DNA of 64,000 bases, from positions 1 to 64,000 of IMG/VR virus record IMGVR_UViG_3300020452_000320; one strand, given 5' to 3'. Source of the stretch: a virus. The notes beneath the pieces are model-generated. The model had not been told where the DNA came from. It saw only the letters and a list, made by a program, of their open reading frames with translations, and made no database searches. The position numbers were made by a program, and so were the translations under genes. This document shows positions 1 to 64,000 of the stretch, piece by piece; positions within the stretch are counted from its first letter, which is position 1, and every line of letters begins with the position of its first letter.

Positions 1-318
1 TCCAGATACATCTGCATCTACTTCTGCATTTGTCTTATATAATTTTGGATTAACATTGAATACTGATTTCTTTGCAACAAAGAATTTACCATCACTAGGA
101 TCTGTACCAGCAAAGATTGCAGGCGCACCATCCCATTTGACTGTCATATTGACTGATGATCTTGAAGAACCAGATAACATATCCCTTAGTGATTGAACAA
201 AGTTGATTGCAGCTCTACCACCAGGCACACCAAAGTTTAGAATTTCATCTTCGATATGTTCTAGATGTAAATTCTTACCAGCCTTATCTTCAGTTAAAAA
301 ATTACTAAATTTAATCAT
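1..318 (-). CDS. KxDG-motif protein (DUF6267-like), C-terminus off the window
   Basis: The gene starts with an ATG at 318 that overlaps the TAA of the upstream gene (TAATG), so the two are probably translationally coupled. The first 106 residues are visible; the rest lies beyond base 1. Residues 20-30 (EHIEDEILNFG) and the segment around residue 61 (VKWDGAPAIFAG) resemble a conserved protein of marine T4-like phages that I recall as DUF6267. K61-W62-D63-G64 fits the KxDG motif I of nucleotidyltransferases (ATP-dependent DNA and RNA ligases), followed by a second basic stretch (FFVAKKS, residues 79-85). The ligase-like role is inference; the downstream motifs cannot be seen. It shares a late promoter with the nuclease-like gene before it. 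Confidence 0.75.
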   Translation of the reverse strand, partial: MIKFSNFLTEDKAGKNLHLEHIEDEILNFGVPGGRAAINFVQSLRDMLSGSSRSSVNMTVKWDGAPAIFAGTDPSDGKFFVAKKSVFNVNPKLYKTNAEVDADVSG

Positions 319-1475
319 TAGAAATTTACCTTTGGATTACCACCTGACACATCCATTTTCACCCCTAATAACTCTTGAACTTTATCTATACCAGATACTA
401 ATAAATTTTTGAATTTATTCCAAATAAAAAATAACATTTTTTTAAGTATATTTTTTAAAAAATTAATTCCACTCTTTACTCCAGATTTTACTTTGTCAAA
501 TAATCCTTCATTAATACATTCTGTTTGAGCATAATCATATGCTTCTTTAAATATACCTTTAGTAGCTGTCCAAGCACCCTTACCTGTACCAGCAGTTTTA
601 AATGATATGTTAAATGAAGTTTGTGAAGCAACATAATCAACATATTTTTCATCTATTTTTACATAGTTAGATTTACCCTTTTCATCAAATTTTAAAATAT
701 AGTTTGCTTTTGGAAGAGGTTCTTTAAATTTTTGATTACCTGTCATAGCTTCACGAACAACCTCTCTATTAACTTCTTTTGTACTAAGAAGTTCTGATAA
801 TGCATTAGTAAGTTCTTTTTGGCCAATCAATCTATCTTTTACAAAATTTGTTAAATCATCATCAACTCCATTTTTAATTGCAGTTTTAAAATCATTAATT
901 CTTTTTCCTGCTGGTAATTTAAACTTTACAAATTCTTTTTCTATTTTGTTTGTTAAAGATTTCCAAGATTCATCAAGTTTTTTAGATTTTATATTAGAAG
1001 GTAAATTATCATATGCAGCTGCAAGAGTAGCAAGAGTTTCAGCTTTTCCACCAGACATTAATTGTGAACCACCATATTTTTTTAAACTAATATGTTGATT
1101 ACCAATATACATATCTGTTTTTGGAGTTCTTGTGGTTGCACCAGCTGATTTTCCTGTAGTTTTAATAAAGTAAGAATCCCATTTAGGATTCAATGTTGCA
1201 CTATCTGAACCAAAGTGTTTCATAGTTCCTGTAGTGTTAAGAAATGAATTTTTAACAATTTCATTACCAACATCTAACCATTCGTCATACAAAGGTTTCC
1301 AGTTAGTTTCAGCTGAAGAAATTGATTGTTCTTTAGTTTGATTTAAAGATTTCATATTATATGCAACACATATAATATTTTCAAATTCAGCACCTTTTGG
1401 TACTTTTGCTTCTGATAAAGTTTTTTTATTAGACTCACAGATAGGTTGGAGTTGACGATAAAAATTTCTAGCCAT
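318..1475 (-). CDS. Putative PD-(D/E)XK-like protein, unknown function
   Basis: This 385-residue protein has no recognised annotation. The ATG at 1475 is chosen over a TTG eight codons upstream because it gives a natural start, MARNFYRQ. The N-terminal third carries an arrangement typical of PD-(D/E)XK nuclease folds: acidic residues E30/E32 in a helix, a PKTD motif with D121, a strand ending in S130-L131-K132 (HISLKK), then QLMSGG at 138-143. The C-terminus (about residues 325-370) is Lys/Phe-rich and amphipathic. It is coupled by TAATG to the KxDG protein downstream, and a late promoter lies about 36 bp upstream. A nuclease next to a nucleotidyltransferase-like protein would fit DNA or RNA processing late in infection, but this is inference. 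Confidence 0.7.
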   Translation of the reverse strand: MARNFYRQLQPICESNKKTLSEAKVPKGAEFENIICVAYNMKSLNQTKEQSISSAETNWKPLYDEWLDVGNEIVKNSFLNTTGTMKHFGSDSATLNPKWDSYFIKTTGKSAGATTRTPKTDMYIGNQHISLKKYGGSQLMSGGKAETLATLAAAYDNLPSNIKSKKLDESWKSLTNKIEKEFVKFKLPAGKRINDFKTAIKNGVDDDLTNFVKDRLIGQKELTNALSELLSTKEVNREVVREAMTGNQKFKEPLPKANYILKFDEKGKSNYVKIDEKYVDYVASQTSFNISFKTAGTGKGAWTATKGIFKEAYDYAQTECINEGLFDKVKSGVKSGINFLKNILKKMLFFIWNKFKNLLVSGIDKVQELLGVKMDVSGGNPKVNF

Positions 1476-1510
1476 GTTACACAGTTTCCATTTATACAAA
1501 AAGTTTATAC

Positions 1511-1518
1511 TATTTATA
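1511..1518 (-). promoter_or_regulatory. Late promoter TATAAATA
   Basis: An exact TATAAATA octamer reads on the minus strand 36 bp before the ATG at 1475. This is the T4-type late consensus recognised by the gp55 sigma factor, which is itself encoded in this window. It lies in the 51-bp gap after the 73-aa gene and would drive the two leftmost genes. Confidence 0.7.
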
Positions 1519-1526
1519 TAACATGA

Positions 1527-1748
1527 TTATTCTACTGTGTCAACACTATCCTTTAAAAAATCTGGAATAGTACTATTTCCAAAAGGTCTAATCCTAGATA
1601 TTTCTTTTGCAACTCTGTCTGCTTCTGTTTTAGAACGAAATGTTCTGACAACATCATTAGTTGGGTATTCAACTACATTCCAACCAGTACCATTTTCTTG
1701 TATAAAATATTCCACTTTTCTATACCTTGATGTCTGTGAATTTGTCAT
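1527..1748 (-). CDS. Small conserved hypothetical protein
   Basis: A 73-residue protein starting MTNSQTSRYRKVEYF. An ORF open to 1808 exists, but the ATG at 1748 has a GGGAAGAG purine tract about 8-10 nt upstream and keeps the overlap with gp41 to 29 nt. The sequence looks like one small alpha/beta domain: an aromatic strand (YFIQENGTGWNVVEY), then a basic helix (KTEADRVAKEIS). No catalytic motif, signal peptide or membrane segment is visible. It is the last gene of the gp41 transcript. I do not recognise a function. Confidence 0.65.
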   Translation of the reverse strand: MTNSQTSRYRKVEYFIQENGTGWNVVEYPTNDVVRTFRSKTEADRVAKEISRIRPFGNSTIPDFLKDSVDTVE

Positions 1749-3123
1749 AGGTCTTACTCTTCCCAAGACCCAATCCGAAAGTTTTGTTATCAGAGTTCTC
1801 TTGTCCACTGTCTACTATATCCTTTTGTGCTTCTTGTTCACAATCATATAATTTCATTCTGGCTCTGTCTATACCAAGAATGAATCTTTTATTCATACTA
1901 GGATCATTATATCTATTCTTCAATTGTTTCACCATTATTTGATTTAAATCTTCTAGTTCCTCTGTAGAAATGAGTGCAAACATAAGGTCAGCCGTAGCAG
2001 GCAAACCAAAACTTTCTGATGTATCTTCCAACCCAATGTCGCTTGACGAAAATCCACTTCTAGTAGTTTGTGTCGCTGACATAATAGGAACAATATTTTC
2101 AACTGCAAGGCCCCTAAGTTCTTCTGCAATCGCTTTGATATAAAAGTAAGAACCAACATTTGCGTTTCCCTTAAATCTTGATGATGCACATATATTCAAA
2201 TAATCAATAAAAATAATATCTGGTTTAAATGACTTCTTGAGTGCAAGTTCTTTTATCAAACTACGAAAGTGTCCAGTATGGGCAGACGCAGTTGGATATT
2301 CTTTGATAATTAACTTTCCATTGGTCTTTTTTTGTATTTTTGAAAGACGATCAGTAAACATTTTCTTAGGTAATTCATGCAATTCATCCATAGTTATATT
2401 CATTAGATTCGCATCAATTCTTTCTGCAATACGTTCTTCTGCCATCTCCATTGTTATGTACAAAACATTTTTACCTTGCATAAGTGTAGACGCAGCCATG
2501 TGACACATGAACAACGATTTACCCACACCAGTTCCAGCAAGTGCAATGTTTAGTGTTTTTTGTGGTAGTCCACCCTTAGTTATTTTGTTAAAATAATCAA
2601 GGTCAAACTCCATCCTTTCCTCTTTTTTATGGTAGAACTCAAATCGTTCTTTACCATTTTCGACATAATCATGTCCTACATTTTGGTCAAATGCAACTGC
2701 AAGTGCTTCTGTTAGAATACTTGGAATTGCTTCAGCAGTATGTTGTTTATCTTTTCCATCAATGATTTGTATACCACTAATGATTGCATTATATACTGCC
2801 TTGTCTTTACAAAACTTTTCTGTCGTATCAACTAGCCATTGCATATCAACATCATGTTTGTTTAGAGTTTCTATAATCTCTAATACTTTATTAAACTGTT
2901 CTTGGTTTAAATCTTTTCTATTATCTAATTCAATTGATAGTGTTTGTTTAGTAGGAAGATTACCATACTTTTCTATAAACTTATTTATCTCTTCAAATAT
3001 AACACGATCATGCATATCAGAGTAATACTCTGGTTTTAGAAATGGTAAAACCTTACGTGCATAAGGTTCATTAGATATTAAGTTTGATAATGTTGTTCGT
3101 TCAATGTTTTGTTGAATTGACAT
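1720..3123 (-). CDS. 41: Replicative DNA helicase (T4 gp41-like, DnaB family)
   Basis: The 467-residue protein is the DnaB/gp41-type hexameric 5'-3' helicase of the replication fork. The N-terminal ~150 residues form the helical primase-interacting region. The RecA-like motor has Walker A GTGVGKS at about 197-203 and a Walker B-like strand (PDIIFIDYLN), followed by QTTRSG. T4 gp41 is about 475 aa, so the length is normal. It overlaps the 113-aa gene upstream by 23 nt and lies in the same transcript as UvsX, a gene order typical of marine T4-like phages. Confidence 0.95.
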   Translation of the reverse strand: MSIQQNIERTTLSNLISNEPYARKVLPFLKPEYYSDMHDRVIFEEINKFIEKYGNLPTKQTLSIELDNRKDLNQEQFNKVLEIIETLNKHDVDMQWLVDTTEKFCKDKAVYNAIISGIQIIDGKDKQHTAEAIPSILTEALAVAFDQNVGHDYVENGKERFEFYHKKEERMEFDLDYFNKITKGGLPQKTLNIALAGTGVGKSLFMCHMAASTLMQGKNVLYITMEMAEERIAERIDANLMNITMDELHELPKKMFTDRLSKIQKKTNGKLIIKEYPTASAHTGHFRSLIKELALKKSFKPDIIFIDYLNICASSRFKGNANVGSYFYIKAIAEELRGLAVENIVPIMSATQTTRSGFSSSDIGLEDTSESFGLPATADLMFALISTEELEDLNQIMVKQLKNRYNDPSMNKRFILGIDRARMKLYDCEQEAQKDIVDSGQENSDNKTFGLGLGKSKTYDKFTDIKV

Positions 3124-3442
3124 ATTGTAAGCTGTTATCCTCTAGTTGTTTTTCCATGATATCTATAAGTACATCACCAATTAGATTTTTAAATTCTAAA
3201 TCTTCTTGTAATTCTTTTCCAGATATATCTTTTGAATATATCAGATCATAATGAAATGTCAAGGGCATTTCACCCTTATCAGTTTCTTTCTTTGCGAATT
3301 TTACCTTACCATATTTGTATATGATATCTTTATACTTACCAGTTGATTCTAAAAGTTGTATGCCTTGCCATTTATTATTCTCTTCTTCACTGGCTACAAA
3401 CTTATAACATCTTGATATATCAAGTCTGCTCAGAACTACCAT
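3101..3442 (-). CDS. Conserved hypothetical protein between UvsX and gp41
   Basis: A 113-residue protein overlapping uvsX upstream and gp41 downstream by 23 nt each, which argues for a real gene in a coupled operon. It has an N-terminal beta-rich part ([26 protein letters not shown] is the core, residues 27-52) and an acidic C-terminal helix. A protein of this size commonly sits between uvsX and gp41 in marine T4-like phages. The function is unknown; a replication or recombination accessory role is suggested only by position. Confidence 0.75.
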
Positions 3443-4472
3443 CTACAACTTCCTCAGCTTTATTTCCATACTTAAATTCTTTTGTTGCACACTCGTCTAA
3501 CTGTTTCATAATATCTTCAGTAAAGAACCTAGTAGGATCATTATTTATTGTCTTACCAAATGTTTTTGAACCATCTGGTAATTCTATTCTTGTAGAAACA
3601 GATTTAAATATACCATACTTGAGTGCAAGGTCAAGTAATCCATAGTGTCTATCTAAACCTTTGGTATAGGTTAATCTTACATCAACCATTTTGTTTTCTA
3701 CTGTAAGTCTTGATTTTGCATTTTTACAATGCACGATACTACCTATGACTTCAGTTCCATCTTTCTCTTTCTTCTTTGAAAGATATACAATAGATGAAGC
3801 TGCATACTTTAGTCCAGAACCACCACCCATTTCTTTTGTAGGAAACATAGAACCAACAACATCATAAGTATGATTAGTAACAACCATTGGTACTTTTGCA
3901 CGACCAAGTTTCAAAGTTAATACACGAAATGCGGCTTTGAGAACTTGTGCTCGTGTCATATCTCTAGTTTCTTTTCCATCAGCAGTATCTTCTACTTCTT
4001 TCGTAGTAGATAACATACCAAGTGAATCTAAACATAACATAATAGGTTTTCTATCTGATTCACCTTGTTCTAATAACTTATCTAGTACACGAATAGCTTG
4101 TGTTCTAAATTCTTGTACAGTTGTTACAGGAACAATTACCATTCTGTTTGGATCAATACCTCTATCAATTACCATCTGTTTTGTAATTGCAGATTCTGAT
4201 TCAAAGTATAAAACACCAGCTTCTGGATTTGCATCTAGAAAACTTTTGACCATACCCATGACAAAAAATGTTTTACCTGTTGCACTTTCACCAGCGATTG
4301 CAGTTATCTTGTTACTTGGTAATCCACCATAGATACTACCAGACAATAATGCATTAAAGATATAAGAACCAGAGTCAATAAATGAATCTACATCCCCTGC
4401 TTCTACACCATCTGAAACTAAAGCTGCATACTCATTACCAGTTGTTTTTACAATCTCTTTTAAAAAATCCAT
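3420..4472 (-). CDS. uvsX: UvsX, RecA-like recombinase
   Basis: This 350-residue RecA-family recombinase forms filaments on ssDNA for recombination-dependent replication and repair. Walker A is G61-ESATGKT-68, followed by the PVTTVQEF region and a Walker B-like strand ([10 protein letters not shown]). The [11 protein letters not shown] segment matches the UvsX DNA-binding loop region. It should work with UvsY and UvsW (about 20 kb upstream here) and with gp46/gp47. The ATG abuts the stop of mazG without a gap. Confidence 0.96.
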
Positions 4473-4877
4473 TTATATATCGTCCTTACGTCTATTTTCA
4501 GATCTAAACATTGAGAAACCGCCAGGATATCTAGACTCAAGTTTCGCAGTATTAATATCTATTAATTCTTCAATAGTTGTATCTAAAGCCAAACACCCTT
4601 GTGCTACATACCACATGATATCACCAAGTTCAGACCTAAGATGTTTAACTACATCATCATCTATTTCTTTACCTTGAAATACTACCTTCTTTACTATATC
4701 ACTAAATTCACCACTTTCACCAGACAAACCTACACTTGCAGTTAAAAGTCTTGCTGGATTAACTCCTTGTTCTTCAATCCTATCAATTTCGTCTATAAAG
4801 TTTTTAGGACTTTTTGAAGCTTGACTCGTTACCTCATTAACGAACTCTTCATAATCTGTTAATAAATCACCTTCCAT
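4473..4877 (-). CDS. mazG: MazG-like nucleotide pyrophosphohydrolase
   Basis: A 134-residue all-alpha MazG-fold protein. The Mg-binding signature is visible as SGESGEFSDIVKK (E-x-x-E/D) followed by LRSELGDIMWYV (E-x-x-D), the residues that coordinate metal in MazG and dUTPases. The family hydrolyses (d)NTPs to NMP and pyrophosphate; marine phage MazGs are thought to act on nucleotides during takeover. The start at 4877 is chosen because GGAG lies 6 nt upstream (4884-4887); the ATG four codons earlier has no such site. It overlaps guaC by 11 nt, so both nucleotide enzymes are co-translated. Confidence 0.93.
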   Translation of the reverse strand: MEGDLLTDYEEFVNEVTSQASKSPKNFIDEIDRIEEQGVNPARLLTASVGLSGESGEFSDIVKKVVFQGKEIDDDVVKHLRSELGDIMWYVAQGCLALDTTIEELIDINTAKLESRYPGGFSMFRSENRRKDDI

Positions 4878-6042
4878 TAGAATCTCCAAATATTGTATTA
4901 TGGGTTTTGTTTACTTTAACAAATGTTGTACACTTTGTCAAGTGTTTTATTTGTTTTGCACCAACATAAGTACAAGTAGATCTCAATCCACCAAGTATAT
5001 GTTGTATGGTATCTTTAATAGGGCCTTTGTAAGGTATCATAACTTCTTTACCTTCACTTGCACGATAATCTTTTAACCCACCAAAATGTTTATCATTTGC
5101 AATCGTAGAACTCATTCCATAAAAATGAATCATTTGTCTTTTTTCAGTTTTTCTATGTGCTTCTTGACCTTCAACAAATAAAGGTGAACTCTTTTCGCCA
5201 TTACCTTTTACTTGACTAGTAATATGTTCTGTAGAAATTATTTCTCCACCACCTTCATCATGTCCAGCTAACATACCCCCTAACATAACAAAATCTGCAC
5301 CACCACCAAATGCTTTTGCAATATCACCACTTGTAGTACAACCACCATCTGCAATTATCTGACCACCTAACCCATGAGCGGCATCTGCACATTCTATAAT
5401 TGCAGATAGTTGTGGATAACCAATTCCAGTATGAACTCTTGTTGTACAAACAGAACCAGGCCCTATACCAACCTTTATTATATCTGCACCATTTAATACT
5501 AGTTCTTGTGTCATATCGGCAGTTACAACATTACCAGCAATAATGACTAGTTCTGGATGATTAACTCTTATATTATATATAAAGTTACTAAACATTTCTG
5601 TGTAACCATTTGCAACATCAACACACAAATATTTTATTTTACCATCAGTAAGTTCATAAACATCTCTGAACTTTAGATATTCTTCTTCAGTTGCACCAAT
5701 ACACATTGCAACGTGTTCGGTTCTCATTGGATATATATCAAATGCATCTTGTCCTAATACATCTGCATCAAAATATTCAACTAATTCATTTGTATTATAT
5801 GTTTTAACCAAACAACTAAACATTCTTTCTGAAGCTAAAATATCTGCAATCTCCATAGTACCTACACCATCCATATTAGATGCAATGATAGGTATTCCAT
5901 AAAAACGTCTATCATGTCCTTTAGCATTTCTAAAGTCCATAGATCTGAATAAATTTACTTCTTTTCTTGATTTAAGAGTTGATCTTTTTGGTCTGATTAA
6001 TACATCAGAAAAATCTAGTTTGGTATCTTCTTCTATAATCAT
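4867..6042 (-). CDS. guaC: GMP reductase (IMPDH/GMPR family)
   Basis: A 391-residue TIM-barrel enzyme of the IMP dehydrogenase/GMP reductase family. The catalytic cysteine is C199 in GIGPGSVCTTR. Phosphate-binding segments IIADGGCTTSGD and FVMLGGMLAGHDE are present, followed by FYGMSS and DYRASEGKE, which fit GMP reductase better than IMPDH. There is no CBS-domain insertion, again fitting GMP reductase. It would convert GMP to IMP with NADPH and ammonia release, feeding guanine nucleotides from host RNA breakdown into the purine pool. The neighbour MazG also acts on nucleotides. IMPDH activity cannot be excluded without an alignment. Confidence 0.88.
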   Translation of the reverse strand: MIIEEDTKLDFSDVLIRPKRSTLKSRKEVNLFRSMDFRNAKGHDRRFYGIPIIASNMDGVGTMEIADILASERMFSCLVKTYNTNELVEYFDADVLGQDAFDIYPMRTEHVAMCIGATEEEYLKFRDVYELTDGKIKYLCVDVANGYTEMFSNFIYNIRVNHPELVIIAGNVVTADMTQELVLNGADIIKVGIGPGSVCTTRVHTGIGYPQLSAIIECADAAHGLGGQIIADGGCTTSGDIAKAFGGGADFVMLGGMLAGHDEGGGEIISTEHITSQVKGNGEKSSPLFVEGQEAHRKTEKRQMIHFYGMSSTIANDKHFGGLKDYRASEGKEVMIPYKGPIKDTIQHILGGLRSTCTYVGAKQIKHLTKCTTFVKVNKTHNTIFGDSNGR

Positions 6043-6044
6043 TT

Positions 6045-7451
6045 TTACCTCATATTGTATATGTAATATTCTTTTTTATTAATTACAGTAGTATATATAC
6101 CATCTATAGTTCTAAGATAATTTCTATATCTGCTAAACTCTATTTGTTTACCCCAACCAAGCCAATCTCTTATTTGTTTAGTGGAAACTTGTTTGTTCTT
6201 TTTTACATAATTTACTATGTCATTTTTTCTTTCACCTTCTTTGATAATTTTACAATTATCAAGTTGTTCTTGTAACATATTATTAAATGGTTTAATTCTA
6301 TTATTCCAACTATGAACTTTTGAACAATGGTCTAAAGCAAATTGTGATTGTTTATTTCTAAAATCATTGTCATCTAACATTTTATTTAACAAATCTAACG
6401 ATTGTGAAAAATCAGAAAAACCTATTTCCATTTTGTCACCAAATAGTTCACTTGTTTCTTTTCCTATTTCAAATACATAAGGAACACCATTACATAAACC
6501 ATCTTGTGATGACATAGCCCAACGAGTTCCAGCATGAAAACCAACTCTACATTCAGAAAGTTTTTTCATATATTCATCTCTACTATCTGGGCCTTCAGTA
6601 TCAAAATATGATTTATAATCTTCACCCAATTCGTGATTTAAATGTTTAAATGCATTTGCAGTTAACATAGAACAAAAAACTTTAAAGTCTTGTCTTTGAG
6701 ATCTTAATTTTTTAATTACCTTTAAAAAAGGTTTCCAACCTCTATAATCATTTGGTCTATGATTAAATACTATTATTTTATCAGTATTAGTGTTTACTGT
6801 TTTAGATATTCTATCATCTTCTATACCAAGATATAAAGGTATCATAATATTTTTGAGTTTGTCAATTGTTTTTTGAGAGTAATGTTCTTCTGCTTCTTCT
6901 AATATTGCATCAATTTGTGTTTGTGTATTTAATCCACATTTTTTTACTTGTAACATTCCAGTAATATTATTATGATACATTGAAGTAGTAAGGCCAGGAT
7001 TAAATTCTTTGGATTCAATCCAGTGAGAATAACAAACTATAGGAATATCTGTTCCATATAAATTAACTATATGGTTTCTAATATTTGATGCTTGTTCTGG
7101 TAGATGTGTCCATATTATATCTACTTCTGTTTTTCTAGTATCTAAAAATTGATTCCATGTAAAAACATCATAGTGACAACGCATAGTATTTGGAAAACTT
7201 GGTATCTTTATAATATGTTGTTGTGTATTTTCAAAATCTAATCTTTTTGTATAACTAGTTATTGGAATATGAAAAAATAAATCATCTCTTATTTTATTTA
7301 AAGATTTAATTACATTTTCCATAACCAATACATAAGAATCTTTATCTAAATTAGAAGCACACGTTACATTTGGTGCAACTAATATTTGATATATAGATTT
7401 ACTCACTTTTGATAAATCAACATCATCATCTAAAAATTGTTGTAAACTCAA
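6045..7451 (-). CDS. Putative GT-B glycosyltransferase with C-terminal winged-helix-like domain
   Basis: A 468-residue protein. The central part looks like a GT-B glycosyltransferase: IIVFNHRPNDYRGWKPFLK begins a second Rossmann half, and FHAGTRWAMSSQDGLCNG followed by VPYVFEIGKE resembles the donor-binding loop. The last ~65 residues differ: NDIVNYVKKNKQVSTKQIRDW, then LGWGK, YRNYLRTIDGIYTT and a terminal beta hairpin, as in a winged-helix DNA-binding domain. That fusion would suit a glycosyltransferase acting on DNA bases, as T4 alpha/beta-GT do, but neither the substrate nor a pyrimidine hydroxymethylase is visible here. It lies between DUF4338-like and guaC genes with 2-3-nt gaps. Confidence 0.6.
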   Translation of the reverse strand: MSLQQFLDDDVDLSKVSKSIYQILVAPNVTCASNLDKDSYVLVMENVIKSLNKIRDDLFFHIPITSYTKRLDFENTQQHIIKIPSFPNTMRCHYDVFTWNQFLDTRKTEVDIIWTHLPEQASNIRNHIVNLYGTDIPIVCYSHWIESKEFNPGLTTSMYHNNITGMLQVKKCGLNTQTQIDAILEEAEEHYSQKTIDKLKNIMIPLYLGIEDDRISKTVNTNTDKIIVFNHRPNDYRGWKPFLKVIKKLRSQRQDFKVFCSMLTANAFKHLNHELGEDYKSYFDTEGPDSRDEYMKKLSECRVGFHAGTRWAMSSQDGLCNGVPYVFEIGKETSELFGDKMEIGFSDFSQSLDLLNKMLDDNDFRNKQSQFALDHCSKVHSWNNRIKPFNNMLQEQLDNCKIIKEGERKNDIVNYVKKNKQVSTKQIRDWLGWGKQIEFSRYRNYLRTIDGIYTTVINKKEYYIYNMR

Positions 7452-7454
7452 TTT

Positions 7455-8567
7455 CTACCTCACAATGTCAATTTTATTCATAGTATCTTTGTTCCAAACC
7501 TCAAGTTCTTTACGAACTCTACCATCTGCAACAATATTATTATATCGTTTAGTTGCAAGTTTTTTCCACCATGTAATTACATTTTCAAGTTCAAACCTAT
7601 CATAATTTTCTGCTTTTGTTAAGGTATTTGTTTTACCAAGTAATACATCTCTTGCATTTTCATATCCATATGTTGACATATAAAATCTTTTATTGGTTGT
7701 AACATCACTTGCCTTTGCAATTTCATTAGAAAAAAGTTCAAAGGCTTTAGTGTCATGTTCTTTAAGTGAAGATTTAATTATACCGACCATTTTAGTTTGC
7801 ATCTTTAACTTTCTACTAGATGCACCTTTATGTATAAGTTCTTCACCACCATTCTTTTCAGTAAACCAATCTTTTAGTTCTGGATATATTTCTTCACCAA
7901 GTGTTAGTAAAAACTTGGACTCAGTATCACCCTTGTATCTTAAATACGGACGCATACCATCATACATAGATGTACCCTTGATATTACCATATAAAGATGT
8001 AGTTTCAAACAAACAAAACTCTGTATCATATTTGTTATTCAACATTCTACGAGTTGCATGGGAACAACAAATAGCTGCAAGTAGTTTACCACCCAAACAA
8101 TTAAAACCAAATGGTTGTACAGGAACAATATTAAATCCCATAATTGCACGTTTGTTAAATATGTCAAGATCTGGAACACCACCAAGATAATCATTTCTTG
8201 GTTTAGAATTTATAAGAGGTGAACCATAACGAATAAATCCAGCTACAGTATTTGTATTTGTTTCCTTAACAACTACCTTTAATGTTTTGCCAGGATTTTC
8301 GTCTGGACTAAATGATGCAGTTTTTTCAAGTAAAGTATCAAATAACTTTGTAGGTATTTGTACCACTTCAAAATTCATATCTTCTGGATGCATATCAAAG
8401 TTTTGAAATAAGTCATCTTCCAAAGCCATGCCTGGTAATGGTGATGGTATATCTTTTACTCTTTCAATCTTTCTTGCACGAAAATAATCATCAATACGAT
8501 TGAAGTCTTTGAAATAATTCATCAACTTTTGTGCTACATAAATTGCATCTTTACGTTCTAATATCAA
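7455..8567 (-). CDS. DUF4338-like (Druantia DruA-related) protein
   Basis: A 370-residue protein whose central region (about 105-215) resembles DUF4338, the family of DruA from the Druantia defence system: AGFIRYGSPL at 109-118, GFNIVPVQPFGFNCLGGKLL at 144-163, a run of small residues ending CCSHATRR, then LFETTSLYGNIKGTSMYDG at 187-204. In DUF4338 proteins a similar layout occurs (IlP-v-nLa, then ETF/ETT-x-GT-Y). The N-terminus is helical; the C-terminus (KRFYMSTYGYENARDVLLGK) is basic. It overlaps gp43 by 4 nt. A role in protecting or processing phage DNA is conceivable; the family assignment is from memory of motifs and the biochemistry is unknown. Confidence 0.55.
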   Translation of the reverse strand: MILERKDAIYVAQKLMNYFKDFNRIDDYFRARKIERVKDIPSPLPGMALEDDLFQNFDMHPEDMNFEVVQIPTKLFDTLLEKTASFSPDENPGKTLKVVVKETNTNTVAGFIRYGSPLINSKPRNDYLGGVPDLDIFNKRAIMGFNIVPVQPFGFNCLGGKLLAAICCSHATRRMLNNKYDTEFCLFETTSLYGNIKGTSMYDGMRPYLRYKGDTESKFLLTLGEEIYPELKDWFTEKNGGEELIHKGASSRKLKMQTKMVGIIKSSLKEHDTKAFELFSNEIAKASDVTTNKRFYMSTYGYENARDVLLGKTNTLTKAENYDRFELENVITWWKKLATKRYNNIVADGRVRKELEVWNKDTMNKIDIVR

Positions 8568-11077
8568 CTAAAGAAATCCTCAAGTGTGGTTTGCTTTCCA
8601 TAAGAACGATCAATGTTCCAACCAATCTGATCCATAATAAAAGTCAGAGGTTCAACAAAGGCCTTCTCATACTGCATATCATAATCTAAATATTTGTGAA
8701 TGTCAAGTTCTTTTGGTAATTTTGTAAAAAAAGATATAACATTAGATGACATAGGATTTGGTGTTCTTATGTTTATAAATTTAATCTTATCACCTTCTTG
8801 TATTAGAGGATATTTGTTTGTAAGTTTCTTTTGTCGTAGGAAGTGATTATATAATATTGCCCCTTTAGCATGGATTGGACAGCCCTTTTTAAATATTGCA
8901 TGACCACTACTCCATTTACTCAAACCATTTACTGATCTTGGAAATGCAATCTCTTCTGGTGGAAGTTTCATAAACTCTTCACGAAACTCTTGAATAAAAT
9001 CGTTTACATCTTTTTCAGTTCCACTCATAATAATCTTAACTGCTTCTCTCATCTTCTCACGACAAGGTGCAGGCGTAGATGACTTGACCATCTCCTGGCC
9101 CATAACTTTAAGTTGTGGTTCTTGATAACGAACACCCTCAACATCCCATGCGTTTAGAATATATCTTTTCTTTGCTGTCCAGATACCCTTGTCTGCAATC
9201 ACTTCTCTTTTCATTTGCATCTTTTGGTCATATGCATTTACATAATCTGCAAGTTCTTGATAGGACTTTTCAATAAATGGTTCTATCTTTTCACTTGCAA
9301 TCTTGTCTAGAAAGTTTACAATCCTCTGTGTATCACTACAGCCTTTGAATACATGATTTACGATCTCATCAAATCTGATATAAACAGAATCTGTATCTGA
9401 TGCAATTACATAATCTTTATCTTTTGTTTTGAGAACATTATTGATGTACTCGTTTAGTTTTCTTTCGATCCATCTGATACTCAATTGACCAGAAGTTGTA
9501 ATACCCTCTGCAATCATAAGTTCATAGTATCTAAACCATTCGTTACCAATCGCACCATAAGCAGAGTTTAGAGAAATCTTACGAGCCATCTGAATATTAT
9601 TGAACCTAGATATATCTTTTAGATACTTTGGATCTTTTGTATCTTCATACTTTTGTTTTGCATCTAACATTTTCTTTTTGTAGATAGTACGATCATTATA
9701 CATATCTTGCATCATCTTTGCAAGAAACCCTTGTTTATCTTTTCTGAACATTGCACCATTTGGAGTCAATGCATAGTTAGTTCCTTTGAAAGAATCCAAA
9801 CCAGTTTTCTTTTTAACTAAATCATCAATAGGAGTTTTACCTAGATTGACAGTTTTGTTCACTAGTGTTTCTGGTGATATATTATACTGCATAATTAGAT
9901 GTGGGTACAAACTGTTTAGGTCAAAAGATAATACCCATTTATGTTGTCCTACTTGAGGCTCTTTCACATATGCACCAATATACTTTTCAGACTTATTCTT
10001 TGTTGATGTTTTCTGTGGTATAACAATATTACTCTTACGTAAATGATTGTATATAAGAATATCCCAATACTTAACAGAGGTAAATGAATCAGACATATTA
10101 ACTTTAGCCTCATATGTCATAGTCAATATAAGATCAATCAATTTCATCTTATCATCAATACGATCAACAAGTTCAACGTCTTGAATATTATAGTCTAAGA
10201 ATGATTGATAATCTTTTGTATACCAATCACGAAATGTTTCGTATGGGTTTTCATCTTTACGTTCACCTAGTTCAACAAATGCAATATGATCTAGTCTGTA
10301 TGACTCTTGTGCAGAATAAGTAAACTTACGATATAGTTGTAAATAATCTATCTCTTCAACACCAACAATATCATACACTTGATCTTTCTTACCAAAACCA
10401 CTATTGACTAATCTGGAACTCACAATACCCCAAGGCGAAAGTTTACGAACTGCATCTTCACCAAGTATAGTATTAATACGATTACATATATATGGAATAT
10501 CAAAAAACTCTGTGTTCCAACCAGTAATTATATCTGGATAGTCATGTTCCCACCAATTCAAAAATTGTGTAAGAAGTTCTCTTTCGTTTTGACAACGAAT
10601 ATACTTTACATCTTTTCTGTCATTATGATACTCATGTAAACCCCAAACAATAATCTTGCCAGTATCATGTTTCTTTATAGTAATAGACAACATTGGTTCT
10701 GCAGCTTGATCTGCATTTGGGAATCCATTCTCACACTCAACCTCAATATCAATCGTTACAATTCTAAGTAGAGATGTATCGTACTGTATTTGATTAGGAT
10801 ATGTTTCGGATATGTATGAATATGGAAACTGTGTCATACCACAAACTAAATGTGGTTGACTTTCATACAGCTGTACAAATTCTTTTGCTTCTTTGATTGT
10901 AAGAAACTTCATTGGATTGACATTACGACCATCCAATGTTTTCCAATTAGTTTCTTTTGTTACAGGAACAAATAGTGTAGGTTCATACTTTACTTTGAAG
11001 TTTGAACGAACACCATTCTCAACTGCACGAACTAGTAGATTGTTACCCCATTGAGCAACATGAGTATAAAATTTCAT
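8564..11077 (-). CDS. 43: DNA polymerase, family B (T4 gp43-like)
   Basis: The 837-residue replicative polymerase has the full set of motifs. Exo I is D110-I-E112; exo II is TGWNTEFFD near 185-193; exo III is YNIQD with D300. Polymerase motif A is SFDLNSLYPHL with D386, motif B is KISLNSAYG at 500-508, and motif C is SDTDS with D561 and D563. The C-terminus ends TLEDFFS, a likely sliding-clamp (gp45) binding peptide. It is somewhat shorter than T4 gp43 (898 aa). A sigma70 promoter directly in front of the ATG suggests transcription separate from the operon upstream and a very short or absent leader. Confidence 0.97.
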   Translation of the reverse strand: MKFYTHVAQWGNNLLVRAVENGVRSNFKVKYEPTLFVPVTKETNWKTLDGRNVNPMKFLTIKEAKEFVQLYESQPHLVCGMTQFPYSYISETYPNQIQYDTSLLRIVTIDIEVECENGFPNADQAAEPMLSITIKKHDTGKIIVWGLHEYHNDRKDVKYIRCQNERELLTQFLNWWEHDYPDIITGWNTEFFDIPYICNRINTILGEDAVRKLSPWGIVSSRLVNSGFGKKDQVYDIVGVEEIDYLQLYRKFTYSAQESYRLDHIAFVELGERKDENPYETFRDWYTKDYQSFLDYNIQDVELVDRIDDKMKLIDLILTMTYEAKVNMSDSFTSVKYWDILIYNHLRKSNIVIPQKTSTKNKSEKYIGAYVKEPQVGQHKWVLSFDLNSLYPHLIMQYNISPETLVNKTVNLGKTPIDDLVKKKTGLDSFKGTNYALTPNGAMFRKDKQGFLAKMMQDMYNDRTIYKKKMLDAKQKYEDTKDPKYLKDISRFNNIQMARKISLNSAYGAIGNEWFRYYELMIAEGITTSGQLSIRWIERKLNEYINNVLKTKDKDYVIASDTDSVYIRFDEIVNHVFKGCSDTQRIVNFLDKIASEKIEPFIEKSYQELADYVNAYDQKMQMKREVIADKGIWTAKKRYILNAWDVEGVRYQEPQLKVMGQEMVKSSTPAPCREKMREAVKIIMSGTEKDVNDFIQEFREEFMKLPPEEIAFPRSVNGLSKWSSGHAIFKKGCPIHAKGAILYNHFLRQKKLTNKYPLIQEGDKIKFINIRTPNPMSSNVISFFTKLPKELDIHKYLDYDMQYEKAFVEPLTFIMDQIGWNIDRSYGKQTTLEDFFS

Positions 11078-11083
11078 AATATA

Positions 11084-11112
11084 GTTATATCACTTTTTAG
11101 TGTAATTGTCAA
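11084..11112 (-). promoter_or_regulatory. Sigma70 promoter for gp43
   Basis: TTGACA (11112-11107), a 17-nt spacer and TATAAC (11089-11084) read on the minus strand. With normal spacing the start site falls on or within a base of the gp43 ATG at 11077, implying a leaderless or nearly leaderless mRNA. The spacer contains the palindrome CACT-AAAA-AGTG, a possible operator. The -35 box overlaps the stop codon of the upstream 83-aa gene. Confidence 0.7.
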
Positions 11113-11360
11113 TCCATATCTTCAAATAAATTTTGTTGTGTAGATTCATCTACAAAATACTTATCTAACATTTCTATTTGATCATGGTATCTTGCAACTA
11201 CATCAAGTTCTTTTTCTATCTCTTCAAGAACATCTGCATTTCCCTCACCACCAATTCCAGCTGCATTTCTAAAGTAGACTTCAACATTCATAGCGTGTTT
11301 TGCTATATGACCTTTTGCATGGTCTTTCATAGCTTTAATCATCTTATCTCTAAATTTCAT
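11109..11360 (-). CDS. Conserved small hypothetical protein
   Basis: An 83-residue, mostly helical protein with a basic N-terminal helix (KFRDKMIKAMKDHAKGH), a glycine-containing turn (NAAGIGGEG) and an acidic C-terminal half. A short protein with the pattern NVEVY...GxGE...E-IE-ELD and a conserved leucine/tyrosine C-terminus recurs in marine T4-like phages. No catalytic motif is seen. It sits between regA and gp43, with 8 nt to regA and the gp43 -35 box at its stop codon. Function unknown. Confidence 0.7.
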   Translation of the reverse strand: MKFRDKMIKAMKDHAKGHIAKHAMNVEVYFRNAAGIGGEGNADVLEEIEKELDVVARYHDQIEMLDKYFVDESTQQNLFEDMD

Positions 11361-11368
11361 AACGACTC

Positions 11369-11773
11369 CTAATCTAGTTTTTTCTTCCCTATATTATACT
11401 TTGTTTCCAATGTCCATTCATGTTTTTCTTTAAAAGAAATAACTTTGATTTGTGACAATGGTGCTTTTGGTTCACTATCACCAATTATTTCAACCAAACC
11501 CCAATCACTTAAAAGAGATGCAATAGAGTTTCGTCTAGATACATCATTCTCTGAAATGTTTGTACCTTTACCATCAAGTGCAAATAGTTCTTTAAAATGC
11601 ACTATAAAATATCTACCTTGTTTGTGAAGTATATGACATGATTGATATAGTTTTCTCTCTTTACGAGATGCAACACCAATCCTAGATAATGTTTCACGAA
11701 CCTTTAGAAAGTCATCTGGTTCTTTTAGTTTTACTTCTAGCATCTTATCTTGATGCCATTCAATATTGTTCAT
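11369..11773 (-). CDS. regA: RegA translational repressor
   Basis: A 134-residue homologue of T4 RegA (122 aa), which represses translation of early phage mRNAs by binding their initiation regions. The family signature is clear: EPDDFLKVRETLSRIG, YQSCHILHKQGRYFIVHFKE (residues 43-62) and the ENDVSRRNSIASLLSDWGL stretch. It overlaps gp62 by 5 nt; in T4 regA also lies beside gp62. Probable targets are initiation sites of the surrounding replication genes. Confidence 0.95.
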   Translation of the reverse strand: MNNIEWHQDKMLEVKLKEPDDFLKVRETLSRIGVASRKERKLYQSCHILHKQGRYFIVHFKELFALDGKGTNISENDVSRRNSIASLLSDWGLVEIIGDSEPKAPLSQIKVISFKEKHEWTLETKYNIGKKKLD

Positions 11774-12159
11774 TTTCTTCCACCTTTACTCAAACTATTC
11801 TTGATAGTTTTTATCTGGTCATTACTAAGTATCTGAAGAGCAACTTTAGCCTTTTCATTACTATAACCATAATATTCTTTTATAAACTCCAAGTCTTTTA
11901 TTTTACTACCTCGTACCCAAGGCGCAAACCTATTTTTAGGTCTAATAGTATTTAGTAAAAAATCATATTGTAGTTTATTTTCAAGGTGATGACGCATATT
12001 GATTTCATTCACAAACATAATTGTATCATTAAAGGGTGCAATACACTTATTAATGATATAAGGTGAATACTTCTTTTCCCACATAGGATCATCTGAATCC
12101 ATCAGATTTTCCTTTGTTTGATTAATACTTTTTAGATACTCTTTAAGTTCATAACTCAT
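11770..12159 (-). CDS. 62: Clamp loader small subunit (gp62)
   Basis: The 129-residue protein lies between gp44 and RegA, as in T4, and has the compact gp62 pattern: YELKEYLKSIN at the start, KYSPYIINKCIAPFNDTIMF, then LLNTIRPKNRFAPWVRGSK. T4 gp62 is about 187 aa, so this version is shorter, as in other marine T4-like phages. With gp44 it forms the clamp loader that opens and loads the gp45 clamp. It overlaps both neighbours by 4-5 nt. Confidence 0.9.
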   Translation of the reverse strand: MSYELKEYLKSINQTKENLMDSDDPMWEKKYSPYIINKCIAPFNDTIMFVNEINMRHHLENKLQYDFLLNTIRPKNRFAPWVRGSKIKDLEFIKEYYGYSNEKAKVALQILSNDQIKTIKNSLSKGGRK

Positions 12160-12362
12160 TCTTTTATACCCATACGTTCCAAGTATTGTGGATATAAATC
12201 TGGATTTCCAGTGCCGCCAGTACCATCTGCTCCAAAATTACATCTTGCAACAATCAATAGAAACAGTATACTTCCATAAGCTATATATTTACTAAATTTA
12301 ATAAATCCAACATACGCTTCTTCTGCTTGTTTCTGTGCAACTTCTTTTACATCATTACTCAT
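12156..12362 (-). CDS. Small single-span membrane protein
   Basis: A 68-residue protein with a charged N-terminal helix, one hydrophobic stretch at about 28-43 (YIAYGSILFLLIVARC) and a polar glycine-rich C-terminal part (GTGGTGNPDLYPQYLERM). The N-terminus lacks a signal-peptide layout, so a membrane-anchored protein is more likely. Its ATG overlaps the gp44 stop (ATGA) and its end overlaps the gp62 start, so it is firmly embedded in the clamp-loader operon. The function is unknown. Confidence 0.75.
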   Translation of the reverse strand: MSNDVKEVAQKQAEEAYVGFIKFSKYIAYGSILFLLIVARCNFGADGTGGTGNPDLYPQYLERMGIKE

Positions 12363-13297
12363 TTGAACCTCACTTGTGACATTATCTCAATCATAAATGC
12401 AAGCATATTAATCTCTTGATCTGCAACAAAGGCTGACTTGTAAGAATAATCTGCAACTGCAAGAACCATATGTGGAACTGTATTGGGATCAATTTCATCA
12501 TATAATGTATCATAAACTTTTCGATACATTCTTGATGGATCATTATCCAGATTATTTGCAACCCATTTACGTATGGATTTAAAATCTTTATCTTTTAGAA
12601 AAGATACCAGATCTCTCATGTTTGTTTCTGATATGTTTACTAGAATACCAGAATCAATTGTTCCAGATGCAGAATATCTTTGTAGTTCATTTAGAACTCT
12701 TCTCCAATCTGGAAAATATTTTTCAACAACACCAGCAACAGCCTTTGGTTCAAACTGAACATTCTCTTGTGTCAGAATAGTAGTAACTCTTTTAAAGAAC
12801 TCATTAGCAAGTATTGGTTTTTGAGATTTTGGAATACGAAATTCGATTCCAGAACATCTACTGTGTAGTGGTTCTATAATACGATTCTTAAAGTTACAAG
12901 TAAGAATAAATCCACAATTTTTATGAAACTCTTCTATAAACCCACGTAAAGCAGGTTGAGTTGATTGTGGATTTAGATAGTCAGCCTCATCTAGAATTAC
13001 GAACTTTCTTTTACCATCCATAGAAACAGTTGAGGCAAAGTTTTTGATTTTATTCCTAAGAACATCAATACCAGACTCTTCAGAACCATTTATCATCATG
13101 TAGGTTGCATCTAGTTCTTTCAACATTGCTTTTGCAATTGTTGTTTTCCCTACACCAGGCCCACCAGACAATAGTAAATTGGGAACATGACCCTCATTTA
13201 CAAATGTTTGAAAAGTTGTTTTAAGATCATCTGTAAGAATACAATCACTTATCTTGGATGGACGATACTTCTCCACCCACAAAATCACATCATTCAT
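12359..13297 (-). CDS. 44: Clamp loader ATPase subunit (gp44)
   Basis: A 312-residue AAA+ protein of the RFC/gp44 family. Walker A is GGPGVGKT at 45-52; Walker B is VILDEADYL at about 104-112; the sensor 1 region is FILTCNFKNRI, followed by PLHSRCSGIEF, where the SRC motif supplies the arginine finger. The ATP-driven gp44/gp62 complex loads gp45 onto primer-template. AGGAG lies 7 nt before the ATG at 13297. It follows a 27-aa peptide gene after gp45. Confidence 0.95.
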   Translation of the reverse strand: MNDVILWVEKYRPSKISDCILTDDLKTTFQTFVNEGHVPNLLLSGGPGVGKTTIAKAMLKELDATYMMINGSEESGIDVLRNKIKNFASTVSMDGKRKFVILDEADYLNPQSTQPALRGFIEEFHKNCGFILTCNFKNRIIEPLHSRCSGIEFRIPKSQKPILANEFFKRVTTILTQENVQFEPKAVAGVVEKYFPDWRRVLNELQRYSASGTIDSGILVNISETNMRDLVSFLKDKDFKSIRKWVANNLDNDPSRMYRKVYDTLYDEIDPNTVPHMVLAVADYSYKSAFVADQEINMLAFMIEIMSQVRFK

Positions 13298-13312
13298 TAT
13301 ATACTCCTAAAC

Positions 13313-13396
13313 TTAAAATAAACTAACAGTAACAGTTACTAATGTCAATACAATAATTGCAACTAACAATAGTATAACTGGAAATTTATTAAGCAT
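13313..13396 (-). CDS. 27-aa hydrophobic micropeptide between gp45 and gp44
   Basis: A short ORF begins with an ATG overlapping the gp45 stop (TAATG at 13398-13394) and ends with TAA at 13313, 15 nt before gp44. It encodes a five-residue head (MLNKF) followed by almost only V, I, L, T and A, a single membrane span. The TAATG coupling is the same device used at 318, 24170 and 30269 between real genes, which supports translation. No homologue is known to me. A weak promoter-like TTGACA lies inside the ORF at 13348-13343 with a poor -10. Confidence 0.5.
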   Translation of the reverse strand: MLNKFPVILLLVAIIVLTLVTVTVSLF

Positions 13397-14055
13397 TAGG
13401 AGGCCTCAAGGGCGATAAAATATTCTACATCTTTCGATATGTTTTTGAAATGTGATATTCCTTTGTTGGAAACTTGTACGTTATAGTCACCACTTAGAAG
13501 TTTTAGATTTTCAACTTTGAAAAAGTGTGAAAAAGTACTTGATGAATTTTCACCAACCTTCATACTAAAATCATTTGATGTATCATTCTTTCGATCTGTT
13601 ACAACAAGATTAACATCACCACCAGCAGTACCTTTTACTTCAACATCTGGTGTACCAAGAACAGCTGATGCTTTCATAATTTGATTAAAAGTATCTTGTG
13701 TAAATGTAAACTCAACATCTACAGAAGGCATAGTTATATCTGTCTTTGGTGATGTAACAATAGATGGATCACTAAAGAAATAGTTAAGAGAACTTCCACC
13801 ACCCTCTTCATCTAACTTTACACTTTTATCTGAAAAGTTAAGTGATGGTTTTTTAAATAAAGAAAGTGCAGATAAAAATTCATTCAAATCATATATCGCA
13901 AATTCATTTTGAAACGTGTCTGGTATTGTTGCTTTTGCAACAATGTTTTTCATTGCAGACATTGTTCCAATCACATTACCACTATTAACCATTAGATTTT
14001 GATTAATAGAGGAGAAGTTCTTTAAAACTTCTTTTGTATCATTACTAAGATTCAT
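13396..14055 (-). CDS. 45: DNA polymerase sliding clamp (gp45)
   Basis: A 219-residue gp45-type clamp, near the length of T4 gp45 (228 aa). It encircles DNA, tethers gp43 and, in T4, activates late transcription through gp55/gp33. The N-terminus (LSNDTKEVLKNFSSINQNLM) and the PTK-like beta-rich body fit the family, and its position before gp44/gp62/RegA is exactly the T4 order. The start at 14055 is chosen because AGGAG sits 5 nt upstream; a GTG two codons earlier has poor spacing. Confidence 0.93.
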   Translation of the reverse strand: MNLSNDTKEVLKNFSSINQNLMVNSGNVIGTMSAMKNIVAKATIPDTFQNEFAIYDLNEFLSALSLFKKPSLNFSDKSVKLDEEGGGSSLNYFFSDPSIVTSPKTDITMPSVDVEFTFTQDTFNQIMKASAVLGTPDVEVKGTAGGDVNLVVTDRKNDTSNDFSMKVGENSSSTFSHFFKVENLKLLSGDYNVQVSNKGISHFKNISKDVEYFIALEAS

Positions 14056-14057
14056 GT

Positions 14058-14333
14058 TCACTCCTTATATTTGTCATGATTATAGATTGCCATTATACCA
14101 TAATGTACTATTTTAAACAAGTCATTTCTATTTCGTCCTTGTTTTTTTCCATATCGTTGTGCGTATTTCATCACATTTCCGATACAAAAACCTTCGCCAT
14201 GGCCGCTGTCCATGATAAACTCTGATGCCTGAAATTTATTTTGGGAATAATGAGCTTCATATGTTTTATCTACATATGTTTTTAATTCATTAAGAATTTG
14301 TTCTTCATTATAACAATATTGTGGTTTTTTCAT
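14058..14333 (-). CDS. DUF3310-like protein
   Basis: A 91-residue protein starting MKKPQYCYNEEQIL. The C-terminal half contains GFCIGNVMKYAQRYGKKQG followed by NDLFKIVHYGIMAIY, matching the GNviKY-R-gKK-g--DL-Ka--Y pattern of DUF3310 proteins found in many phages. The start at 14333 is preceded by GGAGAG about 9 nt upstream. It is the first gene of the gp45-gp44-gp62-RegA operon, right after a strong sigma70 promoter, so it should be expressed early. The molecular function of the family is not established. Confidence 0.75.
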   Translation of the reverse strand: MKKPQYCYNEEQILNELKTYVDKTYEAHYSQNKFQASEFIMDSGHGEGFCIGNVMKYAQRYGKKQGRNRNDLFKIVHYGIMAIYNHDKYKE

Positions 14334-14358
14334 AATATAAATCTCTCCATTTTCACAT

Positions 14359-14387
14359 ACTATAACATAAAAAAGTGCCTCTGTCAA
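14359..14387 (-). promoter_or_regulatory. Sigma70 promoter for the clamp/clamp-loader operon
   Basis: A perfect TTGACA (14387-14382), exactly 17 nt, then TATAGT (14364-14359) on the minus strand. The -35 box forms the loop and one side of the hsp20 terminator hairpin, so the terminator and the promoter share DNA. Transcription would start near 14352, giving a leader of about 20 nt with GGAGAG before the ATG at 14333. Confidence 0.8.
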
Positions 14388-14397
14388 GAGGCACTTT
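14366..14397 (-). terminator. Intrinsic terminator after hsp20
   Basis: On the minus strand AAAGTGCCTCT, a short TGAC loop and AGAGGCACTTT form an 11-bp stem followed by a T run (TTTTTT). It starts 11 nt after the hsp20 stop and ends hsp20 transcription. Its loop contains the -35 element of the next promoter. Confidence 0.85.
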
Positions 14398-14407
14398 CAG
14401 ATAACAA

Positions 14408-14854
14408 TTACTTGATATCAATTAAACGAGGTTTCTTTTCCTCTGGTATTACTCTTTCTAATTTAATAGAAAGCATACCATCTTTTAATGAACCACCATT
14501 TACAACAATATCATCTGCAAGAGTAAATTTTCTTGTAAAGTTTCTTGTTGCAATACCACGATAAAGTTTATCATCTTCATCTTTTGATTCTTTAATAGAT
14601 TTAATTGATAAGACGCCTTCTGCAATTTCTACCTCAATATCATCTTTACTATATCCAGCCAAGGCCATTTCAATAGTAAAGTTGTAGTCACCATCTTTTA
14701 TAATATTGTAAGGTGGAAAACCTGTTGATTCTGCTTGATGATTTGCATAATCCCACAATCTATCAAATTGTCGGTCAAATCCAACTGCATAAGGTGTTAA
14801 GTGATTTACGTCAAACGCTTGAAGTGCGTTTCTAAAAGTGCTTAAGTTTGTCAT
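14408..14854 (-). CDS. hsp20: Small heat-shock protein Hsp20 (IbpA-like)
   Basis: A 148-residue alpha-crystallin/Hsp20-family chaperone. The alpha-crystallin domain runs from about 50 to 140, with PPYNIIKDGDYNFTIEMALA, the G-L-like strand DGMLSIKLERV near the C-terminus and an IxI-like tail in PRLIDIK. Hsp20 genes are common in marine T4-like phages and are thought to protect folding proteins such as scaffold or capsid. It is monocistronic: it has its own promoter (14914-14945) and a terminator. The leader holds a hairpin candidate that hides the ribosome site (14861-14877). Confidence 0.93.
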   Translation of the reverse strand: MTNLSTFRNALQAFDVNHLTPYAVGFDRQFDRLWDYANHQAESTGFPPYNIIKDGDYNFTIEMALAGYSKDDIEVEIAEGVLSIKSIKESKDEDDKLYRGIATRNFTRKFTLADDIVVNGGSLKDGMLSIKLERVIPEEKKPRLIDIK

Positions 14855-14860
14855 TGCTAT

Positions 14861-14877
14861 CTCCTTTATTAAGCAAG
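14861..14877 (-). promoter_or_regulatory. Candidate ROSE-like RNA thermometer on hsp20
   Basis: In the leader, CUUGCUU (14877-14871), an AAUA loop and AAGGAG (14866-14861) can pair with the G of UUGCU bulged: C-G, U-A, U-G, [G], C-G, U-A, U-A. AAGGAG is the ribosome-binding site, 6 nt before the ATG at 14854. The UUGCU-against-SD layout with a bulged G is the hallmark of ROSE elements that control bacterial small heat-shock genes. Further upstream, GATAGA/TCTATC can form a second hairpin. No folding or melting has been computed. Confidence 0.5.
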
Positions 14878-14913
14878 ATTAATGCGATAGACCTATAAAG
14901 CATCTATCACTAT

Positions 14914-14945
14914 TATTTATATAGGGATTAACTTAGAAAAGTCAA
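14914..14945 (-). promoter_or_regulatory. Mixed sigma70/late promoter for hsp20
   Basis: The minus strand carries TTGACT (14945-14940) and, 16-18 nt further, TATATAAATA (14923-14914). The same stretch thus offers a sigma70 -35/-10 pair and the exact late octamer TATAAATA (14921-14914), so hsp20 could be transcribed both early and late. Confidence 0.65.
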
Positions 14946-14964
14946 CCCCTATACAAAACTTTTT

Positions 14965-16386
14965 TTAATTATCTAAATAGAATAACTTAGCAGTTTGGAT
15001 TGAAGAAACATACTTATCCTTAAATATTGAAACTGCCTTCTTGTGCATATTAGTACCAGGCAAAACAACATTAATAGTATTTGCCTCCAATACTTCATTT
15101 TTTTCTTCATCAGTTAATGTTTTCATGTAATTTGAAAGGTCGTACTCGTACTTGTTTGCAAACTCATCTTTATCAATTCCAGTGTTTAACCTCACTAACC
15201 TCCCTAAAGTTTGAATTGCAAATTCAGTAATTGCCTCTCCTAAAGAATTTTTCTTATTTTGAGGCTTGAATGAAAACAAAGTCTTTAAAGTAAAGATGTT
15301 CATACCCATCTTTCCTTTCTGAACAACAATAACAATCTTTAAGGGGTCATTATTATCATTCAACTTCTTCTTAATTTCATCTTCATCTAACTTCTGAAAA
15401 GAATCATTTATTGAATAAACTCCAGTTTCATTCTTTTCGCCAGTCATTAATGCAATTACCATTTCATCTTCACCGACTAAAGATTGTGAATGTAGAGCAT
15501 TTTTAGTAATATGCAATACATAAGATTTATCATAGCCAGTTGATGCATTGTAATTACCAACAGAAACCATCATAGTCTTTTTAATCTTGGTAGGTGCAAG
15601 AAAAGTTTTAGTAATCGTATCTTCATATAATGAGTTGATATGAAACTTATCAGTTGAAAAATTATAATCGTAAAAAATCTCCTCGCCAAAGTAAGCAACC
15701 TTAGGCAACATAACCTTTTTAGAAGGCAACTCATTGATAACTTCAAATGTCATATTACCAATAGTTTTAACATTCCCAAACTGTTCTGCATTAGGAGTTG
15801 CAGTTAAACCAAAGATATAAGGTGAATGGAAAGACAAAACATCTAAATTTTTAAACATAGTTGCTTCATAGGTAGTATTTGAAGAACCATTTACATCCTT
15901 ATAATTATTTACATCAGAAACTAACCAAGTATGAGCCTCATCAATAAAAATTGAAAAGATCTTACCAGAGTTCTTTAAATAATTAATAAACTCCTTACCC
16001 TTTTCAGAAACAATAAATGCTTGATGTGTGGTCAATAAAACAACTTTCATACCAAGTTCAGCATCATGAAGTGCCTGCTTAACATTATCAACAACTGATA
16101 CCCCCAAAACCTTGAAAGCAATCTTTTTAAAATCATCCTTATCTAAAATTTCTGTAGTAGGAACTGAAACAACAAAGATATCAACATTTTTTTCTTTTGC
16201 AAGATAGGGAATAAAAACCTTTGCAGTAGAATAAGTCTTACCTTGGCCAGTAACACCAGTTAAAATCTTCATCACACCAGTTGTATGAACAAAATCTTTA
16301 TCATTGACCTTATTCATAAAAGGAGAAATCAAATAATCATTTGCATTCTTCTTATATTCATTCATATTAACAACATTTTCTATCAT
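14965..16386 (-). CDS. Superfamily 2 DEAH-type helicase/ATPase
   Basis: A 473-residue SF2 protein. Motif I is LTGVTGQGKTY near residue 42-52, motif II is IDEAHTW, motif III is GLTATPNAE, and motif VI is QTLGRLVRLN. This layout resembles type III restriction/DEAD-like ATPases rather than the UvsW of this phage (22695-24170). It has no obvious nuclease domain. It lies on its own under a near-perfect sigma70 promoter, between DUF932 and hsp20, outside the conserved T4 core, so it is probably an accessory early gene. Substrate unknown; RNA or DNA remodelling or counter-defence are possible. Confidence 0.85.
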   Translation of the reverse strand: MIENVVNMNEYKKNANDYLISPFMNKVNDKDFVHTTGVMKILTGVTGQGKTYSTAKVFIPYLAKEKNVDIFVVSVPTTEILDKDDFKKIAFKVLGVSVVDNVKQALHDAELGMKVVLLTTHQAFIVSEKGKEFINYLKNSGKIFSIFIDEAHTWLVSDVNNYKDVNGSSNTTYEATMFKNLDVLSFHSPYIFGLTATPNAEQFGNVKTIGNMTFEVINELPSKKVMLPKVAYFGEEIFYDYNFSTDKFHINSLYEDTITKTFLAPTKIKKTMMVSVGNYNASTGYDKSYVLHITKNALHSQSLVGEDEMVIALMTGEKNETGVYSINDSFQKLDEDEIKKKLNDNNDPLKIVIVVQKGKMGMNIFTLKTLFSFKPQNKKNSLGEAITEFAIQTLGRLVRLNTGIDKDEFANKYEYDLSNYMKTLTDEEKNEVLEANTINVVLPGTNMHKKAVSIFKDKYVSSIQTAKLFYLDN

Positions 16387-16416
16387 AACGAATCACTTTC
16401 TTTTAACTATACTATA

Positions 16417-16445
16417 ATTATAGATGTTTTCATAACAAATGTCAA
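16417..16445 (-). promoter_or_regulatory. Consensus sigma70 promoter for the SF2 helicase
   Basis: TTGACA (16445-16440), a 17-nt spacer and TATAAT (16422-16417) on the minus strand: a perfect consensus match in both boxes and spacing. It begins 12 nt past the terminator of the DUF932 gene and would start near 16410, 24 nt before the ATG at 16386. Confidence 0.88.
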
Positions 16446-16456
16446 GTATTATTTTT

Positions 16457-16481
16457 AAAAAAGTGGGGGATTTCTCCCCCA
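16457..16481 (-). terminator. Intrinsic terminator after the DUF932 gene
   Basis: The minus strand reads TGGGGGA, a GAAA (GNRA) tetraloop, TCCCCCA and then CTTTTTT. The 7-bp, mostly G-C stem with a T tail is a strong intrinsic terminator, 5 nt after the DUF932 stop codon. Confidence 0.9.
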
Positions 16482-16486
16482 TTATT

Positions 16487-17437
16487 TTAAACTTTTTCTG
16501 CGTACTCAAGAGCCTTATCTAGAGCCTTTAGTTTAACTTTTCTGTTTCTACCATACCATGCAGAGGTTAACCTACCATCAGTACTTCTACCTTGTAAGTG
16601 ATCTGTCATATGAGTTACAGAATTAAATGCCTGCCACCATGAACCTTCTGCAAAATTAGCACCAGGCTGTTCTTGTAAATTTTCATGAGCAATTTTTGCA
16701 TTTCTAGAAGTAAATTCTTTACCATCAACTTTTGTAGGCGAACCAAATACTTCATTGAAGTAGTTTACTACATTATCTGCACTGTATCTTTTAGATCCAA
16801 GAAACTCAGCCATTGACTTATACTGTTCCATCTTTTCTCTTGCAATACCCATTTGTTCTTTAACTTCTTCTACATCAAATTCTTTTCTGTGATTAACAGT
16901 AACCATATTATCAGAATCTGTAGACAATGATAAAGTTAAAGTATTATTACAAACAACACGAATTGGTGTCATTCTAATATTGATTGCTTTTCCAAACTGA
17001 TGTGGATTAGTAAACAGAAAGTAATTCTCTGTAACATCACCCTTAAACAACTCAAAAGATTCGTTTGTTTTTGCAAGTGCCCAAACTAACTGACCATCTT
17101 TTAGTGATCCTGCTGTGTGCATTTCCATATCACCAGCCATTACATACTCTTGGAAAAAGTCAAATGCGTCAGAGTTTTGAACTGGATTCCAACCAGAACC
17201 TACAGTATCTAAAACTTTATTATCAGATGAACGAACTAGTGCTTGTTTATTAGGCACTTTAATACCATTGACAGTAAACATATCTTGTTTTTCAACTGTC
17301 CAATCTAGTCCAGCAACTTTTTGGAATTGGTCTGGTGTAATATCAGCTTCTACTTTAGTACCAAGACCATGCCATGGCAATTCACCAACATATGCCATTT
17401 GAGCTTTTCCATTTATCATTTCTAATTCATGAGCCAT
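16487..17437 (-). CDS. DUF932 phage/plasmid-like protein
   Basis: A 316-residue protein that starts MAHELEMINGKAQMAYVGEL, followed by PWHGLGTKV, the typical opening of DUF932 (phage/plasmid-like TIGR03299) proteins. Other family marks are VRSSDNKVLDTVGSGWNPVQ, RMTPIRVVCNNTLTLSL and the W-x-x-x-N-x-V/T-x-x-D stretch AFNSVTHMTDH. The family is widespread in phages, plasmids and mobile elements, and its biochemistry is unresolved. The gene is monocistronic, with its own sigma70 promoter and terminator, so it is likely expressed early and strongly. Confidence 0.9.
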   Translation of the reverse strand: MAHELEMINGKAQMAYVGELPWHGLGTKVEADITPDQFQKVAGLDWTVEKQDMFTVNGIKVPNKQALVRSSDNKVLDTVGSGWNPVQNSDAFDFFQEYVMAGDMEMHTAGSLKDGQLVWALAKTNESFELFKGDVTENYFLFTNPHQFGKAINIRMTPIRVVCNNTLTLSLSTDSDNMVTVNHRKEFDVEEVKEQMGIAREKMEQYKSMAEFLGSKRYSADNVVNYFNEVFGSPTKVDGKEFTSRNAKIAHENLQEQPGANFAEGSWWQAFNSVTHMTDHLQGRSTDGRLTSAWYGRNRKVKLKALDKALEYAEKV

Positions 17438-17474
17438 TATCTATATTTTCCTTTATTCAATTGATTATAGAATC

Positions 17475-17503
17475 ACTATATCATGTTCTAATAACATTGT
17501 CAA
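17475..17503 (-). promoter_or_regulatory. Sigma70 promoter for the DUF932 gene
   Basis: TTGACA (17503-17498), a 17-nt spacer and TATAGT (17480-17475) on the minus strand, about 38 bp upstream of the ATG at 17437. AAAGGAAAAT follows as ribosome site. The promoter lies in the 85-bp gap after the methyltransferase gene. Confidence 0.85.
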
Positions 17504-17522
17504 TATGTTTTTAAAACTAATT

Positions 17523-18884
17523 TCAAGAGAAAAATTCCATTAAAGGTGCAGTAACTTTAATTCTTGATTGTGCAATTTCAAAATACTCTTCTTCTTTTTC
17601 TATACCGATAAAATCAAAACCCTCATCTTTTGCAGCCATTCCTGTAGAACCACTTCCCATAAAAGGATCAAGAACTGTACCACCTTTTGGTGTAACTAAT
17701 CGACAAAGATATTTCATCAGTTCGATTGGTTTTACTGTAGGGTGTACATTCTTTCTTTCGGTTGTAGGTTTAGTATCACCACTATCTAGTCCTTTGTTCC
17801 TTTCCTCTTTTGATACTTTTGGACAATAGAAATATCTTGATGCAGAACCAGAATCACGATAGTCATGTGTTTCTCTACCATCACTCATACCCCATAATGG
17901 TTCACTATTACCACCTCTTTTTGGATTATTGGTATTTCCTATTCTTGCACTAGTAGTTTCTGGAAATATATCTTGCACTACATCACTACCATCATGCATT
18001 ACATTAGCAGGAAATCTACCAAAATTATTCTCTTTTATTTCTTTTCTTTCAATGGGTCTATCCCTATCTTGTCCAAAACTTAATTTGTCTAATCCACCCC
18101 TTGCAAGAGCTTCTTTTGCGACATCTCTAAATGATGGATTTGTTGGTGGTCTTTTTACTTCACCCTCTATTCTACATTCATCAATATTAATACCACCAGT
18201 TCCATGTTTTAATACATTTTCTGCAATAGATTTTTCTGATATCGGTTTTCTTGCCATTACGATTGGTTCGTGTGCAGGCTTAAGGTGTGTTCCCCAACCA
18301 TCCCAATCTCTACCATCTTCAGTTTCAAAATCATATTCTTTTGTTTTTTTAGTTCTATAAAAAGTATCAATATCATTTCTGGTATTACCTTCAATTTTTT
18401 CTCTTTTTACACCATGCATTTCAGAAGAACTATCTTTTGTTCCATGACGAACTCCTCTATGAATTTTATCTATATTTTTTCCAATATTCATACTTTTTGG
18501 AAATCCACTTCCATATATCCACATAATCTGGTCACGAATTTCAAAACCAGCATCTTCTACAGCAACTGCCATTCTATGATACGTTCTACTACCAGAAAAT
18601 GCAAGCAGATGACCACCTGGCTTTAGAAGTTTATATGCGAGTTCCCAAGTTTCTTGACGAAATGCAATATCTCCACCATCCCATTCTTTACCCATAAAAC
18701 CTTTTGATGCTCTTGCAAATGCACCATCAGTTCCTTCTTGTGCTGGTGCAGAACCTTCTTTACCAAATCTTTCTACAATAGATGTAAGATGATAGGGTGG
18801 GTCTGTAACTACAGAGTCTACTTGTACACCATCATCAATTAATCTTTGCATTTCTTCAATGCAATCTCCATTAAGTAACAACAT
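17523..18884 (-). CDS. DNA (adenine-N6 or cytosine-N4) methyltransferase
   Basis: A 453-residue amino-methyltransferase. The catalytic motif IV DPPY is at 28-31 and the SAM-binding motif I DPFMGSGST at 406-414, so motif IV precedes motif I, the beta-class order. The long middle (about 120-360) would be the target-recognition region. The ATG at 18884 overlaps the gp46 end by 14 nt; an ORF extends 32 codons further but runs deep into gp46. There is no restriction partner nearby, so it is a solitary phage methylase, probably protecting or marking phage DNA. N6-A versus N4-C specificity cannot be decided by eye. Confidence 0.9.
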   Translation of the reverse strand: MLLLNGDCIEEMQRLIDDGVQVDSVVTDPPYHLTSIVERFGKEGSAPAQEGTDGAFARASKGFMGKEWDGGDIAFRQETWELAYKLLKPGGHLLAFSGSRTYHRMAVAVEDAGFEIRDQIMWIYGSGFPKSMNIGKNIDKIHRGVRHGTKDSSSEMHGVKREKIEGNTRNDIDTFYRTKKTKEYDFETEDGRDWDGWGTHLKPAHEPIVMARKPISEKSIAENVLKHGTGGINIDECRIEGEVKRPPTNPSFRDVAKEALARGGLDKLSFGQDRDRPIERKEIKENNFGRFPANVMHDGSDVVQDIFPETTSARIGNTNNPKRGGNSEPLWGMSDGRETHDYRDSGSASRYFYCPKVSKEERNKGLDSGDTKPTTERKNVHPTVKPIELMKYLCRLVTPKGGTVLDPFMGSGSTGMAAKDEGFDFIGIEKEEEYFEIAQSRIKVTAPLMEFFS

Positions 18885-20574
18885 GACTAAAATTCCTATT
18901 CTTTTCAAATTTAATTGTGCTTCTGAATTTATCGTATAATATATCTTGTTTATGAGATATGACAAATACATTCTGGTCACTAAATGTATTCAGTATCTTC
19001 AGAAAATCATCTGTACCAGTTGTATCTAATGAACTATCAAATATTTCATCTAGTATAAGTAGATTAGTATTTGTAGAGTTTTTCATCTTTGCAACAGCTC
19101 TCCAAGTAAACAATAATGCAAGATCTATTCTCATCTTTTCACCCTCTGAAAATGATGCATAAGAAAATTCATCTCTAAATCTTGACTTGATTGTTTCGTT
19201 AAAGTTTTCATCAATATTAAAGTTAACATAAAAATCCATACTAGAAAGATAAGTATTTACCAACTTATTCATAATAGGTAAGTATTGTTTTACAATCTTT
19301 GTTTTAATACCACTATCTTGTAGTAACTCTCTTGCAACATCAATATAAAACTTATCTTCTTTAAGTTTCATCTTTTGTTCTTCTATGTGTTCTAATCTAC
19401 CTTTTAGTTTTGCAAGTTTTTCTTTATCTTCTTCTGATATAGAACTAGAATTATAATCATTAATATCTTTTTGTAACTTCTTATTGAACTTGACTAATTC
19501 ACTAATACTAGATTTTATCTTTGCAATCTCTACATCATAAGATCTAGCCTCTTCCAGTTTAGATAATATTGTATCCAGTTCACTTTGTTCTTTATTTTCT
19601 AATTTAGATATTTCTTCTATTGCTTTTGTTATCTCATCAATCTTATCTTTTCTACTATTGATTTGATTTGTTTTCGTAACATCTGTTATTGTTTGTTCAC
19701 AAGTAGGACATATATCATTTTGATTAAAAAACTCTATTTGTTTTTCATGGTCAGACTTTTTATTTGTAAGTGCAGCTTCTGTTTTACTAAGTTTCTTTAG
19801 TTTATTTTCTATAATATCTTTACCAGATAATTCTAATTGAAAAATTTTAGTATTATAAGTTTCTAAATCCACTTCTTTCATTTTTATAGATTGATTGTTA
19901 GTATCAAGTTGTTGTATGTTTTCTGATACAATATTAGATTTACTATCACTTACTTCTGTAATAAATCTTTCCTGTAATCTTATCTTTTCTTTAGTAAGTT
20001 CGTGTTCATTATCTACAGTTCTTGATTCTTCGGTCAACTCTTTATTTTTATTCTTCAATAAAAAATTCATCAAAGAGAATATTTTTATATCTAGTATATC
20101 TTCTACAACTTCTCTACGAGCCTTTGTTGATAGTTGCATAAATGGAACAAAGGTTGAACTGCCAAGTATAACAACTTGTGTAAAAGATCTATAGTTCAAT
20201 CCTAGTATTTGTTGTTCTAAATGTTTCTGATAATCTCTTGCATTTGCATCTTGATTAATCATATTATCATCTATATAGACTTCAAACTTAGTAGGTTTGA
20301 TACCACGAACAACACGAACACTTTTCTTACCGATACTAAATTCTACTTGTACTTCTGTACCACCATTGTTTATAGAATTTACAAGCTGTCCTTTTGATAT
20401 ATTACGAAATGGTTTATTGAATAATCCAAAACATAATGCGTCAAGAATAGTAGATTTACCAGAACCATTCTCCCCAATTATAAGTGTAGAGTGATTTTCG
20501 TTTAATGTAATTTCGGTAAAGTTATTACCAGTAGATAGAAAGTTTTTCCATCTGGCCTTTTCAAATGTTATCAT
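18871..20574 (-). CDS. 46: Recombination endonuclease ATPase subunit (gp46)
   Basis: A 567-residue SMC/Rad50/SbcC-type ATPase. Walker A is LIIGENGSGKSTILDAL at 31-47; the coiled-coil middle contains the zinc-hook motif ICPTCEQ; the C-terminal half has the signature SFSEGEKMRIDLALLF and Walker B LLILDEIFDSS. With gp47 it forms the Mre11-Rad50-like nuclease that makes 3' ends for recombination-dependent replication. It overlaps gp47 by 4 nt. Its length is close to T4 gp46 (560 aa). Confidence 0.96.
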   Translation of the reverse strand: MITFEKARWKNFLSTGNNFTEITLNENHSTLIIGENGSGKSTILDALCFGLFNKPFRNISKGQLVNSINNGGTEVQVEFSIGKKSVRVVRGIKPTKFEVYIDDNMINQDANARDYQKHLEQQILGLNYRSFTQVVILGSSTFVPFMQLSTKARREVVEDILDIKIFSLMNFLLKNKNKELTEESRTVDNEHELTKEKIRLQERFITEVSDSKSNIVSENIQQLDTNNQSIKMKEVDLETYNTKIFQLELSGKDIIENKLKKLSKTEAALTNKKSDHEKQIEFFNQNDICPTCEQTITDVTKTNQINSRKDKIDEITKAIEEISKLENKEQSELDTILSKLEEARSYDVEIAKIKSSISELVKFNKKLQKDINDYNSSSISEEDKEKLAKLKGRLEHIEEQKMKLKEDKFYIDVARELLQDSGIKTKIVKQYLPIMNKLVNTYLSSMDFYVNFNIDENFNETIKSRFRDEFSYASFSEGEKMRIDLALLFTWRAVAKMKNSTNTNLLILDEIFDSSLDTTGTDDFLKILNTFSDQNVFVISHKQDILYDKFRSTIKFEKNRNFSHVVT

Positions 20575-21635
20575 AATTCTAAATCACTTGCCTCTACATA
20601 TAAAGATTTCATCATGTTTGTAAGTCTTGATTTATCTAGATTTACATCAAGTTCATCAATGTATCTTTCTAATAAAGTCATAGTATCTTCTGCATTTTTA
20701 ACAATTGCATCATCAACATTTGATGCATCTAAATCACTAAAGTCCTCAACTATTTTTACTTCATGGGCTCCAGATGATGATAATACTTTATCAATAAACC
20801 TATCAAAATTATACATATCTTTTTTATTGACAACAACAACCTTTACATACTTCTCTGATAAAGTTGATACATCATACTGCATATAATCTGTAGTTGTGTC
20901 ATCATAATATACTTTTTCAAATATATTATATGGATTAAGTATACGTTCTAATTGTCTTGTTTCAGTATCAAATACATGAAACCCCTTTGGGCATTTGTTA
21001 TCACTCCAAGTAAGTTGGTATGTAGAACCCAAATAATGTATATGTCCATTGTCAGACTTCTTGTGAAAGTGCCCTGTAAATACTGTATCAAATTTATTGA
21101 ATAAATTAGATGGGTGTCCAGACTCAGAGAAATGACCATTATGCATTTCAAAACCACTTATCTCTAGATGACCCATAGCAATCTGTGCATTACTTTCATT
21201 GATTGCATTCATAGTATCAGAATAGTTTTCTGTATTGATCCAAGGCAGAAACATAATAGGTGTATTATCAAATGTTACTGTCGTAGCTTCTGGATATATC
21301 TTTACATTAGGATATCTTCCCTCAACCAACTCTTCAAGTGAATTTACTTCATTAGTATTCTTGTAAAATGTATCGTGATTACCCACCATCATATGAACTG
21401 TGAGATTATTATCAACAATAGGTTTCATAAATCTTTCACGAAAATCTTTTGCAATCTTATAAGAAACAAACTTACGTCTGTCCATAATATCACCAAGATG
21501 TATAATAGTATCTATTCCACTATCTTTTACATATGGAAAAAATACATCATCCCAAAACTTATAGAAATAATCGTTGAAAAATAAATTGTCGTTCCTTGCG
21601 CCGAAATGTGTATCAGTTATTAGCGCTATTTTCAT
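20571..21635 (-). CDS. 47: Recombination endonuclease nuclease subunit (gp47)
   Basis: A 354-residue Mre11/SbcD-type metallophosphoesterase. Metal-binding motifs appear in order: DTHFGARND near residue 8, HLGDIMDRR near 46, VGNHDTF near 83, GHLEISG and FTGHFHKKS. It is the nuclease partner of gp46 in host DNA breakdown and recombination. It overlaps gp46 (4 nt) and gp55 (23 nt), so the three are one operon. T4 gp47 is 339 aa. Confidence 0.96.
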   Translation of the reverse strand: MKIALITDTHFGARNDNLFFNDYFYKFWDDVFFPYVKDSGIDTIIHLGDIMDRRKFVSYKIAKDFRERFMKPIVDNNLTVHMMVGNHDTFYKNTNEVNSLEELVEGRYPNVKIYPEATTVTFDNTPIMFLPWINTENYSDTMNAINESNAQIAMGHLEISGFEMHNGHFSESGHPSNLFNKFDTVFTGHFHKKSDNGHIHYLGSTYQLTWSDNKCPKGFHVFDTETRQLERILNPYNIFEKVYYDDTTTDYMQYDVSTLSEKYVKVVVVNKKDMYNFDRFIDKVLSSSGAHEVKIVEDFSDLDASNVDDAIVKNAEDTMTLLERYIDELDVNLDKSRLTNMMKSLYVEASDLEL

Positions 21636-22173
21636 TTATTTCACTATCCTCATTATAAAACTTTTCAAGACCTTTTAATTGTTCTTTCTTTTTCTTGGGT
21701 TTGTAAACATCTTCGTTTGGTAGAAAATTCTTTTGTAAATAATCTACATAAGCATTCTGATCCATGTCTGTACCATCAGCCAATATATCTATATTCATAT
21801 TTTCTATAATCTTATGTTTAACGTGTTGTTGTTTTTTCTCTCTTTGTATTCTACGAATAAATGCATAATAAATGATTTGTGTAAAATATGCAAAAGGGTT
21901 TTTTGATTTTTCTGGATTAAAGTTAGACGCATATTGTAGACAGTTTTCTATACCATCAGATATCATTTCATCTCTATATGTATAGTTAATAAAATTAGGT
22001 CTGTAGGATAAATGATTTGCAATCTTTAAAAAACATTCTCCAATATAATTTGTAACTGGTGGTTGTGGATCTCCAGTTTCTTCTGCTGATGCACAACTCT
22101 TTTTCCAATCTTTCATGGCTATTAAAAATTCTGCGTTATCAACGTAATGTATACTTTTTGCTCTTTTAGGCAT
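21613..22173 (-). CDS. 55: Late sigma factor gp55
   Basis: A 186-residue homologue of T4 gp55 (185 aa), the sigma-like factor that directs host RNA polymerase to TATAAATA late promoters with the gp45 clamp. Region-2-like residues are seen in MISDGIENCLQYASNFNPEK and PFAYFTQIIYYAFIRRIQRE (about 105-125). The many NATAAATA sites in this window are its expected targets. It has a sigma70 promoter directly upstream and runs into gp47/gp46, matching early/middle expression. Confidence 0.94.
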   Translation of the reverse strand: MPKRAKSIHYVDNAEFLIAMKDWKKSCASAEETGDPQPPVTNYIGECFLKIANHLSYRPNFINYTYRDEMISDGIENCLQYASNFNPEKSKNPFAYFTQIIYYAFIRRIQREKKQQHVKHKIIENMNIDILADGTDMDQNAYVDYLQKNFLPNEDVYKPKKKKEQLKGLEKFYNEDSEINENSANN

Positions 22174-22202
22174 AACTCCCCATTCCTTTATCTTTAATAA
22201 CT

Positions 22203-22231
22203 AATATAATATAATTATATAAATTTGTCAA
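22203..22231 (-). promoter_or_regulatory. Sigma70 promoter for gp55-gp47-gp46
   Basis: TTGACA (22231-22226), a 17-nt spacer and TATATT (22208-22203) on the minus strand, 30 bp before the gp55 ATG at 22173. GGGGAGTT lies just before the ATG. Confidence 0.82.
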
Positions 22232-22256
22232 TAGATAATAAAATTTAAAAAATATG

Positions 22257-22285
22257 TTGACTTCCTCTTGACAATGAGTTATATT
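22257..22285 (+). promoter_or_regulatory. Possible plus-strand promoter, antisense to the 130-aa gene
   Basis: On the plus strand TTGACT (22257-22262), 17 nt and TATATT (22280-22285) resemble a sigma70 promoter. It would read against the minus-strand gene ending at 22306. The segment also has three TTGAC copies (22257, 22268, 22285). No plus-strand gene follows, so an antisense RNA is the only product it could make; chance is quite possible in AT-rich DNA. Confidence 0.25.
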
Positions 22286-22305
22286 GACTATGCTAGGTAT
22301 CAGAA

Positions 22306-22698
22306 TCAATGCATAGTATCTGAATAGTCAAAGAAATCTTCATACTCTTCTTCAAGTTCTATTTCATCTAATTCTTCGTCAGTAGGATAAATTAGCTCTT
22401 TATCTTCTTTTTTCATTCGTTCTATGCAATAATCATAAAATTTAATTAATCCTACAGAAGCATTTGTTATTGTTAATATTTGTGATTTAGGAACTTCAAA
22501 GTTTTCTGTATCCGAAAAATGAATCCACCTATGTAAAGATAAACTTTCTGACATACTACCATCTACAGTAACCTTCGGTCTAGCATGAATCTTCATGGGA
22601 TGAGCTACAACGATATGTGTCTTATCTGGATTATTAGACACTGCACAAACTATTTCTTCTCCACTTGTGAGTTTTAATATTTTTGCATCTATGCTCAT
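22306..22698 (-). CDS. Conserved hypothetical protein, Sm-like N-terminus
   Basis: A 130-residue protein. The opening DAKILKLTSGEEIVCAV with a following strand resembles an LSm/Sm-like fold (short helix, then K-I-x-x-L-x-x-G-E-E-I). The central part has HRWIHFSDTENFEVPKSQI, and the C-terminal 30 residues are strongly acidic (EELDEIELEEEYEDF). It overlaps uvsW by 4 nt and precedes the gp55 promoter gap. Small proteins of this kind recur beside uvsW in marine T4-like phages; function is unknown and the Sm comparison is inference. Confidence 0.7.
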   Translation of the reverse strand: MSIDAKILKLTSGEEIVCAVSNNPDKTHIVVAHPMKIHARPKVTVDGSMSESLSLHRWIHFSDTENFEVPKSQILTITNASVGLIKFYDYCIERMKKEDKELIYPTDEELDEIELEEEYEDFFDYSDTMH

Positions 22699-24170
22699 TT
22701 TATTTTTATCCTTCTAATTTCATAATCAAATTCTTCTTCATTATAGATATTTATTCGTTCCATAAAGTGTGTTAGTGTATAATTTTTTCTTGTTTTGTAA
22801 GTAAAATCATCTGCAATATCAAATAACATTGCAGAGTCTTTAGTTTCACTTTTTCTTAGTCCTCTACCTATAGATTGTAAAGTTCTAATTCTAGACTTAC
22901 TAGGTGAAGAAAATACAATGTTATGTAAATTTCTAATGTTAATTCCAGTAGAAAAAGTTCCATATGAAGCCACAATAATTGCATCTTTTTGACCTTCTGT
23001 TATTGATCTAATTTCTTCTCTTGTTTCTGTATCGGTGCCACCATAAACAAAAAATACTTTTCTATTCGTTTTTTGTTTTATCATATCATAAAGAATAGAA
23101 CCATGTTTTTCTACTAACTGAAACAATACTAAAGTATTTTTATTTAGATTAAGTGTTAGATCTCTAATAAATTCATTTCTTTTCTGGTGGCCTACGATAA
23201 AATCTATTTCATCTTTGTATTTCATATCTTTAACCAGTTTACACTCATATTCTGGATAATATAATATAAGAGATTGTATTGAAAACTTTGCAAGTGTATT
23301 TTTATCTATAAGTTCTTTAGTAGATATTATTTTATTTAACTGGCCAAATAATCCTTCTAATACTAGTCTATGAGTTTGCATACCATCTAATGTTCCTGTC
23401 AAACCAAATCTGTATTTACATAAATGAAGTTTAGTCATAATTGATGTAAGAGATTTGGATTTAAATAAATGAGCTTCATCTCCAACTACCATACCAAACT
23501 GTTCAAAGTATTTTTTGGGAAATTTATATATTGATTGCCATGTAGATATAACGACAGTTTTTGTCACTTGTTTATCATAACCACTATAAATTTTTTGCAT
23601 AAATGTATCTAACCAACCATAGTCAATAAAGTCGGAATGCATTTGTTCAACTAATGATGTTGTGGGAACAAGTATTAATATTTTATTAGTGGTAGTAGCT
23701 TGTAATAATAAACTATAGTATCTTACTAAGACGTAAATAATAAGCGATTTACCAGAAGCAGTAGGACTAAGCAAAAGAGCCCTATGTTTTCCAATTGCGT
23801 GAGATATTGCGTTAATTTGATAGTCACGTATCTTGATACTTTTTCCATTAGATCTAAGTCGGAGTCCTCTAATATATCCAAGTAATATTGCTCTGTCAAT
23901 TTCTTTATCATCTTTTAAATCCTCGTCTACAGAATATTCTTCATTTAAATCTTGTAAATATTTAGTTAAGTATGTTATCAACCCAAGATACAATTCTCCT
24001 GTGGCTGGTGAAAATAATCTTATTTTACCATCCCAAATACGATTCCTAAACGCAGGCATAAAACGAGCGCCTGGAACTTCAAAAGTAAAAAAATCAGATA
24101 TAGTTCTTGCGATACTTGGTTCTGCGTTTACTTTGAGATATACTTCGTTCTTCTTAGATATTTCTATCAT
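22695..24170 (-). CDS. uvsW: UvsW, recombination DNA-RNA helicase
   Basis: A 491-residue SF2 helicase. An N-terminal DNA-binding part (ARFMPAFRNRIWDGKIRLF) is followed by motif I LLSPTASGKSLII, a DEAH motif (VVGDEAHLF), motif III GLTGTLDG, and motif VI QSIGRGLRKS. In T4 UvsW unwinds R-loops and recombination intermediates and shifts replication from origins to recombination. The ATG at 24170 overlaps the uvsY stop (TAATG); an extension of 10 codons is not needed. T4 UvsW is of similar length (about 503 aa). Confidence 0.94.
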   Translation of the reverse strand: MIEISKKNEVYLKVNAEPSIARTISDFFTFEVPGARFMPAFRNRIWDGKIRLFSPATGELYLGLITYLTKYLQDLNEEYSVDEDLKDDKEIDRAILLGYIRGLRLRSNGKSIKIRDYQINAISHAIGKHRALLLSPTASGKSLIIYVLVRYYSLLLQATTTNKILILVPTTSLVEQMHSDFIDYGWLDTFMQKIYSGYDKQVTKTVVISTWQSIYKFPKKYFEQFGMVVGDEAHLFKSKSLTSIMTKLHLCKYRFGLTGTLDGMQTHRLVLEGLFGQLNKIISTKELIDKNTLAKFSIQSLILYYPEYECKLVKDMKYKDEIDFIVGHQKRNEFIRDLTLNLNKNTLVLFQLVEKHGSILYDMIKQKTNRKVFFVYGGTDTETREEIRSITEGQKDAIIVASYGTFSTGINIRNLHNIVFSSPSKSRIRTLQSIGRGLRKSETKDSAMLFDIADDFTYKTRKNYTLTHFMERINIYNEEEFDYEIRRIKIK

Positions 24171-24598
24171 TAGATAGTACCATCTACAAACTTTCTCCAT
24201 TCAATCGCATTTTTAATATCCCAACCTCTACTTTGTATTTGTTTTAATATTCTTTCACATGAGTCCATACAAATCTTATTGTACTCTGTTTTTTGTTTAG
24301 CTTTGATAAGTTCTTCATCTGATTCTAAATATATGTGTATATCCTGTTTTAATATTTTGTGATCAAAAGGATTATCACGATATATCTGTGGATCAGCCTT
24401 ACCACCATAATATTCCCATTTTTTTCTATAAAGAATACGATATTGTGCATCAGACATTAATTGTAGTTGTCTAAAGTTATTATAGATATTTAAATATTTT
24501 TGGTGTAGGTTTGCAGTTTTTAAAGATTCATCTCCTAACTCAACGTCATCAATCTTTAAATCTTTTTCTGCCTGTTTTTGCAATTCATCTAATGTCAT
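24170..24598 (-). CDS. uvsY: UvsY recombination mediator
   Basis: A 142-residue, helical protein of the UvsY family (T4 137 aa), which loads UvsX on gp32-covered ssDNA. Recognisable are TLDELQKQAEKDLKID at the start, RKKWEYYGGKADPQIY in the middle and LKQIQSRGWDIKNAIEWRKF at the C-terminus. It is coupled to uvsW by TAATG. A late promoter, a structured leader and possibly a 28-codon ORF precede it, so its expression may be regulated at the RNA level. Confidence 0.9.
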   Translation of the reverse strand: MTLDELQKQAEKDLKIDDVELGDESLKTANLHQKYLNIYNNFRQLQLMSDAQYRILYRKKWEYYGGKADPQIYRDNPFDHKILKQDIHIYLESDEELIKAKQKTEYNKICMDSCERILKQIQSRGWDIKNAIEWRKFVDGTI

Positions 24599-24609
24599 AA
24601 TAATCCATT

Positions 24610-24696
24610 CTAAAAGGCGAGTAGGGTGTAAAACTTACTAGGTTTTATATTATTTCTTACTATTAAGAAACTAGGATTGGTGTTAAAGTTTACCAT
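24610..24696 (-). CDS. Possible 28-codon leader ORF before uvsY
   Basis: An ATG at 24696 opens a 28-residue frame (MVNFNTNPSFLIVRNNIK and on) that ends at TAG 24612-24610, 12 nt before the uvsY ATG. GTAGGAG abuts the ATG with almost no spacer, so initiation would be inefficient unless start is by another route. The frame spans the leader stems described at 24619-24705. It could be a leader peptide that controls uvsY, or simply chance. Confidence 0.25.
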   Translation of the reverse strand: MVNFNTNPSFLIVRNNIKPSKFYTLLAF

Positions 24697-24705
24697 CTCC
24701 TACTC
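24619..24705 (-). ncRNA. Structured RNA leader of uvsY
   Basis: Three nested complementary pairs read on the minus strand: GAGTAGG (24705-24699) with CCTACTC (24625-24619); GTAAACTT (24693-24686) with AAGTTTTAC, one bulge; and an inner TTTCTTA-ATAG-TAAGAAA hairpin. The transcript from the late promoter would begin at about the first base of the outer stem. This may stabilise the mRNA, control uvsY translation, or be a separate small RNA. No T run follows, so it is not a clear terminator. Confidence 0.45.
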
Positions 24706-24710
24706 TAATA

Positions 24711-24718
24711 TATTTATA
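24711..24718 (-). promoter_or_regulatory. Late promoter TATAAATA for uvsY-uvsW
   Basis: An exact late octamer on the minus strand overlaps the stop codon of the tube-family gene. It lies about 113 bp before the uvsY ATG, leaving a long leader. Confidence 0.65.
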
Positions 24719-25316
24719 ATACTTCAAACTCGTACAAATCAAATTGAAACTGAACATCAGCAGTTATTCCTTCTCCAGTTGCATCTTGTGTATTATATGT
24801 TACACCAGATAATGATGATGGATAAAGACCTCTAAAATTAACTCTAATCTTTGGATTGTTTTTATTGGACAGTATATGCATTGTTGCATCACTTGTCAAT
24901 ACTGATGGATTTAAAACTGGTGCATTTCTTACATTAGAAGTTTGCTTAGGAATTACTGGTAATGCACCAGGCTTTGTTTGTATTTCGTTTCTTAAAGCAC
25001 TATCAAATTGTTCGTTGTCTTTGGGAAATCCTATACCAGTTATCCAATCATGCAATTCACGATAATTTGCTAAATCTTCTTGGACTATAAAAGTTACATT
25101 AAGTGTTTCATAAATGAGTGTATCTCCCATAAACGGCACACCTTTGAATCTAGTATTTAATATCGCATCTCCAGACATACTAATGCCTGGAACATTTGCA
25201 GATGTTATCGTATACTCAACATTAGGTAATTTTAGAATATCAAACCTAAACTGTGTTGGGTGTGTATAATCTAAAGTACTAGGTTGTCTGTTTAAAGAGT
25301 TAAAATTAACTGCCAT
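24714..25316 (-). CDS. Tail-tube-family protein (gp3/gp54-like position)
   Basis: A 200-residue protein of the T4 gp19/gp54 tube fold: PTQFRFDILKLPNVEYTITS, then SANVPGISMSG, a KGVPFMGDTLIYETLNVTFI strand pair and an ANYRELHDWITGIGFP helix; the C-terminus YEFEVL matches tube-protein ends. The true tube protein gp19 lies at 31841-32365, so this paralogue may be a tube initiator or terminator/completion protein (gp54, or what marine phages label gp3). The ATG at 25316 is preceded by AAGGAG. A late promoter lies 19 bp upstream. It is placed downstream of gp23 and the tRNA. Confidence 0.75.
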   Translation of the reverse strand: MAVNFNSLNRQPSTLDYTHPTQFRFDILKLPNVEYTITSANVPGISMSGDAILNTRFKGVPFMGDTLIYETLNVTFIVQEDLANYRELHDWITGIGFPKDNEQFDSALRNEIQTKPGALPVIPKQTSNVRNAPVLNPSVLTSDATMHILSNKNNPKIRVNFRGLYPSSLSGVTYNTQDATGEGITADVQFQFDLYEFEVL

Positions 25317-25334
25317 AATGATCTCCTTCACAAG

Positions 25335-25342
25335 TATTTATA
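25335..25342 (-). promoter_or_regulatory. Late promoter TATAAATA for the tube-family gene
   Basis: An exact TATAAATA on the minus strand between the tRNA 3' end (25355) and the ATG at 25316. The predicted start gives a leader of about 13 nt that holds AAGGAG. Confidence 0.7.
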
Positions 25343-25354
25343 ACGACTTTGTGT

Positions 25355-25443
25355 TGGCTTTGAGGGAAGGGCTCGAACCTTCACGCAAAAATATTTGCAC
25401 ACAATAAACAGTTGTGCGTGTCTACCAATTCCACCACCTCAAA
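25355..25443 (-). tRNA. Unusual class II tRNA, anticodon GUU (Asn), Leu-like body
   Basis: The 89-nt minus-strand sequence folds as a complete tRNA with encoded CCA. Acceptor stem TTTGAGG/CCTCAAA (7 bp), D stem GTG/CAC with loop GAATTGGTAGA, anticodon stem CACAA/TTGTG with loop CTGTTTA, long variable arm GCAAA-TATT-TTTGC, T arm GAAGG-TTCGAGC-CCTTC, discriminator G, CCA. The loop gives C32-U33-GUU-U37-A38, so the anticodon (25409-25407) is GUU, an Asn anticodon. The D arm (TGGTGGAATTGGTAGACAC) is that of tRNA-Leu, and the long variable arm belongs to Leu/Ser/Tyr, never Asn. U1-A72, U37 and G73 are also atypical. It starts 4 nt after the synthetase-like gene. Confidence 0.88.
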
Positions 25444-25447
25444 CTAT

Positions 25448-26272
25448 TTAAGCAGCTAACTTAACATTTATTCTGTCCAGTGCAGAAATTATTCTTGTCA
25501 TACCAATTCCACCGCCAACTCTTGGAATAAAATCATATTTCAAAAATTCATTCAACTCTTTTTGTACTCTATCTTTTCCAAATAGTTTGTATAACAATTC
25601 TGCATACTCACCATCTGATATTGTTTCAAATGTATTTCTCATTTGTTCTTTGTCTGTACTTCTTTCAGCAGAACCTATTGTTTCCATACCATTTAAAATT
25701 ACGTCAATCTTTTTACTGGTAATACCATCCAAATCTTCGTTTCTTGACATATTCCAAAATGGTGAAGTAAACTCTGGAAAGTCTGTAATCATACCCCAAT
25801 CAATAATTTCTTCGTGTTCATTTTCCAATTCACTTACATTAAATTGGTCACTCCATTGATCATAAGTTTGTATTTCTAATTCTGGAAACCCCATATGTTT
25901 ACATAATTCTATTTCCATATTTTTAAGATCATTGATATCGCCAGGCATTTCAAATTCAAACATTGGAAATATTGTTTCATGTCTGCCAGGAATTGCATTT
26001 GGTTCTTGTCTATAGCTAGTGGAAACACAAAAAAACCCCTTACTAGAGGGGCGTGTTAATAGTTCATGTTCTAACCACATTTGTCCAGTTTGTGGCAGGG
26101 GCCATATATTCCCCATGTAATTATATGTTGCGACATTTTCTGGATCTTCGCAAGCCGCTAATATTGATAGTCGATTTTGTGTATGTACTTCTTCAAAACC
26201 TTTGGATAAAAAAAATGACCTCAAAAGGCCAACTGCGTGTGTAAATTTCTTAGGTGATATAAGTTGTGTCAT
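25448..26272 (-). CDS. Class II aminoacyl-tRNA-synthetase-like catalytic core (AsnRS/AsnA-type)
   Basis: A 274-residue class II aaRS fold. Motif 1 region: LLRSFFLSKGFEEVHTQ (16-32). Motif 2: VSTSYRQEPNAIPGRHETIF with R88, E90 and R97-H98, followed by FPMFEFEMPG. Motif 3: GGGIGMTR at 253-260 with R260. The pattern fits the AspRS/AsnRS/LysRS and asparagine synthetase A group; GGGIG is closest to AsnA. AsnRS is about 430-470 aa with an N-terminal OB fold; here that domain is missing. It may charge the neighbouring GUU tRNA, make asparagine, or aminoacylate something else. It follows the gp23 terminator; no promoter of its own is obvious. Confidence 0.75.
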   Translation of the reverse strand: MTQLISPKKFTHAVGLLRSFFLSKGFEEVHTQNRLSILAACEDPENVATYNYMGNIWPLPQTGQMWLEHELLTRPSSKGFFCVSTSYRQEPNAIPGRHETIFPMFEFEMPGDINDLKNMEIELCKHMGFPELEIQTYDQWSDQFNVSELENEHEEIIDWGMITDFPEFTSPFWNMSRNEDLDGITSKKIDVILNGMETIGSAERSTDKEQMRNTFETISDGEYAELLYKLFGKDRVQKELNEFLKYDFIPRVGGGIGMTRIISALDRINVKLAA

Positions 26273-26287
26273 AATTTCCTCTTTTGT

Positions 26288-26315
26288 TTAAAAAAAGGGG
26301 GATAAAAATCCCCCT
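26288..26315 (-). terminator. Intrinsic terminator after gp23
   Basis: On the minus strand AGGGGGAT, a TTTT loop, ATCCCCCT and a run of T form an 8-bp stem with a T tail. It lies about 33 nt past the gp23 stop and limits read-through into the synthetase/tRNA pair. Confidence 0.9.
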
Positions 26316-26347
26316 AAAGTTATTATAGTATTTTTTACTACATGAGA

Positions 26348-27649
26348 TTACATTAAGTTTGTTACCTGTACTCTTCTGTAGTATGTGTTTGCGTTTGCAG
26401 TAAGAGCACCACCACCAGCAGTTGCACCTTCAGCGAATGGGTTTGCTGTCATTCCATATCTGGTTTTGAAACCGATTTTTGGTTGAAATGATTGCTCACC
26501 TACTGCACGAACCATTTGTAATGGTACATATGGGCAGTAAAAGATACCAGCATCAAATGGTGATGCACCCTTATATCCAGATACAAAGTACTGTTTAGCA
26601 GAACCAGAATTTGCAGAATATGGATCAATGTAAACTTTATGTCTACCATTGAGAACACCAGCAAATGTATTTCCAGTATCGTCTACAGTTAGGTTATTAT
26701 TAAGAGCAGGAGTATAGTCTAATACACCAGCCATTTGAAGTGCAGAAGCAACGTCAGCAGAACAGATAATCATGTTACCTTTTCCTCTACGTGTTTCTTG
26801 TGCAATATGATTTGCTTCTCTTTCAAGTTGGAACATAAGTCCTTTGAACTTCTCAACTGACCAACGACCATTTGAGTCAACGTCCATATCAAATATTCCA
26901 GCATTTGCAGTTGTACCAGCAGCTGCACCAGCTTTAGCAGTTTTATATACTGTTCTTACAACTTCTCTATTGATTTCTGAAAGAATTTCAGAAGAAAGAA
27001 TATTTGACAATTCTGTTTCTGCATCAAGACCATGAATTGCTTTTAAGTCTTGTGCAAGTTCCATTGAATATTCTGCTTTTAGTGCTCTTGATCTTGCAGT
27101 AACACTATGCTTTTCAATTGAGAATGCCATCTCTGAAAAATTAGAAGATCCATCACCTAATTCTTCAGCAGCTGCAGTTGTCATAGCAACACCAGATACA
27201 TATGTTCCTGGCGAACTATCGTTAAGAACAGCAGGGTTAGTACCTTGCATTTGAGTTGCACCACCTGAGAAGTCATTATCTGCTTCGTTATAGAATGCTT
27301 CTGTACCAGTTTGATTGGTGAAACGTGATCTCATTGCAAAAATAAGACCAGTTGGCCCTGTCATTGGTTGAACACCAGCAATATCATAAGCGATAAGATT
27401 TGGCATTGATCTTCGTACTAATGAAATTAGTATTGGATCATAACCTTGAACATTCCCACTAGATGGGGCATATCCAGAGTTAGTAGGTGCGGCTTCTGAT
27501 AAAAATTTATTATCTTCTTGAATAGCCTTTTCTTGATTTTCTAGAATAAGTGAGGTAACAGCCCTACGATAAGCATCATCAATCTTTGGAAGATTTTTGT
27601 GCTCAAGAACTGGTTGCCACTTTTCCTGTAGTTGTTCTGTATTGAACAT
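26348..27649 (-). CDS. 23: Major capsid protein gp23
   Basis: A 433-residue T4-type major capsid protein of the HK97 fold. SGNVQGYDPILISLVRRSMP and NLIAYDIAGVQPMTGPTGLI (residues about 62-103) are family signatures, and the C-terminus KIGFKTRYGMTANPFAEG is typical. The gp21 protease site is visible: L50-S51-E52 followed by A53, fitting the (L/I)xE cleavage rule, so about 52 residues would be removed. Late promoter AATAAATA lies upstream and a strong terminator downstream, giving an abundant monocistronic message. It is shorter than T4 gp23 (521 aa), as usual in marine relatives. Confidence 0.96.
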   Translation of the reverse strand: MFNTEQLQEKWQPVLEHKNLPKIDDAYRRAVTSLILENQEKAIQEDNKFLSEAAPTNSGYAPSSGNVQGYDPILISLVRRSMPNLIAYDIAGVQPMTGPTGLIFAMRSRFTNQTGTEAFYNEADNDFSGGATQMQGTNPAVLNDSSPGTYVSGVAMTTAAAEELGDGSSNFSEMAFSIEKHSVTARSRALKAEYSMELAQDLKAIHGLDAETELSNILSSEILSEINREVVRTVYKTAKAGAAAGTTANAGIFDMDVDSNGRWSVEKFKGLMFQLEREANHIAQETRRGKGNMIICSADVASALQMAGVLDYTPALNNNLTVDDTGNTFAGVLNGRHKVYIDPYSANSGSAKQYFVSGYKGASPFDAGIFYCPYVPLQMVRAVGEQSFQPKIGFKTRYGMTANPFAEGATAGGGALTANANTYYRRVQVTNLM

Positions 27650-27681
27650 CCGTATTCTCCTTATTTGAGTTTTCTAAACAT

Positions 27682-27689
27682 TATTTATT
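27682..27689 (-). promoter_or_regulatory. Late promoter AATAAATA for gp23
   Basis: AATAAATA on the minus strand (TAATAAATAATG context), 33 bp before the gp23 ATG. It matches the NATAAATA form of late promoters in marine T4-like phages. Confidence 0.55.
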
Positions 27690-27695
27690 AATCTA

Positions 27696-28898
27696 CTATT
27701 TTTCAACGGCATTCGCTGGTACATTTCTACTGATTGCATCCATGTAAGCGGCCATTGCACCAGTTTCGTAAGACTCAGAACCAGTATTGGTTTCAGAATC
27801 CACAGATTCAGCGACAGTTTTTGCTTTTGGAAAATAACTTTCCTTAAGCGTATCGAGTTTTTCTTTGAAGGAATCTTCATCAGTAAACTCAACATCTTCT
27901 ACAAGACCTTTAAACTTTTCTGCCTCTGTATCTGTCAGATCAGAACAGGCTTGTGAAAATACTGATTCACGAACTAACTTTGAATTGTTTGACTTCATAG
28001 AAGCATTCTTTTCAATTTGTTCATTGAGTTTCTTTTCTAGTTCATCAATTTTTTCAGATTGTTGACCTAGTATATCATACTTCTCGTCTGGAACATCAAT
28101 GTAATGCTCTTCAAACAATGCTTTAAGACCAGAAATAAAGTCCTCTGAAATTTCACCTTTAAGTCCTCTTTCAAGTGCAATTTCATTTTCCTTCATCCAC
28201 TCTTCTACAACATAGTTCATATATGCGTCAACTTTTTCAGTTAACTCTACTTTGATGGTTTCGACTTCTTCAGTAATTGACTTGGACTTTTCTTCTTCCA
28301 TTCTTACAATCTCTGAACGTAGTTTTGATTTAATTGCTGCTTCAAAAACAGTTTTTGCTTTGTTTTTGAACTCTTCAGATAAATCTTCATTTGAAGTTAA
28401 AGCATCTACATCATCAGAAACATCTACAGATGCAAGACGATCTTCGATAGTTGATTCATCAACTTCTTCTTTATCATCTTCGTCATCAGCACCATTCATT
28501 TTTTCCATTTTATTATAAGCGGCTTTAAGATCTTTCTTTTCCATTTTTTTCATCATGGAAGTCATAGCCTTTATCATTTCACCATCAGACATTTCTTTTT
28601 CGTCATCATCTTCTTTTTCTTCTTCGATCTTATCTTGATCTGCTTGAGCTTCAGTATCTTCAGACTTTGTTGCCTTTGCTTTAGGTTCGGCTGCTTTTTT
28701 CATCTTGTCATCTGCTTTAGATGGCCCAGAGTCTTTTTCATCAGGCTTTACCACGGCAGGCCCCAAGTCTTGAACTTCACCTTTTGGTTTTTCCATTGCG
28801 TCACTTTTAGCGGCACTTTTTTTCAGATCTGCTTTTTCTTCCAGTTCTGATTTTACTTCCGCTTCAAGCTCTTCAATTGTCTTGTCTAAATCTGACAT
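27696..28898 (-). CDS. 22: Prohead core scaffold protein gp22
   Basis: A 400-residue, highly charged, coiled-coil-rich scaffold. Its place between gp21 and gp23 is the T4 order. The C-terminal part (about 230-350) has the gp22 pattern with VDAYMNYVVEEWMKENEIAL and SGLKALFEEHYIDVPDEKYD. The N-terminal 110 residues are Lys/Glu/Ala-rich and have no obvious counterpart in T4 gp22 (269 aa), making this version much longer. It assembles the head core and is degraded by gp21. AAGGAGAAC precedes the ATG. Confidence 0.92.
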   Translation of the reverse strand: MSDLDKTIEELEAEVKSELEEKADLKKSAAKSDAMEKPKGEVQDLGPAVVKPDEKDSGPSKADDKMKKAAEPKAKATKSEDTEAQADQDKIEEEKEDDDEKEMSDGEMIKAMTSMMKKMEKKDLKAAYNKMEKMNGADDEDDKEEVDESTIEDRLASVDVSDDVDALTSNEDLSEEFKNKAKTVFEAAIKSKLRSEIVRMEEEKSKSITEEVETIKVELTEKVDAYMNYVVEEWMKENEIALERGLKGEISEDFISGLKALFEEHYIDVPDEKYDILGQQSEKIDELEKKLNEQIEKNASMKSNNSKLVRESVFSQACSDLTDTEAEKFKGLVEDVEFTDEDSFKEKLDTLKESYFPKAKTVAESVDSETNTGSESYETGAMAAYMDAISRNVPANAVEK

Positions 28899-28931
28899 TG
28901 GACAGTTCTCCTTGACTTTGATTTCTACACA

Positions 28932-28939
28932 TATTTATA
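28932..28939 (-). promoter_or_regulatory. Late promoter TATAAATA for gp22
   Basis: An exact late octamer on the minus strand in the 44-bp gap between the gp21 stop and the gp22 ATG (28898). Confidence 0.7.
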
Positions 28940-28942
28940 ATA

Positions 28943-29590
28943 TTACAAACTTTTAAAAAATTTCGCTAACGCAAGAGCGTCTACATTTGCCCTTCGTGAA
29001 CGAGTATCTCTTTCGATTCCTTCTTTTATTTCCGCTATCTCAACTTCTTTGAGTATGCCATTTGACCATACCCATTCTTTGCCTTCCATAATACCTTCAA
29101 CAAAGGCTTGAGGCGCAGATGGGTCTGCAACTATATCGGCTGCAGTAGCCAAGTAGAAGTCATCTTTCACATAATTCGCACCACCTTTAGACTCTAGAGA
29201 ACCCATGCCTCTTGAAGAAACACCAAGTTTCCCCCCATCTTTAATAAGTGCTTTCGCAATTTCCCCCATTGGTGTTCCAAGCAATTTTGCTTCACCAACA
29301 AAGTTCTTTCCATCAGCTTCAAGTTTAGTTATCATGTGCGAAACTCTGTCCAAGTTGACAGTTGGGCCCTCTGGGTGTCCGAGCTCACCAAACGCACGAC
29401 CTTCAGCAACAAATTCTTTGTTATAGCGTTTTACTTCTTTTTGTAAAACAGGCAGAGGATATACTCTACCATTTCTATTCTTCATATCTGCTTGCATAAA
29501 GATTCCACGAATCTTCATGTTTGTTTTTCCGTCCTCTTTCTCTTCTACAATATACTCTACTTCTTGGATTGATTCTGCAATAAGTTTCAT
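28943..29590 (-). CDS. 21: Prohead core protease gp21
   Basis: A 215-residue herpesvirus-assemblin-like serine protease that matures the prohead. The catalytic histidine is H72 in GELGHPEGP, and the nucleophile is in KLGVSSRGMG (S125/S126). The ADMKNRNGRVYP segment near residue 34 is typical of phage prohead proteases. Substrates include gp22, gp23 and the gp67/gp68 core proteins. It lies upstream of gp22 as in T4 (gp21 is 212 aa there). Confidence 0.95.
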   Translation of the reverse strand: MKLIAESIQEVEYIVEEKEDGKTNMKIRGIFMQADMKNRNGRVYPLPVLQKEVKRYNKEFVAEGRAFGELGHPEGPTVNLDRVSHMITKLEADGKNFVGEAKLLGTPMGEIAKALIKDGGKLGVSSRGMGSLESKGGANYVKDDFYLATAADIVADPSAPQAFVEGIMEGKEWVWSNGILKEVEIAEIKEGIERDTRSRRANVDALALAKFFKSL

Positions 29591-29599
29591 GTTTATCTC

Positions 29600-29839
29600 C
29601 TAAAACCCAGAAGCGACTACAGGTGTTCCTTCACCAGAACCAGCACGCAATCCTTCACCAACACCTAAAGTAATTATTCTTCCACCAGCTGGAAGTTTTA
29701 TTACTCCAACATCTCCATCATCAGCTGCATTACGAACTGTTACTGTTACTGCACTTGTATGATATACCCAAACCGCTCCGACAGTTTTGAATTTTGTAGT
29801 CGATCCATTTAAACTTTCTGTGGCTCCAATTACTCTCAT
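29600..29839 (-). CDS. Small beta-rich hypothetical protein
   Basis: A 79-residue protein starting MRVIGATESLNGSTTKFKTV. Alternating strands such as AVWVYHTSAVTVTVRNAAD and glycine turns (GVGEGLRAGSGEGTP) suggest a small beta sandwich. It sits between the gp68-like gene and gp21, a spot often filled by a short protein in marine T4-like phages. A virion or prohead decoration role is plausible from position only. Confidence 0.65.
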   Translation of the reverse strand: MRVIGATESLNGSTTKFKTVGAVWVYHTSAVTVTVRNAADDGDVGVIKLPAGGRIITLGVGEGLRAGSGEGTPVVASGF

Positions 29840-29851
29840 TGTTCTATATCC

Positions 29852-30103
29852 CTATACTGTCAAAACTTCTGATTCAAAATAGTCCATTAGTTTCTTCTCT
29901 GGTACTTTGAATTTTTTTGCGACATTTGTTATTGTTTTCTCAAAAGTATTTAGGAAATTTGAAGGTTTTACTTCCATTTCCTTAAAAATTGCGTCAACAG
30001 CTTCCTTAACTTTCGGAGAAAGTTTTTTATACTGTTTTGACGTTTTGTATTCGTCTTTTTCAGGCAAATTTAACCTAAAATTTTCAAAAGATCTACTCAC
30101 CAT
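29852..30103 (-). CDS. Prohead core protein, gp68-like by position
   Basis: An 83-residue, lysine-rich helical protein (KTSKQYKKLSPKVKEAVDAI then EKTITNVAKKFKVPEKK). Its ATG overlaps the end of the 58-aa gp67-like gene by 11 nt, and it lies between that gene and gp21, the place of gp68 in T4. T4 gp68 is longer (141 aa) and I cannot show sequence similarity, so the name is by synteny only. Confidence 0.6.
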   Translation of the reverse strand: MVSRSFENFRLNLPEKDEYKTSKQYKKLSPKVKEAVDAIFKEMEVKPSNFLNTFEKTITNVAKKFKVPEKKLMDYFESEVLTV

Positions 30104-30269
30104 TTTCTTCTGTATCTGATATGTGATGTTTTACAAATGTTTTTGCAACATCTTTTCTTTTAGTTTCTAGTGCATCACCAACCTTTGCAGATAAAGCACT
30201 TGTAAAGTGTGTTTCTGCTGATAGGTTATCACCACTTGAAATTGAATCTACGAAATCTCTTACGCTCAT
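30093..30269 (-). CDS. 67: Prohead core protein, gp67-like
   Basis: A 58-residue ORF starts with an ATG overlapping the portal stop (TAATG at 30271-30267) and ends at TAG 30095-30093. The translation begins MSVRDFVDSISSGDNLSAET and continues with a helix ALSAKVGDALETKRKDVAKT, ending in an acidic tail (DTEENGE). The pattern of a D/S-x-x-D-L-x-A-x-x-x-F helix pair with an acidic C-terminus fits T4 gp67 (PIP), which also lies directly after gp20. It is probably a core peptide cleaved by gp21. Confidence 0.75.
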   Translation of the reverse strand: MSVRDFVDSISSGDNLSAETHFTSALSAKVGDALETKRKDVAKTFVKHHISDTEENGE

Positions 30270-31792
30270 TATTTTTCTCCTTCTGATGGTTCATTGGTTG
30301 CAAACATACCATCTGTGTCTGGATCACCATTTTCTCCACCTTCTTCATCTTTAATTTGATCTTCTATTTCTTGTATTTCATCATCACTCATTCTAAGTAT
30401 ATGTTTTCTTACATATTCTTTAGAAAAATATGTACCTACATATGATTCTATTGTACCTAACATATCTAAACGATTTTGCATAAGTTCTGCATTTTTAAGT
30501 TCTGTAAAGTGACCATCTTGTAAGTAATCAAATTGTAATAACTCTTTTATTAAAGGCCATTCTTCAACTGCAATTACACCTTTGAGTACAAGTTGTGTTT
30601 TTAACATATCATTAAATAAATTAGAAAACTTTTTACGCAATCTTTGTACAAACTTTGTAAATTTAAGTTCATCTCTTGTTATGTTATCAGAACGTCCTAT
30701 TTGAAATCCTGTTTCTTCTGCAAGTCTTGATACAGGCACATTTAATGAACGATATAATTTCTTTTGAAAATACTGTATATCATCTATTTCACCAAGATTA
30801 GATCCGCCTGGAAGTGTAGTAATCTCTGTACCTCTTCCACCTTCTCTTCTTGGTAACCAAAAATCTTCTAACATTGACATATGATTTCTATCGTCACGAA
30901 TTTCACCAGTTTTTGCGTCATATACTAGTTTGTTTCTATAACGATTCATTACGTCTTTTAGATAAGCTTCTGCTTTTACTTTAGGAAGATTTCCTACATC
31001 AATGTAAAATATTCTTCTTTCTGGAGCTCTTGATATACGATAGATTACTAATGCGTCCTCTATCATACGTAACTGATTTACTGGTTTAATTGCTTTATTT
31101 AAATGTGATAATACATTTCCTCTCGTCATATCAATAAGTCCAGATGGACAATATGATATAGAGTCAGCTGTAAGTTTTACACCAGTAGAAGTACCAGTTG
31201 ATTGATCTAGTCCTTTATCATTATACAAATAAAAATCTTCTATTTGTCTAATAACATCTAATCCAGTTCTTTGATCTTTTTCTACTTTTTTATTACGAAC
31301 TTTTTTAATTTTTCTTGGATCAATATAACGTACTTCTTGAATACCTTTTTTCGTATTTTTAGAGTCTATAATTTTATGATAGTATAGTCTACCATCAATA
31401 TACCATCTTCTGAAGATATCATGTCCTTTTTCGTTAAAATCTAAAAGACGTAATACTTCATCAAACTCTTCACGAATTTTATTTTTAATTGTTTGAGAAA
31501 GGTTAAGTCTATCTAATGAAAGAGAAACAGATTGTCCTTTTTCATCAGACACAATAGACTCGTTCACTATATCCTCAATTGCACTATCACATTCTGGTTG
31601 TTGTGCAATTGAACGATATCTATTGATTAAATCAAGATCACTACGATCTCTCCCAGCTATATCCAAAATAGAAGAATAAAATCCACCACCAGATATATCA
31701 TAGGAGCCATCATCTGGAGAAGGAGTCGTTATTGAATCCTTCCCCAAATCTTGTTTCGCTCTTGTTATTCTGAAACCGAAAAGTTCAGCCAT
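30269..31792 (-). CDS. 20: Portal vertex protein gp20
   Basis: A 507-residue phage portal. Typical regions are QPECDSAIEDIVNESIVSD (66-84), the RWYIDGRLYYHKIID strand, and YRISRAPERRIFYIDVGNLP with the clip/stem helices after it. NVPVSRLAEETGF precedes the C-terminal helical crown. It forms the dodecameric channel for DNA packaging by gp16/gp17 and nucleates the prohead with gp67, gp68 and gp22. A 40-nt inverted repeat lies just before its ribosome site. T4 gp20 is 524 aa. Confidence 0.96.
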   Translation of the reverse strand: MAELFGFRITRAKQDLGKDSITTPSPDDGSYDISGGGFYSSILDIAGRDRSDLDLINRYRSIAQQPECDSAIEDIVNESIVSDEKGQSVSLSLDRLNLSQTIKNKIREEFDEVLRLLDFNEKGHDIFRRWYIDGRLYYHKIIDSKNTKKGIQEVRYIDPRKIKKVRNKKVEKDQRTGLDVIRQIEDFYLYNDKGLDQSTGTSTGVKLTADSISYCPSGLIDMTRGNVLSHLNKAIKPVNQLRMIEDALVIYRISRAPERRIFYIDVGNLPKVKAEAYLKDVMNRYRNKLVYDAKTGEIRDDRNHMSMLEDFWLPRREGGRGTEITTLPGGSNLGEIDDIQYFQKKLYRSLNVPVSRLAEETGFQIGRSDNITRDELKFTKFVQRLRKKFSNLFNDMLKTQLVLKGVIAVEEWPLIKELLQFDYLQDGHFTELKNAELMQNRLDMLGTIESYVGTYFSKEYVRKHILRMSDDEIQEIEDQIKDEEGGENGDPDTDGMFATNEPSEGEK

Positions 31793-31804
31793 ACTATAAT
31801 TCTC

Positions 31805-31844
31805 CTAGTTAATACCCAACTATTTAGTCGGATAAATTAACTAG
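31805..31844 (-). promoter_or_regulatory. Strong hairpin between gp19 and gp20
   Basis: CTAGTTAAT (31844-31836) and ATTAACTAG (31813-31805) form a perfect 9-bp outer stem, enclosing CCGACT-AAAT-AGTTGG, an inner stem with one G-U pair. It overlaps the gp19 stop and ends at the gp20 ribosome site (AGGAG shares the AG of the stem). There is no T run, so it is more likely an mRNA processing/stability or translation-control element than a terminator. Confidence 0.55.
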
Positions 31845-32365
31845 ATATCACTTGCAGTAAATGAAGTATATCTCCATGTTACATCAAAGGTTTCAATATC
31901 ACTTACTGTGTCGTATGATAATTCTACTGGTGCAAGAATTGTTGGCCAACAGTTTCTGATAATATATCTTTTCAGAATATTATCTGCTCTGTCTAACTGT
32001 TCAACTCTTAAATCAGCAGTATAATCGGAAACATTTACTAATCCAGTATTTGTTTCAAGATCATTTATACCATTCATCCATCTTTCCATTGCATTTCTTA
32101 CCATAAAATCAGTATCGTTAATGATTGTGGTAGTCCATGTTTCAAAAGTTCTATCACCAGCAAGAAATAACTGTCTACCTCTAAAGTTTACCGCTACTTC
32201 TGGTATCGTTTGTCCAGGCAAAGATGTTGCCTTGACTAAAAATTGTGTTCTAACTGCATCCAATCCAGTTGTGATAGTTGTGGGCGTTGTCATTACAACT
32301 CTGTATTGATTTGCTCTTGCACCACCACCGATAAGGTTGGATTTAAAATCGTCTATACTAGCCAT
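31841..32365 (-). CDS. 19: Tail tube protein gp19
   Basis: A 174-residue tube protein, close to T4 gp19 (163 aa). NQYRVVMTTP opens the fold; FLVKATSLPGQTIPEVAVNF and RGRQLFLAGDRTFETWTTTI carry the family pattern of strand-AGDRTF-W-T-T; the C-terminus DTVSDIETFDVTWRYTSF matches gp19. It stacks as hexamers inside the sheath gp18, whose gene is 12 bp upstream. Confidence 0.95.
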   Translation of the reverse strand: MASIDDFKSNLIGGGARANQYRVVMTTPTTITTGLDAVRTQFLVKATSLPGQTIPEVAVNFRGRQLFLAGDRTFETWTTTIINDTDFMVRNAMERWMNGINDLETNTGLVNVSDYTADLRVEQLDRADNILKRYIIRNCWPTILAPVELSYDTVSDIETFDVTWRYTSFTASDI

Positions 32366-32377
32366 CTTTTATCTCCC

Positions 32378-34348
32378 TTATCCGCCTATCTCGCTGAAAG
32401 CGACACCAGTTCGCACAGCGATGAAGTTAAGTTGAACAAAGTTAATTGACCTTGATGGTTTGACAAAGATATCTCCGACAAACTCATTTCTGTCAATCAC
32501 TTCTCCAGTATTATTTGTTTCGTCTGCGATTACAGAGAAATCACTAATACCTCTTCTTCCTTGTACATCTCTCAAGAAAGGTTCTACTAAGTTAACAAAC
32601 TGAGCTCTTGTGAACGCATCATTGAACTCAAACATTTGAAACTTAGCGGCATTTGAAATTGCTTTCTCAAGTACAAGAAACAATCTTCGTACATTAATTC
32701 TGTCAAATGCACTAGGTCTTGTTAGAGCAGTTTTATCTCCAAAAAGAACTGTGCCTTGGCCTGGGAATGTACATACAGGATTTATTCTGTTTTGATAAAG
32801 TAAATCTCTTTCTGCTTTTGATGGGTTAAACGCAAGTTTGGTTGTACCACGAACTCCACCTCTGTTATAACCAGCAGGAGAGAACCATGCGTCAGCAACA
32901 AGATCAGTATTTGCAGTAATTCCAGCAATGTCACCATTGAGTGGAACATATCTGTAAACATCATTATACTTGTCAAACATATACTTGTATCCACTATCGA
33001 ATACACAGTAAGATGAACTGTTTAGATTACCAAAGAATGTAGTTACTGCTGTTGTTTTTGCAGAGTTACTTGCACCACCAACAACATCACCACTTCTTGG
33101 TGAAATAAACGCAACTGCATCTTTTCTTGATTCTGCAAGTGCAACCACATTTTGTCCATGAGTAATACCATCTGCACCAGAACCACAAGCACCAGACATG
33201 ATTAAATCTACTTCGGTTGTATCGTTGTCGAGTAAATCTAAACTGGTTTTCTTTTCACCTACTGATGGAGTAGCATCTACACCATTGGTTAAAGCAGTAT
33301 CAATTACTTGTGCGTTATCAGTTGGTTGTACATAAGTAGTACCATCAGTTGGTGTACTCTTACCACCATCAGTATTAATAGAACTATGATGACTACCCCA
33401 ATATACATGCTTAGAAGTATCATTTAATACATTTACATAATAATTAGAACCACCTTGTGGTGTTTTTGCAATTCCACCCTGTGATACAAATCCAAATGTT
33501 TCTAATACAGCGGCAGTTCTTTGTCCAGCTGCATCAGCATCAAAACCAGTAATTGCACCAGTATGATCATATACAACAATATGCATTTCGTCATTTACAT
33601 AACCTTTATCTGCAGCCCATGTTGATGTTGCAGGAGCAGAGTCAAATAAGTCATGAAATTTCCAACGTCTTGTTATTTCTTCATTATCAAGAACAGCTGA
33701 TGTTAATCCACCACCATTTACTTGATCTGATTGTCTAATAGTAAGAACATGAGTAGCAATATTTGTTACTTCATATTTTGTAGAGTGACCAGTATCAGCA
33801 CCAGTAGTTCCATCAAAAGTAATAATATCACCTACGTTGAATTTAGTACCATCATCTACTGTAACTGAGGTGTCACCAGCAGATTTTGCACCATTAACAC
33901 CACCTGTATTAGCAGCATATTTTTGTGAAAACCCATTAGCGCCTGCACATATTGATACTTTTAATGCATTACCATGAGCACCCATTGTTTTTGCTGTCCA
34001 GACACTACCAGCTGCACCAATAGTATCATAGTCTGCTCTATTTTTTATATCTAATGCAGATCCAGCGCCTACTGCATTTTTAGCGAGGGCTGCGTCTGCA
34101 CGAATTACTCTAAGATTACTAGAGTATTGTAAAAAGTTTGCGGCTGTAAACCAATCTTCATAATTAGTACCATTTGGTTTACCAAAAGTGTTAACCAGCT
34201 CTTCCTCTGAATTTATTATAGTAATTTCTTCTACAGGGCCTTTGGAAAAATGTCCAACCATGACACCTATACCAGAACTTACTGGAGGAACAACATTAGT
34301 TTTGTCAACTTCTTTTGTGACCACACCAGGCGAAACTTGAAAAGCCAT
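32378..34348 (-). CDS. 18: Contractile tail sheath protein gp18
   Basis: A 656-residue T4-type sheath, the same size as T4 gp18 (659 aa). The N-terminus SPGVVTKEVDKTNVVPPVSS with GVMVGHFSKGP is typical, as are the C-terminal segments FDRINVRRLFLVLEKAISNA and DRNEFVGDIFVKPSRSINFV. The middle (about 130-330) is a variable surface domain. It contracts during injection. The late promoter TATAAATA lies 45 bp upstream of the ATG. Confidence 0.96.
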   Translation of the reverse strand: MAFQVSPGVVTKEVDKTNVVPPVSSGIGVMVGHFSKGPVEEITIINSEEELVNTFGKPNGTNYEDWFTAANFLQYSSNLRVIRADAALAKNAVGAGSALDIKNRADYDTIGAAGSVWTAKTMGAHGNALKVSICAGANGFSQKYAANTGGVNGAKSAGDTSVTVDDGTKFNVGDIITFDGTTGADTGHSTKYEVTNIATHVLTIRQSDQVNGGGLTSAVLDNEEITRRWKFHDLFDSAPATSTWAADKGYVNDEMHIVVYDHTGAITGFDADAAGQRTAAVLETFGFVSQGGIAKTPQGGSNYYVNVLNDTSKHVYWGSHHSSINTDGGKSTPTDGTTYVQPTDNAQVIDTALTNGVDATPSVGEKKTSLDLLDNDTTEVDLIMSGACGSGADGITHGQNVVALAESRKDAVAFISPRSGDVVGGASNSAKTTAVTTFFGNLNSSSYCVFDSGYKYMFDKYNDVYRYVPLNGDIAGITANTDLVADAWFSPAGYNRGGVRGTTKLAFNPSKAERDLLYQNRINPVCTFPGQGTVLFGDKTALTRPSAFDRINVRRLFLVLEKAISNAAKFQMFEFNDAFTRAQFVNLVEPFLRDVQGRRGISDFSVIADETNNTGEVIDRNEFVGDIFVKPSRSINFVQLNFIAVRTGVAFSEIGG

Positions 34349-34392
34349 ATTTTTTTCTCCTTATGATCCATAAAGTTTTAAACTTACAACTA

Positions 34393-34400
34393 TATTTATA
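34393..34400 (-). promoter_or_regulatory. Late promoter TATAAATA for gp18
   Basis: An exact late octamer on the minus strand in the 107-bp gap before gp18. It is divergent from the plus-strand CATAAATA at 34443-34450. Confidence 0.72.
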
Positions 34401-34442
34401 AAATAAACCTTCTTGACATTATGTTTTATAGGTTAGACTACA

Positions 34443-34450
34443 CATAAATA
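34443..34450 (+). promoter_or_regulatory. Plus-strand late promoter CATAAATA
   Basis: CATAAATA on the plus strand ends 5 nt before the ATG at 34456. With late-promoter geometry the RNA would start at or next to that A, so the message of the HNH-like gene would be leaderless. No Shine-Dalgarno sequence is seen. Confidence 0.5.
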
Positions 34451-34455
34451 ATTAC

Positions 34456-34755
34456 ATGAGTACATTTTATGAAAAATATAAAAAGACTATTAGACAGGTT
34501 TCTCAACGAAATTATAGAGCAAGAATAATATGGGTGCATGAATATCTTGCAGATAAATGTTGTAAATACTGTGGTGAGCCTGAAACTGCGTGTTTAAAGT
34601 TCTATCCATTTGATATGCACATTAGACGATTAACCAAAAGAAAAGGATTAAATCCAAACTCCAGAAGTGAAGTCATGGATCTTATCAAAGAAAGTGAAAT
34701 TGTTTGTGCAAACTGTTATCTTAAATTAGAAAATGATCTAATAGATATTATGTAA
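34456..34755 (+). CDS. HNH-like zinc protein with degenerate active site
   Basis: A 99-residue protein and the only gene on the plus strand. Two CxxC pairs, C36-KY-C39 and C84-AN-C87, would bind zinc as in Cys4 HNH endonucleases. In that family the stretch after the first pair holds LEFHH or LEFDH, and the second pair is followed by CHRxxH. Here these read LKFYPF and CYLKLEN, so the catalytic histidines are missing. It may be a former homing-type nuclease kept as a DNA-binding protein. Its TAA touches the gp17 stop with no gap between the convergent genes. Confidence 0.8.
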   Translation: MSTFYEKYKKTIRQVSQRNYRARIIWVHEYLADKCCKYCGEPETACLKFYPFDMHIRRLTKRKGLNPNSRSEVMDLIKESEIVCANCYLKLENDLIDIM

Positions 34756-36393
34756 TTACCAATCTGATTCATATGTTCTAACTACAGGTGTCCATCTTGT
34801 TCCATATTCGTCAATTTCAACATCATTATTTACACCATCTAATATAAACCCAAATGGAGCCATATCCTGTTCTAATTGGTTTTGTTGTTCCTTATACATT
34901 CTTTCACGAATATCATCATCTGTTAGTTCCTTAAAGTAGGTTTGTTGTACTAACCAACCAAATAAAACACAACACATAACTAAATCGTCTGTATGTCCAT
35001 CTTCTGCTTCATATGATTGTCCTTTAAGTATAAATGTAGAAAACTCTTTTATCAACTCGTAATCATTAATAATAATCTTATCAGTTTCTACTATTTGTTT
35101 TAGATTAGAACAACCCATCTTTTTTACTGCCTTAGTTGTTCTCACACCAAGTTGTGCCTTTCCACCAGAAAATCCACCCCCAACTATTTGGCCAGCTCTA
35201 CCTCTCATAGATGCCATAATAAGATTTTCATATTCTAAATCAAACTGTAGTGCAGTTGCAACTTGTTCTCCTATATCATTTACTTCTACTAACGTATAGG
35301 CTTGATTATATGCAAGTGCAACCTCATGTATAATGTTAGGAAAAAGTAATGGTTTTATCTCATTGTTTCTATACTTTGCAACTATCTTATAGGGTACAGT
35401 AGATACATCAAAAACCACAAACGCAGAATAATCATTGTTTGTTCCTCTAGAAACGTCTGCAATTAAAATATAAGTACTTCCTTTGTTTGGTTTTTCATAC
35501 ATATCTAATCCAGCATTTGTTTTTATAGCATTATGAAACGCCATTGATTTTATCTTTGCTGGTGCAATAAGTGTATTTGCAGAACCTAAAAACTCACATT
35601 CAAACTCTCTACGAAATTGTTCTTCTGAAGTGTTTGCAATAGTTTCTTCTCTCCACTTTGCATCACGGCCTGGAACTTCACTCCAATGAACATCTATAAT
35701 ATTATAGGAGTTTCTTTTGTTTTCTGCGTCTACCCAAAGTTTATAAAATAAATTCATACCATTTGGTGTAGATACGATAATAACTTTAGTTGATTTACCA
35801 GATGAAATTGTAGGATAAACAGAACTAAAAAAGTCCTCTGCAACTGTATTCGGAACAAATGCAAATTCGTCTAGGAATATCATGTTATATGAACCACCAC
35901 GAACTGCACTAGATGATGTAGATGATGCAACAACTCTAGAACCATTCTCTAAATCAAGAGAACCTTTATTCCAAGACATTACACCTTGTTGTAACCATTT
36001 TGGTAAATTTTCATATGCGAGTTGCAATCGACCAAGAATATCTCTTGCAGTTGAAGCTTTGTTTGCAAGTATCGCTACATTCATATTTGAGTTAAATAAA
36101 ACATAATATAAAATATAAGAAACAAGTGTTGTAGATTTACCACTTTGTCTAGGCATTTTACATATTGTAAAACGATTATTGTGAACTGTGCCAACCATCT
36201 CTTTTTGAAATGGAAACATCTTAAAAGGAACTAAACCTTCATCTAGCGATACAATTTTAATATAATTACTTATAAAATATAGTGGATCTTTCATACACTT
36301 TTGGTATTCAAGAATCTGATCTTTTGTCCATTCTACAGAAACATTAGATTTTTTTAATAGAGGATTTCCTAGATAATGATCAAGTTGTGACAT
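34756..36393 (-). CDS. 17: Terminase large subunit gp17
   Basis: A 545-residue packaging motor. The ATPase has Walker A CKMPRQSGKST at 79-89 and Walker B MIFLDEFAFV with D175-E176. The nuclease domain begins at ILIADVSRGTNND with its first acidic residue, then VEVNDIGEQV, and ends at DGHTDDLVM, matching the RNase H-like active site of T4 gp17. It cuts concatemers and pumps DNA through gp20 with gp16. It overlaps nothing upstream but is 3 bp from gp16. T4 gp17 is 610 aa. Confidence 0.96.
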   Translation of the reverse strand: MSQLDHYLGNPLLKKSNVSVEWTKDQILEYQKCMKDPLYFISNYIKIVSLDEGLVPFKMFPFQKEMVGTVHNNRFTICKMPRQSGKSTTLVSYILYYVLFNSNMNVAILANKASTARDILGRLQLAYENLPKWLQQGVMSWNKGSLDLENGSRVVASSTSSSAVRGGSYNMIFLDEFAFVPNTVAEDFFSSVYPTISSGKSTKVIIVSTPNGMNLFYKLWVDAENKRNSYNIIDVHWSEVPGRDAKWREETIANTSEEQFRREFECEFLGSANTLIAPAKIKSMAFHNAIKTNAGLDMYEKPNKGSTYILIADVSRGTNNDYSAFVVFDVSTVPYKIVAKYRNNEIKPLLFPNIIHEVALAYNQAYTLVEVNDIGEQVATALQFDLEYENLIMASMRGRAGQIVGGGFSGGKAQLGVRTTKAVKKMGCSNLKQIVETDKIIINDYELIKEFSTFILKGQSYEAEDGHTDDLVMCCVLFGWLVQQTYFKELTDDDIRERMYKEQQNQLEQDMAPFGFILDGVNNDVEIDEYGTRWTPVVRTYESDW

Positions 36394-36396
36394 AAG

Positions 36397-36819
36397 TTAT
36401 CTCTTGTCACCCTTTAACATTTTTTGTAACTCAGCTGTACTTCCTACAAATAGTGCGTTAGTTACATTTTTGGGTGCATTACTTGGAATTTCTTTTAACT
36501 TTTGCATTTTTAATTGCAAGTCTACAAGTTTTTCATTTACTTCTGCAACTTGTTTTATTAAATTACCAGCGACCTCATATGATCTTGGTGTTTCACTTTC
36601 TCTTGCAAGATCAAGAATACCTGTAATTGCATCTTGACCTCTTTCTATTAAATTATAAAAGTTTTCTCTTTGATACTTATAGTCATTATCAATATCTTCA
36701 TCATTTAGTTTTGTTTCTGGAACAACTATATCTTTTGGTGGAGTTACATCTTTTGTTGAGTTTTCAACAACGTCTGTTATTCCTAAAACATTATCTAGAA
36801 TATCGGATTGTGTTTTCAT
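36397..36819 (-). CDS. 16: Terminase small subunit gp16
   Basis: A 140-residue protein with the gp16 pattern: an acidic, disordered N-terminus, then NDYKYQRENFYNLIERGQDA, a central coiled coil (EVNEKLVDLQLKMQKLK) and KNVTNALFVGSTAELQKMLK at the C-terminus. It regulates packaging initiation and the ATPase of gp17. It lies between gp15 and gp17 as in T4, where gp16 is 164 aa. Confidence 0.93.
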   Translation of the reverse strand: MKTQSDILDNVLGITDVVENSTKDVTPPKDIVVPETKLNDEDIDNDYKYQRENFYNLIERGQDAITGILDLARESETPRSYEVAGNLIKQVAEVNEKLVDLQLKMQKLKEIPSNAPKNVTNALFVGSTAELQKMLKGDKR

Positions 36820-36821
36820 AA

Positions 36822-37655
36822 CTATGCATCATCAGTATCTGTACCACTTTTCTCATCATAATTCTTTGCGTCTTGGAAAAATGATGTTACTTCATTAAAT
36901 CCAAAGTTATCCTCATCTGATGGATCAAAAGATGTAGGAGCTACATTTGATGGATTTGGTGTTACAGAATACCTCTGTTCTCTTTTTGGTGAATTTACTG
37001 GAAGGTCTGCATATTGATCTACTTGAACTTTTCTAATAATATTAGATGCAGTTACTGGGCCGTACATATAGTATTTTGCAGTAAATGATAAAGTATAGAT
37101 AATAGATCTTCTAGATGTAAAAGTACCTTCGTAATCATCTTCATAACCAACACTATTTAAAATAATTGGTACATCACGAATTATATCCAACTCTGGAACT
37201 TCTTTCATAGTTACTGTATAATCTGGTTGAAAGAATGGTAGTATTTGTTCTACTATCTGTAGTGCGTCATCAGAGTTTTTAGACAAAACATATAGTTCAA
37301 AATTTATATTATAAGGTACAGGCATAAAACCAGATTTTACTTGATTAGTATCTGTACCATCTGCAACCTTTTTAACTTTAACTGTTTTTTGTAATTTTCT
37401 TGCTGGATCATATGCAATACCAGAAATTTCAAAACCAATTCTTGGTAATGTTACTGCAACTTTTTTATTTAAGTTTGGATCTTCAGTAAGTCTTGATAAC
37501 CATTTTTGTTTAGGGCCATATGCAAGAGGAACTTTCATAGATTGTACTATATTCCCACTTCCATCTTTTTTATGGAGCTGTATAGTATTAAATATTGTTC
37601 CGAATGCAACTACCACATTTCGTGTTGAATTATTATAAAAGTATTGTCCTATCAT
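36822..37655 (-). CDS. 15: Tail terminator/sheath stabiliser gp15
   Basis: A 277-residue protein with the gp15 start (GQYFYNNSTRNVVVAFGTIF), a central PRIGFEISGIAYDPARKLQK and the PVPYNINFELYVLSKNSDDA region. gp15 hexamerises on the end of the tail and joins it to the neck. T4 gp15 is 272 aa. It lies in the gp13-gp17 block with 1-3-nt gaps. Confidence 0.94.
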   Translation of the reverse strand: MIGQYFYNNSTRNVVVAFGTIFNTIQLHKKDGSGNIVQSMKVPLAYGPKQKWLSRLTEDPNLNKKVAVTLPRIGFEISGIAYDPARKLQKTVKVKKVADGTDTNQVKSGFMPVPYNINFELYVLSKNSDDALQIVEQILPFFQPDYTVTMKEVPELDIIRDVPIILNSVGYEDDYEGTFTSRRSIIYTLSFTAKYYMYGPVTASNIIRKVQVDQYADLPVNSPKREQRYSVTPNPSNVAPTSFDPSDEDNFGFNEVTSFFQDAKNYDEKSGTDTDDA

Positions 37656-37656
37656 A

Positions 37657-38439
37657 TTATCTCATCCCAGCATCACCAAAAGGATTTCCTTCTGTGAAGT
37701 CTAATATATTATCATCTAAAGTTTCAAAAATATCGTTTTGTGAATTTTCGTCTATTATTGTTAAGTTAAATTCTTCTTGTATTATATAGGAAGGTGATGC
37801 ACCCTCAACTTCACTTTCCATAATTATAGAACCTGTACCAGTTGTTGAAGGAAAAAGACGAATTGTTTCTTCTTCTAATGTTATTTGATATGCAAGTTGA
37901 TCTAAACTATTATCTTTGTCTATATTATCAAGTTCTACAATACCAGTATCAATCTTTTCAGAGCCATACTCAAAAGATTTGCATTTTAATTTATATGTGG
38001 GTAAATTGTTTACTTGATAGAATGGATCATCATGGTCTACAAATGTAATTTCAAATAACTTATTACCTCTTGCCCAATAAATTAAATCGCCCTCATTAGG
38101 TCTTAAATTTGTAACCAAGTTATTATCAATCGCAACAAATTGTTCCCATCTTCTTCTTGCAACAACAAATGTTGCATCATCTTGAATATCTAAACCAAAT
38201 TTAGACATGAGTTCTTTTTCTCCCTCATATCCATCATTTGTTTCTAAATACATTTCAATAACATAAGAAGTTTCAAAAGAAGAACTTAAATCTTCTTCAA
38301 AAACAGTATTTGTACCAGCCATTTTTCTTGGAATATAGTAAACATCTTGACCATAGATTTTTAATTGTTCTATGATAAGATCTTCGTATAGATCTCTTTC
38401 TGGTCTTGTTCCTGTATCGAAATATACATTAGTAGGCAT
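37657..38439 (-). CDS. 14: Neck protein gp14
   Basis: A 260-residue protein with the gp14 opening PTNVYFDTGTRPERDLYEDL, followed by IIEQLKIYGQDVYYIPRKM. With gp13 it forms the neck that connects head and tail and closes the portal. T4 gp14 is 256 aa; its place between gp13 and gp15 matches T4. Confidence 0.95.
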   Translation of the reverse strand: MPTNVYFDTGTRPERDLYEDLIIEQLKIYGQDVYYIPRKMAGTNTVFEEDLSSSFETSYVIEMYLETNDGYEGEKELMSKFGLDIQDDATFVVARRRWEQFVAIDNNLVTNLRPNEGDLIYWARGNKLFEITFVDHDDPFYQVNNLPTYKLKCKSFEYGSEKIDTGIVELDNIDKDNSLDQLAYQITLEEETIRLFPSTTGTGSIIMESEVEGASPSYIIQEEFNLTIIDENSQNDIFETLDDNILDFTEGNPFGDAGMR

Positions 38440-38442
38440 AAT

Positions 38443-39258
38443 CTATCCTACCATATATGTTGGGGGTAATTCAAATGCAAGTTGTATTTGTTCTTCTAAC
38501 TTATTTAATTCTTCTTGTGCTTGTGTATATATTTGTTCACCATTCATAGTTACACCACCCAACATTTGCACGCCTTGAAACTTAGATAAGTTTGCACCCC
38601 ATTGTCTTTTAATTAATTGTGTTGCATATTTTTTTAAAAATATATCATTCCATATATCTGAATATGTTGCTGGATCTAATTTACGATAACATTCTATAAT
38701 GATATGTTCATCAGCAGAAATATCTGTTTGAAAGTCCATATCCAAATATAATCTATTTTGATGTTGATTGTGTCTTATAGGAACTTCACCTATTAAAACA
38801 TGATCTAAAAAATCTAAATGTTTCATTGTCATTTCATAGTGTATAATAGATGTAGAACTAAAATCATATAAATCATTAAGTCTAAGTTGATATTTTAAAT
38901 CAAACATATTTAAAGCGTGTTTATCTGTCATTGGAAAAACTTGTATAATTGACATAATACTAGAAGGAACTGGAATGTAATTTTTTTGTTCTTTCCAAGT
39001 CGCAGTTGTTGAGCCATCAATATCTGTTACTTGTGTTAAAGAATTATCACTTCTTGCTCTTGTTATATCAGCTTCTGTAACTTGATATTTAAGATACATT
39101 CTTTCAACACCATCATAGTGATATTGAGAGAAGTATTGTAATGCTTCATCTATTCTATCATCTACTTGATCTGGATCAACATTAATTTCAATTACAGGTT
39201 TTCCTAGACTTCTAAGACAATAATCTTTAAATGTTGTTCTTGTTGTTGGTGTTGCCAT
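38443..39258 (-). CDS. 13: Neck protein gp13
   Basis: A 271-residue neck protein. Typical elements are TFKDYCLRSLGKPVIEINVD with DDRIDEALQYFSQYHYDGVE, and the C-terminal LIKRQWGANLSKFQGVQMLG with GVTMNGEQIYTQA. gp13/gp14 complete filled heads before tail joining. T4 gp13 is 309 aa. No late promoter is seen in the short gap upstream, so the block may read through from the 1163-aa fibre gene. Confidence 0.95.
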   Translation of the reverse strand: MATPTTRTTFKDYCLRSLGKPVIEINVDPDQVDDRIDEALQYFSQYHYDGVERMYLKYQVTEADITRARSDNSLTQVTDIDGSTTATWKEQKNYIPVPSSIMSIIQVFPMTDKHALNMFDLKYQLRLNDLYDFSSTSIIHYEMTMKHLDFLDHVLIGEVPIRHNQHQNRLYLDMDFQTDISADEHIIIECYRKLDPATYSDIWNDIFLKKYATQLIKRQWGANLSKFQGVQMLGGVTMNGEQIYTQAQEELNKLEEQIQLAFELPPTYMVG

Positions 39259-39275
39259 TTTCTTTCCTCTCTATA

Positions 39276-42200
39276 TTAATACGGCAAAAACTTAGTAGCG
39301 ATTGGATCTCCTACTCCAGTTAATATATGATTATTTCCAGAGATATCAGTAAACGAATTACTTGTAATTGCTGTAAGAACTGAACACTGACCACTAGGAA
39401 TAGATGTATTAACATTAGTTGTACTAGAATACGTTCCACCAGTTGGTGTTAAATTTCCTGTCGGTACTGCAAAATTACCAGTATAAACAGCCGTACCTTT
39501 GATTACTCTGAAGTTGCTAAGATAAAAATTAGGTGTTTGATCAGGGCCGTACATAGCACCTAGTCCTAAATAATCACCAGTACTATAGTTTGTAGTATCG
39601 CTTCTAGTATATATTTGAGTTCCATCTTTATATACATATATATTACTTGAAGTTTTTGTCATAGCGTAATGCACCCAAGTATCAGCAACCGCTGCATTTG
39701 CAACCCCAAATGCATATTCACCACCTGCTCCATAAAGCTTTAATGTAGTTGCACTAGCTAAACCAAGACTCACAGAGGTAGTATAATTAGCTCCAAACCC
39801 AAGAGCATGATTTCCACCAACTTGCCAAAACCCATTATTATTAGAGCCGCCTCCTAAATAGTAAACCCACCCTTCAATAGTCCAATCGCCTGTACCTAAC
39901 GTAAAATCAGCGTTTTGTTGTGCTTTCACTACGTTATTACTATTACCAGAAAAATAAAATGATCCACCAGGCAAACTCTCAAAAGGTGTTGCATAATGAA
40001 ATGCTGTATTTCCATTAAGAGTTAACGCATGAGTTCCAGAACTTTCGTCAGTTGTGGCAATTTCAACTTTTCTTGAGTCTGCTGTCACAGTTCCTTGAGG
40101 CATTGTAATAGTTTTACTAGTACCACTATTATCAGTTAAGACATTAGAATCGCCTTGTGCTGTTAATAATACTGTACCACTTACGGCTGTCGCTGGAGTT
40201 GTCGGTACAGCAAATTTAGCAGCAGAAGTTTGTAATGCTGTACCTTTAATAACTCTAAAGTCACTTATCAATATTCCATTATCCCAACCATAATTACCAC
40301 TCATTTCTCCACCAATACGTAATTGTGATGTTGAAGGAGCATGAGTATAACTTCTTGTCCAACTTTGGCCTGTCGTAATTATACTACCAGAAGAATTTGT
40401 AGTATTACCATTGAGAGATATGTAATGATTATTTCCATGTCTACAAAATCTTACATAATACCATTGACCAGTTTCTGATCCAAAATCAGTTAGATTTATT
40501 TGACCAGAACCTGTTCCTGCTACATCCCAAAAGTTTAATCTATTACTACTTTGTGTATAATATATTTGAATAGCATCAGAATTAGCTGTGCCTGCACCAA
40601 AAAACCAATTGTTACTACTAGGAGTTGCTAATAAGTAAAACCAAAAATCTATAGTCCAACTACCAGAACCCATAGACATATCAGCATGGGTTACTAATAA
40701 ATTTTCAGCATTTGCATTAAATAAATAAGATCCAGATGAAGCATAAACAGGCGTAGGATTTCTACCAATTAACAGTTTTGTGTTAGCTACACCAGGCGAT
40801 GATGGTGAACTTGGTACAGGTATTGAACTAACAAAAGGTGAGGCCGCATTTGCAACTGCATCTCCTCTTGCAGTTAAAGATACACTTGATGCACTATCAT
40901 CATTAATTCCGCCAGATTCATTTGCAGTTAAAAGTTTAGTGTGACCAGAGGGTATTGATGTATTAACATTTGTAGTGGAATAATAAGTTCCACCAGTTAA
41001 TGTTAGTGGGCCAGTGGGTGGAGTAAAAGCACTACTATAAACTCCAGTTCCAACAACATATCTTACGTTTGAGATTTTGCCAGGAATTAAATAGCTATTA
41101 CTATAGTAACCACCAATATTAATTTTTGTTACAGTATAATTTTTTGCATCAGATACAGATATAACCTCTACGCCATCAACATAAAGTTTTGTAACATTGC
41201 TTATTCTAACATAAGCAATGTGATGCCATGTGTTCACAGTTGGCATAAGACCTGTAGTAGAATTTTGGTGAGTATCATTGTAGTATATTTGATAATTACC
41301 ACTAGCATTATATGCAAAACCAATACCATTATATTGATTAGTACCAGAGAGTTCATTAGTGTGAATACCAATAATACCCTCTTGGGTCGCTACACTAGTA
41401 GTATTAAAAAAACATTCTAAAGTAAAATCACTAGTACCAGCTGCTGTTACTGTACCAGTTACCCAATCACCAGATCCATCAAGAAGAAAAGAACCATTTG
41501 CAGGAGCAGCTGTTACAGAATAAGCAGCAGACCCTTTTATAATTCTTGCATTTGAAATATAACCATCAAAATATTGACTAGGACTACCAGCATTTGTTTG
41601 TGCCCCAATAGCTAATGGTTCTGTTCCATTGTGAATAGTACCTTGAGTTCCAGTAGAAGCTTGTTGACTGCCGTTAACGAATAATTTTATAGTATCGCTA
41701 ACACCCATTGCAACTACATGATACCAAGTATGATTAGATATTGGTTTATCACCTGTTACAATTATATTGGTACTGCCATCATTCGTGTAAAGAAGTTGTA
41801 GTTTATTACCAGTGCTTTCACCTATTCTTAATATGTAGTCTTTTCCTGTTCCAGTACTACTCCATTTATTGATAATGTGGTGAGAGTCAGAAGCAGCAGA
41901 GTTTTGTTGCCATATCCATGCGTCTAATGTAAAATCCCCAGTTCCTAGATCAAAATCATCATGGTCTGCTAATTGTATATAATCGCCCGTACCATCAAAA
42001 TAAAGTGAGCCTGAAACTGAGAATGCTAAACCAAAATTTTGTAAAGTTGTTGCGGCATTCGTACCATCAGATATTGAAAAATTAAGCGAAAAATCACCAG
42101 CATAGCTTGCGTTTGTACTAGGCGTTATTTTAATAAATCTATTTGTTGTATTAGTACTAGCAGCTAACGCAGAATAAGTTCCACCAGATGTTGCACTACT

Positions 42201-42767
42201 TGTTACTGTTGCTGTTGTGCCACCCCCATTTGTAAGTGACCCAGCAGTTACAGCATATGAATATTGTAGAGTAGTGCCTTCATCTACATCCGTACCTACA
42301 AGCTCTATAGTTGTAGCCGTACCTTCTGAACTCAACGTAACATCTGTGCCAGATGCAGGGCTTACAAGTGTAGGGCTTGTATTTACTGTGGCTACTTTGT
42401 ACCATCCAGACCCATTAAAAATGTAAAGGCCTGAATTTGCAGTAACTAGAGCTTGATCCCCAGCATTAGGAGAAGTAGCTGTCATTGCCGCAATATTTGC
42501 AAATACAGTAGTTCCACCACCAGCATTTGAATCTGCAGCTGATCCACCAGAAGCTTGTGTTTGAAATTGTACTTTGTTATCACTTCCCTTTTTTATAATA
42601 ACTTTATTACTAGAATCGCCTATATGAACTTCATCTGCTATAATTTTTTTAAGATTATTAGAAGTGTCAGTTACTTTTAAATCACCAGAATCAGTATTTA
42701 ACTGGGTAGTGCCAATTTTAATGGGTGATGTTCCACCTCTGTCTGCTCTATCTCTAGCCCTTGTCAT
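39276..42767 (-). CDS. Giant fibre-like protein with four LamG-type domains
   Basis: A 1163-residue structural protein. After a short N-terminus (GTSPIKIGTTQLNTDSGDLK) come a cadherin-like stretch near 130-240 and four concanavalin A/LamG-type lectin repeats, each opening with a strand like SLYFDGTGDYIQLADH and a GDFTLDAWI-type core. The other openings are SFLLDGSGDWVTG, SYLFNANAENLLVTHADM and SFYFSGNSNNVVKAQQ. Low-complexity Ser/Thr/Gly linkers separate the repeats. Such domains bind glycans, so a host-adhesion fibre is likely. The late promoter TATAAATA lies at 42793-42800. Confidence 0.8.
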   Translation of the reverse strand: MTRARDRADRGGTSPIKIGTTQLNTDSGDLKVTDTSNNLKKIIADEVHIGDSSNKVIIKKGSDNKVQFQTQASGGSAADSNAGGGTTVFANIAAMTATSPNAGDQALVTANSGLYIFNGSGWYKVATVNTSPTLVSPASGTDVTLSSEGTATTIELVGTDVDEGTTLQYSYAVTAGSLTNGGGTTATVTSSATSGGTYSALAASTNTTNRFIKITPSTNASYAGDFSLNFSISDGTNAATTLQNFGLAFSVSGSLYFDGTGDYIQLADHDDFDLGTGDFTLDAWIWQQNSAASDSHHIINKWSSTGTGKDYILRIGESTGNKLQLLYTNDGSTNIIVTGDKPISNHTWYHVVAMGVSDTIKLFVNGSQQASTGTQGTIHNGTEPLAIGAQTNAGSPSQYFDGYISNARIIKGSAAYSVTAAPANGSFLLDGSGDWVTGTVTAAGTSDFTLECFFNTTSVATQEGIIGIHTNELSGTNQYNGIGFAYNASGNYQIYYNDTHQNSTTGLMPTVNTWHHIAYVRISNVTKLYVDGVEVISVSDAKNYTVTKINIGGYYSNSYLIPGKISNVRYVVGTGVYSSAFTPPTGPLTLTGGTYYSTTNVNTSIPSGHTKLLTANESGGINDDSASSVSLTARGDAVANAASPFVSSIPVPSSPSSPGVANTKLLIGRNPTPVYASSGSYLFNANAENLLVTHADMSMGSGSWTIDFWFYLLATPSSNNWFFGAGTANSDAIQIYYTQSSNRLNFWDVAGTGSGQINLTDFGSETGQWYYVRFCRHGNNHYISLNGNTTNSSGSIITTGQSWTRSYTHAPSTSQLRIGGEMSGNYGWDNGILISDFRVIKGTALQTSAAKFAVPTTPATAVSGTVLLTAQGDSNVLTDNSGTSKTITMPQGTVTADSRKVEIATTDESSGTHALTLNGNTAFHYATPFESLPGGSFYFSGNSNNVVKAQQNADFTLGTGDWTIEGWVYYLGGGSNNNGFWQVGGNHALGFGANYTTSVSLGLASATTLKLYGAGGEYAFGVANAAVADTWVHYAMTKTSSNIYVYKDGTQIYTRSDTTNYSTGDYLGLGAMYGPDQTPNFYLSNFRVIKGTAVYTGNFAVPTGNLTPTGGTYSSTTNVNTSIPSGQCSVLTAITSNSFTDISGNNHILTGVGDPIATKFLPY

Positions 42768-42792
42768 CTATTTTATCCCTTTTAACTACAAC

Positions 42793-42800
42793 TATTTATA
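42793..42800 (-). promoter_or_regulatory. Late promoter TATAAATA for the LamG fibre gene
   Basis: An exact late octamer on the minus strand, 26 bp before the ATG at 42767, in the gap after the glycine-rich gene. Confidence 0.7.
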
Positions 42801-42802
42801 AC

Positions 42803-43855
42803 TTATGATATAGAAAAATAAACTAAACCATTTCCAGCTGGAACAACATCAGTGCCTTGAGTGCTTAATTGTCCTTGTGCGTATTTAACATGACTATTAC
42901 CAGCCCAATTTGAATTTGCAAGTAAAGTATTTACATCTGGTGCATTATTTAATGAACTTTGTGTATTATTATTGCCAGGATTAGAAGATACTTTAGTATA
43001 AGTTTGACTAGTTGTCAATGATGTATTATAATAACTTGAGCCACCACCAGCAGGTTTGCCGTCACCACTACCAGCACCACCACCATAATATCCACCACCG
43101 CCTCCAGAAGAATCATTAGAATTAGATACAGTTTGACTTCCACCAGTTGGACTTCCACCTTGTAGTTTTGCACCATTTGATGCACCACCAGCACTTTGAC
43201 TTCCACCTACACCACTTGATGCTGTTGTTGCTGAAGCAGAATCACCAGTTGCTCCACCACCAGACCCACCATGTCCAGCATATCCACAAGTTCCACCGCC
43301 TCCAGCTGCAATCATTAATATATCACTATCACTCATACCTGTAGCAAAAGTTGCTTTAGATAACATAGTCATTCCACCACCACCAGCACCAGAAGCGTCA
43401 CCTTTTACTCCAAAACCACCATTAGGCCAACCAGCATCTCCACCATTACCATTACCAGCATTAGTGCCTCCACCAGCTTCCCCAATATAAAGATAATATG
43501 TTGTTCCAGTTTGTAATGTAGTAGTTGCATAACACAAAGCACCATTACCAGAATGATAACCAGCAGTATATTTTCCAACACCACCAGCTGCACCCCATAG
43601 ATAAAAAGTAACAGTTACATTAGTTGCTCCAACTGTAATAGAGTGAGCCCACTCTCCGCCATGTCTTACATAACCAGTATTGCCTGGAAAAAATGTATTA
43701 ATTGATCCATTTGAATTTATTTTAAAAGAATGGGGAGCTGGAAACCCACCATCACGATTTAATGCAGTTATAAAATTAGGTTTAAATATACCAGAAGCTT
43801 CTGTTCCAGACACAGTTCTAAAATTTGATATTAATCCACCTCTAGCCTTTGCCAT
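42803..43855 (-). CDS. Glycine-rich adhesin-like protein
   Basis: A 350-residue protein. The N-terminal ~90 residues are ordinary (LISNFRTVSGTEASGIFKPN then a beta-rich WAHSITVGATNVTVTFYLWG). From about 95 to 300 it is dominated by glycine blocks such as GGGGGYYGGGAGSGDG and GAGGGGMTML, the pattern of polyglycine helices found in gp38-type receptor-binding adhesins of T-even phages. A tip adhesin is therefore likely, though an extracellular glycine-rich domain of other origin is possible. It runs with the fibre gene downstream; overlap with the 117-aa gene is nil (2-nt gap). Confidence 0.7.
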   Translation of the reverse strand: MAKARGGLISNFRTVSGTEASGIFKPNFITALNRDGGFPAPHSFKINSNGSINTFFPGNTGYVRHGGEWAHSITVGATNVTVTFYLWGAAGGVGKYTAGYHSGNGALCYATTTLQTGTTYYLYIGEAGGGTNAGNGNGGDAGWPNGGFGVKGDASGAGGGGMTMLSKATFATGMSDSDILMIAAGGGGTCGYAGHGGSGGGATGDSASATTASSGVGGSQSAGGASNGAKLQGGSPTGGSQTVSNSNDSSGGGGGYYGGGAGSGDGKPAGGGSSYYNTSLTTSQTYTKVSSNPGNNNTQSSLNNAPDVNTLLANSNWAGNSHVKYAQGQLSTQGTDVVPAGNGLVYFSIS

Positions 43856-43857
43856 TT

Positions 43858-44211
43858 TTAACTAATTTCCTCGTAACTACAAACTGCTTCAACATCTGAG
43901 GCTGCACTTGCTGTAAGTCTTAATGCATCTCCTTCTTCAAGATATATTGCTTTTGAAAGAACATCTATTGTAGAATCAGCAGGAACTGAAACTGTTTTCA
44001 TAATATGATATGCAGTACTACTTCTAAAAATATCTATGTTTATTGTAGCAAGATTTACTCCATCAACATTTGATATGTATAAAGCATTTACTTTAAAAAC
44101 TTTTCCAGATGAGCCTGCATTAGTTACGATTGCAGTTGCAGAAGTTCCAACAGCCTGAACGGCTGTTTTTCCTGTAATTGTTGCTACATTTACTATATTT
44201 GGTGCCGCCAT
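43858..44211 (-). CDS. Small beta-sandwich virion-associated protein
   Basis: A 117-residue protein (AAPNIVNVATITGKTAVQAV, then alternating strands and KVFKVNALYISNVDG). The layout KAIYLEEGDALRLTASAASD matches KYVLEAGDILKVRAGTGTA of the 117-aa protein at 62814-63167, so the two are distant paralogues. Such proteins occur among fibre genes of marine T4-like phages. Likely a small beta domain attached to fibres or the capsid; no function shown. Confidence 0.65.
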   Translation of the reverse strand: MAAPNIVNVATITGKTAVQAVGTSATAIVTNAGSSGKVFKVNALYISNVDGVNLATINIDIFRSSTAYHIMKTVSVPADSTIDVLSKAIYLEEGDALRLTASAASDVEAVCSYEEIS

Positions 44212-44227
44212 TTTTATCCCCTATATT

Positions 44228-46168
44228 TTATCCACCGAAAACGATTGACATTGCGATTGCTTTTCCAGTAGAAGCACCCCCTAAATTATTTAGAGCTGTT
44301 GTTGCATTGTTAACATCAGATAAATTACTACTTATTTTTAGTGCGTTTGCAACTGAATAACTTTCAAAAACAAGGATTTCTAATATATCACTTGTAGCTG
44401 CTCCAGATGCTAGAGTTACAGTAGTACCACCAGATACAGTAAAATCGCCTTGTTGTTTATTTAATTTAGAACCATTTAAAAATACTTCTACATTATCTGC
44501 AAGAAAAGAAAGAGTTTGTGAAGCTGCATCTGCACCAGTAAATGCAGTTTGATTGTTAGTTGCAACATAAGTGTATCTATTTCCTACTACTGCATTATTT
44601 TCAGTAACGCCTCTTACATTAATCTCGTCATTATTTGCTGGTGTATAAGTGAATGTTAAAACACTTGTTCCAGTATTAAATGTATAGTCAGTAGCTGGTA
44701 CTAGTAAACTACCATTTACAAATACCATAAATTGATCTATATTTACATAAGAATTTGTTAATGTAAATGTAGTTGCAGATCCATTTGCAGTAAATTTATC
44801 TAATTTTATTCTACCAACACCTATACTTCTTACAACAATTTCTGAAGAATTAACAGGTGTAAATGTAAATGTTAATGTTTGACCACTTATAGCATAATCT
44901 GTAGTTGGTGTTAAATGTTGACCATTATAAAATACAACAGCACCATCAGTTGTAAAAAGATTTGATAATGTAAATGTAGTTGTAGATCCATTGCCTGTAA
45001 ATGTTTCTCTAACAGTATTTGTAACTTGATAAGTAGGATCAGTAATAGTAATTGTTTTATCTACACCAGTTCCAGATGCAGTTACAGAACTACCTACAAA
45101 GTTTAAAGAACTTGCAGCTGTAGATAATGCACTACCTTCGTCTTTTACTGTTATTGCACTTCCACCACCACCACCAGATGATGCGATTGTAATTGCATCA
45201 GTACCAGCATTCGTAGTAAGTGTAATATTAGAACCAGCAACTAATGTTAAAGTATCAGTAGCACTATCTGCTACTACATCACTTTGACCAGAAACTGAAA
45301 TTGTTTTAAAAGTATTACTTGCACCACCAGAAGCTGCAGATTCTAAACCAATAGTTCCTGCTGAGTGGTCATATGTCATTACATAGTTATCTTGTCCAGA
45401 ACCTACAGTTTGATCTGCATCAAATGTAAGATTTCCTAATAATACATTACCAGTTCCATGTGGTTCTATATCAATATTTCCATTTGATGTGGAAATAATT
45501 TTATGTGTTACTACGTCAAGACTACCGCCTAATTGTGGAGTAGAATCTTCTGCAACATTATTAATAGAAACTGCTTGAGCTCTTGCATCTGTATAGTATA
45601 AATTAGTTGAACCTTCGGTTATTGTATCTGTAGTACCTATTGTACTAGTACTTGCAGCCCAACCCATATATCCATGTGCAGAACATTGATAATACAAAAC
45701 AGAAGGAGCATTTTCGGCAACTACAATTTGTGTATATGCACCAGCATTTCCTGGCGTACCATTTGTTGTAACACCTGTAGTATATGCAGTAGTTTTAGCT
45801 GCATCTAGATAAAATCTAAAAGGATGACCAGAGTTACTTGAATCAGTTTGATGAAATGTATAAGTATTTTTTGGAATTAATTTTAAAAATGGAGAAAATA
45901 CTCCATTAATCTTATACTTACTACTAGAACCAGTTCCATGATATGGGTGTGCAACTGTAGAAGATGCAACTGTTACATAAAAGTTTTGTGCTGATCCATC
46001 AAATGCTGTTGCATAATGATCTGAAATAGTAACAACATTATTACTACCATCTCGCATATACATTTTTCTGTCATGCGTATTAAATGCAACCTCACCCTCA
46101 ACCAAATTACTTGTTGTTGGTATGGTTGAGTGGGTATGTGACCTTTTTAGTTTTACATCAATAGCCAT
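44228..46168 (-). CDS. Fibre-like structural protein with repeated beta modules
   Basis: A 646-residue protein. The N-terminus DVKLKRSHTHSTIPTTSNLV then EGEVAFNTHDRKMYMRDG is a head-binding or baseplate-type fibre start, shared in form with the next gene. Residues about 380-560 hold at least three copies of a module running FTGNGSTTTFTL, a strand pair and DYAISGQTLTFTFTP. The same module recurs at 63182-63820 and 63835-64000. Long Ser/Thr-rich stretches and DTITEGSTNLYYTDARAQ mark a trimeric fibre shaft. Confidence 0.75.
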   Translation of the reverse strand: MAIDVKLKRSHTHSTIPTTSNLVEGEVAFNTHDRKMYMRDGSNNVVTISDHYATAFDGSAQNFYVTVASSTVAHPYHGTGSSSKYKINGVFSPFLKLIPKNTYTFHQTDSSNSGHPFRFYLDAAKTTAYTTGVTTNGTPGNAGAYTQIVVAENAPSVLYYQCSAHGYMGWAASTSTIGTTDTITEGSTNLYYTDARAQAVSINNVAEDSTPQLGGSLDVVTHKIISTSNGNIDIEPHGTGNVLLGNLTFDADQTVGSGQDNYVMTYDHSAGTIGLESAASGGASNTFKTISVSGQSDVVADSATDTLTLVAGSNITLTTNAGTDAITIASSGGGGGSAITVKDEGSALSTAASSLNFVGSSVTASGTGVDKTITITDPTYQVTNTVRETFTGNGSTTTFTLSNLFTTDGAVVFYNGQHLTPTTDYAISGQTLTFTFTPVNSSEIVVRSIGVGRIKLDKFTANGSATTFTLTNSYVNIDQFMVFVNGSLLVPATDYTFNTGTSVLTFTYTPANNDEINVRGVTENNAVVGNRYTYVATNNQTAFTGADAASQTLSFLADNVEVFLNGSKLNKQQGDFTVSGGTTVTLASGAATSDILEILVFESYSVANALKISSNLSDVNNATTALNNLGGASTGKAIAMSIVFGG

Positions 46169-46192
46169 CAGGCATATCTCCTATATGACTAT

Positions 46193-47608
46193 TTAGAATG
46201 TTCCACCATCAAGGGAATTAGAAACTCCCCATGTATCAGTACTAGTGTTATATAGAGCAAATTTATCTAATGTTCCCCCTCCAGTAGCACCATCTAATGC
46301 AGTTATAGTATTTAATGTATTTGCAACCAAAAGAGAACCTTTTGCAATTGTAGTTAATCCTGTACCACCAGCTGTGGCTGCAATTGCAGTTCCATTCCAA
46401 GTACCAGTTCCAATTGTTCCTAAAGTTGTAATGGATGTTTGACCAACATAAGTTGTAGCAATATTAATTGAATCAGCAGCTACAGTAATCCTATCAGCAG
46501 TTCCTACAACATCAAGTGTTGATCCACTTTTAGTAAGACCAGCACCACCAACAACATTACCAGCACCAGAAAATTGTGTAAACGCTATTGCAGTAGAACC
46601 AGGCGTAATAGCACCATTTGTTGTTACAACAAATCCATTATCAGCATTAGCTGTACCTTCTTCAACAAATACAAATGCACCAGAAGAAACATCGGCTGCA
46701 CTATCAAAATCAGTTGCTCTTGTTGGAGCACCACTTGCATTTACTGTATAGATACCATTTTCTGATCCAGTTGATTGATTTTTTAAAAGTATTCTATTTC
46801 CAGTTGCAAGGGTAATACCATCAACTGTTTGCCCATTTGCAAATGCACTTGATAAAGTTCCATTAGCTGTTGTTGCAACTCTTACAGATTCTTTAATATC
46901 TAACCCTTGAAGTTGCCCGTCAACATAACCTTTATTAGCTGCATGATGAGATGCAGAAGGAGTACCAACATTTTTAATTACGTTACTAGATGCATCTATA
47001 CTTCCAGCTGCATCTAATTTTAAATCTCCACTAGAAGTTGATATTGTCTGTGCATCTGCATCACCTAGTTTTATATTATCTACAGTTATAGCAGTAAATG
47101 CACTTGGATTTGTTTTAAGTTCTATCGTACTACCATTGATTGTGAAATCATTTGCATCAAAACCCATGAAAGATAATGCACCAGATCCATTAGTTGTCAT
47201 AACATTATTCGCACTTCCATCAGCAGAAGGCAAGGTAAATGTTATATTAGAACCTAATGCATTAGGCCCTTTAAGTTCAAGATAATGATTACCATTATTA
47301 GTGCCTTCATTTAACTTAATTGAACCACCATTTGTAGCGTTAGTACCAACTAATAAATCATCTATTCTTTTATTACTATCAACAATAATAGCAGATGCTG
47401 CTGTTAATGTTCCATGAGCATGATCCATCATGTCTGTAAAGTATTGACCACCAATAACTGTTACAGAGTTTGATGAGTCACCTACAAAAAACCTTTTTCC
47501 ATTATTTGATTGTGTTCCAGATCCATGTGTGTACGCTAATTCACCATCTTGTAGTGTTCCTGGCGCCGTGGAAGCTGTTGATCTTTTTATTTGTAATGTA
47601 ATTGCCAT
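46193..47608 (-). CDS. Tail-fibre-like protein
   Basis: A 471-residue fibre. The start AITLQIKRSTASTAPGTLQD plus GELAYTHGSGTQSNNGKRFF parallels the N-terminus of the 646-aa protein, so the two share an attachment domain. ANKGYVDGQLQGLDIKESVR is a motif common to phage fibres, and the following VRVATTANGTLS and GSENGIYTVNASGAPTRATD segments form a known fibre beta-repeat. It is a late structural gene with a 15-nt gap to the 80-aa gene. Confidence 0.78.
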   Translation of the reverse strand: MAITLQIKRSTASTAPGTLQDGELAYTHGSGTQSNNGKRFFVGDSSNSVTVIGGQYFTDMMDHAHGTLTAASAIIVDSNKRIDDLLVGTNATNGGSIKLNEGTNNGNHYLELKGPNALGSNITFTLPSADGSANNVMTTNGSGALSFMGFDANDFTINGSTIELKTNPSAFTAITVDNIKLGDADAQTISTSSGDLKLDAAGSIDASSNVIKNVGTPSASHHAANKGYVDGQLQGLDIKESVRVATTANGTLSSAFANGQTVDGITLATGNRILLKNQSTGSENGIYTVNASGAPTRATDFDSAADVSSGAFVFVEEGTANADNGFVVTTNGAITPGSTAIAFTQFSGAGNVVGGAGLTKSGSTLDVVGTADRITVAADSINIATTYVGQTSITTLGTIGTGTWNGTAIAATAGGTGLTTIAKGSLLVANTLNTITALDGATGGGTLDKFALYNTSTDTWGVSNSLDGGTF

Positions 47609-47623
47609 TTTTTATATCCCTCT

Positions 47624-47866
47624 TTAAAAACTTCCAGAATTTAGCGTAATGTCCGCTGTTGTATCTAGTTCATTTCGTGCTGTCCATTTCTGTGTAGTTG
47701 AATTGTATTGTAATATTGCACCATTTTGTAGTCCAACACTTATTACGTCAACATTACTAATATCATTTAAACTAATAGTGGCAGCAGCTGCTGGGCCACC
47801 AGATGGGCCCTGTGGGCCTGGAACTGTAACACGAATTACTTGTGGTTGATTTGTAACGATTGCCAT
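47624..47866 (-). CDS. Small collagen-like structural protein
   Basis: An 80-residue protein with a short collagen-like triplet stretch (VPGPQGPSGGP, residues 15-25), then TISLNDISNVDVISVGLQNG and AILQYNSTTQKWTARNELDT, the latter a motif of fibre-associated small proteins. Likely a trimeric connector or small virion protein. The exact role is unknown. Confidence 0.65.
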   Translation of the reverse strand: MAIVTNQPQVIRVTVPGPQGPSGGPAAAATISLNDISNVDVISVGLQNGAILQYNSTTQKWTARNELDTTADITLNSGSF

Positions 47867-47878
47867 CTTTAACTCCTA

Positions 47879-48220
47879 TTATGCCCTTGATACACTTGGA
47901 TTGACAGTTGCAATCCCTTCTACTACTCTTGTTTTTGTTGCACCACCAGGCAGTGTCAAATTAACATCATAAACATATTTACCAGATTCAAGTGCAGATG
48001 TTTGTGCATCAGTTAACGAAATTGTTATTTGTCCATTTGTTGTTGGTGTTTCAAATACTACACTAAAACCTACTGAAGTTATTGACTCATACGTTTTTCG
48101 TAATTGAGCAATTCCAGAATATCCTGTTATATCCAAAGCTGCTCCATTACTATCTGCAATACTTATTGTTGTTGTAAATGTTGTGCCTTGATCTATAAAT
48201 ATATTTGATACTGTCGCCAT
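47879..48220 (-). CDS. Small Ig-like/BppU-like virion protein
   Basis: A 113-residue protein: NIFIDQGTTFTTTISIADSN, DITGYSGIAQLRKTYES, then TNGQITISLTDAQTSALESG and KYVYDVNLTLPGG. The pattern of ID-G-T-F alternating strands and a final Y-Y-D-V strand resembles baseplate-upper-protein or Ig-like small domains in marine phages. A late promoter lies 26 bp before the ATG. Function is inferred only from fold and place. Confidence 0.65.
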   Translation of the reverse strand: MATVSNIFIDQGTTFTTTISIADSNGAALDITGYSGIAQLRKTYESITSVGFSVVFETPTTNGQITISLTDAQTSALESGKYVYDVNLTLPGGATKTRVVEGIATVNPSVSRA

Positions 48221-48245
48221 AAAACAAAAAGACTCCTTCTTTGTC

Positions 48246-48253
48246 TATTTATA
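48246..48253 (-). promoter_or_regulatory. Late promoter TATAAATA for the 113-aa gene and downstream fibres
   Basis: An exact late octamer on the minus strand, 26 bp before the ATG at 48220, in the 46-bp gap after the 1353-aa gene. Confidence 0.7.
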
Positions 48254-48266
48254 ATGTTTAAACCCT

Positions 48267-51200
48267 CTATGCAATCGCAAGAAAAATATATCTTGCACCA
48301 TTTACATTAATTGGAGCTGCAGCTACTGAAGAACTATATTGATTAGTACCATTGGTATAAGAATTTGCTGGAACAGCAAACCCTTGTGAATATGGATCAA
48401 TCACATCTACACCTGTTTTATGTGCATGATCTTGATTTAAAACTGTAAACATATCATTTCCAGTTGCAATACCTTCAGTTCCATATCCGCCTGCATTTCC
48501 AGCATCAAACATATACCAATTACCAGCTGCATCTTCTCTTTTTATTATTATAAATCTTGCACCACCACTAAATCCACAGTTAACATTTACAGTTGTAGTA
48601 CCAGTACCCAAATAATAACCAACCTTACTAACACCAGCTAAAGTTGCAAACATTATTCTTTGTACATAAAAGTTTGTTTGATTAGTAGGTTTTGGTATAT
48701 TACCAGATGTTCCATCAACTCCTGTATATACAAGGTCTGAATTAGATGCAGTAACAGTTCCTATAGTATGAGATCCATGTGCAACAGTACCATAATTATC
48801 AGTAGTAATAGTATTATTTGAACTTTGTGATGAGTCAGCATAATAACCACCATAGTTATAAGTACTATTACCATTAATATTCATAGATTTATCCCACGCA
48901 CCCCAACCAGCATTAATCATCATTCTATCATTTAATCCATTAGTCATATCTTTATGTCTAACATCAAACCCTAACCATCTTTTATCTGGATGACCACCGC
49001 CTACAGCGTTTTGAACATACTGACTATCAATAGTAGGTCTAAAAACTTTTGAAATGATCATTTCTGGAACAACTCCAAGATTATGCTTTGTTGTTAAAAC
49101 ATCACTAGAACTATTCAAAGTTCCAGATTGACCAGTAATTTTATCTACAGTTACATCCATAAATCCAGGCGCTCTTTGAAACATCATTGCATAGTTTTGT
49201 GCTTCAGATTGATTTGTACCACTTTGTTGAAAACTACCACTTGGATTTGGATTGGTTGTCCATTTTGCATAAAAACTTTGCAAAGATCCACTCCCAGCAG
49301 TTCCAATTTCTCCAAAACCATTACCATCAAATGGATTATATAAATCTCCTTGATTTGAACCATTATTTAAATATTGAGGATTAGAATCTAATCTACCAAG
49401 TTCATGTCCTATTTTACCTGTAAGTCTTGTGTATATATGATGATGACTAGCATTATTAGCTGGGTGATTAACATTAGAAAGTATTACAACATCTGGTTTA
49501 AATGTAATAGGAACTAAATGATTATTTTCGTGTGGTTTAAAAGCAGTTGTTCCCATCCACTTTCCATTATCTTGAACACCACTATTATAACTATCACGTT
49601 GTTTATCACTTTGAACAAAATCTTTATATTCTCCTTTAGAACTGTAAATTGAAGCTGTGTTATGTGGATCAGCAGAACCTCTTGCAGTAGCAAAAACTTC
49701 ATTTCCAGCTGTCGGTACTTTTCTAGGTCTGCGAACTGCAAAATATAAATATCTTTCTCCAGATTTATTCCAGTTTCTTGACCATTCTTGTGTTTCACCA
49801 CTCCAACTTCTATAGTCACTATTAAGGCCTGTTCCTCTTACTTCAAATCCTCTTGCGTGAGGAAATCCTACCATTCCATGAGTATGTGTAAATTCTCTGT
49901 CAAAGTAATGGCCTATGTTACCATTAGTATTTCTTCGACTTAAAGATAAAACATTTCCTTCATTTCTATCCCAACCTCTTGTTGTATCTAACATAATCCA
50001 TTCACCACTAGTAGTCATTGCCTTAATCATTACAAATTGAGGCTCCCAACCTAAATCTACATTTACTCCAGATGTTTCTGTTCCATAGTGTTGTGTCGCA
50101 TTATTATCATCAATATTTGATTGTGACCCAATGGTTGGATAATTAGTGAGTCCAGCTCCATTTCCAATATATGATCCAGTTGCAATATTTCCTGTATTTG
50201 GTTGGTCTGCAAAAAGATATACTTCATATATAACACCATTTACATTCATACCAGAAGCAGAAGCTGCAGATTGTGAATTATTAGTCCAATCGCCATTTAT
50301 AACAATATAATCTTCGGTAGGAGTGCCAAGACTACTACTTGTTCCACCAAATATTTCGTTACCATATAGTTGATTACCACTGCCTGGATTTTGAAAGTTT
50401 GGTGTTTGAAATGAAGACTCATGATCCACAGTTGCAAAATGGTTGGGCATATCTTTATGCCACATGAATGTTGGAGCTGTCACATTATTAGTGTGATGTC
50501 TTATCCATATCATCGCTGGCGTAACGCCTAAATTATGAGAGATTTGTCGATTAAAATTATTAGAACCATTTCCAGTATATTTAAACGCATCAAAAAACTT
50601 ATGCGACTTTTTTATCGTAACTGCAACGAATCTACCATCTTTAGTTGTTTGTATTTGATCACCAAGACCCATACCAGTTTTATCAATATATTGAATCCCA
50701 TCACTCTCACCACCACTACTACCATATAGTGAAGCACTGCCAGAAGATACAGTAGTAAAACTTCTATAATTACCTAAAGCACAGTATTGTTTCCTAGAAC
50801 TATCTCTTCTAGTATCTAAGGTACTAAATATTCTGGTGTCATTCCACTTGTACGCATTATTAGTTAATTGGTTTGCTCCTGATGGTAAACCAGTTCCTAA
50901 ATGATTATGCCTTCTACGATTTGATATGAAAATTAATCCAGCATTATCATTTGCATTATCATATGTATTTTTTGGATCTAAAACAAGTATCTGTGCTAAT
51001 TGTTCACCACTACCACCACCAATAGGATTTGCTGATGTTACAGCATATGTTGTGCCACCATCAGTTCCTAAACCAACTCCAGTTGAATTACGATCAACAA
51101 AAGATAACATATTTACAGTATTTCCATGATAAGTAACCTTACCATTTTCCATATTTTCTGCACCTTGTATATATCTTGTTGAGTTAGTCATTCCCATTTT

Positions 51201-52328
51201 TTTATCTAAAATAGTACTGCTTCTACCCCAAGAACTAGTGTTCGTTGAAGTACCAGTTGGAACGAGAAACAAAAATTGTGGCGTACCATCAGATGTACTA
51301 CCGCTTGATGGCATTGAATTTACAAATACTTTTTGTATACTTGAACTACTATCATCATTTCCCCAAAGATAAGCAACATAATTTTTTCCATTTCCATTTG
51401 TTAACAATTCTTGAGCATTTCCATTACTGCCTGATTGATTACTTGCATCTCCTACAGTAAAATGAGTAGTTGTAGGAGCAATCAGTGTAGATCCATTTCC
51501 AAGATTAACATATGCATCTGCTGTGCCACCACCAGTACATACAGGATATCTACCAAATTTTGCATTAACATTCATACTTGCAGGCCAAGTACTCATTGTA
51601 GTAGTTTGATTTCCTACATTCCAATGAATAGCATCTTTATTATCAGATAAATTTTTTATGAACATGAAAAGTGGTTGTGATCCTAGTCCATGAGCAATTT
51701 GTCTATTTAAATTTCCATCGCCTGTGTATGTGACAATATCAAAAAAGTGCTGTTTGACTCTCCATGTCCATGCCATATATTCAACACCTCTGGTATTAAA
51801 ACAACCAGCTGATGTACTACCAGTACCATATCCTTCGGAAATACCAATTCTAAAACCATTAGTTGTATATTGAAACCAGTTGGAATCATTATTTGGTTGT
51901 ACTTCGGGGTGTGCATTATTTAACTGCCAAAATTTAGAATTGCCCCTTACAGAATCAAACATTCCGCCTCTCATCTCATTACCACCAGTTGTTCCTAAAA
52001 ACCCCCTAATCCAAGTCATAGAATTATTATTTGCTAAATCTATACCCAGATCAAACTCTCTAGGATAACCAGAACCAGTGTATCTTGTTGATGCCCAATA
52101 TTGATCAGTGTCTAAACTAGAAGAACCTCGTAGATCAACTCCAGTTTCTAATCTTTTATGTTGTCCAACTGCAAATGTATTTATTAAATGACCACCAGTA
52201 GTATAATTATAATTACCTTCTGCGGCATCATTAGTGTAACTGGTTACATTAAAAATATTATCAACATTATTTTCTGCTTGATCTTGATTAGCACTAGCAG
52301 AAGAAAGTAATTTTTTAACTCCACTCAC
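48267..52328 (-). CDS. Giant fibre-like protein with repeated YTGxGxxxRQI modules (DUF7483-like)
   Basis: A 1353-residue structural protein. Repeats of one module recur: IVTYTGDGNLNRQIAHGLGS near 190, AFKYTGNGSNNFNRQISHNL near 590, and VGYYLGTGTTTVNVNCGFSG near 1240. Each is followed by a F-M-F-I-K strand and a W-x-V/M strand. I associate the pattern with DUF7483, seen in fibres of marine phages. The paralogue at 53398-55815 shares them. It overlaps the following 185-aa gene by 4 nt. Likely a long, distal host-binding fibre; no enzymatic motif seen. Confidence 0.75.
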   Translation of the reverse strand: MSGVKKLLSSASANQDQAENNVDNIFNVTSYTNDAAEGNYNYTTGGHLINTFAVGQHKRLETGVDLRGSSSLDTDQYWASTRYTGSGYPREFDLGIDLANNNSMTWIRGFLGTTGGNEMRGGMFDSVRGNSKFWQLNNAHPEVQPNNDSNWFQYTTNGFRIGISEGYGTGSTSAGCFNTRGVEYMAWTWRVKQHFFDIVTYTGDGNLNRQIAHGLGSQPLFMFIKNLSDNKDAIHWNVGNQTTTMSTWPASMNVNAKFGRYPVCTGGGTADAYVNLGNGSTLIAPTTTHFTVGDASNQSGSNGNAQELLTNGNGKNYVAYLWGNDDSSSSIQKVFVNSMPSSGSTSDGTPQFLFLVPTGTSTNTSSWGRSSTILDKKMGMTNSTRYIQGAENMENGKVTYHGNTVNMLSFVDRNSTGVGLGTDGGTTYAVTSANPIGGGSGEQLAQILVLDPKNTYDNANDNAGLIFISNRRRHNHLGTGLPSGANQLTNNAYKWNDTRIFSTLDTRRDSSRKQYCALGNYRSFTTVSSGSASLYGSSGGESDGIQYIDKTGMGLGDQIQTTKDGRFVAVTIKKSHKFFDAFKYTGNGSNNFNRQISHNLGVTPAMIWIRHHTNNVTAPTFMWHKDMPNHFATVDHESSFQTPNFQNPGSGNQLYGNEIFGGTSSSLGTPTEDYIVINGDWTNNSQSAASASGMNVNGVIYEVYLFADQPNTGNIATGSYIGNGAGLTNYPTIGSQSNIDDNNATQHYGTETSGVNVDLGWEPQFVMIKAMTTSGEWIMLDTTRGWDRNEGNVLSLSRRNTNGNIGHYFDREFTHTHGMVGFPHARGFEVRGTGLNSDYRSWSGETQEWSRNWNKSGERYLYFAVRRPRKVPTAGNEVFATARGSADPHNTASIYSSKGEYKDFVQSDKQRDSYNSGVQDNGKWMGTTAFKPHENNHLVPITFKPDVVILSNVNHPANNASHHHIYTRLTGKIGHELGRLDSNPQYLNNGSNQGDLYNPFDGNGFGEIGTAGSGSLQSFYAKWTTNPNPSGSFQQSGTNQSEAQNYAMMFQRAPGFMDVTVDKITGQSGTLNSSSDVLTTKHNLGVVPEMIISKVFRPTIDSQYVQNAVGGGHPDKRWLGFDVRHKDMTNGLNDRMMINAGWGAWDKSMNINGNSTYNYGGYYADSSQSSNNTITTDNYGTVAHGSHTIGTVTASNSDLVYTGVDGTSGNIPKPTNQTNFYVQRIMFATLAGVSKVGYYLGTGTTTVNVNCGFSGGARFIIIKREDAAGNWYMFDAGNAGGYGTEGIATGNDMFTVLNQDHAHKTGVDVIDPYSQGFAVPANSYTNGTNQYSSSVAAAPINVNGARYIFLAIA

Positions 52329-52882
52329 GTTTTTAAATCCTGTCCTAATGTAAATGCATAAATTGTTGCTCCACCATCATGAGTATAAAATCCAAAAATA
52401 TCATGAGCTCCATTTAAAGAAGTTACTGATGGTGCATTTACTGTACCCCCTGCCCATTTGAACACATGACTTCCAGAGTTTGGCCAGTTAATGGAATATG
52501 GTGTTCCAGTTGCTGGTTGATGTAATTTTAAGGTAAAATAAAATGAAGTTCCATCTCCAGTATTTGGAGTATTATCTGGTGCAGGCACATTAGATAAACT
52601 AACTCCAGTAACATTACTAGCTAATGTATAATAAAAATTATTACCTTTATCGAAATCTAAATTTAAAGTTGAGCCTGATAAGGTTGCAGTTTGATAGTTT
52701 TCTACAATACCACCACTTCCTTTTAAATCATTTGCAAAATCAAACGCAGTTGATAATGCAAGTTTTGCTGGTGTTACATTTCCATCTTGTATTTCAGCAG
52801 TTGTAATTGCATTTGCAGCTACATCTTCTGCAACAATAACATTTGCACCGATTGCTCTTGAGTTAATTTTTCTAATAGGCAT
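52325..52882 (-). CDS. Small fibre-associated protein with KI/AVT repeats
   Basis: A 185-residue protein. Residues 1-45 contain ANAITTAEIQDGNVTPAKLA repeats, a trimer-forming motif. The C-terminal half is beta-rich: TGVSLSNVPAPDNTPNTGDG, then SGSHVFKWAGGTVNA and FGFYTHDGGATIYAFTLGQD. The same C-terminus (IYGFTVGQDIK) occurs at the end of the 301-aa protein at 61905, so these are paralogues. Likely connects or decorates fibres. A late promoter lies 23 bp upstream. Confidence 0.7.
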   Translation of the reverse strand: MPIRKINSRAIGANVIVAEDVAANAITTAEIQDGNVTPAKLALSTAFDFANDLKGSGGIVENYQTATLSGSTLNLDFDKGNNFYYTLASNVTGVSLSNVPAPDNTPNTGDGTSFYFTLKLHQPATGTPYSINWPNSGSHVFKWAGGTVNAPSVTSLNGAHDIFGFYTHDGGATIYAFTLGQDLKT

Positions 52883-52904
52883 TTTCTTTTATCCTGTTTT
52901 TATC

Positions 52905-52912
52905 TATTTATT
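52905..52912 (-). promoter_or_regulatory. Late promoter AATAAATA for the 185- and 1353-aa genes
   Basis: AATAAATA on the minus strand in the 38-bp gap upstream of the ATG at 52882, matching the NATAAATA form. Confidence 0.5.
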
Positions 52913-52920
52913 CAATAGTT

Positions 52921-53388
52921 TTAACTTGGGTATGTTGGCCAATCTTCATCTTTTAAATTAGGCCAATTTTTATGTTTTGGAATATCTCTTAAAGTTTGAC
53001 GATATGTTTTCATATCATCTGACATAGTTAAATCAGAAGCAGAAGTCCAATCAGTTTCTGATAATCTTTTATTTCTTTTATTTCTTAAAGCTTTTGCTGT
53101 TTCTTCATCTAATGTTTTTAGATATTCAGTTTCGTCTGCTTTTTTAGAAAATTTATTTACTTCTGTCCATGAATAAGAATATGTTCCATCTTTATTTTTA
53201 GAAAGACTTCCTTGTTTTGCAACTTTTAAATTACTGGAAGGAGTAGGTTCTGTCGGATTTGTAATCAAACTCCAACCAAGATTATTTGCAATTTCAATGT
53301 TTTCAGAACTAGGCATAATTCTTCCTTCATGTATTGATCTTATTTCATTCCAGTTTTTAATTTCTTTTGTTTTTTCGTTGTAAAACAT
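52921..53388 (-). CDS. Tail-fibre-assembly-like protein, copy A
   Basis: A 155-residue protein. The C-terminal half ends with LRNKRNKRLSETDWTSASDL, then MKTYRQTLRDIPKHKNWPNL and WPTYPS. The pattern RN-LL-TDW, YRQ-LRD-P and W-P is that of phage tail-fibre-assembly (chaperone) proteins. Two paralogues are at 56257-56556 and 57525-58031. It is placed directly after a giant fibre gene (53398-55815), the usual arrangement for a dedicated fibre chaperone. The N-terminal half is variable. Confidence 0.75.
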   Translation of the reverse strand: MFYNEKTKEIKNWNEIRSIHEGRIMPSSENIEIANNLGWSLITNPTEPTPSSNLKVAKQGSLSKNKDGTYSYSWTEVNKFSKKADETEYLKTLDEETAKALRNKRNKRLSETDWTSASDLTMSDDMKTYRQTLRDIPKHKNWPNLKDEDWPTYPS

Positions 53389-53397
53389 TACTTTCTC

Positions 53398-55815
53398 CTA
53401 TGCCCAAGCTGCAAATATATAATGGTCACTTGTTCTATTTATTTTGTCATCTGAACTTTTTATTTGAAACCCAGTAGTAGTTTGATCTATTATATCTGCA
53501 TTATTATAATTAGTTGAACCTACAGAGTCATTCCATTTGGTTTTGTTTATACCACTAGATGAACTATCAGTTCCAGTTGAACCAACATAAACTCCAGCTG
53601 CAGCTGCAGTTGGGTTTATTCCTGTGGCAGCACTATAAGAAGTTTCTGCAAAATCGTCATTACCACCAGTAGTAGAATTTACACTAATCCAAAGCCAAGG
53701 TGATGTTCTAGAACAGTTTTTAATCATTACCATTCTTGCACCATTAGTAAAACCACAATCAATATTTTTTGTAGATTGTCCATCTCCTGTATAAACACCT
53801 ATTTTACTAAGTCCAGGCACAGTTGCCCAACTCCACGCAATATATCCACCACCACTTTCATTTGGACTAAACCCATTATCATTATTATATGGGCCATCAT
53901 GAAGAACATTTCCAATGTAAAAATACGATATACCTGATGAATTTGGATTGGTAGGAGCTCCCCAATTTGCCCATTCACTTGTTCCCCAAAAATTATCTTC
54001 TCTTAATCTTGGAGCGTTATTTCCAAGATTAAGTAAATAATCATTTGTTCCATAGGATTGACCATATGCAATATCTTTATGAAACATAAGTGTGTGTGAA
54101 AAGTGATTAGTACCACTTGCATGATTTTTTATTTGTTTTACAATTACCATTTCTGGTTTTACACCTAAACTTGTTGCAATACTACGATTACTTACACCAT
54201 TACCACGATAATGTTCAAAAGAGTGATAACCAAACTTTTTTGTCCACATACCAAGTGAAAATTGATTTCTAGCTGTTTGACCAGCAGTATTATCAAAATG
54301 CCAATTTGTAGGCCAATAACCTGGCCTTCCAACCCATTCGTCCGAATGATTAGTATTCCAATGATAACCTGTAAATGGATAATCATATAAGCTTGTTGCA
54401 TTATATTGATTATTATAATTTATGACAGCTCCATTCCATGACATAAATTGAGAACTGAAAAGTAAATCTCTGTAACCACCAGTATTAGGAAAATTACTAT
54501 AATTAAGTTGTTGTGTTGGTTTAATATGTAATGCAGTATCTACTCTGTTAGTTGTACTAAATCCAGAAGTTGAATTTGCTCCTGTTGAAAAAACGGCAGA
54601 TTTATTTTCTGGTAGTTTTGTACCCTCATCATCACGAACCATTAAATGCATTATAGTTTGACCACTACCACCTACAGTTTTTTGCATAGTTCCGCTATGA
54701 AACAATTGTAATTGAGTTGCAGCTGTCATTTCTAAAAATTTAACATCACCAAATTCATCTTTTCTACCAGTTCTTGAATGAAAAATTTTTACACGATCAT
54801 CAACTGATGCTCCATTATGAGCACCATGATTAGATACAGTATGCATTCCATTAAATTTATCAGTTTGACAAAAATAACCATCATCATTATAATTTTTCCA
54901 AGCAATATATTGAGATCTCCATGGCGTGTTTATTGCATCTCCATTTGTAGGATTGCTACCACTACCACTTGCAGTATGATATCCACATTGAATTTTAGAA
55001 ATATGATCACCACCTATACCAGTATCGTGACCCCAAAGATAAGCAATATATTCTATACCATTATCATTTAGAGTAGTTTCATTAGCAGATGGTACTGCTC
55101 CACCAACACTAAAGTTTGAAGCAGTTGGTGCAGTTTGAGCCCAAGCACCTGTACTTGACCAAGACGTATTTTTTAAATGATGGCCATAAAGATGAGGATT
55201 AACTCCACCAGCAGATCCTCTATGATAACACATAAATTCAGAATTAGTTGAAATAGCTTTGCACCATATCATACCAGGCGCAGATCCTAGTCCATGAGCA
55301 ATTTGTCTACTTGATGCTCCATTGCCAGTATATTTTACAACATCAAAAAAATGTTTTGCCCTTCTCCAAGAATATGCTGTATAAATGTGTTGCATATTGG
55401 CAGTGCTGTTGCCTTGATAGACTTCATTTATATTTCCAGAATTACCAAGAGTAAATCCATAATGACCACTTTGTGTTACAAATCCTGTTAAAGAATTTGT
55501 TACTTGTGTAGATATATTTTCTGTGCCTGTATATGCATTACTTGTATATCCAGAACCAGCAGAAGTTCCTAGAATATCACCCTTTCCATTAGATATTTCG
55601 TATGTTGCACCTCTTTCAGTATCATAGTAATACCACATACCATCTTCTATAGCATTTGTGATTTGAACCATTCCGCCATGTGTTCCAATATCTACACCAG
55701 TACTGACAAAGTTAATTCCACCACGATAGTTGGTGATATTAAAAACATCACTTACTTCTCCATCTTGCAAAACACCAGAATGTGCTTGTTGCATTCTTCT
55801 TGCGATTGTACTCAT
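53398..55815 (-). CDS. Large fibre-like protein, paralogue of the 1353-aa fibre
   Basis: An 805-residue structural protein with the same modules as 48267-52328: VVKYTGNGASSRQIAHGLGS with PGMIWCKAI, SFEHYRGNGVSNRSIATSLG, and VYTGDGQSTKNIDCGFTNGA. It contains many Gly, Asn, Ser and Trp residues and no enzyme motif. The N-terminus IARRMQQAHSGVLQDGEVSD differs from the larger paralogue. The pair probably arose by duplication and gives alternative receptor-binding fibres. It is preceded by a 137-aa gene and followed by fibre-assembly-like copy A. Confidence 0.75.
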   Translation of the reverse strand: MSTIARRMQQAHSGVLQDGEVSDVFNITNYRGGINFVSTGVDIGTHGGMVQITNAIEDGMWYYYDTERGATYEISNGKGDILGTSAGSGYTSNAYTGTENISTQVTNSLTGFVTQSGHYGFTLGNSGNINEVYQGNSTANMQHIYTAYSWRRAKHFFDVVKYTGNGASSRQIAHGLGSAPGMIWCKAISTNSEFMCYHRGSAGGVNPHLYGHHLKNTSWSSTGAWAQTAPTASNFSVGGAVPSANETTLNDNGIEYIAYLWGHDTGIGGDHISKIQCGYHTASGSGSNPTNGDAINTPWRSQYIAWKNYNDDGYFCQTDKFNGMHTVSNHGAHNGASVDDRVKIFHSRTGRKDEFGDVKFLEMTAATQLQLFHSGTMQKTVGGSGQTIMHLMVRDDEGTKLPENKSAVFSTGANSTSGFSTTNRVDTALHIKPTQQLNYSNFPNTGGYRDLLFSSQFMSWNGAVINYNNQYNATSLYDYPFTGYHWNTNHSDEWVGRPGYWPTNWHFDNTAGQTARNQFSLGMWTKKFGYHSFEHYRGNGVSNRSIATSLGVKPEMVIVKQIKNHASGTNHFSHTLMFHKDIAYGQSYGTNDYLLNLGNNAPRLREDNFWGTSEWANWGAPTNPNSSGISYFYIGNVLHDGPYNNDNGFSPNESGGGYIAWSWATVPGLSKIGVYTGDGQSTKNIDCGFTNGARMVMIKNCSRTSPWLWISVNSTTGGNDDFAETSYSAATGINPTAAAAGVYVGSTGTDSSSSGINKTKWNDSVGSTNYNNADIIDQTTTGFQIKSSDDKINRTSDHYIFAAWA

Positions 55816-55833
55816 GTATTAGTCCTATCATAA

Positions 55834-56247
55834 CTATGCAACAGCATTGACAGCCAAAGCACCATAGAAAATTGTATTACTTACTTCATCTTTATAAAAA
55901 GTATAAATGTCTGTTTCACCATTTGCCATAATTGTAGGATTATCACCATCTGCAAACTTTACAGTAAATGCACTATTATTTGTAAAATCTATGTTAAAGG
56001 CTCCATTGGAATTGTTTCTTGTAATTCTCATAGTAAATCCCATTGCTTTTCCAGAGGGTATATTTTGAAAATTAAATCTAGTTTCATTCTGTGTTGCCGT
56101 AACATGAAATACATTTCCAGCTGATAAGTCAACATTTATGGTATCTGGACTACTACCACCAGCAGTAAGTGCAACTGACTTTTCTACTATTGAATCATCA
56201 TGTACAATATCTAATGATACGGCTGGTTCTGTTCCTATAAATGGCAT
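55834..56247 (-). CDS. Small fibre-associated beta protein
   Basis: A 137-residue protein: PFIGTEPAVSLDIVHDDSIV at the start; then VDLSAGNVFHVTATQNETRF, NFQNIPSGKAMGFTMRITRN and IMANGETDIYTFYKDEVSN. It resembles the C-terminal beta domain of the 185- and 301-aa proteins (vtltqNt-f-N-P-g-a-----l). Likely a small structural domain of fibres; function unknown. Confidence 0.65.
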   Translation of the reverse strand: MPFIGTEPAVSLDIVHDDSIVEKSVALTAGGSSPDTINVDLSAGNVFHVTATQNETRFNFQNIPSGKAMGFTMRITRNNSNGAFNIDFTNNSAFTVKFADGDNPTIMANGETDIYTFYKDEVSNTIFYGALAVNAVA

Positions 56248-56256
56248 TTTATCTTC

Positions 56257-56556
56257 CTAACTAGGTTTAGTTGGCCAATCAGAAGATTCTAAATTAGGCC
56301 AGTTTTTATGTGTTGGTAAATCTCTTAGAGCTTTTCTATACGTTTTCATTTTTGCAGACATGGTAACATCTGAATTTGCTGTCCAATCAGTTTCTTGTAA
56401 GAGTTTATTTCTTTCTGCTCTCATTTCTGATTTTTGCATTTCTAGTATTTCAGCATCTATTTTTGATTGTGAAGGACGATATTGACTTGAATGCCTTGGA
56501 TCATTTTCATAAACTTCCATAATTTCGCCGTCTACAATAATTTTTTCTGTAGCCAT
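56257..56556 (-). CDS. Tail-fibre-assembly-like protein, copy B (short)
   Basis: A 99-residue version of the fibre-assembly-like family. It retains the C-terminal signature RAERNKLLQETDWTANSDVT, MKTYRKALRDLPTHKNWPNL and WPTKPS but has only a 40-residue variable N-terminus. Its ATG overlaps the end of the 319-aa fibre gene by 1 nt, which suggests a dedicated chaperone for that protein. Confidence 0.75.
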   Translation of the reverse strand: MATEKIIVDGEIMEVYENDPRHSSQYRPSQSKIDAEILEMQKSEMRAERNKLLQETDWTANSDVTMSAKMKTYRKALRDLPTHKNWPNLESSDWPTKPS

Positions 56557-57515
56557 TATGTCGCTCCTATTCTTAATACTCTATAAGTTCCAGAAAATGT
56601 ATTACTTGTTAAATTATTATCTATAATTTTAAATGATGTTATGTCATTATAAGAACCTGTGGAACTATGAACGGCGCCTTGTGTTTCAGTATATCTTGAA
56701 TATGAGGATGTACTATTACCATCCCAAAAACCCCATGCTCTAGACCAATATCGTACTCTTTTCCAAATATGAGTGCCTGTGCCTACTTTTGGTTGTGTAA
56801 TATAAACATCAAATGTCGTACTAGTTTGGTTACTAGTATTACCAACTTGACTTACTGGCATAGAGTGAGCAAGAGCACCACGATCCACATTATTATAATT
56901 ATTAATTACCCAAGTAGTAGAATTACCATCAATTTGCCTTCTATAGTGAACAACTGGATTTTCTACTGTGCCAGCTCCAGCACCATAATAAAATTGAATT
57001 GCTGGAGTTATAGTAAGATTCGTTGAACCTTCTGTTCTTAAATTAAATAATAAAAGTCTATACAAATAATTTTGATCAAATGATTGAGTAATAGAAGTTA
57101 CACTAGAAAAATTACCACCAGCTACCTCTTCCCATGCTCCACTTCCAGGCAAACTACTAAGTTGTGACCAAATTAATCCACCAGGCTGACCAGAGTCAGC
57201 TGACAAAACATAGTTATTTGTTGGAGCATTACCAGCGTGTAATTTTGCTTCACTTACTGCTTCGCTTGCAAGTTTTCCTTGTGTAACAGCTAAATTATTA
57301 ATTTTATTTGTAGTAACTGCATCATTATTTAATTTTGCATCTGTAACTGCACTAGCATTTATCTTTGCAGTATGCACAGAGTTATCTACAAGTTCAGTGG
57401 TATTGATTGCATTGGGTGCCAATTTTGCATTAGTAACGGCATCATCTACAAGGTTATCTGTACTTACTGCATTATTTTTTATTACATTTACTGGTTGTTT
57501 TCCTAAATAAGGCAT
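56556..57515 (-). CDS. Fibre-like protein with AVT/KL repeats
   Basis: A 319-residue protein. Residues 10-95 carry about seven copies of an 11-12-residue repeat, e.g. NAVSTDNLVDDAVTNAKLAP and DAKLNNDAVTTNKINNLAVT. The repeats probably form a trimeric shaft. The C-terminal part has GSGAWEEVAGGNFSSVTSIT and beta strands ending TFSGTYRVLRIGAT, a domain found in many marine phage fibres. The following assembly-like gene (copy B) may be its chaperone. Confidence 0.75.
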   Translation of the reverse strand: MPYLGKQPVNVIKNNAVSTDNLVDDAVTNAKLAPNAINTTELVDNSVHTAKINASAVTDAKLNNDAVTTNKINNLAVTQGKLASEAVSEAKLHAGNAPTNNYVLSADSGQPGGLIWSQLSSLPGSGAWEEVAGGNFSSVTSITQSFDQNYLYRLLLFNLRTEGSTNLTITPAIQFYYGAGAGTVENPVVHYRRQIDGNSTTWVINNYNNVDRGALAHSMPVSQVGNTSNQTSTTFDVYITQPKVGTGTHIWKRVRYWSRAWGFWDGNSTSSYSRYTETQGAVHSSTGSYNDITSFKIIDNNLTSNTFSGTYRVLRIGAT

Positions 57516-57524
57516 CTTAATTTC

Positions 57525-58031
57525 CTATGAAAGAGTGGGCCAATCTGATTCTTTTAAATCAGGCCAATTTGAGTGTGTCGGTAAATCTCTTAAAGCTTGT
57601 CGATATGTTTTTACTTTTGCACTCATTGTTATGTCTGATAGTCCATAATGATCTGTTTGTCTTAATAACAAATCTCTTTTTGCTCTATTTGGAACTTCAA
57701 ACTTATCAGTAAGACTTTTTATATATGCATCATCTTGAGATTTTTTTGTTACTGTTTTTCCGTCTGCATCTTTATATGATTTATGCCTATTAACAATTAA
57801 CCACTTTTTTACCCATTGGTTTTGGTCATTTTTTTCTATTCCTTCAAAAGAAAGAACTTTTAAATTATCAAAAGAAGGCTGTGGCACCTCTCCATTATAT
57901 AAAACTTCCCAACCAAAATGCTTTGCAATATCATCTGATGGAGTTTTTGGAAAACTTGTAGTTGGATTCTGATTTACAATATCAGACCAATTTGCAGTTA
58001 TCTTTGTTTTTTCATTATAGTATTCTACCAT
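57525..58031 (-). CDS. Tail-fibre-assembly-like protein, copy C
   Basis: A 168-residue copy with the family C-terminus: NRAKRDLLLRQTDHYGLSDI, VKTYRQALRDLPTHSNWPDL and WPTLS. The N-terminal YNEKTKITANWSDIV parallels YNEKTKEIKNWNEI of copy A, so A and C are closest in that part. The ATG at 58031 is preferred: AGGAG lies 7 nt upstream; a TTG one codon earlier has worse spacing. It follows the 1279-aa fibre gene. Confidence 0.75.
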   Translation of the reverse strand: MVEYYNEKTKITANWSDIVNQNPTTSFPKTPSDDIAKHFGWEVLYNGEVPQPSFDNLKVLSFEGIEKNDQNQWVKKWLIVNRHKSYKDADGKTVTKKSQDDAYIKSLTDKFEVPNRAKRDLLLRQTDHYGLSDITMSAKVKTYRQALRDLPTHSNWPDLKESDWPTLS

Positions 58032-58051
58032 CAATTTCTCCTAATCTATTC

Positions 58052-58059
58052 TATTTATA
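58052..58059 (-). promoter_or_regulatory. Late promoter TATAAATA for copy C and the 319-aa fibre
   Basis: An exact late octamer on the minus strand overlapping the stop codon of the 1279-aa gene, 21 bp before the ATG at 58031. Confidence 0.65.
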
Positions 58060-61000
58060 CTGCATCCCATTCCATTTTGGATTGAGGCATATTTCCACAG
58101 ACAGTTCTATAAAATTTTACATGACCAGAATTTGAATTACTTGCTTGTGAAGTGTAAAGACCACCACTCCAAGTAGCACTTGAATAATTTGAATTGAAAA
58201 CAACTTGTAAAATTCTAAACTGAAGAGTTGATGCACTAGCATTTTCATAGTCCAGTATGGCCCATATCTTTCCAGTAGAAGTTACAACCATTTGTTTTAT
58301 CTGTTTGTTATTTGGATTTACACTTGAAGGAGCTTCAAAAGGCTGACCACTTCCAGAAGATGTATTAAGAATAGTTTTTGTTCCTAAGTTAATTCCAAGA
58401 AATCCTGCTTTAGCATAACCACTATCTTGTTTTGGTAAACAAAGTATTCCGCCTGGAGCAACACAGGCAGCCCAATCTGAATTTTTACAACCTTCTGCTG
58501 TTCCTATTTTTGTATTACTTCCACCTATAACATTATTATAACTGTTTTGTCCAGACTCACATTGACTTACATAATGAGTTACAGTATTTGTATTATCATT
58601 TGCAGTAGTGTGTTCTGGTTCAGGCATATAAACATATGTTCCTTCATTATATGTTGTTACACCATGAAATGCACCTTTATAATACCAAACACATCTAATA
58701 CCCTCTTCATTGTTATCTGAACTTACTGTTACTGTTTGACTAGTTTTTAATTTTACTTGAGCATGATATAAACGATCAGCTTTGGCTGAAGGGGGAATAC
58801 TAGTATGGTGATTTGTATTAGAATCCCCATAGCCTGGACTATCATACTGAGCAACATTATAACCGAAAGAACTTCCAAGACCTGTTCCCCAAGAGGGTAA
58901 CGCACCTATTCTATTTTGACCATGAGGATAACCACCATGATTTTGCCTATATCCACCATTACTATTGTCATATGGGTGTGTATTACCATCAATAGTCATA
59001 CCAGAAAAATATACTTGAGAACCTCTATTTGGTAATGTAGGATCAGCTATATCTTGATTAACTGAAGTACTTTTTCCATTTAAAGTAACATTTCTTACTT
59101 CACCAGCTAAAATTCCATGTTTTTCCTGTCCATTAGGTCTACTACTATTAAAACTACTACACCAAGGAATTAAATATACATTATTAGCTTCATTAACTGC
59201 TGATTCCCAATTGCCTGAACCACCATATATTGCCCCATAATTTTCATCTTGAGCACATCTAGGAGTACTGTTAGCACCAGTAGAGCTAGGTAGACTATAA
59301 TCAGTTCCAGGCCAAGCACTGCCACTATGCATATTTCCTACTCTCAAGGAGCTCATGCTATTAGCTGGTACTGCTACTACTCTTGAAAAAATCGCATTTG
59401 GAGTGGCAGTATTAGTAACTTGTTGAAAATTATAAGAATCTCCACTATTAAAATCTCTTCTTCCTACACAAATAACATTATCTCTTTTATTATCATAAAC
59501 TAAATTTACCTCACTCCAAAATCCAGTATCACCAGCATTATTAACGGCGGTATAACCAGCATAATTATTACCGCCCCAGCCACCACTGTCAACATTAGTA
59601 TGACCACTAAAAAGACCATACCAATACATTTCTCTATGTTGTGGATAAGTGTAGTTTGGATTAGCACCAGCACTATCTGCTAATTTCATATCATTAATTT
59701 TATGTGGGTGGGGCCCTGTTACTCCAGCAACTAATTCAGTTCCATCTGTTCCAGTATGAAATCTAATTAAAGTATGACAAGACGCTAAAGTATGGTAACT
59801 TCCATTGTAAACTGTGGCCTTTAATGCTAAATATACTCTACTGTCATCACCATAAATCATGTCAAAAGTAGTATCTCCCACACGATCATATCCTACATCA
59901 TGGGAAATTGGTGAAGAGTTTGTCACAATACTTGTATTTGCTCCCTCACTAAAAGTTATAGATGGAAAGAACTTTCTTTTATCTACGCTACCGCCGCCCG
60001 ATACACCAGTTTGAGCAGTAAGGTTAGCATTCGGATTTATTAAAGAATGACCAGTATTAAGTGCATGAGCTCCTTGATTTGCAAAATCGTTTGATGTTAT
60101 ATTACTTCTAGTATTTGGATTAATTGCATATATAGTCGTATTTTCTCTAAGATAAATGGTATCTGCTGGAACATCTTGCATATAAGAATGTCCTTGATCT
60201 AACCATCTAGTTTTTCCTAGAGCTCTAGAGTCATTAAAAGTTTTATCATTTAAACTAATATTGCCTGTAATACCACCAGTTTGATAGTATATTCCAGTTC
60301 CACTATTTAATGATCCAGGCACAATTATACTATCACCCCAAGAAATAGATCTTCTATCAAAATTATTTGCATCTGGTTGACCAATATAAAGTTCATGCAT
60401 TCTAAACCCACCATGAGGCGATATTTGAGTAGTAGATTCATTCTCTGTAATACCAAATATTCTTCCACTTTTTGTTTGAACAAAGGTTTCAAGATGTTTA
60501 TTATTCGGATTATTTGCTAGTGGTAAAAGTTCACAAACTGCATCTGCTGAAAGAGCTGCTTGTGCTTGTGATCCAAGATTGTTATAATAATCCGCTGCTC
60601 CTGTATGCTTTGACACATAATGATTTGGGTTTCTTCTATCTATATCTAATATCTGTACTCCAGCACCACTATGAGTGCTTGTAAAATCTGGAAATGCAGT
60701 ATTGTTACGATCATAGGTATTACTAAAATTTGGGGAGCCCAAATATCTAGTTATTAAAATACCAGAGTGTTCGCCTGAAAGCATTGTTCTGTTTATAGAA
60801 CCACCACCGCCAGCATATCCTTTACCATACTGAACTGGTTTATGACCATCTTCTGGTAATATATGAAAATAACCATCACCAGCGACAATAATAAACTGCC
60901 CAGGCGTATTATTACTTGTATTACCAGGCCTGTAATACATATCTCTAATACCACCTATAGTACCAGAAGTATATGTAGCTTTCCAACTGGTCACATTGCT

Positions 61001-61894
61001 TGTAACACCATGTGGGTAATTTTGACCTCTCATTTCAGTAAATGGATCTGGTGATGGTAAAGTTGCATTTGTTGTTGTTGTATATGAATAAGTTGGTTTG
61101 TAAGGCGTAGATTTTTTAAAGACGAGTTTACTTTCACTTTCGTTTGCACCATAATTGCCAAATGCAATTTTATCTGTTCCATTTGTTTCTACTCTTGCTG
61201 AGTTGGAGCCAATTGACATTCCACCAATATTTTGAATGTATGTTTTCACAGCTGTGCTATTTCCAGTTTCGGTAGTTATCGCTCCATATATACGACCATT
61301 GGGATTTGAAGAACTATGATAATATCCACTGGCTGATGCATCAATTGCTGTAGAAGGCCATGGATCAATTTTTATTGTTTGGGATGCCATCACATCATGG
61401 GTGGTAACAGTTGGAATACTTCCACCAGCAACAACTATAGAACCAGATGGTGGATGAAAACAAAAATCATTAGCTATGGCTGATGAATTTCCATTAGGCA
61501 AACCACTTTGAGTAAGCATATTATAAAAAAATCCAGGCTCTGGTGCTAAAGTTCTAGAATTAAATCTCATTAATATATCAGTTTTGTTTGTGCCTGTATT
61601 AGAATGAGTACTAGTTAAATCTGTCTGACCTACAAGATAAACAAAACCATCATCCCCTAAGGCTACTGATGTTACGCCTTGTGGATAACCAATAGTATAT
61701 CCTAAACCATTTGTTTCAGCTGCATCAAAATAAACCCCAGTACTTGCAAAATTTGTGCCGTGTTTTATTTCGCCACTATTCATATCTACAGAACTTAATC
61801 TTGCATAGTTATTAGCAGAATGAGTAAAGAAATATGTTAGATCACCAACATTCTGTCCAGCGGCAGCATTTATTAATTTCATCATCATACTCAT
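58055..61894 (-). CDS. Giant virion protein, probable fibre or spike
   Basis: A 1279-residue protein, rich in Gly, Asn, Ser and Tyr, without membrane or enzyme motifs. Segments such as GVTSVALGDDGFVYLVGQTD, GQFIIVAGDGYFHILPEDGH and DDSRVYLALKATVYNG recur as beta-hairpin blades and suggest a beta-propeller-like or WD-type repeat body. The N-terminus MMMKLINAAAGQNVGD is compact. Its position, followed by fibre-assembly-like copy C, supports a tail fibre or spike. It does not carry the YTGxG module of the other two giants. Confidence 0.7.
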   Translation of the reverse strand: MSMMMKLINAAAGQNVGDLTYFFTHSANNYARLSSVDMNSGEIKHGTNFASTGVYFDAAETNGLGYTIGYPQGVTSVALGDDGFVYLVGQTDLTSTHSNTGTNKTDILMRFNSRTLAPEPGFFYNMLTQSGLPNGNSSAIANDFCFHPPSGSIVVAGGSIPTVTTHDVMASQTIKIDPWPSTAIDASASGYYHSSSNPNGRIYGAITTETGNSTAVKTYIQNIGGMSIGSNSARVETNGTDKIAFGNYGANESESKLVFKKSTPYKPTYSYTTTTNATLPSPDPFTEMRGQNYPHGVTSNVTSWKATYTSGTIGGIRDMYYRPGNTSNNTPGQFIIVAGDGYFHILPEDGHKPVQYGKGYAGGGGSINRTMLSGEHSGILITRYLGSPNFSNTYDRNNTAFPDFTSTHSGAGVQILDIDRRNPNHYVSKHTGAADYYNNLGSQAQAALSADAVCELLPLANNPNNKHLETFVQTKSGRIFGITENESTTQISPHGGFRMHELYIGQPDANNFDRRSISWGDSIIVPGSLNSGTGIYYQTGGITGNISLNDKTFNDSRALGKTRWLDQGHSYMQDVPADTIYLRENTTIYAINPNTRSNITSNDFANQGAHALNTGHSLINPNANLTAQTGVSGGGSVDKRKFFPSITFSEGANTSIVTNSSPISHDVGYDRVGDTTFDMIYGDDSRVYLALKATVYNGSYHTLASCHTLIRFHTGTDGTELVAGVTGPHPHKINDMKLADSAGANPNYTYPQHREMYWYGLFSGHTNVDSGGWGGNNYAGYTAVNNAGDTGFWSEVNLVYDNKRDNVICVGRRDFNSGDSYNFQQVTNTATPNAIFSRVVAVPANSMSSLRVGNMHSGSAWPGTDYSLPSSTGANSTPRCAQDENYGAIYGGSGNWESAVNEANNVYLIPWCSSFNSSRPNGQEKHGILAGEVRNVTLNGKSTSVNQDIADPTLPNRGSQVYFSGMTIDGNTHPYDNSNGGYRQNHGGYPHGQNRIGALPSWGTGLGSSFGYNVAQYDSPGYGDSNTNHHTSIPPSAKADRLYHAQVKLKTSQTVTVSSDNNEEGIRCVWYYKGAFHGVTTYNEGTYVYMPEPEHTTANDNTNTVTHYVSQCESGQNSYNNVIGGSNTKIGTAEGCKNSDWAACVAPGGILCLPKQDSGYAKAGFLGINLGTKTILNTSSGSGQPFEAPSSVNPNNKQIKQMVVTSTGKIWAILDYENASASTLQFRILQVVFNSNYSSATWSGGLYTSQASNSNSGHVKFYRTVCGNMPQSKMEWDAV

Positions 61895-61904
61895 AGAGCT
61901 ACTC

Positions 61905-62810
61905 CTATGGTGATGCTGGTGCTTTAATGTCTTGACCTACAGTAAATCCGTATATGTTGGAAGAACCACCTGTTTTCATAAAGACAAATTGATCTATAGC
62001 TCCATTCGTAGATGAAAGAGTTGGTTTTTGTCCACCAGGCCAATGAACATTAGTTGGATAAACTACTGATTTTGCAGCACCAGAAGCAATTTGTTGTATT
62101 GTAAGTGTCCATATCATTGTTTCGGTTGCAGAAGAAGGAACATTAGAAAATAAAATATCAGAATTTTGTGTTAATGTAACTTTGAAACTATTAGAGGTTG
62201 ATAGATCTAAACTAAAATCATTTGTACCACCAGTATAAGAAACTGGAGCATGAACATCAACATATGATTTTGCCTTTACTTGTGATTGAAAATTATAATC
62301 AGTTGTCAAATCTAAAGATAAAGTTGGAGTTGCATTTTCTGGGCCTGCACCACCACTTTTAGTTATTGGACTATTAACAGCTAAACTTCCTACATACTGT
62401 CCAGTAGTATGAGTTCCCATAGTAATAGAATCGTTTGTAGGTGAATATGATATAGTTGCAGTAGATGCTTCTGATTGTGTATGAGATATACTAATACCAG
62501 AACCAGCAGCAACATTTACCATATAGTTACCAGTAGTATGAGTTCCTAATGTTATTGAATCATCTACAATTTGATCTGTACCTACAGAGTTATTTGCAAG
62601 TTTATCAATAGTTACACAATCATTTGCAAGGTCAGCAGTTAAGATTGTACCATCTAATATTTTATCTGTGGTTACAGCATTATTTGCAAGTTCATTTACT
62701 GTAACTGCATTGTTAGCAATATCCTCTGCGAGTACAATATCCTGTGCAATCTTTGAAGATATAATTGCATTATCAGCAATACCACTTGTGTTAATTCTTG
62801 AAATTGGCAT
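61905..62810 (-). CDS. Fibre-like protein with AVT repeats and beta C-terminus
   Basis: A 301-residue protein. Residues 10-90 carry a run of a short repeat (IANNAVTVNELANNAVTTDK, then ILTADLANDCVTIDKLANNS), a trimeric shaft. A duplicated segment follows, DSITLGTHTTGNYMVNVAAG and DSITMGTHTTGQYVGSLAVN, the second copy being about 30 residues later. The C-terminal domain (SNSFKVTLTQNSDILFSNVP, SSNIYGFTVGQDIK) is shared with the 185-aa protein. Likely a connector or fibre. Confidence 0.72.
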   Translation of the reverse strand: MPISRINTSGIADNAIISSKIAQDIVLAEDIANNAVTVNELANNAVTTDKILDGTILTADLANDCVTIDKLANNSVGTDQIVDDSITLGTHTTGNYMVNVAAGSGISISHTQSEASTATISYSPTNDSITMGTHTTGQYVGSLAVNSPITKSGGAGPENATPTLSLDLTTDYNFQSQVKAKSYVDVHAPVSYTGGTNDFSLDLSTSNSFKVTLTQNSDILFSNVPSSATETMIWTLTIQQIASGAAKSVVYPTNVHWPGGQKPTLSSTNGAIDQFVFMKTGGSSNIYGFTVGQDIKAPASP

Positions 62811-62813
62811 TTA

Positions 62814-63167
62814 TTATGTCCTCTCCATTACTCCTAGAAATGCATCTATGGCAGTTCCAGTTCCAGCTCTTACCTTTAATATATCTCCTGCCTCCAACAC
62901 ATATTTTTGTCCACCTAAAACTTCTAATGTAGTATTTGCTGGAATACTTACATCTTCTAAAAGTTGTATTGTACCAGATGCACCACTATCAGAAACATCA
63001 TCTATTTGAACTTTTACTGTAACAGCAGATGTTGTTTTGTTTGCAAGAGCAAGACCAAGAATAATCGCAGTATTACCAGAACTACTTGGTGCAGTATATA
63101 AACTATCATAATTACTACCTGTAGTAGTTACATCTTTTTTTATTGCATTTTTAAATGTGTTTGCCAT
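62814..63167 (-). CDS. Small beta virion-associated protein
   Basis: A 117-residue protein: ITVKVQIDDV-type strands (VTVKVQIDDVSDSGASGTIQ), SIPANTTLEVLGGQKYVLEA and GDILKVRAGTGTAIDAFLGV. The pattern P-A-x-T-x-x-V-L---K-Y-L-E-x-G-D-x-L is also seen in the paralogue at 43858-44211. Probably a small decoration or fibre-linked protein; function unknown. Confidence 0.65.
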   Translation of the reverse strand: MANTFKNAIKKDVTTTGSNYDSLYTAPSSSGNTAIILGLALANKTTSAVTVKVQIDDVSDSGASGTIQLLEDVSIPANTTLEVLGGQKYVLEAGDILKVRAGTGTAIDAFLGVMERT

Positions 63168-63181
63168 TTTATTTTCCTATT

Positions 63182-63820
63182 TTATCCTAATGCTAGTGCT
63201 AAAGCTGTAGCTTCATCATCTGGATCAAATGCAAGGTCTGTTTTTGCAACAGTTCCATCTTGAATTTTTACTGATGTAATTGATCCGTCTGCAACTGTAT
63301 TTATTACATTTGTCATAGCAACATCAAGTTGTAATACTTGAATATTATTTGTTCCAGTTGGTGGAGCACTTGTAAATGTAATAGTAGAACCACTTATTGC
63401 GTATGCATATGAAGCTCCATATCTTTGATAAACATTATCTACGAAAACAATAAACCTACTTGCAGATGGAGCTCCTATTGGAGTTTTAGTTAAAGTAAAT
63501 GCAGTTGCTGTTCCATCACCATTAAATTCGTCTATGTGTGGTGTTATTTCTCTTTGCGTTAATAATTGTTTACCCATGTAAACGATAAAAATTCTATGAC
63601 TATTTCCAGGCGCTGAAGTAAAAGAAATACTTGATACTCCACTAGCCGAACCTACTGTATAACCTACATCTGGTTCTAGTATAACTCCATTTACACTTAC
63701 TAAAAGAGAGGCTGCAGAATTTACGACATGATCTAAATTGTATATACTATTAGTTCCATCACCAGTAAAAAACTGTTTTTCAAATGCACCATAGGAAGGT
63801 TGTGATCCGATATATGACAT
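63182..63820 (-). CDS. Fibre-like protein with two FxGDG modules
   Basis: A 212-residue protein. Two copies of the beta module occur: FFTGDGTNSIYNLDHVVNSA with LLVSVNGVILEPDVGYT, and EFNGDGTATAFTLTKTPIGA with FIVFVDNVYQRYGASYA, each followed by a FTSAP strand. The C-terminus VADGSITSVKIQDGTVAKTD is the AVT/KI shaft repeat seen in other fibres here. It is a proximal fibre or connector. The N-terminus SYIGSQPSYGAFEKQ resembles that of other marine phage fibres. Confidence 0.75.
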   Translation of the reverse strand: MSYIGSQPSYGAFEKQFFTGDGTNSIYNLDHVVNSAASLLVSVNGVILEPDVGYTVGSASGVSSISFTSAPGNSHRIFIVYMGKQLLTQREITPHIDEFNGDGTATAFTLTKTPIGAPSASRFIVFVDNVYQRYGASYAYAISGSTITFTSAPPTGTNNIQVLQLDVAMTNVINTVADGSITSVKIQDGTVAKTDLAFDPDDEATALALALG

Positions 63821-63834
63821 TAAATTCTACCTCA

Positions 63835-64000
63835 CTATATTTGATATCTTACTAATATTACTGCACTATTAGCTGGTGCAGAAGTAAAAGTTAATACATT
63901 ACCACTAATTGCATAATCTGTGGTTGGTTTCATTGCATTTCCATTTACAAAAACAAATGCACTATTTGTTGGAACTCCAGAATTTGCTAATGTAAAAGTT
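63835..64000 (-). CDS. Fibre-like protein, C-terminus only
   Basis: An ORF that enters from the right edge ends at TAG 63837-63835. The visible ~55 residues include FTLANSGVPTNSAFVFVNGN, then MKPTTDYAISGNVLTFTSAP and NSAVILVRYQI. This is one copy of the beta module of 44228-46168 and 63182-63820. The rest of the gene lies beyond the window. Confidence 0.7.
   Translation of the reverse strand, partial: TFTLANSGVPTNSAFVFVNGNAMKPTTDYAISGNVLTFTSAPANSAVILVRYQI

Follow-up and report, generated by a model that had tools for sequence, protein, structure and literature searches.

The hsp20 locus and its leader

The window, a 64,000-nt stretch of viral DNA, carries on its minus strand a gene for a small heat-shock protein, hsp20, flanked by a 473-aa gene upstream and by replication genes coding for a sliding clamp and clamp loader downstream (Table 1). 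T4-like phages show the same arrangement of hsp20 and replication genes. The 110-nt gap located 5′ of hsp20 contains, in transcript order, an inverted repeat, a late-promoter element, hairpin I, hairpin II and the start codon. The putative late promoter TATAAATA matches the T4-type -10 element and would place the transcript start near the base of hairpin I.

ROSE elements are bacterial RNA thermometers. The original prediction had placed a ROSE-like element in front of this phage hsp20, in which CUUGCUU pairs with the AAGGAG ribosome site across a 4-nt loop with exactly one bulged G. This pairing is present on the minus strand in CTTGCTTAATAAAGGAG (14877..14861), and its core consists of C-G, U-A and U.G pairs, bulged G14874, and C-G, U-A and U-A pairs closing the loop AAUA. 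The location and the pairing were thus correctly given and the structure was understated, as a U-A and an A-U pair lengthen the helix outward, giving 8 bp, and an upstream hairpin had been missed. The short segment takes hairpin II as its minimum-free-energy fold, and a single copy of the pattern TCTTGCTTN{2,8}AGGAGA is present in the 64-kb window, where 0.01 would be expected. When sequences were shuffled with the Shine-Dalgarno end fixed, hairpin II was recovered in 1.5% of the shuffles and both hairpins in 0.02%. Because the folding energy of the hairpin II segment is ordinary for its composition (z -0.29), the case for the element rests on conservation and comparison rather than on energy. 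Hairpin I is stable (-9.7 kcal/mol, z -4.24) and shares the device of hairpin II, a bulged G between two stems. Two alternative pairings, of UUGCU with an AGCAA close to the start codon and of 14855-14869 with 14895-14909, were set aside as they seemed peculiar to the window or to few leaders.

ROSE-like elements and their U(U/C)GCU motif have been defined previously (PMC3669281, PMC11342760). In the window, UUGCU is paired with the AGGA of the Shine-Dalgarno sequence, one bulged G (G14874) interrupts this helix, a stable and covarying 5′ hairpin (hairpin I) lies upstream, and the gene that follows is a small heat-shock gene according to its PF00011 and phrog_432 matches. The motif, the bulged G, the paired Shine-Dalgarno sequence and the upstream hairpin, together with the conservation described below, bear out the proposed assignment to the ROSE-like class.

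The inverted repeat that overlaps the late-promoter element is strong (-23.5 kcal/mol, z -7.55) and is a candidate operator, processing site or terminator. Similar repeats with another arm sequence were obtained by folding three related loci (L005, L013 and L067), and one can be seen in Mosig on inspection; such a repeat is common to many relatives among those whose upstream sequence was read. A terminator-like 12-bp stem-loop with a T tail (14371-14398, minus strand) directly follows the hsp20 stop codon.

Table 1. Features of the hsp20 locus and related sites (positions in the window unless a contig is named)
Feature	Position	Strand	Description
Clamp loader	12359-13297 and 11770-12159		downstream of hsp20
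Sliding clamp	13396-14061		downstream of hsp20
hsp20 coding sequence	14408..14854	minus	148 aa small heat-shock protein; PF00011, phrog_432
R1 covariance model match	14852..14907	minus	63.0 bits, E 1.5e-12; sole window match at E<=1
Hairpin II	14859..14879	minus	AUCUU-G-CUU-AAUA-AAG-GAGAU; 8 bp, single bulged G (14874); Shine-Dalgarno side paired
Shine-Dalgarno AAGGAG	14861..14866	minus	6 nt upstream of ATG at 14854
Anti-Shine-Dalgarno arm CUUGCUU	14871..14877	minus	includes ROSE motif UUGCU; read from the sequence
Hairpin I	14884..14910	minus	GUGAUAGAU-G-CU-UUAU-AG-GUCUAUCGC; 11 bp, one bulged G (14901)
T4-type late-promoter -10 element TATAAATA	14914..14921	minus	sequence match; just 5′ of hairpin I
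19-nt inverted repeat	14916..14957	.	overlaps late-promoter element
Element before small proteins	L207:4155, L309:1598, L331:1467, L342:966, L367:2297, L370:6260, L291:3321		other contigs

Conservation, covariation and gene specificity

The 80 related IMG/VR loci retrieved by protein search and 16 phage-collection records provided 74 distinct leaders. Both hairpins can be drawn in 74/74 (73 by script, one by eye) and the script finds the bulged G in 73/74, counting leaders with C-G in place of U.G; it takes the best pairing per leader, which flatters these counts, and shuffles serve as the control. The ACG-2014a leader, whose hairpin II is reduced to 5 bp, was recognized by eye. We built a covariance model, named R1, from 13 related viral leaders, leaving out the window and the isolates. 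Besides its match in the window (Table 1), R1 detects 15 of the 16 isolate leaders at E<=0.05 and the remaining one at 0.11; elsewhere, three other places were matched at E 0.04-0.15 in 243 kb. Ten further isolates were inspected, nine of which have both hairpins, and R1 matches eight. S-CREM2 has both hairpins by eye despite the lack of an R1 match, and S-TIM5, also unmatched, keeps a hairpin II whose stem is rewritten as CCAC/GUGG, together with an upstream stem devoid of the GCC...GGG core. In S-SRM01 (L430), the annotated hsp20 start at position 550 is probably wrong because it falls within hairpin I; the element implies a start near 601.

Compensatory changes accompany the conservation of the pairing in these leaders and in the further isolates; a loss of the pairing in relatives, which would have told against the original prediction, is not seen. 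In hairpin I, all four Watson-Crick pairs are used at several positions and covariation is found at 6 of the 8 modelled pairs. Variation in hairpin II consists of the U.G to C-G change in cyanophages and HTVC103P (UCGC for UUGC) and of outer pairs that differ on both sides among relatives; its core pairs are mostly invariant. Since the Shine-Dalgarno side is fixed, covariation within close relatives rests mainly on hairpin I. Overall, 96% of the alignment cells are paired and 119 are double-changed versus 27 in shuffles, in an alignment that was fitted to R1 and with which a MAFFT alignment not fitted to R1 agrees. The covariation signal is absent when the partners are slid. When all leaders are aligned with plain MAFFT, hairpin I and the loop-length variants end up in the wrong place. 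Alignment A4 was made from locus references.

Among the genes sampled on viral contigs, hairpin II is restricted to hsp20, which it precedes in 88/90 cases versus 0/227 for other Shine-Dalgarno genes. In motif scans of IMG/VR, hsp20 follows 101 of 123 matches listed for the UUGC form, and for the UCGC form 105 of 120. The other matches listed are mostly located before dnaK (in the first scan); small proteins account for a few and an AhpC-like gene for one, and several leftover matches are broken off at contig ends with the gene unnamed.

ROSE-like elements are found before both dnaK and hsp20 on L216 (5596-5654 and 7577-7634) and L252 (10557-10611 and 8591-8642, minus strand), two contigs that also carry clpS. 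The same organization, dnaK then hsp20 with an element before each, occurs on L274, L280, L289, L296 and L297; the identity of the two genes was established by Pfam for L216 and L252 and was deduced from spacing and the DnaK start for the others, and the viral nature of these IMG/VR contigs was checked for part of them. The element also precedes genes for small proteins of ~60-85 aa that match no Pfam family and have a phasin-like look (Table 1). Finally, a minus-strand match on L305 (2468-2495) places a UCGC-type motif before an AhpC/TSA-family gene, with a weak R1 score of 16.6 bits.

Relation to Rfam families and to bacterial leaders

At the window site, ROSE (RF00435) ranks 1st of 4227 Rfam families and matches over its full length (E 0.042; 25.5 bits versus a cut-off of 45). 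Full-length matches at the same place in relatives were obtained with RF02523 (ROSE_3) in L031 and Melnitz-2 (34.9 and 34.1 bits; cut-offs 43 and 43) and with RF01832 (ROSE_2) in S-N03 (26.2 bits versus a cut-off of 65). No score for RF00435, RF01832 or RF02523 in the window or its relatives reaches the Rfam gathering threshold, the best relative scoring 34.9 versus 43. Because its scores are below the gathering cut-offs, we do not file the element as a member of these three families as now modelled, and it would be missed at Rfam standard thresholds. The leader of phage hsp20 is nevertheless genuinely ROSE-like and conserved, and it is unannotated in the records examined.

The cellular Hsp20 proteins closest to that of the window come from marine Alphaproteobacteria (70% identity), SAR11 and SAR324. 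The element precedes hsp20 in almost all of these bacterial loci, including SAR11, and in SAR324 loci hairpin II alone is retained under R1. Whole bacterial genomes contain exactly one R1 match, at hsp20, in 5/6 cases. In the Hsp20 tree, the window belongs to a phage clade inside which a chromosomal alphaproteobacterial group is nested, Mosig and HTVC008M nest with SAR11 and HIMB114, and cyanophages form a separate group with long branches, yet still carry the leader. Bacterial class A proteins are closer to cyanophage Hsp20 than host proteins are, and cyanobacterial small heat-shock proteins represent a different lineage (PMC3827213). Given the tree placement and the leaders shared with bacteria, the gene has probably travelled with its leader on more than one occasion, and for the clade of the window the tree fits transfer in either direction. 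Phages probably took hsp20 with its leader from marine proteobacteria more than once in their history. The leaders of SAR11 and of marine alphaproteobacterial hsp20 have the same two hairpins before the same gene as those of the phages, from which they differ in being chromosomal.

Function of the leader and comparison with known systems

We consider it quite probable that the phage hsp20 leader is a ROSE-like translational thermosensor that came with the gene and was maintained by selection. Hairpin I, as a stable bulged-G stem, probably aids the correct folding of the leader. Hairpin II, in which U(U/C)GCU is paired to the Shine-Dalgarno sequence in a helix weakened by U.G and the bulged G, would close the ribosome site in the cold; warming, or another destabilizing signal, would open hairpin II and allow Hsp20 to be translated. 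The helix is predicted to weaken with warming: isolated hairpin II has -8.4 kcal/mol at 5 C, -3.0 at 37 C and -2.1 at 42 C. The instability at all temperatures that would have told against the original prediction is not seen. Because the pairing is conserved and the helix is not unstable throughout, the ROSE-like structural class is well supported.

Opening with temperature in the infected cell is suggested by folding models. Between 15 and 37 C, the predicted opening of the Shine-Dalgarno sequence is the largest among the 42 Shine-Dalgarno genes of the window, and its value at 37 C hinges on the transcript start (0.19 for a 53-nt leader, 0.77 for a 57-nt leader). For most relatives, modelling to 42 C predicts modest opening, with median unpaired values of 0.03 to 0.22. 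As a control, we folded the E. coli ibpA leader, a known ROSE element, and found that in ViennaRNA it either does not open or changes in the opposite direction; thermal folding was dropped as a decisive test because this control fails to open. The open ocean undergoes little rapid temperature change, which counts against thermosensing.

A protein-controlled switch would account for retention of the leader in a thermally steady ocean. According to this explanation, which we regard as possible if somewhat unlikely, free Hsp20 binds its own leader to repress translation and is titrated off by misfolded or unassembled proteins during infection, temperature playing a minor role. For E. coli IbpA to repress itself through the ibpA leader, both R93 and an aromatic side chain at residue 34 are required (PMC10474464). 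The equivalent residues of the window Hsp20 are R104 and F46; the aromatic residue is present in all aligned phage Hsp20s, and the arginine, which E. coli IbpB lacks, is present in all but that of Ettore (Lys). However, these residues may persist for chaperone function or by common descent, and autoregulation is compatible with thermosensing as one leader can do both. We more tentatively suggest, as a speculative extension, that the phage ROSE leader is a proteostasis sensor more than a thermometer: Hsp20 would repress its own late mRNA, unfolded or unassembled proteins would release it, and dnaK and hsp20 would form a ROSE regulon in large phages. If true, chaperone supply would track assembly load. 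Thermosensing is the most likely function of the leader, self-repression being a likely addition or alternative.

The occurrence of the same element in the likely donor bacteria and the nesting of pelagiphage Hsp20s with those of SAR11 and HIMB114 would also fit an inert remnant of bacterial gene capture, unresponsive in the phage. This is improbable, as the sequence of hairpin I has widely changed across phages with its pairing retained, and cyanophages on long Hsp20 branches keep a leader that would decay if useless. Finally, TTGCTTAA could be read as a MotA-type middle-promoter box (TGCTTtA), or the match could be a by-product of having a strong Shine-Dalgarno sequence, with a pairing that is coincidental. 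TGCTTA is indeed similar to the T4 MotA consensus (quoted in PMC9004378), but cyanophage CTCGCTT destroys the box and preserves the pairing (U.G to C-G), S-TIM5 and S-CREM2 rewrite both arms, and the same element is found on bacterial chromosomes. Coincidence or by-product is further contradicted by the lack of the hairpin in the 227 other Shine-Dalgarno genes. We rejected the MotA-box reading on these grounds and give this whole explanation almost no credence.

A conserved putative translational switch on hsp20, a core gene of T4-like cyanophages (PMC3037559), implies that the timing or dose of Hsp20 matters. A proteobacterial-type candidate RNA regulator is now placed in phages of cyanobacteria, which suggests that phages acquire regulatory RNA together with chaperone genes. 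We found no report of a ROSE element or RNA thermometer associated with phage hsp20 in the open-access literature, which is weak evidence of absence, and papers on cyanophage small heat-shock proteins make no mention of such a thermometer. As far as could be checked, the kind of element is already known, and its setting and breadth are new. Known phage RNA thermometers are lambda cIII, the one earlier case named in PMC10586365, and the SPbeta blyA fourU described in the same study. Like the hsp20 element, both are structures in phage mRNA leaders, and in these two ribosome access depends on temperature; they differ in belonging to other structural classes, with no ROSE element, and in regulating lysis-lysogeny or autolysin genes instead of a chaperone gene. 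Among bacterial systems, the short two-hairpin thermometers of Pseudomonas ibpA (PMC3669281) resemble the phage leader in their stable hairpin I, in the U(U/C)GCU/Shine-Dalgarno pairing and in the small heat-shock gene that follows, whereas the phage leader, known here from its sequence, is A+T-rich and has its own bulged G between the stems of hairpin I.

What the first reader, a model, noticed from the sequence alone, without database searches (positions are those of the whole stretch)
25355..26272. Phage-encoded tRNA next to a truncated class II synthetase-like enzyme: a possible orthogonal pair
A single tRNA with GUU anticodon starts 4 nt downstream of a gene for a class II aaRS catalytic core of the AsnRS/AspRS/AsnA group. 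Both lie on one strand between gp23 and a tail gene. The enzyme keeps motif 2 (R88/E90) and motif 3 (R260) but lacks the OB-fold that AsnRS uses to read the GUU anticodon; the tRNA has a non-Asn body. A matched pair, where the enzyme reads the odd tRNA body and the anticodon directs Asn codons, would be a self-contained decoding system. Seen: the two genes and their motifs. Known: class II aaRS motifs and AsnRS domain layout. Inferred: that they work together.
Basis: partly seen in the sequence, partly recalled or inferred. Interest (0 to 1): 0.88.

Follow-up and report, generated by a model that had tools for sequence, protein, structure and literature searches.

The report
Phage mini-AsnRS with its own tRNA
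Many marine viruses of bacteria carry a stripped-down asparagine-activating enzyme right beside one very odd transfer RNA, and the company these genes keep in viruses and bacteria suggests that the pair helps make building blocks for DNA and RNA rather than proteins.

Summary
Window 25448-26272(-) encodes a 274-aa class IIb aaRS catalytic core (pocket of the AsnRS type, no OB-fold; AF2 pLDDT 91, best fold match AsnRS 1x54). Four nt downstream lies a tRNA with GUU anticodon. It is not asparagine synthetase A.

The pair is close to obligate in marine T4-like phages. Of 88 loci found through the enzyme, 80 have the tRNA downstream. A scan blind to the enzyme found it beside the tRNA in 74 of 74 testable contigs. 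The tRNA is an unusual class-II tRNA-Asn: Leu-like D arm, variable region of 6-44 nt, always U1-A72, G73 and GUU, but a pyrimidine at position 37 in 45 of 51.

The 'orthogonal decoding pair' reading is weakened. Cellular homologs (mostly 50-65% identity) have no such tRNA, and many sit in pyrimidine operons (pyrF, pyrE, pyrD). Some phages carry pyrD-enzyme-tRNA-OPRT or enzyme-tRNA-pyrF-pyrD. In Dependentiae all 7 genomes with a strong PyrF match have the enzyme (6 of 94 others do); none has PyrB.

Best reading: an asparagine-activating enzyme that feeds pyrimidine synthesis (dihydroorotate = Asn + CO2 - H2O), with the tRNA as its Asn carrier in phages. Pairing and pyrimidine linkage are shown; the chemistry is inferred.

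The parts
25448..26272 (-). Stand-alone AsnRS-like catalytic core (274 aa), called X here; phrog_29758 (unknown function), T4-GC 194 'tRNA ligase' of cyanophages
25355..25443 (-). Class-II tRNA with GUU anticodon, called tRNA* here; 5' end at 25443, encoded CCA 25355-25357
25407..25409 (-). Anticodon GTT inside the loop CTGTTTA (25405-25411); U at position 37
   Evidence: sequence
25383..25399 (-). 17-nt variable region that folds as a hairpin (family range 6-44 nt)
25358..25358 (-). Discriminator base G73; with U1 (25443) and A72 (25359) the invariant Asn/GatCAB-type acceptor end
   Evidence: identity elements from PMC9976931 and PMC4206432

Best explanation
X is an asparagine-activating enzyme descended from the AsnRS branch, recruited for pyrimidine nucleotide supply. 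In phages it is coupled to a dedicated tRNA* that carries asparagine but is not tuned for decoding. Proposed route (inferred): X forms Asn-AMP, either directly from Asn or from Asn-tRNA* by the reverse of aminoacylation. Asn-AMP reacts with bicarbonate to give the N-carboxyanhydride, and the side-chain amide attacks its C2 carbonyl to give L-dihydroorotate, which PyrD, PyrE and PyrF turn into UMP. In hosts that make Asn only on tRNA, tRNA* would be charged with Asp by the host AspRS (GUU, G73), amidated by host GatCAB (U1-A72), and drawn off by X. Shown: enzyme family and pocket type, tRNA structure, near-obligate pairing, pyrimidine gene linkage. Inferred: Asn as substrate, charging of tRNA*, dihydroorotate as product.
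For: AsnRS-type pocket: E106 aligns with the Glu of AsnRS, not the Asp of AspRS, and L67 replaces the AspRS Lys; best PDB profile match AsnRS 2xgt, E 7e-13; best fold match 1x54. Pairing: tRNA* follows X in 80 of 88 loci, and X precedes tRNA* in 74 of 74 contigs from a scan that did not use X. Cellular operons X-pyrF-OPRT-pyrD-prs and pyrD-pyrEF-X. Phage operons pyrD-X-tRNA*-OPRT and X-tRNA*-pyrF-pyrD. Dependentiae: strong PyrF in 7 genomes, all with X, against 6 of 94 others, Fisher p 1e-7, PyrB in 0 of 101. PyrB over cut-off in 1 of 22, PyrC in 1 of 22 and CarB in 2 of 22 X-bearing genomes. U1-A72 is the GatCAB element; GUU and G73 are the Asn identity set.
Against: No biochemistry. Absence of PyrB is also a lineage trait: 0 of 81 Pasteurellaceae have PyrB while only 3 have X, so the phyletic argument is partly confounded. 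Most Patescibacteria copies and most phage copies have no pyrimidine gene within the stretch held. X occurs without tRNA* in cells and in huge phages, so the tRNA cannot be essential to the basic reaction. Invariance of GUU fits a decoding role too. I could not check whether the marine hosts lack free-Asn synthesis. No paper in the library describes this route, so the chemistry rests on my own knowledge of aminoacyl-adenylate and N-carboxyanhydride reactions.
Confidence: 0.42

Rival explanations
1. Orthogonal decoding pair: X charges tRNA* with Asn by reading the acceptor end and variable arm, and tRNA* decodes AAC/AAU during late phage translation.
For: Near-obligate adjacency in both directions; invariant GUU although X has no anticodon domain; intact tRNA fold and CCA end; other phage tRNAs near it in some loci.
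Against: Pyrimidine at position 37 in 45 of 51 and C33 in 5 of 51, against purine 37 in 41 of 45 other tRNA predictions of the same contigs; cellular X has no such tRNA; pyrimidine genes next to the pair in some phages.
Confidence: 0.22
2. Anti-defence tRNA: tRNA* replaces host tRNA-Asn cut by anticodon nucleases, and X charges it because host enzymes bind it poorly.
For: Odd anticodon loop and body could escape nucleases; X would give independence from host AsnRS or GatCAB; phage tRNAs with this role are known in general (own knowledge).
Against: Conserved GUU keeps the usual cut site; does not explain the pyrimidine operons or cellular X without tRNA.
Confidence: 0.1
3. Regulatory subunit: X acts on the short phosphoribosyltransferase of the same operons, as the HisRS paralog HisZ does for short HisG.
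For: X lies next to a very short OPRT-like gene (126-159 aa) in Midichloriaceae, P. atlantica and phages.
Against: All ATP-binding and Asx-pocket residues of X are invariant; most phages with X have no such OPRT nearby; does not explain tRNA*.
Confidence: 0.08
4. X is an ammonia-dependent asparagine synthetase of the AS-AR kind and tRNA* is charged by host enzymes only.
For: AS-AR is the stand-alone archaeal AsnRS paralog and does match, weakly (3p8t, E 3e-4).
Against: AsnRS proper matches far better (E 7e-13); the pocket carries the AsnRS Glu, not the AspRS-like Asp/Lys set; pyrimidine operons unexplained.
Confidence: 0.1

Closest known systems
Asparaginyl-tRNA synthetase (AsnRS, class IIb)
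   Same: Catalytic core, class II motifs, AsnRS-type Glu (E106) and Arg (R204) in the pocket
   Different: No N-terminal OB-fold; 18-20% identity in the structural alignments; coupled to a class-II tRNA or, in cells, often to pyrimidine genes
Archaeal asparagine synthetase related to AsnRS (AS-AR, 3p8t)
   Same: Stand-alone AsnRS-branch catalytic core of similar length
   Different: Weak similarity (E 3e-4); not linked to tRNA or pyrimidine genes as far as I know
Asparagine synthetase A (AsnA, PF03590)
   Same: Class II core that uses Asx and ATP
   Different: No sequence match in any search
HisZ, EpmA/PoxA and GluQ-RS (metabolic aaRS paralogs)
   Same: aaRS catalytic cores that lost the anticodon domain and took on other tasks
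   Different: None has a dedicated tRNA gene beside it, to my knowledge; EpmA models score below cut-off
Phage-encoded tRNAs and aaRSs of huge phages (PMC7162821)
   Same: Phage-borne tRNA and aaRS genes
   Different: There mostly tRNA sets and synthetases read as translation genes; X homologs in two such genomes lack tRNA*

Membership tests
AsnRS (tRNA-charging) | Class II motifs 2 and 3 with ATP-binding Arg/Glu | tested here: met
   R88, E90, R260 invariant in 52 sequences
AsnRS (tRNA-charging) | AsnRS-type amino-acid pocket (Glu in motif 2 strand, no AspRS Lys) | tested here: met
   E106 and L67 by alignment to AsnRS and AspRS
AsnRS (tRNA-charging) | OB-fold anticodon-binding domain | tested here: not met
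   274 aa, single domain, fold match covers only the catalytic part
AsnRS (tRNA-charging) | Score over the family's curated cut-off | tested here: not met
   TIGR00457 17 bits against 342.6
AsnRS (tRNA-charging) | Charges a tRNA with Asn | not testable with these tools
   needs an assay
Asparagine synthetase A | Match to PF03590 or AsnA structures | tested here: not met
AS-AR | Closer to AS-AR than to AsnRS | tested here: not met
   3p8t E 3e-4 against 2xgt E 7e-13
Elongator tRNA-Asn | GUU anticodon, G73, U1-A72 | tested here: met
   51/51; second set: U1-A72 in 56 of 56 with that base, G73 in 57 of 57
Elongator tRNA-Asn | Class I body with short variable loop | tested here: not met
   variable region 6-44 nt, hairpin with compensatory changes
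Elongator tRNA-Asn | U33 and purine (t6A-able A) at 37 | tested here: not met
   A37 in only 6 of 51; C33 in 5 of 51
Enzyme of pyrimidine synthesis | Operon with pyrD, pyrE or pyrF in unrelated lineages | tested here: met
Enzyme of pyrimidine synthesis | Presence tracks PyrF where PyrB is absent | tested here: met
   Dependentiae 7/7 against 6/94; not corrected for relatedness
Enzyme of pyrimidine synthesis | Loss of PyrB follows gain of X | tested here: inconclusive
   Pasteurellaceae lack PyrB with or without X
Enzyme of pyrimidine synthesis | Makes dihydroorotate | not testable with these tools
   needs an assay

The most novel reading that the evidence does not exclude
A previously unknown route to pyrimidines: an AsnRS-derived enzyme turns asparagine and bicarbonate into dihydroorotate in place of CarAB, PyrB and PyrC, and marine phages feed it through a dedicated, non-decoding class-II tRNA-Asn, so that a tRNA serves as an amino-acid carrier for nucleotide synthesis.
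Probability: 0.33. Interest if true: 0.96.

Novelty: categorically new. Interest (0 to 1): 0.86.

Why it matters
It is an unusually tight enzyme-tRNA gene pairing outside the core translation machinery, it is abundant in marine T4-like phages (at least 598 matching stretches encode a relative of the enzyme), and it was labelled only 'tRNA ligase'. If the pyrimidine reading is right, it adds a second way to build the pyrimidine ring and a new job for tRNA. If the decoding reading is right, it is a natural orthogonal AsnRS-tRNA pair small enough for engineering. Either outcome can be settled by simple assays on two genes.

Tried and rejected
AsnA origin: rejected. ARAGORN's odd anticodons (AAT, CTC, ACG, ATC, TTT, 4-base) in several loci: misfolds caused by the long variable arm; all read GUU when folded properly. 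Search for the tRNA elsewhere in cellular genomes with the covariance model: only tRNA-Leu and tRNA-Ser came up among the best hits read. Huge-phage copies: no class-II GUU tRNA in trans among the hits read. P. atlantica as proof that X replaces PyrB: withdrawn after the family control showed that all 81 Pasteurellaceae sampled lack PyrB. Literature searches found no account of this enzyme as a pyrimidine enzyme.

Full report
WHAT IS THERE. The window (part of a 65.6-kb IMG/VR virus record) holds on the minus strand an ORF of 274 aa at 25448-26272 and a tRNA gene at 25355-25443, four bases apart. I call them X and tRNA*. X matches PF00152 and PHROG 29758, unknown function. In Prochlorococcus phages P-SSM7, P-SSM2 and P-SSM5 its homolog (72-74% identity) is annotated only 'tRNA ligase' (T4-GC 194 in PMC3037559).

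THE ENZYME. Class II motif residues R88, E90, R260 and the pocket residues Q61, T62, Q64, E68, H98, E106, R204 are invariant across 52 phage and cellular homologs. AF2 gives pLDDT 91, pTM 0.89. Foldseek's best match is P. horikoshii AsnRS 1x54 (E 4e-17), over the catalytic domain only. With the 52-sequence profile the best solved relative is AsnRS (2xgt, E 7e-13); archaeal AS-AR is weak (3e-4); AsnA does not appear. By alignment X has Glu (E106) where AsnRS has Glu and AspRS has Asp, and Leu (L67) where AspRS has the side-chain-binding Lys (the roles of these residues are from general knowledge of class IIb enzymes). So X is an AsnRS-branch catalytic core without an anticodon domain.

THE tRNA. 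Of 88 loci that encode X (87 database loci and the window) 80 have a parseable tRNA* in the 700 nt after X, mostly 7-14 nt after the start of the stop codon; the others are cut by contig ends (L013, L058, L077), lack it (L049), or are the four huge-phage-type copies. Among 51 distinct sequences: U1-A72 51/51, G73 51/51, GUU 51/51; loop CTGTTTA 29, TTGTTTC 7, CTGTTAA 6, CCGTTTA 5, CTGTTTC 3, CTGTTCA 1; encoded CCA in 36; variable region 6-44 nt, folding as a hairpin in nearly all. Covariation: 99.0% of pair cells form, 22 of 25 pairs have double changes, slid controls 40-57%; repeated on 57 distinct sequences from an independent scan (98.9%; that alignment was fitted to the model). The longest variable regions exceed the extra-arm range in the standard numbering (up to 16 extra positions, PMC9976931). 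Position 37 is a pyrimidine in 45 of 51. Among 45 other tRNA predictions of the same contigs 41 have a purine there, and some of the exceptions are probably misread tRNA*. G73 plus the anticodon is the bacterial Asn identity set, and U1-A72 is the element by which GatCAB recognises Asp-tRNA(Asn) (PMC9976931, PMC4206432).

PAIRING FROM BOTH SIDES. A pattern scan of IMG/VR for tRNA* alone (D-arm end plus anticodon arm, no use of X) gave loci of which 74 encode X directly upstream. The other six begin within about 130 nt of the tRNA, so X could not be seen; no locus with enough upstream sequence lacked X. The covariance model confirms these as full tRNAs, but for two cut by ends. So tRNA* was not found without X. 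The cassette stands at different genome positions (gp23-gp3 in P-SSM7 and the window; beside purH and gp61/nrdA in P-SSM2), so shared location alone does not explain it.

CELLULAR RELATIVES AND PYRIMIDINES. A GTDB scan found at least 110 loci. Some are phage-like contigs in MAGs with tRNA* (L088, L089, L093, L094, L147). The rest, mostly 50-65% identical, lie in Patescibacteria, Dependentiae, Midichloriaceae, Bacteroidota, a Chlamydia and a complete Pasteurella atlantica chromosome, with no tRNA* nearby or among the best genome hits. Recurrent neighbours are pyrimidine genes: X-pyrF-OPRT-pyrD-prs in Midichloriaceae, X-pyrF-OPRT with a pyrD-like gene upstream in P. atlantica, folD-pyrD-pyrEF-X in Chitinophagaceae, X-pyrEF-pyrD in a myxococcote (Pfam PF00215, PF00156, PF01180 for L113 and L137; the others by blastp or by reading). 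Phages show the same: L214, L215 and L222 pyrD-X-tRNA*-OPRT; L247 and L248 X-tRNA*-pyrF-pyrD; L228-L233 partly pyrD-X-tRNA*. At least 16 loci of the tRNA*-only scan also carry an OPRT-like or pyrD-like gene. In Dependentiae (101 genomes) PyrB is absent from all, a strong OMP-decarboxylase match (over 170 bits) occurs in 7, and all 7 have X against 6 of the other 94 (Fisher p 1e-7, not corrected for relatedness); in 6 of 7 the two lie within about 3 kb. In 22 X-bearing genomes PyrB, PyrC and CarB exceed cut-off in 1, 1 and 2 (controls 14, 11 and 14 of 14). Caution: all 81 sampled Pasteurellaceae lack PyrB while 3 have X, so absence of PyrB is partly a trait of the lineages in which X lives, and several of the genomes are incomplete MAGs.

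HISTORY. In a quick tree of 110 X sequences tRNA* needs four changes against about 30 for shuffled labels. Nearly all tRNA*-bearing copies fall in one marine phage group next to the Midichloriaceae/Pasteurella/Rhodospirillaceae operon copies; L094, whose neighbour L147 also has tRNA* by the covariance model, lies apart. The midpoint root is only for drawing, but tRNA* looks like an addition to an enzyme that also exists without it.

MECHANISM. Shown: enzyme family and pocket, tRNA anatomy, near-obligate pairing, pyrimidine linkage. Inferred: X activates Asn. Asn holds five of the six ring atoms of dihydroorotate, and Asn + CO2 - H2O equals dihydroorotate exactly. Aminoacyl adenylates react with bicarbonate to N-carboxyanhydrides, and the side-chain amide of such an Asn derivative can close the six-membered ring (general chemistry, my own knowledge, no paper read). 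That would let one AsnRS-like enzyme stand in for CarAB, PyrB and PyrC. Where hosts make Asn only on tRNA (PMC4206432 lists 81 of 186 GatCAB-only genera without AsnA or AsnB), a phage tRNA that host AspRS and GatCAB accept but ribosomes use poorly would supply X with Asn. This would explain why GUU, G73 and U1-A72 are invariant while positions 33 and 37 and the body drift, and why cells do not need tRNA*. I could not test whether SAR11 or Prochlorococcus lack free-Asn synthesis.

VERDICT. Observation confirmed and stronger than reported; interpretation partly supported. I rate the system as categorically new because I know of no AsnRS-tRNA cassette set among pyrimidine genes; the specific chemistry is a hypothesis, and the decoding reading is not excluded.

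Noticed in passing
L082 (P-SSM2, AY939844.2): The record annotates tRNA-Asn about 2 kb downstream of X (164094-164179), but the sequence 12 nt after X holds the class-II tRNA; the annotated coordinates look wrong. P-SSM5 has it right behind X.
   Followed up: partly
L009, L010, L012, L029, L036, L042, L044, L056, L060, L093: ARAGORN misreads tRNA* as Ile(AAT), Glu(CTC), Arg(ACG), Lys(TTT), Asp(ATC) or with a four-base anticodon because of the long variable arm; automatic annotation will hide this family.
   Followed up: yes
L218-L256, e.g. L220, L226, L252: A short (about 230 aa) DHO_dh-like protein is widespread in marine phages, often without X in the stretch held; shorter than usual dihydroorotate dehydrogenases.
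   Followed up: partly
L061 5935-6327, L214 1845-2225, L226 2-361: A very short (126-130 aa) phosphoribosyltransferase-like phage protein, similar to those in the cellular X operons; the L061 copy has no Pfam hit.
   Followed up: partly
L084-L087 (735-kb huge phage LR756501 and relatives): Huge phages carry a divergent X (45-50% identity) without the class-II tRNA.
   Followed up: partly
L039, L063, L064, L068, L069, L012, L058: ARAGORN reports tmRNA-like genes in several of these marine phage contigs (tags such as AVNEDFALAA).
   Followed up: no
G001, G187, G207 (Pasteurellaceae): Three of 81 Pasteurellaceae genomes carry X in a family that lacks PyrB altogether; they may have regained pyrimidine synthesis.
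   Followed up: partly

Follow-up and report, generated by a model that had tools for sequence, protein, structure and literature searches.

An asparagine-identity tRNA with a leucine-type body, paired with an AsnRS-like enzyme in marine phages and possibly linked to pyrimidine synthesis

What use might a phage have for a tRNA gene in which a body of the leucine type carries an anticodon for asparagine? Such a gene is present in the window (the whole stretch of 64,000 nucleotides of viral DNA that was analysed), where a sequence-only reading had described it as an intact chimera, and had considered that it might cause asparagine codons to be misread or act as a decoy for anticodon nucleases. 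The gene and its parts are as follows.

25355–25443, minus strand: chimeric tRNA gene with a Leu-type class II body and anticodon GUU (ARAGORN, Rfam, covariation)
25437–25443, minus strand: 5' acceptor strand with U1 at 25443, paired with 25359–25365
25407–25409, minus strand: anticodon GUU, in the loop CUGUUUA with U37 (GUU in 72 of 72 linked tRNAs)
25383–25399, minus strand: variable region of 17 nt with a 5-bp stem (6–44 nt across relatives)
25358–25365, minus strand: 3' acceptor strand with A72 and the discriminator G73 at 25358 (in 72 of 72 and 112 of 112 tRNAs)
25355–25357, minus strand: encoded CCA

The gene is genuine, and neither an error nor a product of chance. ARAGORN labels its 89 nt (encoded CCA included) as tRNA-Asn(gtt) on the minus strand, and in a local search it scored 46 bits against Rfam model RF00005, for which the gathering score is 29; it was not matched in an Rfam scan of the whole window at gathering thresholds. 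It has the features of that family (a cloverleaf with covarying stems, a TTCRA T loop and GG in the D loop), with paired acceptor (7 bp), D (3 bp), anticodon (5 bp), variable (5 bp) and T (5 bp) stems. When it was aligned with 22 diverse relatives, all 23 of the 23 pairs were kept in 100% of cells, both sides having changed in 138 cells, and the covariation score was 0.78, against 0.22 after shuffling. The thermodynamic fold of the single sequence (z −0.87) is uninformative alone.

What kind of tRNA is it? In the sample compared, its nearest ordinary tRNAs are tRNA-Leu, the best being a UAG isoacceptor, and tRNA-Leu genes are also the next-best matches in other genomes to a model of the family. 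Together with the paired stems and the covariation, this bears out the description of a non-decayed chimera of Leu-type class II body and Asn anticodon; the T arm, which had been thought Tyr-like, is unremarkable. Despite the Leu-like body, the Leu anticodon and A73 of a tRNA-Leu are absent, with GUU and G73 throughout the family, and the paired variable arm takes the place of the short class I loop expected of a tRNA-Asn. With regard to the Ser-type geometry of the variable arm that SerRS recognises, G73 and a paired arm are present.

Comparison with relatives, a check that the sequence-only reading had itself proposed, revealed which features matter. GUU, G73 and U1-A72 are each constant in all 72 of the tRNAs linked to the enzyme described below, and these are differing sequences: mean identity within the family is 67%, and the variable region spans 6 to 44 nt. 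A sequencing error at 25407–25409 is thereby excluded, as is a normal Leu anticodon in the relatives. The extraction of these 72 tRNAs favoured GUU loops, a bias that was checked through the 5-bp stems and the covariation counts; in an independent set, found by tRNA sequence, U1-A72 and G73 are present in 112 of 112. GUU (G34 U35 U36) and G73 are the bacterial Asn identity determinants, and U1-A72 is a determinant for the amidation of Asp-tRNA-Asn by GatCAB (PMC9976931, PMC4206432). Thus, the Asn identity set is complete in 72 of 72, and U1-A72 and G73, previously regarded as rare and Ser-like, respectively, are both usual features of bacterial tRNA-Asn. The asparagine identity of the tRNA is well supported.

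The neighbours of the anticodon are another matter. A37, the t6A site of tRNA-Asn, is replaced by U37 in the window tRNA and in 63 of 72 relatives, and C33 occurs in 9 of the 72 linked tRNAs. Among 112 ordinary tRNAs used for comparison, position 37 is only A or G (U37 in none), A37 is present in all 29 with U36, and position 33 is U in 110 and C in 2, so U37 was rightly considered abnormal. Its prevalence in the family, with C33 at times, argues against ordinary decoding. With the identity features constant and positions 37 and 33 relaxed, the marks read by a charging enzyme have been kept while those for decoding have been loosened.

The tRNA does not stand alone. It is separated by 4 nt from the end of an upstream gene for an AsnRS-like protein, and both are surrounded by T4-like genes (for head protein, scaffold, protease, tail tube, UvsY and helicase), the nearest of which flank them as follows.

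26348–27649, minus strand: major head protein, T4-like (PHROG 138, E=4e-164)
25448–26272, minus strand: AsnRS-like class IIb catalytic core of 274 aa, the partner of the tRNA (Pfam, AlphaFold, PHROG)
24714–25331, minus strand: tail tube protein, T4-like (PHROG 45, E=5e-32)

The enzyme is encoded in at least 598 IMG/VR stretches, and the family includes members in cyanophages P-SSM2, P-SSM5 and P-SSM7; relatives among T4-like phages of the sea number in the hundreds. The tRNA is no more than 132 nt away, and nearly always at 4–11 nt, in 72 of 86 enzyme loci; in most of the others it is further downstream or the locus is cut by the end of the contig. An independent search of IMG/VR by tRNA sequence alone gave 112 foldable matches. 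The enzyme lay upstream, within 400 nt, of 109 of them, and the remaining three were at contig ends; the search found no tRNA without the enzyme. Linkage is therefore obligate from the tRNA side, and the pairing is well supported, with the tRNA as the RNA member of a cassette of two genes. The cassette is often situated within tRNA clusters, and its genomic surroundings differ between relatives. All the tRNA-linked enzymes fall in one clade (42 rows, 99/90 support). The sequence-only reading missed the adjacent enzyme, the obligate linkage and the recognition set for Asn and the amidotransferase. A few phages (L049, L092, L093, L191/L192) have the enzyme with no special tRNA nearby. Outside the marine clade the special tRNA was not found: in huge phages the strongest model matches comprised only ordinary Leu and Asn tRNAs.

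Some individual loci deserve mention. In P-SSM2, the sequence places the tRNA-Asn at 162083–162168, immediately 3' of a gene annotated as 'tRNA ligase', whereas the records NC_006883.2 and AY939844.2 (L082) put it at 164094–164179, within another CDS, an offset of about 2 kb; an apparent separation of 2 kb between tRNA and enzyme was therefore rejected as misplaced annotation. Isotypes of Ile, Glu, Arg, Asp and Lys given by ARAGORN to relatives with long arms were rejected after manual folding, and the program misnames or misses such relatives at L009, L010, L012, L029, L036, L056 and L060. At L094:4866–4885, 3' of the enzyme, two acceptor strands are fused and the tRNA body is gone, through deletion or assembly error. 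In a relative from a Methylophilaceae genome (L149:5077–5170) the 3' end of the acceptor is broken (CCCCACCA), which may mark an integration site. Predictions resembling tmRNA, with tag peptides ending in AA, lie near the cassette in the marine phage contigs L012, L039, L058 and L063.

What, then, is the partner enzyme? Its recognisable motifs are these.

26069–26092, minus strand: QTGQMWLE motif, residues 61–68 (profile alignments)
25949–26014, minus strand: class II motif 2 region YRQEPNAIPGRHETIFPMFEFE, residues 87–108 (alignment)
25493–25516, minus strand: class II motif 3 GGGIGMTR, residues 253–260 (R260 invariant)

The protein matches Pfam PF00152 (E=4.3e-15). Its AlphaFold model (pLDDT 88) has the AsnRS structure 1x54 as best Foldseek match and gives a VIA Z of 26.5 with residues 242–530 of human AsnRS, that is, with the catalytic part only; a comparison with the archaeal AsnA fold gives Z 23.5, at 16% sequence identity. 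The modelled fold is thus closest to AsnRS. The N-terminal OB-fold anticodon-binding domain of AsnRS is absent. Scores against the asnS equivalog model TIGR00457 (17 bits, cut-off 342.6) and the NCBIfam model PRK06462 for asparagine synthetase A (16.2 bits, cut-off 389) are far below their cut-offs, and the PHROG that it matches (29758) is of unknown function. As in AsnRS, there is a class II core with the motif 2 and motif 3 arginines (R88 and R260, both constant), and E90, R97, H98, E106 and E108 of the motif 2 region are likewise constant in the enzyme alignment (A3). Q61, T62, Q64, L67 and E68 are constant in 23 enzyme sequences. In profile alignments E68 coincides with a Glu in AsnRS and with a Lys in AspRS; we take this Glu to contact the Asn side chain in AsnRS structures. 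The constancy of GUU in the tRNA, though the partner has no anticodon-binding domain, calls for some other reader, either a host synthetase or the ribosome.

The distribution of the enzyme beyond phages gives some clue to its role. At least 110 relatives from cells or MAGs were found by a genome scan, some of them phage contigs in MAG bins, and 80 were fetched (about 49–74% identity). They come from candidate phyla, Dependentiae, DPANN archaea, Chlamydia, Midichloriaceae, Bacteroidota and Pasteurella atlantica. No special tRNA accompanied any of the clearly cellular copies tested, and in nine carrier cell genomes the best model matches examined were only ordinary tRNA-Leu. The existence of the enzyme without the special tRNA, both in cells and in some phages, means that the tRNA is not required everywhere. 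At many cellular loci the enzyme gene adjoins pyrF, pyrE, pyrD or a gene for PRPP synthetase; most copies in candidate phyla are not adjacent to pyr genes. Among 17 carrier genomes, matches over the cut-off were found for CarB in none, for PyrB in 2, and for PyrC in 2 (multi model) and 0 (dimer model). PyrB and CarB were both present in 14 of 14 control genomes, and CarB, complete or in pieces, was present in 53 of 59 non-carriers from the order of one carrier. DHO dehydrogenase was found in 12 of the 17 carriers and not detected in 5. A separate full AsnRS is encoded in 9 of the 17, so the enzyme is not simply the AsnRS of these organisms. In a sample of Patescibacteria the enzyme was present in only 1 of 59, which makes the missing PyrB of that phylum weak evidence. 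Two carriers, G004 (L156) and G016 (L167), have PyrB and PyrC with no CarB over the cut-off, and are at odds with the simple replacement of every early step. On the chromosome of Pasteurella atlantica (NZ_CP074346, L137), an enzyme of the phage clade lies between PyrD and PyrF/PyrE-like genes. The Pasteurella atlantica copies nest within the phage clade, and no CarB, PyrB (above cut-off) or PyrC matches were found in that genome.

Similar arrangements are found in phages, where the cassette forms part of operons of the type PyrD–enzyme–tRNA–PyrE (L189, L190, L197, L234), enzyme–tRNA–PyrF–PyrD (L222, L223) or PyrD–enzyme–tRNA (L203–L206, L208). The small phage PyrD was confirmed as PF01180. Short forms of PyrD (~230 aa) and PyrE (~130 aa) occur in marine phages and in intracellular alphaproteobacteria (L061:2100–2798 and 3935–4324; L126:1867–3015); they also lie beside the enzyme in Midichloriaceae-type genomes, and the small PyrE in Pasteurella atlantica. 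A search of the phage collection gave no match to the small PyrE and only distant matches to the small PyrD, of which no close relative was seen in cyanophages P-SSM2 and P-SSM7. For most carriers, then, the gene neighbourhood and the missing early genes agree in placing the enzyme family with late pyrimidine genes in genomes without the early ones; the link of the cassette to pyrimidine synthesis is circumstantial.

How might asparagine and pyrimidines be connected? A single carbonyl that links the alpha and amide nitrogens of asparagine turns its skeleton into that of dihydroorotate. This relationship, and the fact that the AsnRS-like core is the sole extra enzyme common to the operons, led us to a proposal to which we give a probability of about 0.4: that the tRNA is a dedicated asparagine carrier, which works for the AsnRS-like enzyme in an alternative route to pyrimidines. 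The tRNA probably serves its partner enzyme rather than ordinary protein synthesis. It might be charged with asparagine by the host AsnRS, by a host non-discriminating AspRS together with GatCAB, or by the phage enzyme, and U37 or C33, and perhaps the long variable arm, would keep it from efficient translation. It would then present asparagine, or its own acceptor end, to the AsnRS-like core, which would replace CarAB, PyrB and PyrC by making dihydroorotate to feed PyrD, PyrE and PyrF of phage or host. Cells without the special tRNA could use free asparagine or ordinary tRNA-Asn, whose acceptor end is identical, and so may get by without a special one; a phage would perhaps need a carrier of its own as translation drains Asn-tRNA. 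The fullest version, which we consider somewhat doubtful, would be a non-decoding, tRNA-dependent phage route from asparagine (with bicarbonate and ATP) to dihydroorotate that bypasses carbamoyl phosphate, with an AsnRS paralogue devoid of the anticodon domain as its catalyst; the tRNA-free form would be an unrecognised pyrimidine pathway of scattered bacteria and archaea.

The main rival to the carrier reading is that a minimal AsnRS charges the tRNA with asparagine simply to supplement AAY decoding in AT-rich phage mRNA. AsnRS is the best fold match of the enzyme, the Asn identity set is constant, asparagine accounts for 7.3% of codons in the window's long frames, and the cassette often resides in tRNA clusters, all of which speaks for such a translation pair. 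We nevertheless think it rather unlikely, as U37 and C33 are abnormal features for a decoding tRNA, the enzyme is without an anticodon-binding domain, its cellular relatives stand beside pyr genes with a full AsnRS elsewhere in 9 of 17 genomes, and phage operons combine the pair with PyrD, PyrE and PyrF. It is improbable that the enzyme is instead an ammonia-dependent asparagine synthetase (of AsnA or archaeal AS-AR type), with the tRNA as a consumer or sensor of asparagine: archaeal AsnA is near in fold and likewise without the anticodon-binding domain, but the E68 position is of AsnRS type, the AsnA model scores only 16 bits against its cut-off of 389, and the pyr operons and missing CarAB, PyrB and PyrC would be left unexplained.

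The situation of the tRNA within operons, and its highly variable length, might suggest a structural or regulatory element that controls the enzyme or punctuates a polycistronic message, yet this would not predict the constancy of GUU, G73 and U1-A72, and we see little to recommend it. The roles envisaged in the sequence-only reading seem very improbable indeed. A class II body with G73 is partly like the tRNAs for Leu and Ser, and charging by LeuRS had been suggested, but PMC9976931 lists G73 among the antideterminants for that enzyme. A reading of AAY codons as Leu or Ser is further opposed by the partner enzyme itself, in which invariant Asn residues are encoded by AAT or AAC in these phages. 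Neither misreading nor a decoy for anticodon nucleases would explain the obligate enzyme partner, and the decoy would also leave unexplained the constant U1-A72 and G73 and the pyrimidine operons.

Part of the cassette has been listed before, without interpretation, as the 'tRNA ligase' T4-GC 194 of P-SSM2 and P-SSM7 (PMC3037559). These genes belong to the same family (72–74% identity), and a tRNA-Asn follows them. In the open-access literature we found neither a report of the tRNA–enzyme pair nor one that places an AsnRS paralogue in pyrimidine synthesis. Tools for finding tRNAs misname or overlook such genes, and the tRNA family is probably under-annotated. The cassette is widespread in marine phages and ties a tRNA to one enzyme, rather than to the ribosome only. 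If the link to pyrimidines is real, it represents an unrecognised entry into a core pathway and a further case of a tRNA as metabolic carrier, and would explain the pyrimidine supply of genomes that have pyrD, pyrE and pyrF without CarAB, PyrB and PyrC.

Among known systems, AsnRS and tRNA-Asn share with the cassette the catalytic core fold, motifs 2 and 3, the Q.GQ..LE motif, GUU, G73 and U1-A72. The phage enzyme differs in having no anticodon-binding domain and in falling far below the cut-off of the asnS model, and the phage tRNA in its class II body, long paired variable arm and U37. Archaeal asparagine synthetase A (AS-AR; PDB 3REX, 3RL6) is also a truncated class IIb core of similar length without the anticodon-binding domain, but its sequence identity to the phage enzyme is 16% and its genomic context is different; we know of no tRNA dedicated to it. 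Pyrrolysyl-tRNA synthetase and tRNA-Pyl provide a precedent for a dedicated synthetase-like protein encoded together with an odd tRNA, although GUU is a sense anticodon and codon reassignment was not seen. The use of an aminoacyl-tRNA as a metabolic substrate, hypothesised here, is known from the Glu-tRNA route to tetrapyrroles and from asparagine synthesis by GatCAB; those routes use ordinary tRNAs, whereas the phage tRNA is dedicated and its pathway would be pyrimidine synthesis. Conservatively, the cassette is a variant of the systems based on synthetase paralogues or on synthetase/tRNA pairs; if the carrier reading is true, it would be a new kind of system.
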